DNA from: Pseudomonadota bacterium
Lineage (GTDB): Bacteria > Myxococcota > Bradymonadia > UBA4248
Direction of reading: 5' to 3'
Length of the DNA: 10,412 nt
Assembly: GCA_017613855.1 (NCBI GenBank)
Contig: JAGACY010000387.1
Span: 1-10,412 of the forward strand
How positions within the stretch are numbered: position 1 is the stretch's first letter; each line of letters starts with the position of its first letter. Both the position numbers and the translations under genes were made by a program. Shown here one piece after another: positions 1 through 10,412 of this stretch. Below the pieces are notes generated by a model. The model was not told the DNA's origin, searched no databases, and saw only the letters and a program-made list of their open reading frames with translations.

Positions 1-463
1 GAAAAGTTAAATAATACTTTAGTTCTGTGTCCGATATCATTGACACCAAAAATTCCTGCAGAATAAGTATGATTTCACAGATGCAGCAGATCTTTAATAA
101 TCGCTCGGGTCGGGATGAACTATTCTGATGGGATATATTTGAATCCCGACAAAAGAATATCACGATGAGGAAGGCGATCCCGATGATAATACCAAATAGA
201 CCACATGCCATGAGTGCGCATCCTATCAATAAAAAGGCAATGAGGATGAGAAGAATTGTCCATCCACTCATAGATGTAGCATTTGTGCGTTTTAGCTTTC
301 TGATCGCTAAAAACAATCCAATCACATGGATTGCCATGGCAGAAGATAGAATACCTGTTATTGCTCCATAGAGTCCATCATAGCCGTGTGCATAGGCAAT
401 GGATGGCAGCAGACTCAGAGCGATTGTGGCGAATGGGATCAGCAGTTTGTTTGTTTTCAACAT
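1..463 (-). CDS. Partial hydrophobic membrane or exported protein, runs off the left edge
   Basis: Seen: the minus strand stays open from an ATG at 463 to the window edge, giving 154 codons with no stop, so the C-terminus is missing. The N-terminus (MLKTNKLLIPFATIALSLL, then a PSIAYAH stretch) looks like a signal peptide cleaved after AYA, or a first membrane anchor. Two further hydrophobic stretches follow, about residues 28-53 and a long one about 70-104 that could be one or two membrane helices. After residue ~105 the chain turns polar and Ser-rich, then Cys-rich. The Shine-Dalgarno is weak (AAGG just before the ATG). The gene diverges from the HEAT-like gene at 811. No family was recognised. 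The clear signal-peptide and transmembrane pattern argues for real coding; the odd tail after residue 105 could reflect a frameshift or a soluble domain. Confidence 0.6.
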   Translation of the reverse strand, partial: MLKTNKLLIPFATIALSLLPSIAYAHGYDGLYGAITGILSSAMAIHVIGLFLAIRKLKRTNATSMSGWTILLILIAFLLIGCALMACGLFGIIIGIAFLIVIFFCRDSNISHQNSSSRPERLLKICCICEIILILQEFLVSMISDTELKYYLTF

Positions 464-810
464 AGCCTTAATCTGGTTAATAAGTCATTGAAGCTATGCA
501 TAAAATGACTAAGTGAATGTATCATGCAGCGTTGAATAAAAATCGATACCCTCCGGGTGATGATATATTTGTCACATATAATCGTTGGAAAATCCATAGA
601 TATGAATGAATCGCCAAAGTCATAGTATTGACAACAGGGATTTGCATTGAAAAAAGTAAAGCCTGCAAATACAGGACTTTAACAGAATGCGTGACATTGT
701 GAATAACAAATTGTGCATCATTGCATCATCCTGGGACAGATGCTAAAAGTTCACGGGGCATGGATGATGTCCGAGCGTTTATTGATTCCTTCATTGATAT
801 AATGATCGCC
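464..810. other. Divergent intergenic region without a gene
   Basis: This is the gap between two divergent genes, so it must hold both promoters. A TTGACA box lies at 628-633 on the plus strand, but no good -10 follows at 16-18 nt, so no promoter is called. A short inverted pair TTTGCA/TGCAAA spans about 641-669, TGCATCAT is repeated in tandem at 714-729, and a small ACCC-TCC-GGGT stem lies at 548-558. No seven-base array or hairpin of the kinds seen in other gaps is visible here. Confidence 0.4.
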
Positions 811-2859
811 ATGAAAAATTATCTGCTTTCACTTGTGTTTGCGCTCATTCCTTTGGCGGCTCATGCCGAAGATGTGGTGCTTTACAGTTATGCCAAGACG
901 ATGCAGAAGCCCGCAGAGTGGGCTGTCATGCCGTTGATTGCCGATTTGCCCGACAGCCATGATGTAACGCTGTTCGAAGCGCTTAAACGCAAGAAATTGC
1001 CTACTTACGGTTCGACGAGCTTTTTGCCCGATAAAAAACAGGTTCTCATCGATGCCACCAAATGCGCATACGGTTCGATCATTTCTGCCGAAGTATCGTC
1101 AACTTTTAAGGCGCATGGCCATGGTATCCCCTCGTTCGTATGCGACAATCGTCCGGTTGCGGCCGCCGATGAAGCGCTCATGCACTACATGGCTATCGTG
1201 CCCATGTGGCAGGCATTGGGGGCTAAATCCGTGGATGAACCGGCACTCATCCAAATGGGGGATAGCTATCTGCTACCCAAAGCCTTTTATGAATTGCTCA
1301 AAAAACAGGATAAATCCTTGATAAAATCTATCGAAGCGGATTTTGACAATCCCAATATTTTTGTCAAAACCGGGGCTATGAAAGGCTATATCGCGCATAA
1401 ATTCCCGGGGGCAGAAAAACGCGTTGCCAAAGAACTGACTTCAAAGACGCCGGGGAATGTCAATGCCGCCATGACTGCACTTGCCGATACCCGCGATGCT
1501 GCGACGATTAGCCAGATGAAAGCTGTACTCAGTCAAACGGATGCGATGCAGGAAGTCTATGCACTGGCCATGCTCGATGCTGCAGACAGGACGCTCTATG
1601 ATGATGCATTGCTCATCTTGCTCAAGTCGAGCAATGATGCGAACTTTGAACGCGCACTGGCCGAAGTGGATAAATCTGGGAAATCCGGCGTAATGAGCGT
1701 GCATCTTGCAGAGATTTTGAATGCCTCGACGCCTGCTCATGGCGGAAAGATTGCACAGCGTCTTGTAAAACTGGATGAATCCGGGCTTTTGGGTTGGCTT
1801 GCACAGTGCAGCAACAGCGAAACGTCGCAGTCTGTTGCATCAACCGTACTCAATACATCCAATACCGCCGCGCTGCGGAATGCCGCATGGGCCGTACAGC
1901 TCGAGAATCCTTCGCCCGATAATGCTTTTGATGCATTGGATACACTCATGAAGCAGGGGGAGCTTTCGCCTGAGTATTGGCTTCGCGGTTTGAGAAGTCC
2001 GCATTTGGCGGTGCAATTTCTGGCCGCCGAACAAATCGAGCAGTCAAAAAGTGCACCGGCAGATCTGTCGGCCTTTGTTGAGAATGCTTCGAAAATTGAG
2101 AATTATTATCCCGTGATGACTGCCTATTTGGCCAATCATGCGGCTGTCGAATCGCTCAAATCTCAAAAGGATGCATTCGCCAAACGCAGTGTGGATATGG
2201 CCGCAGCGCTTGAAAAGGCTCCGACAGGCAAACCCAATGGCGCACAGTTGCTCGCGCTGGCTCAAAAAACGCCGGCAGATTCCGTTGCCCCGCTCACGTC
2301 GGAGGCCTACAATTCGCAGGCCGGGATGCGGCGCGATGTTGCTTATGCGACGCGCTGGATCGATACTTCGGGAGATGCACTTCGCGTGATTATGCTCAAA
2401 GATTCCGACGAAACTGTCGCCCAAACCTTGATTGCGCAGATATCTAAGCGCCCGCCCGATGAAATCTCACTCGCTCTGGTCAAGGATATCACCGCGCGCG
2501 CAGAGCGGTCGGCAAACCTCAAGATTGCTGCACTTCATGCATTGCCTTTTGTGATGAATGAAAAAACGATTCAGACGATTTCAACGTATGCTTCGAATGA
2601 AATGTTCGATAATGATATCAATGTGAAAATTGCGGCCATCCGTGCATTGAGCAATATTGCTCAAAAAACGAAGGATCCCGTCATTGCGGATAATGCCATT
2701 ACTTCATTGGCGCTTACTGCGCAGGATAAATCACCCTCTATTGTGCATCATACTTTAATGGCATTGGCAAAAACACATGCACCTGCAGCCCGTGAAATTA
2801 TCGAACGCGCGAAATCGACACATCCCGAAAGTGCAAAACGCGCATTGGAATTCTTTTAA
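811..2859 (+). CDS. Secreted/periplasmic HEAT-like helical repeat protein, function unknown
   Basis: Seen: 682 residues from the ATG at 811. The frame is open back to a TTG at 721, but only this start puts a signal peptide first (MKNYLLSLVFALIPLAAHA, cleavage before ED). No good Shine-Dalgarno precedes 811; the in-frame ATG at 802 is an alternative. Residues 20-165 form a mixed domain with two cysteines (85 and 111) that could form a disulfide. From about 205 to the end the chain is Ala/Leu-rich with paired amphipathic helices, clearest at 567-580 (NLKIAALHALPF), 604-617 (NVKIAAIRALSNIA) and 642-655, which resembles HEAT or PBS-lyase-type repeats. Known: such solenoids are usually binding scaffolds, and no catalytic motif is visible. 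Inferred: a periplasmic or cell-surface scaffold. It is the only clear plus-strand gene and has no operon partner here. Confidence 0.85.
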   Translation: MKNYLLSLVFALIPLAAHAEDVVLYSYAKTMQKPAEWAVMPLIADLPDSHDVTLFEALKRKKLPTYGSTSFLPDKKQVLIDATKCAYGSIISAEVSSTFKAHGHGIPSFVCDNRPVAAADEALMHYMAIVPMWQALGAKSVDEPALIQMGDSYLLPKAFYELLKKQDKSLIKSIEADFDNPNIFVKTGAMKGYIAHKFPGAEKRVAKELTSKTPGNVNAAMTALADTRDAATISQMKAVLSQTDAMQEVYALAMLDAADRTLYDDALLILLKSSNDANFERALAEVDKSGKSGVMSVHLAEILNASTPAHGGKIAQRLVKLDESGLLGWLAQCSNSETSQSVASTVLNTSNTAALRNAAWAVQLENPSPDNAFDALDTLMKQGELSPEYWLRGLRSPHLAVQFLAAEQIEQSKSAPADLSAFVENASKIENYYPVMTAYLANHAAVESLKSQKDAFAKRSVDMAAALEKAPTGKPNGAQLLALAQKTPADSVAPLTSEAYNSQAGMRRDVAYATRWIDTSGDALRVIMLKDSDETVAQTLIAQISKRPPDEISLALVKDITARAERSANLKIAALHALPFVMNEKTIQTISTYASNEMFDNDINVKIAAIRALSNIAQKTKDPVIADNAITSLALTAQDKSPSIVHHTLMALAKTHAPAAREIIERAKSTHPESAKRALEFF

Positions 2860-2901
2860 TAATGAATAATGGATAATGAACAATTGATAATGAATATGGA
2901 A
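2860..2901. repeat. Heptamer tandem array, unit TAATGAA
   Basis: Six consecutive seven-base units begin at the base right after the HEAT-like gene's stop codon. TAATGAA occurs at 2860, 2874 and 2888, interleaved with TAATGGA, CAATTGA and TATGGAA. The strict 7-bp register is clear by eye. The array is non-coding. Its position could affect the end of the transcript, but it has no terminator features. Confidence 0.8.
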
Positions 2902-2963
2902 ATTCTTATATTTATGTGTTGTGAACAAACTGTATTGCTAATTAAATGCTAATATATGCACAA

Positions 2964-2985
2964 ATAATATAATAGATTATATTAT
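2964..2985. repeat. Perfect AT-only palindrome
   Basis: Two perfect 10-bp arms (ATAATATAAT and its complement) flank a 2-nt AG centre within AT-rich DNA, just left of the MITE-like element. It could be an AT-rich hairpin or a protein-binding site; it has no GC stem to act as a terminator. Chance is plausible given the composition. Confidence 0.4.
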
Positions 2986-2993
2986 CATAATCA

Positions 2994-3179
2994 TATCATT
3001 AGGCTATGTTTAACCACTGTGGATATGCCAAATTCTTTAGGTTTCGGCTTTTCATTGCTTAGAGCTTTGAGCTTTGAGCTTTGAGTGGCTAATCCTTTCT
3101 CTAAGCTCTAAGCTCCAAACCAGAATTGCAATCTTTTGTGAACAAAATCTCCACGATCGTTAAACAGAGCCTATCATTA
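2994..3179. repeat. 8-bp target-site duplication TATCATTA around MITE copy 1
   Basis: TATCATTA is at 2994-3001 and again at 3172-3179, exactly abutting the two ends of the inverted-repeat element at 3002-3171. The match is 8 of 8 and stops at both sides (A before the left copy, T after the right copy). This is the expected footprint of a transposition event with an 8-bp staggered cut. Confidence 0.75.
3002..3171 (+). mobile_element. MITE-like non-autonomous element, copy 1 (170 bp)
   Basis: The left end starts GGCTATGTTTAAC and continues to TGGATAT; the right end read inward starts GGCTCTGTTTAAC and continues to TGGAGAT. The two ends match at 20 of 25 positions. The interior has no gene. It holds a heptamer array GAGCTTT repeated three times (3062-3085) facing an inverted array CTCTAAG repeated twice (3099-3115), which would fold with about one mismatch per seven bases. 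A perfect 8-bp duplication flanks the element. A second copy lies at 5679-5871 in the opposite orientation. With no transposase inside, it must have been moved in trans. Inferred class: MITE; parent IS family unknown. Confidence 0.75.
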
Positions 3180-3196
3180 TTATACTACTTTTATTT

Positions 3197-3229
3197 GGCT
3201 GGCTTTTTGCGTTCGCAAATACGCCAGCC
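3197..3229 (-). repeat. GTA-loop hairpin repeat H1
   Basis: Read on the minus strand: outer stem GGCTGGC/GCCAGCC, then GTA on the 5' side facing AA on the 3' side, then inner stem TTTGC/GCAAA with a GAAC loop. It shares this plan with H2-H5. It lies downstream of the membrane-protein gene at 3305, but no U-run follows, so it is not a typical intrinsic terminator. Confidence 0.7.
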
Positions 3230-3231
3230 TT

Positions 3232-3264
3232 GTCGGCGCTATCCCTTCGGGATACGCGGCCGAC
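3232..3264 (-). repeat. GTA-loop hairpin repeat H2
   Basis: Read on the minus strand: outer stem GTCGGC-CGC against GCG-CCGAC (one bulged C), internal loop GTA facing TA, inner stem TCCC/GGGA, loop GAA. It is two bases from H1 and in the same orientation, so the two form a pair. It is the first structure downstream of the stop at 3305 and could slow 3' exonucleases, but that is inference. Confidence 0.7.
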
Positions 3265-3304
3265 ATATTTTTATGGGGCGATGCAGACCGGAGTGTGTGG
3301 CTGA

Positions 3305-4687
3305 TTATTCCTGTTCAGCTTTTTCCTGGGGCTGCGGTGCAGCTGCTTTCTCGCGCTGTTTTGCAGCTTCCTCTTCGATCTTTTTGATTTCCTGGAATTT
3401 GACAGAAATCTTAATTGAATAGGAACACAGCTGGTGGCGATATTCCGGCATGTTGAGTTCGGGAGGAATCTCGGGGGCAGGAATCTGCAGTGCAGTGTTG
3501 ATATCGGGGACTTCACAGTGCCATTGGTGCGGTGCAATTTCGGTCACGTAATTCGGTGCATCGTTTGCTTCGAGTCGCAGACTGAGCAACTGTGTAATTT
3601 CGATAGGTTTGCCCTGGCCATAGACAGCAAATGTAAAAGGCTCATTCGGCTGCACTTTGACCTGAGCCATATTCCCGGATGCTTTGACCACCATCAGTGG
3701 CTCGCTCATAAAGAATACGCGGGTATCGGGCATGTCTGTTTCGATGGTGATGGCACCATACAAACCATAGGGATGTTCTGTCAGCGTTTTGAGCAGGGAT
3801 TTGGTGGCATCCGGCAACTCAGGTGCAATGATGGGATTGCCCGTGTCGAGTGTGGCTACATCAAAGCCATTGGCGGCCTGAGCCAAGAGGGGATTGCGCG
3901 AGAGAATGGATTTGAGTGAGGCACGCTGCTGATCTTCGGTAGGAACGAGCGATTTGACAGCTTCGGCATAGCGCTCGCGGAAAGCAATTTCGCGGACGAC
4001 CGTCCATTCGCAGCCGGATGTTTCGAGAATCGGCGGGAGCTGTTCACATCCTGCAATACGCGGAGACACATCGGGTTCGAGTACGATCTTTTTGAAGGCT
4101 TTCTCGAGTGGATTTTTGCCTGGTTTATTGGATGGGAACCAGTCGTAATAGGCAACCGTGCGGGAAAGTGGCTTAAAACCTTCGGCTGCGAAACTGAATT
4201 TTAAGATGGTATCTTCTTTGATAGGCAGGTTCTGAATCCATGTCGATTCTCTTGCCCTGAGTTCCGTGTAACTGCCATCTTTTGATCTGGCATAGAGCGG
4301 TTTATCATCCATTGCGATGGCAACCGCAGGCGGCATGGAGTCGAGGAAGGCGATATCCGCATATTCTATGCGGTTGCGGCGTGCTTCTTCTTCGGCAATT
4401 TTGCGGTCATGCTCGGCAATAAAACGGGCCTCTTCTTCTTTATCGAGGAGATATTCGAAACCGAACCATGCGGCAATGCTTGCGCCAACGACAGCCAGCG
4501 TAATGAACAATACGGCAAACTGACGAATGCCGGGTTTGCGTGCATCCTGTTCATACATGCCACGTTTTTCGGCAGGTTTGTTCAAACCAAAAGCTGCACG
4601 AATCGCCTCGTGGTCTGCCGCTGTTTTTTCGAGGCTAAAAACCTCATTATGATTGGTTTTTTGAGTTTGTTCTGTGTTTTCCGACAT
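3305..4687 (-). CDS. Bitopic membrane protein with PEGA-like segment, function unknown
   Basis: Seen: 460 residues. Residues 1-55 are polar and probably cytoplasmic. A single membrane helix spans about 56-80 (QFAVLFITLAVVGASIAAWF). A charged juxtamembrane helix at 82-106, rich in E/A/R, is a likely coiled coil. The C-terminal ~350 residues would be outside the membrane. The segment at 161-180, reading EGFKPLSRTV, resembles the repeating core of PEGA domains, but the match is weak. Four cysteines (214, 226, 391, 421) could form two disulfides. The tail (431-460) is Lys/Glu/Ala/Gln-rich and helical. A GAGG Shine-Dalgarno lies about 8 nt before the ATG. The MITE-like element and hairpins H1 and H2 lie downstream. 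It may act with the phosphatase gene upstream on the same strand, but 290 bp of repeat-rich DNA and its own promoter separate them. No function is assigned. Confidence 0.85.
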   Translation of the reverse strand: MSENTEQTQKTNHNEVFSLEKTAADHEAIRAAFGLNKPAEKRGMYEQDARKPGIRQFAVLFITLAVVGASIAAWFGFEYLLDKEEEARFIAEHDRKIAEEEARRNRIEYADIAFLDSMPPAVAIAMDDKPLYARSKDGSYTELRARESTWIQNLPIKEDTILKFSFAAEGFKPLSRTVAYYDWFPSNKPGKNPLEKAFKKIVLEPDVSPRIAGCEQLPPILETSGCEWTVVREIAFRERYAEAVKSLVPTEDQQRASLKSILSRNPLLAQAANGFDVATLDTGNPIIAPELPDATKSLLKTLTEHPYGLYGAITIETDMPDTRVFFMSEPLMVVKASGNMAQVKVQPNEPFTFAVYGQGKPIEITQLLSLRLEANDAPNYVTEIAPHQWHCEVPDINTALQIPAPEIPPELNMPEYRHQLCSYSIKISVKFQEIKKIEEEAAKQREKAAAPQPQEKAEQE

Positions 4688-4726
4688 GGGAGGATCCTCA
4701 AATCCATGAAGATAAAGACCATGCGT

Positions 4727-4755
4727 GTTCTATCTTTTTATGTCCGAATTGGCAA
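4727..4755 (-). promoter_or_regulatory. Candidate sigma70-type promoter for the membrane-protein gene
   Basis: On the minus strand, TTGCCA (4755-4750) is followed after exactly 17 nt by TAGAAC (4732-4727): 5 of 6 and 4 of 6 matches to consensus. Transcription would start near 4720, leaving a leader of about 30 nt before the ATG at 4687. Called from pattern only. Confidence 0.4.
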
Positions 4756-4807
4756 ACAGAATAGAGATAATAATGTATATGCAGCTAGGGCGCTGTCCAT
4801 AAGGTAC

Positions 4808-4955
4808 GTTATTCACAATGACGTATTCACAGACATAATGCGCAATGCGCAATGCGCAATGCGCAATTATTTGAGTATGCTCATGGGTATGGCTAAAGAA
4901 TCGTGGTTCTTGAACTTTAGAGGCTGTGAATAGTGAATAGTGAATAGTGAATAAC
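4808..4955. repeat. Inverted heptamer element (TATTCAC / ATGCGCA / GTGAATA)
   Basis: The outer ends are inverted copies, GTTATTCAC at 4808-4816 and GTGAATAAC at 4947-4955, and the inner pair TATTCACAG/CTGTGAATA also matches. The left side runs in a 7-bp register: TATTCAC at 4810 and 4824, then ATGCGCA repeated four times to about 4865. The right side is GTGAATA repeated four times at 4926-4953. About 60 bp of ordinary sequence separates the arms. No flanking duplication was found. It lies 22 bp past the end of the phosphatase gene. Confidence 0.7.
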
Positions 4956-4977
4956 TTAATTGGCCTGCAGGATGATA

Positions 4978-5619
4978 TCAATCTGTCTGGGGCTGAAGAT
5001 AAGTGCGTTTGAACCAATTGGTCAAAGCTTCGTCAATGAGGGCTGCCACAGATTGGTAGACTTCGGGGGCTTGTCCCATGGGATCTTCGATTGTATCTGT
5101 AGGTTCGTTCAGAAAAAGGCCGAGCAGGAGTACACGTTTTGATGCATCTGGGCTGATTTCGGCAATTCTTGCACTGTGCATGGGTTCCATTGCAAAAATG
5201 ATATCTGCAGAATCAATGAGTAATTTGGAGAGTGCAGAAGAACGATGGTCTTCGAGATCGACGCCATTTTCGCGGGCAGACTCTATCATCTTGGGGGCGG
5301 CTTTGCGGCCGACGAGGCGCAGTGTACCGGCGGATGCGATCTTGATGCTTCGGCCTTGCGAGAGTTGTTTTAATTTTGCGGCGGCATAGGCTGAACGGCA
5401 TATATTGCCACTGCAAACAAAGAGTATGTGACTTGGCTGTGATTTATCAACCTCATTCATATGATCTTCAACGTGGGGTTTTGGTTGAAGATTCTCTTGC
5501 TTTGGTTGAAGATTCTCTTGTTTTGATGGGCGATTCTTAATAATCTTCGGCACATCATCCATCGAAACAGGCTGATTAAAACCAAATAATCTGTCGCGAA
5601 TTTTATCGATGAAAGACAT
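4978..5619 (-). CDS. Low-molecular-weight protein tyrosine phosphatase with N-terminal extension
   Basis: Role: hydrolyses phosphotyrosine on proteins in the cytoplasm; bacterial members often reverse a BY-type tyrosine kinase that controls polysaccharide export. Seen: 213 residues. The active-site loop VCSGNICRS fits CX5R with nucleophile Cys69 and Arg75, and the acid loop has EDPMG with Asp179. SAGT (96-99), DLEDHRSSAL (121-130) and IFAMEPMHSA (141-150) are typical of the family. The catalytic domain starts near residue 64 and has normal length; family members usually begin only a few residues before this strand. The extra ~60 residues contain QENLQPK twice in a row, encoded by a 21-bp tandem duplication. 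No good Shine-Dalgarno precedes 5619; an ATG at 5460 (residue 54), preceded by GAAG, would give a family-like length and is a real alternative. UDP-glucose dehydrogenase further up the same strand fits a polysaccharide role, but no kinase is in view. Confidence 0.92.
   Translation of the reverse strand: MSFIDKIRDRLFGFNQPVSMDDVPKIIKNRPSKQENLQPKQENLQPKPHVEDHMNEVDKSQPSHILFVCSGNICRSAYAAAKLKQLSQGRSIKIASAGTLRLVGRKAAPKMIESARENGVDLEDHRSSALSKLLIDSADIIFAMEPMHSARIAEISPDASKRVLLLGLFLNEPTDTIEDPMGQAPEVYQSVAALIDEALTNWFKRTYLQPQTD
5480..5521 (-). repeat. 21-bp tandem duplication inside the phosphatase gene
   Basis: Two adjacent 21-bp units match at 20 of 21 bases and encode the heptapeptide repeat near residues 34-47. 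The frame is kept. It falls in the N-terminal extension, outside the catalytic domain. Confidence 0.85.
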
Positions 5620-5626
5620 ATTGGGA

Positions 5627-5661
5627 ATTCATAATTAATAATTCATAATTCATAATGATGA
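5627..5661. repeat. Heptamer tandem array, unit ATTCATA
   Basis: Five units in strict 7-bp register: ATTCATA at 5627, 5641 and 5648, ATTAATA at 5634 and ATGATGA at 5655. It starts 8 bp upstream of the annotated phosphatase start, so it would occupy that gene's leader or promoter region. Confidence 0.75.
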
Positions 5662-5907
5662 ATTGGGATGCAAAAATAAGCTCTGTTTAACGAGTGTGGA
5701 GATTTTGCAATTAGAATTCTCATTCGAGCTTATAGCTTGTAGCTTTTAGCTTGTAGAAGTTTCATTATTGTACAGGCAACAGAATGATTTCCTATGAAAT
5801 GAATTCTCAGCTATAAGCTATAAGCTATGAGCTACAAGCTGAATTCATATCCACGCTGGTTAAACATAGCCAAAAAAAATTTCATGTTTTTGTTTCGCAT
5901 CCCAATT
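5661..5907. repeat. 11-bp inverted repeat enclosing MITE copy 2
   Basis: AATTGGGATGC at 5661-5671 is the exact reverse complement of GCATCCCAATT at 5897-5907. The pair sits outside the MITE-like ends, 7 bp away on the left and 25 bp on the right. It could be the ends of an older element into which copy 2 inserted, or part of a longer hairpin. Chance is possible but an 11-bp exact match this close is notable. Confidence 0.5.
5679..5871 (-). mobile_element. MITE-like element, copy 2 (193 bp), inverted relative to copy 1
   Basis: The left end (AGCTCTGTTTAACG) matches copy 1's right end at 22 of 25 positions, and both continue TGGAGATTTTG. The right end read inward (GGCTATGTTTAACC) matches copy 1's left end at 23 of 25. 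So the element has two distinguishable ends and this copy is inverted. Inside are heptamer arms of AGCTTAT type (four units, 5727-5754) and AGCTATA type (four units, 5809-5836) that pair imperfectly. Flanks are A-rich and match at only 6 of 8 positions, so a target duplication is unclear. It fills most of the gap between the phosphatase and the secreted-protein gene. Confidence 0.7.
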
Positions 5908-5919
5908 ACACATTACAAA

Positions 5920-6999
5920 TTATTCAGGCATATCCGCGAGTTTGGGCAATTTCTTGGAAGGTTCTGGGCGGTAATCGAGGACAGAGAGACCTTCGCGAGC
6001 AGTTTTGGTGCGTTTGCGGAGCATCTTGTGCTGATCGGGAATGTTGGTGGTTTTGAGCCAGAGCTGGAAGTTTTCGCCGCTCTGCATATTATAATGATAG
6101 TCTTCTTCTTCAGCGAGTCCGAGTGAACGCATCTGACGGGTACGAAGTACGAGGGATTTATCTTCAAATGGCATGTTGACGATATTGCGTCGATATTCCG
6201 GTGTGTATTCGAAATAGCCTTCGGCGTTGGAAGGATAGAGAATCATCATCTTCATATTGGAATCGCGGAGGGCTTTTGCAATATCAATCATTGCCTTATT
6301 GCCGGTGAGATCACCGCAGATGGGGAAAACACGGTGATTTTCCCATAATTTTTTAATGCGTTTGTATTGGGTTTCGTCCGTTAAAAAGGTGGGGACGCTT
6401 GTAATTTCGGTTTCTTCAGATTTTGTGTATTTTTTGATGACGCGATTGAATCTGCCGTTGACTTCCTTAACGCCGTGTTTCCAGGCTTTAAAGGCATCTG
6501 CCGCTTTATCGGGAAAATACTTTTCGAGTGCAGCCTTCATGAGATCGGGGTTGTCGCTTTTCCAGTAGGAGCGGAATTCTTCAATATTATTGGCAGAAAG
6601 GAAAGCCGCGCCATAAGCGTAGTGCAGATTGGTGATCATGCGGTCAAAATCCATGGGGAGAATGAGCGAAGCATTGCTCCATCCGGCGATGAGATAGACC
6701 TGATCGGTGCCGACACCCGAAATGACGCCGCCGAGATCCTTGACATAAGGATACCAGACGTAGTGTGCATTTTCGTTGGAAACCCAGTAATGGGCATCCC
6801 GGACGAGTGCATCGGGATCGGGGTCGCGGCGGATATTTTCAAAACGCGTTTGAATCTCCTGTGGGAGCATTTTGGAAGGGTCATTGGCATCTGCACTGCT
6901 GGCTTGAGAAGTTTGTGAGGAAGAAGAATAATTCTGTGCAGAAGCCGTGACAGGCAGACAGAACATGAGTGCAGCAAGAATGATTGTAAATTTTTTCAT
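5920..6999 (-). CDS. Secreted protein resembling the LIC_10091-type family
   Basis: Seen: 359 residues from the ATG at 6999. The frame is open 24 bp further, but a perfect AGGAGGT lies 6 nt before this ATG and the signal peptide starts here (MKKFTIILAALMFCLPVTASA, cleavage before Q). A Ser/Gln-rich linker spans 22-40. The mature part has VSNENAHY (73-80), GGVISGVGTDQVYLIAG (90-106) followed by LPMDFDR (114-120), and later FPICGDLTGNKAM (225-237), ILYPSNAEGYF (253-263) and a downstream LVLRT (283-287). Known, from memory: similar GVGSDQ, GDLTG and SNAE-type motifs occur in uncharacterised proteins named after Leptospira LIC_10091, which look Rossmann-like. This family call is moderate. Inferred: exported, possibly a periplasmic enzyme of unknown substrate. 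It stands alone between long gaps. Confidence 0.88.
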   Translation of the reverse strand: MKKFTIILAALMFCLPVTASAQNYSSSSQTSQASSADANDPSKMLPQEIQTRFENIRRDPDPDALVRDAHYWVSNENAHYVWYPYVKDLGGVISGVGTDQVYLIAGWSNASLILPMDFDRMITNLHYAYGAAFLSANNIEEFRSYWKSDNPDLMKAALEKYFPDKAADAFKAWKHGVKEVNGRFNRVIKKYTKSEETEITSVPTFLTDETQYKRIKKLWENHRVFPICGDLTGNKAMIDIAKALRDSNMKMMILYPSNAEGYFEYTPEYRRNIVNMPFEDKSLVLRTRQMRSLGLAEEEDYHYNMQSGENFQLWLKTTNIPDQHKMLRKRTKTAREGLSVLDYRPEPSKKLPKLADMPE

Positions 7000-7005
7000 G
7001 GAATG

Positions 7006-7012
7006 ACCTCCT
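7006..7012 (-). promoter_or_regulatory. Strong Shine-Dalgarno AGGAGGT that fixes the start at 6999
   Basis: It matches the anti-SD in full, with 6 nt before the ATG at 6999. It overlaps the codons that a longer start at 7023 would use, so the shorter, signal-peptide-first form is preferred. Confidence 0.8.
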
Positions 7013-7036
7013 GGTAGATTCAAAGCCGGCCTTGTT

Positions 7037-7056
7037 GTGACCTGCGTGACATCATA
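7037..7056 (-). promoter_or_regulatory. Possible -10 box and direct repeat upstream of the secreted-protein gene
   Basis: TATGAT on the minus strand (7056-7051) matches a -10 at 5 of 6, but no acceptable -35 lies 16-18 nt upstream. Just downstream, GTCAC occurs twice 9 bp apart (7037-7041 and 7046-7050), about one helical turn, which could be an operator half-site pair. Weak. Confidence 0.25.
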
Positions 7057-7154
7057 AATTAAAATGGGAAAAAAAGGAAATTTGTAGGTTGTGGGATGTT
7101 GTTGCAGAGGTGCATCCCGAGGGGGATATGTCGCTTGTTACGGGCGAATTTCAA

Positions 7155-7172
7155 GCAATTTTGGGAAATTGC
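7155..7172. other. Short perfect stem-loop GCAATTT-TGGG-AAATTGC
   Basis: A 7-bp perfect stem with a 4-nt loop in the 530-bp non-coding gap 7024-7553, followed on the plus strand by CTTTTCCT. It could be a weak terminator or chance. It does not have the GTA internal loop of H3-H5. No gene was found in this gap. Confidence 0.35.
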
Positions 7173-7204
7173 CTTTTCCTGAGAGGGCACACAATGCAAA
7201 AAAA

Positions 7205-7241
7205 GTGCCGCGTATTTTTTGCAAAGCAAAAAAAGCGGCAC
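7205..7241 (+). repeat. GTA-loop hairpin repeat H3
   Basis: Outer stem GTGCCGC/GCGGCAC, internal loop GTA facing one A, inner stem TTTTTTGC/GCAAAAAA, loop AAA. It is the longest of the family and would be very stable. A preceding GCAAAAAA at about 7197 could compete for the T-run and give an alternative fold. Confidence 0.75.
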
Positions 7242-7249
7242 AGCGATGG

Positions 7250-7273
7250 GCGTATCGGCCGCAGGCCGATAGC
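7250..7273 (+). repeat. GTA-loop hairpin repeat H4
   Basis: GC, then GTA facing TA, inner stem TCGGCC/GGCCGA, loop GCA, then GC. The core TATCGGCC/GGCCGATA is a perfect 8-bp inverted repeat. The outer stem seen in the other copies is reduced to the GC pair. It lies 8 bp past H3 in the same orientation. Confidence 0.7.
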
Positions 7274-7281
7274 CAGAGCGT

Positions 7282-7315
7282 CTGCGGCGTATCGGCTGTA
7301 AGCCGAAAGCTGCAG
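7282..7315 (+). repeat. GTA-loop hairpin repeat H5
   Basis: Outer stem CTGCGGC/GCTGCAG with one G-T wobble, internal loop GTA facing AA, inner stem TCGGCT/AGCCGA, loop GTA. Compared with H4 the inner stem has C to T on one side and G to A on the other, keeping the pair. Confidence 0.7.
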
Positions 7316-7387
7316 GAACAACAGGATTACGTAACTATTCAGCCACTATGCTCGCTTTTCATTCGAAGGCCCAACTCATCCATTAAT

Positions 7388-7497
7388 GCATAATGAATAA
7401 TGATGAATGCATAATGAAATGCTGCAGGAGAATTTGGATGATTCCTTTGGTTTTTCAAAAACATTCAGCATTATGAATTCAGCATTATGAATTAAGG
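7388..7497. repeat. Two facing heptamer arrays, GCATAAT and TTCAGCA/TTATGAA
   Basis: The left arm 7388-7422 has five 7-bp units: GCATAAT at 7388 and 7409, with GAATAAT, GATGAAT and GAAATGC. The right arm 7464-7491 alternates TTCAGCA and TTATGAA twice (14-bp unit). The reverse complement of the right arm resembles the left arm (shared CATAATG and GAAT words), so the arms are roughly inverted around a 41-bp spacer. A small GTTTTT-C-AAAAAC palindrome lies in the spacer at 7450-7462. It is downstream of the ugd stop. Confidence 0.7.
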
Positions 7498-7553
7498 ATT
7501 TTTCTTACCCTTTGGAAATCTGGCAAATAACAGAGAGCTGAACAGTTACAGGA

Positions 7554-8906
7554 TTACATGCCAATGTAAACGAAATCCTTGACTTTATCGAGGTCGTTGC
7601 GCAGGAGGTTGCGCGCGTCGAACAGGAATGGTGTTTTGACGGCTTTTGCCATGTCTTCCCAGTCGATGTTTTTGTAATCGGCCCAGTCGGTCGTGATGAT
7701 GATGGCATCGGCATTTTGTGCGGCTTCGATGGGATCGGTGCAGAAGATGAAGCCTTCATTTTTATAGATGACGCGGGCGTTATCGAGACCCTGCGGATCG
7801 TGCACCGTGACGATGGCCTGGCGTCGAACGAGTTCTTTGGCAATATCGACGGAAGGGCTGTTGCGGACGTCGTCGGTTCTGGGTTTGAAGGAGAGGCCGA
7901 GAATTGCGATGCGTCTGCCGGGCAGGATGTGCAGTTTGTCGATAACTTTTTGAATGAGGCGTGTTTTTTGGCGTTCATTGACATCGACAGCGGCTTTTAC
8001 GATTGGCATTTCATAATCGTAATCCTTTGCCATGCTTAAGAGTGCGAGCGAATCTTTGGGGAAGCAACTGCCGCCCCAGCCGAGGCCGGATTTGAGAAAA
8101 TAAGGAGCGATGCGCTTATCCATGCCCATGCCGCGGCTGATGTCTTCCATGTTGCCGCCGAGTTTTTCGACGAGACCGGCGATTTCATTGGCGTAGCTGA
8201 TTTTGAGGGCCAGGAAAACATTGGATGCGTATTTGATCATCTCTGCTGAGATGGCATCGGTGTGGATGCATTGCGTTTTGGGGCGCGGATTGGGCATTTC
8301 GACAAATGTGGGCGGCTCGAAGGACTGGTCAATGATGGGGGCAAACAGGGTCGTGAGCATTTGGTAGGCTTTGTCATCCTCGGTTCCGAAGACGAAACGA
8401 TCGGGGTAGAACGTGTCGGAGAGTGCCATGCCTTCGCGTAGGAATTCTGGGTTGGACGAGAAGTGGAGCAGTGCGTCGGAACCGCATCGCATGGCGACTC
8501 TGTCGCGGATTTGGCGTTCGATCATGCTGTTGACGCCGACGGGAACGGTCGATTTGACGACGATGGTGACATCATGGATGGGCATGAGTGAGTTGGCGAT
8601 ATCTTCGGCGGCGCTCATGACATAGGAGAGGTTGGCATGCCCGTTGGGAAGTGAGGGGGTTCCGACGGCGATGAAGATGACATCAGCAGTATTGACGCAG
8701 TCTTCGAGGCATGTGGTGAAAGTGAGATCCATCTTTTGGGAGAGGAGTTCATCCAGACCAGCTTCGGATATCGGTGCCTTGTGGGCTTTGAGCATGTTTA
8801 TTTTGCGTTCGTCAATATCGACGCCACAGACGGAGTGTCCTATGTAAGCGAGTGCTGCTGCAGTGTTGATACCAACATAACCTGTTCCGATGCATACGAC
8901 GTTCAT
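7554..8906 (-). CDS. ugd: UDP-glucose 6-dehydrogenase
   Basis: Role: oxidises UDP-glucose to UDP-glucuronate in two NAD+-dependent steps in the cytoplasm, supplying acidic sugar for surface polysaccharides. Seen: 450 residues, the normal length. The NAD-binding GTGYVG is at 7-12 with Asp30 ending the second strand; STVPVG is at 119-124, NPEFLREG at 152-159, Lys225 lies in AEMIKYASN, and the catalytic Cys281 is in GWGGSCFPKD. GLSFKPRTDDVRNSP (337-351) marks the C-terminal domain. All key residues are present. Related GDP-mannose and UDP-ManNAc dehydrogenases share this fold, but the spacing and motifs fit Ugd best. An AAAGGA Shine-Dalgarno lies about 8 nt before the ATG. The gene follows the TldD/PmbA-like gene by 62 nt on the same strand, so co-transcription is likely; no promoter was evident in that gap. 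Confidence 0.95.
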   Translation of the reverse strand: MNVVCIGTGYVGINTAAALAYIGHSVCGVDIDERKINMLKAHKAPISEAGLDELLSQKMDLTFTTCLEDCVNTADVIFIAVGTPSLPNGHANLSYVMSAAEDIANSLMPIHDVTIVVKSTVPVGVNSMIERQIRDRVAMRCGSDALLHFSSNPEFLREGMALSDTFYPDRFVFGTEDDKAYQMLTTLFAPIIDQSFEPPTFVEMPNPRPKTQCIHTDAISAEMIKYASNVFLALKISYANEIAGLVEKLGGNMEDISRGMGMDKRIAPYFLKSGLGWGGSCFPKDSLALLSMAKDYDYEMPIVKAAVDVNERQKTRLIQKVIDKLHILPGRRIAILGLSFKPRTDDVRNSPSVDIAKELVRRQAIVTVHDPQGLDNARVIYKNEGFIFCTDPIEAAQNADAIIITTDWADYKNIDWEDMAKAVKTPFLFDARNLLRNDLDKVKDFVYIGM

Positions 8907-8968
8907 ATAGGGTTCCTTTATTCAGTGAGGCTGCGGTGAGCAGTGGTTTTAGTTAGGAATTGCTTTGC

Positions 8969-10189
8969 CTATATTTTCCCGAGTGGGATTGTTTGCGGCA
9001 GATAGCAATCGGGGGCGGAAAAATCGGCCATGCCATGGTGACATTTGAGGCAGACTTTTGAAATGAGATTGGTCGTTGAATGAATGTTTTGCCAGATGTT
9101 TTTGAGATCAAATCTGAGTGTGACTGGTTTGAAATACCGTAGGATTTTGGCATTTTCGATTTCACAGGCGATTTTGAAGTGAACATCGAGCAAAGTGTTG
9201 TTTCTTCTGACCCAGAGAGAGGGGGCATCGACGAAGAGTGTATGGCTGGGTAGTGCTTCGAATAATTCCTGCTTTGAATGCGTGGTGGAATCCGAAGGTA
9301 AAAGCGCATGGATCGGGCAATTGGCAGAATTGGGAGTGGGTTGGCACTGAGCCATATCCATGATGAGTTTGCCGGAGGATGCCATGTCGACCGAGAGATG
9401 TGCGGCTTCATGTCCTAAGATGGCCATACCCCATCCGGAGATGACCAGATTGGGCATCGGGCTGACATATTCGAGTTTGGCGCATACGGAATTGTAGAAT
9501 CCATCGGCGATTTCGAGCATGGACGCCTGCAGTTGGCCGGGATTTGCCAGTGGGTTGTTCGAATCGAGAGGATTAAAGCGGCACAACGGAAGACTGAGTG
9601 TATAAGTATCGTCGATATGCTGAAGTTTTAATTGGGATTTGATGGATGTTTCGACGAAAGTATGCAATGAGATGTTCTGTTGATAAAACAGTGCTTCATC
9701 AATGGCTTTTGTCGTTTGTTCCATCTGAATGGATAGATTATTTGAAATTTCATTCAGATTTGGCGGCTCGAATGCGGGGAAGTTCCAGAAATCCGATTGC
9801 AGACAATTGGCATGGTAGCAGTCGTCTGTACAAGCCAGAGGATCGCATGCTTCCTCGGGATATTGAATAGAGGGCATTTGATTGAAGGCTTGAACTGTCG
9901 ATTGGATATCGGAGGGATTGGGCTGTCCCCATGCATTTGCGATTTTTGCTGCCTGGCAAAGATTCTTGGTGATCTGCAGCAAAGCAGTGCGATCCGGGCA
10001 GGCGAACCGGTTTGTAAAAAAGGCAGAAGCAGATCCTTTTTGGAATTGGACAGCTAATTTGATCTCATCGACAGACTTAACATTCCCGGAATTACTTTTT
10101 TCGAGGCTATGTCTGTAGACGAGAGCAGCGTCATCGGCTCCGCATTTTTGAGCATGATTCACGAGCTCTTTGTAAAGAGCAATATCCAT
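8969..10189 (-). CDS. Divergent TldD/PmbA-family protein with HEAAH motif
   Basis: Seen: 406 residues, shorter than typical TldD/PmbA proteins (about 450-480). The N-terminus (GADDAALVYRHS at 17-28, DEIKLAVQFQKGSASAFFTN at 41-60) has the family's opening pattern. Residues 246-275 (NLVISGWGMAILGHEAAHLS and on) match the TldD metal site region, but with HEAAH at 260-264, i.e. HExxH, where TldD has HExxxH. The end (SKVCLKCHHG near 378-386) sits where TldD has its conserved C-terminal GxCGKxGQ. Known: TldD/TldE are zinc-metalloprotease-like proteins that trim peptides. Inferred: a divergent member, possibly peptidase or inactive. No signal peptide is seen, so it is probably cytoplasmic. The middle (108-130) is Cys-rich. 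A GAGGAT Shine-Dalgarno is present. It follows tRNA-Arg by 26 nt and precedes ugd. Confidence 0.85.
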   Translation of the reverse strand: MDIALYKELVNHAQKCGADDAALVYRHSLEKSNSGNVKSVDEIKLAVQFQKGSASAFFTNRFACPDRTALLQITKNLCQAAKIANAWGQPNPSDIQSTVQAFNQMPSIQYPEEACDPLACTDDCYHANCLQSDFWNFPAFEPPNLNEISNNLSIQMEQTTKAIDEALFYQQNISLHTFVETSIKSQLKLQHIDDTYTLSLPLCRFNPLDSNNPLANPGQLQASMLEIADGFYNSVCAKLEYVSPMPNLVISGWGMAILGHEAAHLSVDMASSGKLIMDMAQCQPTPNSANCPIHALLPSDSTTHSKQELFEALPSHTLFVDAPSLWVRRNNTLLDVHFKIACEIENAKILRYFKPVTLRFDLKNIWQNIHSTTNLISKVCLKCHHGMADFSAPDCYLPQTIPLGKI

Positions 10190-10215
10190 AGGGTATCCTC
10201 ATACTCATTATGAAG

Positions 10216-10289
10216 TGCGCGAGGCGGGAGTCGAACCCGCGGCCTTTGGCTTCGGAGGCCAACGCTCTATCCAACTGAGCTACCCGCGC
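10216..10289 (-). tRNA. tRNA-Arg (anticodon CCG)
   Basis: The cloverleaf is complete: acceptor GCGCGGG with CTCGCGC (one G-T), D arm AGCTCAGTTGGATAGAGC, anticodon stem TTGGC/GCCAA with loop CTCCGAA, T arm with GGTTCGACTCC, discriminator A. The anticodon CCG reads CGG. No 3' CCA is encoded (CTT follows). The gene is 26 nt upstream of a coding start on the same strand. Confidence 0.95.
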
Positions 10290-10301
10290 GTGGATATTAC
10301 T

Positions 10302-10328
10302 AAAAAAGGCCCATGATGTGGACCTTTT
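10302..10328 (-). terminator. Intrinsic terminator between the two tRNA genes
   Basis: On the minus strand, AAAAGGTCC, loop ACATCAT, then GGGCCTTTT forms a 9-bp stem with one A-C mismatch, and the T-run continues to six. It lies directly after tRNA-Gly, so it should end that transcript before tRNA-Arg. The stem is partly A/U, so termination may be incomplete. Confidence 0.6.
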
Positions 10329-10335
10329 CAGCAGA

Positions 10336-10407
<72 letters not shown>

Positions 10408-10412
10408 ACACA

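Follow-up and report, generated by a model that had tools for sequence, protein, structure and literature searches.

Five hairpins (H1 to H5) in the window, a stretch of 10,412 nucleotides, are members of a large family of short repeats, of which each genome of one gut-bacterial lineage probably holds hundreds to over a thousand copies. What they share is a split core, 5'-C[G]TAT...ATAG-3', in which a single G bulges out of the hairpin and which lies between two freely varying stems. In most copies GTA faces ATA, its T and A pair and the G alone is bulged. We consider it rather probable that the bulged-G hairpins are non-autonomous DNA elements resembling REPs, form a family restricted to this lineage and are read as the folded GTA strand. 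That an unpaired G is fixed while nearly all of the stem sequence varies suggests folded DNA read by shape.

Window hairpins, core and covariation

All five hairpins were located where the sequence-only reading had placed them (Table 1). On the GTA strand their fold z-scores were -5.1 (H1), -5.0 (H2), -5.0 (H3), -3.0 (H4) and -4.2 (H5), and none of 200 shuffles of each folded equally well; the opposite strands also fold well, so folding alone cannot separate the strands. A covariance model trained with H1, H4 and H5 among its copies, and with H2 and H3 excluded, recovered each of the five in an unfiltered search (E 2.2e-10 to 0.004). GTA ranked top of the 64 trinucleotides for hairpins of this shape in the window (3 copies), L001 (2) and L002 (2), under a strict cut that picks up three of the five window hairpins. 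Rfam 15 held nothing matching them at E up to 1.

Table 1. Hairpins and flanking runs in the window
Feature	Position	Strand	Description
H1	3197..3229	-	outer GGCTGGC/GCCAGCC, GTA, inner TTTGC/GCAAA, 3' side AA
H2	3232..3265	-	outer TGTCGGC..GC/GC..GCCGACA, core C[G]TAT/ATAG, inner CCC/GGG
H3	7205..7241	+	outer GTGCCGC/GCGGCAC, GTA, long A/T inner stem
H4	7249..7274	+	3-bp outer stem, core C[G]TAT/ATAG, inner TCGGCC/GGCCGA, loop GCA
H5	7281..7316	+	outer TCTGCGGC/GCTGCAGG, GTA, inner TCGGCT/AGCCGA, 3' side AA
A run	7198..7204	+	immediately 5' of the H3-H5 array
T run	3268..3272	+	3' of the H1-H2 array, downstream of the plus-strand gene 721-2859

The hairpins had been described as sharing an invariant GTA internal loop with GTAT inside the helix. 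GTA is indeed present and GTAT does sit within the helix, but an invariant bulged G describes the structure better than an internal loop. H1 and H5 have the minority A-A form instead of the ATAG form, and the register of H3 is ambiguous because of the A run. Read on the minus strand, 7198..7204 is a T run past the H3-H5 array, downstream of a UDP-glucose dehydrogenase gene.

The ATAG form was found in 98 of 120 perfectly paired copies from six genomes (G002 46/55, G006 16/18, G004 14/22, G001 15/17, G003 1/1, G005 6/7). When 1.135 Mb from seven related MAGs was searched without any preset motif, 122 single-bulge hairpins came up, 108 of them with the exact C[G]TAT...ATAG core, while two class members outside the MAG family (200 kb each) gave none and one, the latter with a different core. 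As 123 of 125 strict copies are distinct in sequence, families of this kind would tend to escape repeat finders that depend on sequence conservation.

Paired changes in both stem halves, as first noticed in the window, are real. In a 7-copy set the covariation score was reached by none of 500 shuffles. In a 68-copy set it was 0.510, against 0.116 when shuffled and at most 0.071 when slid, although that alignment was fitted to the covariance model and at least three of its rows duplicate the hairpin of another row, read from the opposite strand. Stronger evidence, free of selection, comes from pairing each arm with its own partner or with those of other copies: at 324 sites, own-partner pairing held for 170 outer arms against 13.5 when cross-paired, and for 220 inner arms against 15.8. 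The outer stems covary as the inner ones do, as had been claimed. In H4 only 3 bp of outer stem adjoin the core.

Copy number, genomic context and mobility

The covariance model finds further copies, and their changes are paired. It matched all eight genomes of the MAG family (within UBA4248) and none of 274 other sampled genomes of the phylum, in which at most 24 candidate stretches per genome were scored (up to 150, 121 and 24, depending on the search). The 1.135 Mb contained 252 bulged-G hairpins, compared with between 2 and 7 for eight decoy cores and 42 for a decoy shifted in register; this density is somewhat overestimated because the sequence was drawn from contigs with a model match or other match. 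Extrapolation from five samples gives about 580 to 1,270 copies per genome, and the small G003 and G007 samples held 1 and 0 short copies.

The earlier description of the hairpins as REP-like holds in that they are dispersed, high-copy, mostly intergenic (220 of the 236 copies with both neighbours known, genes being called with our own simple codon-usage caller) and closer to gene 3' ends. Copies are often arranged as head-to-tail arrays: neighbours less than 150 nt apart were head-to-tail in 78 cases and inverted in 10. Orientation did not track GC skew over the 20-kb stretch (133 versus 119), so no lagging-strand bias was seen, in a test weakened by short contigs.

Comparison of the window with L001 revealed no insertion. 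The hairpin persists in the counterpart of H1, where GTA has become GCA and one inner pair is missing; the counterpart of H3 differs only by one A in the run and that of H4 has a different loop. The counterpart of H5 carries TCGGCC/GGCCGA, a compensatory change, but has GCA in place of GTA and a weakened outer stem. A probable counterpart of H2 lies 281 nt from the counterpart of H1; it folds, its outer stem has changed and it has ATA in place of GTA. With these counterparts and no recent host insertion seen, turnover is slow. The family is probably mobile, since a phage contig has a composite copy in a gap of 102 nt that measures 8 nt in a related G002 prophage. The neighbouring protein is 63% identical between phage and prophage, so the insertion is read from two diverged relatives. 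Two scans of viral contigs for phage relatives returned the phage itself and one weak relative, leaving the G002 prophage as the sole comparison.

Strand asymmetry and alternative readings

Asymmetries between the strands indicate that it is the fold of the GTA strand that matters. On this strand GNA triloops outnumber TNC by 55 to 5 (p 1e-11), and a C-G pair closes 107 of 114 triloops. Among 47 internal mismatches of the outer stem (15 composite copies, copies near stretch ends and duplicates being omitted), 32 were A-G or G-G and only 2 C-T or C-C; there were also 5 G-T, 5 A-C and 3 T-T. Together, the excess of GNA triloops, the predominance of purine-purine mismatches and the scarcity of G-T pairs point to folded single-stranded DNA, DNA rather than RNA being favoured on statistical grounds by 47 mismatches and 196 loops. 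The original proposal that selection or copying acts on single strands is supported both by arms that covary and by loops and mismatches that differ between strands.

It is unlikely that a Y1 transposase (RAYT or IS200-like, for example subclass 1.2), missing from two MAGs only through incompleteness or recent loss, moves these hairpins as classical REPs. A hairpin with GTA(G) does recall REPs, a composite subfamily has GTAG at its foot (GGGGGTAGCGGC), GT[AG]G lies near the 5' foot of 17 of 152 copies (2.9% expected at random) and PF01797 is found in six of the eight hairpin-bearing genomes. However, 135 of the 152 copies are without GT[AG]G near the foot, and no PF01797 gene turned up in G005 or G006, MAGs that may be incomplete and that have at least 120 and at least 132 model matches, respectively. 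PF01797 also occurs in 28 of 49 other genomes of the class, which are free of the hairpins; Y1 genes are not clearly commoner in the MAG family than in the rest of the class. Nor is there a hairpin excess around Y1 genes: 14 loci (39.3 kb, with overlaps of 994 and 120 bases in two of the pairs) contained 5 bulged-G hairpins, with 3.0 to 6.7 expected from the densities of five sampled genomes.

The Y1 genes inspected are of more than one type. Those of L006, L007, L008 and L069 are likely to be subclass 1.2, from a by-eye match to the motif in Table 1 of PMC6006769, and the L006 gene is flanked by its own, different CCCCCGGTAG... hairpins. A RAYT as partner, the link drawn in the sequence-only reading, was rejected on the grounds given above.

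Also quite unlikely is a family of transcription terminators or mRNA 3'-end structures kept by RNA selection, with the core as a protein or polymerase signal. In codirectional gaps the upstream stop codon is the nearer end for 97 of 141 copies, and both window arrays fit a terminator. An A run, giving a U tract on the opposite strand, borders the 5' edge of the GTA strand in 48 of 152 copies, and among first-in-array copies it accompanies 20 of 46 in antisense but 3 of 38 in sense orientation (p 4e-4). Yet a hairpin followed by a U tract is possible in those 48 copies solely on the strand opposite GTA, a T run at the 3' edge of the GTA strand being found in 0 of 152. In the same gaps 63 of the 141 copies point the other way (sense 63, antisense 78, p 0.24), so transcription bias is absent. 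G-T mismatches are not favoured over A-C (5 each), unlike expectation for RNA helices, and the loop and mismatch asymmetry marks the GTA strand, not the would-be terminating one. Terminators are not known to need a bulged base.

Very improbable is a reading as sites at which a nucleoid or supercoiling protein binds cruciform or bent DNA, their number having grown through ordinary duplication. It would account for copies that are mostly intergenic, near gene ends and in both orientations, like E. coli BIMEs (PMC2817692), but leaves free stems with an invariant bulge, head-to-tail polarity and A-run polarity unexplained.

As a REP-like DNA element, the bulged-G hairpin would act when the GTA strand is single-stranded (in replication, repair or phage DNA) and folded. 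A putative strand-transfer enzyme would read the bulged G and adjacent TAT/ATA, not the stems, and would copy or move the hairpin, preferably to sites on the 3' side of A tracts. As a secondary effect, copies beside an A tract resemble intrinsic terminators on the opposite strand and may serve as such; some, including both window arrays, could be terminators. More specifically, though only as a tentative possibility, this may be a mobile single-stranded DNA family with an almost purely structural signal, carried between hosts by phage, in which a non-Y1 strand-transfer enzyme recognizes the bulged G with TAT/ATA and leaves stems and tip free. With both stems and tip rewritable, several hundred to over 1,000 different sequences of one element would be present per genome. 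No partner enzyme was found among Y1 (PF01797), TIGR02249 or genes near composites; in each of the 25 largest clusters of 650 predicted proteins, 63 of them near a composite, at most one member lay near a composite.

Free stems around a nearly invariant bulged base, in many copies per genome, are a natural separation of structure from sequence recognition, and the copies form a ready library for finding a new hairpin-reading enzyme.

Comparison with known systems

Among the papers listed in literature searches, none has a title or abstract opening that mentions such hairpins or repeats of the UBA4248 lineage. For GNA loops, the literature search gave only one title in a reference list (Yoshizawa 1997).

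Integron attC sites have a freely variable tip (VTS). Their recombinase contacts flipped-out unpaired bases of the folded strand (PMC8266576). The bulged-G family would likewise be a folded single strand with unpaired bases, and its tip also varies; it differs in its core and in having no cassette arrays, and no IntI passed the cut-off of TIGR02249 in the eight genomes (weaker matches occurred in seven, and likewise in all 14 control genomes).

As defined in PMC3686654 and PMC6006769, REPs are high-copy intergenic palindromes with GT[AG]G at the 5' foot and an associated, flanked RAYT gene. The 252 copies, 220 of 236 intergenic, resemble them in the first respect; GT[AG]G is confined to 17 of 152 copies and the composite subfamily (GTAG), and no RAYT gene associated with the bulged-G hairpins was found in these possibly incomplete MAGs. 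Table 1 of PMC6006769 reports no REP for IS200/IS605 Y1 subclass 1.2 (Y---Q--HH), the likely type of the four Y1 genes named above. E. coli BIMEs are bound by IHF and gyrase (PMC2817692); the alternating or inverted copies of BIMEs and REPINs contrast with the head-to-tail arrays seen here.

CGTC-tagged REPs, which have no dedicated transposase (PMC3733652), are likewise a REP-like family without an assigned enzyme, but there the tag lies at the hairpin end and families are told apart by stem and loop sequence. Like REPs with TnpA-REP (RAYT) of group 2 (subclass 2.2, E. coli type), the bulged-G hairpins are dispersed, intergenic, high-copy and strand-specific. Another likeness is that group 2 REPs need a mid-stem irregularity and not the upper stem sequence (PMC8266576). 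In the present family, by contrast with those REPs, a lone G bulges from a fixed core, most copies are without a GTAG foot, stems differ between most copies, arrangement is head-to-tail instead of in inverted pairs, and RAYT association was not found.

Hairpin copies in the window and in related genomes

All five window hairpins were recovered, two in one array (H1, H2) and three in the other (H3-H5), and each fold of the GTA strand, which in the family typically carries the split core C[G]TAT...ATAG (bulged G in brackets) between outer and inner stems, beat 200 of 200 shuffles. H4 has only three outer pairs. A search of Rfam gave no match over the five hairpins. The window UDP-glucose dehydrogenase shows 97% identity to that of the MAG Myxococcales bacterium UBA4248 (genome G001, locus L001) and 72% to that of MAG RGIG4413 from roe deer omasum (G002, L002).

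Features of the window
Feature	Positions	Strand
Gene	721-2859	plus
MITE-like element, two inverted copies	2995-3182; 5668-5882	
Hairpins H1, H2	~3197-3265	minus
Gene	3305-4687	minus
Short AT-rich or GCGCAAT tandem repeats (among many in intergenic gaps)	~4838-4867, 4927-4953, 5626-5664, 7385-7500	
Low-molecular-weight phosphatase gene	4978-5619	minus
DUF7790 gene	5920-7023	minus
Hairpins H3-H5	~7205-7316	plus
UDP-glucose dehydrogenase gene	7554-8906	minus
Gene	8969-10189	minus
Two tRNAs		

With the core held and at most two mismatches allowed in the counted stems, 252 copies were found in 1,135,105 bases from seven related MAG genomes (G001-G007). Eight decoy cores yielded 2 to 7 each, and another yielded 42, read as the same hairpins with the register shifted. 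A motif-free scan of these bases, open to every hairpin whose 5' arm bulges by a single base, showed the exact C[G]TAT core in 108 of 122; two class members outside the family (200 kb each) gave none and one, the latter with another core.

Fixed-core copies by genome (scaled numbers are somewhat high because the sampled contigs were picked from earlier matches)
Genome	Copies in sample	Scaled to genome
G002	114 in 387 kb	~1,270
G006	45 in 200 kb	~720
G001	44 in 233 kb	~870
G004	40 in 194 kb	~910
G005	8 in 57 kb	~580
G003	1 in 53 kb	sample too small
G007	0 in 11 kb	sample too small

R1, a covariance model of the hairpin, matched all eight family genomes (at least 65 to 132 matches per genome at E ≤ 0.001, 150 candidates scored in each). 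The same eight were the positives among 57 genomes of the class (E 1e-4) and 282 of a phylum sample (E 1e-6), in searches with stricter filters and fewer candidates.

The sequence-only reading held that both halves of a stem change together, and this was borne out by the added copies. Among all 324 CGTAT-N7..18-ATAG sites, taken whatever their pairing, the outer stem formed at least five of six pairs at 170, against a mean of 13.5 (maximum 21, 200 trials) when arms of different sites were cross-paired. An inner stem of at least three was formed at 220 sites, against 15.8 (maximum 28). The 125 sites passing both thresholds have 84 distinct outer 6-mers and 106 distinct inner sequences, and model-based covariation counts agreed.

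Position, strand and A-run polarity

Most copies (220) were intergenic, in codirectional (141), convergent (48) and divergent (31) gaps; of the remaining 32, half fell inside predicted genes (16) and half at the end of a stretch (16). The codirectional copies were 63 sense and 78 antisense (p 0.24), and for 97 of them the upstream stop was the closer gene end. Of the neighbours less than 150 nt apart, 78 were head-to-tail and 10 inverted, and 65 of the 78 had a period of 28 to 41 nt. Among 68 head-to-tail pairs 13% had identical inner hairpins, compared with 0.6% among 20,000 pairs drawn at random within a genome; outer stems of such neighbours were barely above random likeness (5' arm 0.45 versus 0.42).

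Triloops occur in 114 of 196 distinct copies, closed by C-G in 107, and the GNA type (55) outnumbers its complement TNC (5). C(GNA)G loops are unusually stable in DNA. Internal outer-stem mismatches were A-G 24, G-G 8, G-T 5, A-C 5, T-T 3, C-C 1 and C-T 1; equivalent strands would be expected to give as many A-G as C-T and as many G-G as C-C, and G-T is no commoner than A-C, whereas RNA would favour G-T. Together with the random orientation to genes, these sequence statistics point to a hairpin formed by DNA of the GTA strand.

AAAA stood at the 5' edge of 48 of 152 first-in-array copies. In codirectional gaps, 20 of 46 antisense but 3 of 38 sense first-in-array copies had the A run (p 4e-4). 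In the upstream gene's transcript such copies would look like a hairpin followed by a U tract, and the hairpin and A-run layout is present in both window arrays. The element may insert 3' of A runs, and close to gene ends these would in many cases be complementary to the U tract of a terminator; alternatively, some copies may have been recruited as terminators. The mirror arrangement, TTTT at the 3' edge, is absent (0 of 152), which favours insertion 3' of A runs.

Composites, probable mobility and persistence

In 33 composites the hairpin sits within a wider frame, GGGGGTAGCGGC-[G]TAT-tip-ATA-GCCGC..AGGGGG..CCCCC, with two GGGGG stretches able to compete for one CCCCC; the 26 in codirectional gaps were 14 sense and 12 antisense. 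G003 copies are mostly long-tipped composites. Within one genome the frame is near-identical and the tip variable (9 to 34 bases in G002; up to ~45 or more in G003, as long palindromes), which suggests that the tips are rewritten in a way that preserves pairing. One composite (locus L117, 4776-4882, minus) has its tip palindrome duplicated solely on the 5' arm, possibly a snapshot of tip rewriting.

The composite pattern matched one contig of a viral collection, a bacteriophage, where it occupies a 102-nt gap between genes for a sheath initiator and baseplate J (Pfam). The corresponding gap is 8 nt in a homologous G002 prophage (63% protein identity to the phage). Three more hairpins of the same type lie in the 40 kb of phage contig read.

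H1, H3-H5 and probably H2 are common to the window and L001, and much intergenic DNA around them is unalignable. H3 differs only in A-run length and H4 mainly in its loop; H1, H2 and H5 have changed, one change being compensatory and some weakening pairing or altering GTA. The tandem repeat near 4926-4954 of the window also occurs in L001. The MITE-like copies (~190 nt) have imperfect terminal inverted repeats of ~25 nt, RGCTMTGTTTAAC..GTGGA; their microsatellite-like interiors are unlike each other, and the end motif is also present in L093, L102, L103 and L107.

Partner enzyme and comparison with REP elements

No integron integrase scored above the family cut-off, and no gene family recurred beside composites in the protein clusters shown. 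A RAYT (Y1 transposase) had been suggested as a candidate partner, a link that the genomes do not support: PF01797 was not found in G005 or G006, was present in 28 of 49 class genomes that lack hairpins, and 14 Y1 loci, which total 39,346 bases and include two overlapping pairs, held five hairpins, no excess over the 3.0 to 6.7 expected at five genomes' densities (none would be expected at the density of the G003 sample, which is small).

In L006, L007 and L069, Y1 genes that are IS200-like (Y---Q--HH type) adjoin type I restriction-modification genes (Pfam Methylase_S, N6_Mtase, EcoEI_R_C). The L006 gene has its own flanking hairpins, CCCCCGGTAG...CAACCGGGGG, although PMC6006769 reports no REPs for subclass 1.2, its likely type. 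In L010 and L011 a Y1 domain of the NHVH/YIDNNP type lies in frame within MmeI-type restriction genes, flanked in L010 by MmeI domains; the same genes hold repeated peptides (SARAGRP...GDAGVSPA or GYACVSPAKD), apparently translated palindromic repeats.

The suggested likeness to REP elements was upheld in part. Outside the composites most copies lack a GTAG foot, and no RAYT association was found, but the irregularity inside the stem is shared with E. coli REP, in which, according to PMC8266576, the bulge in mid-stem is important whereas the sequence of the upper stem is not. By this analogy, the family works like a REP variant with an internal irregularity, served by a putative enzyme.
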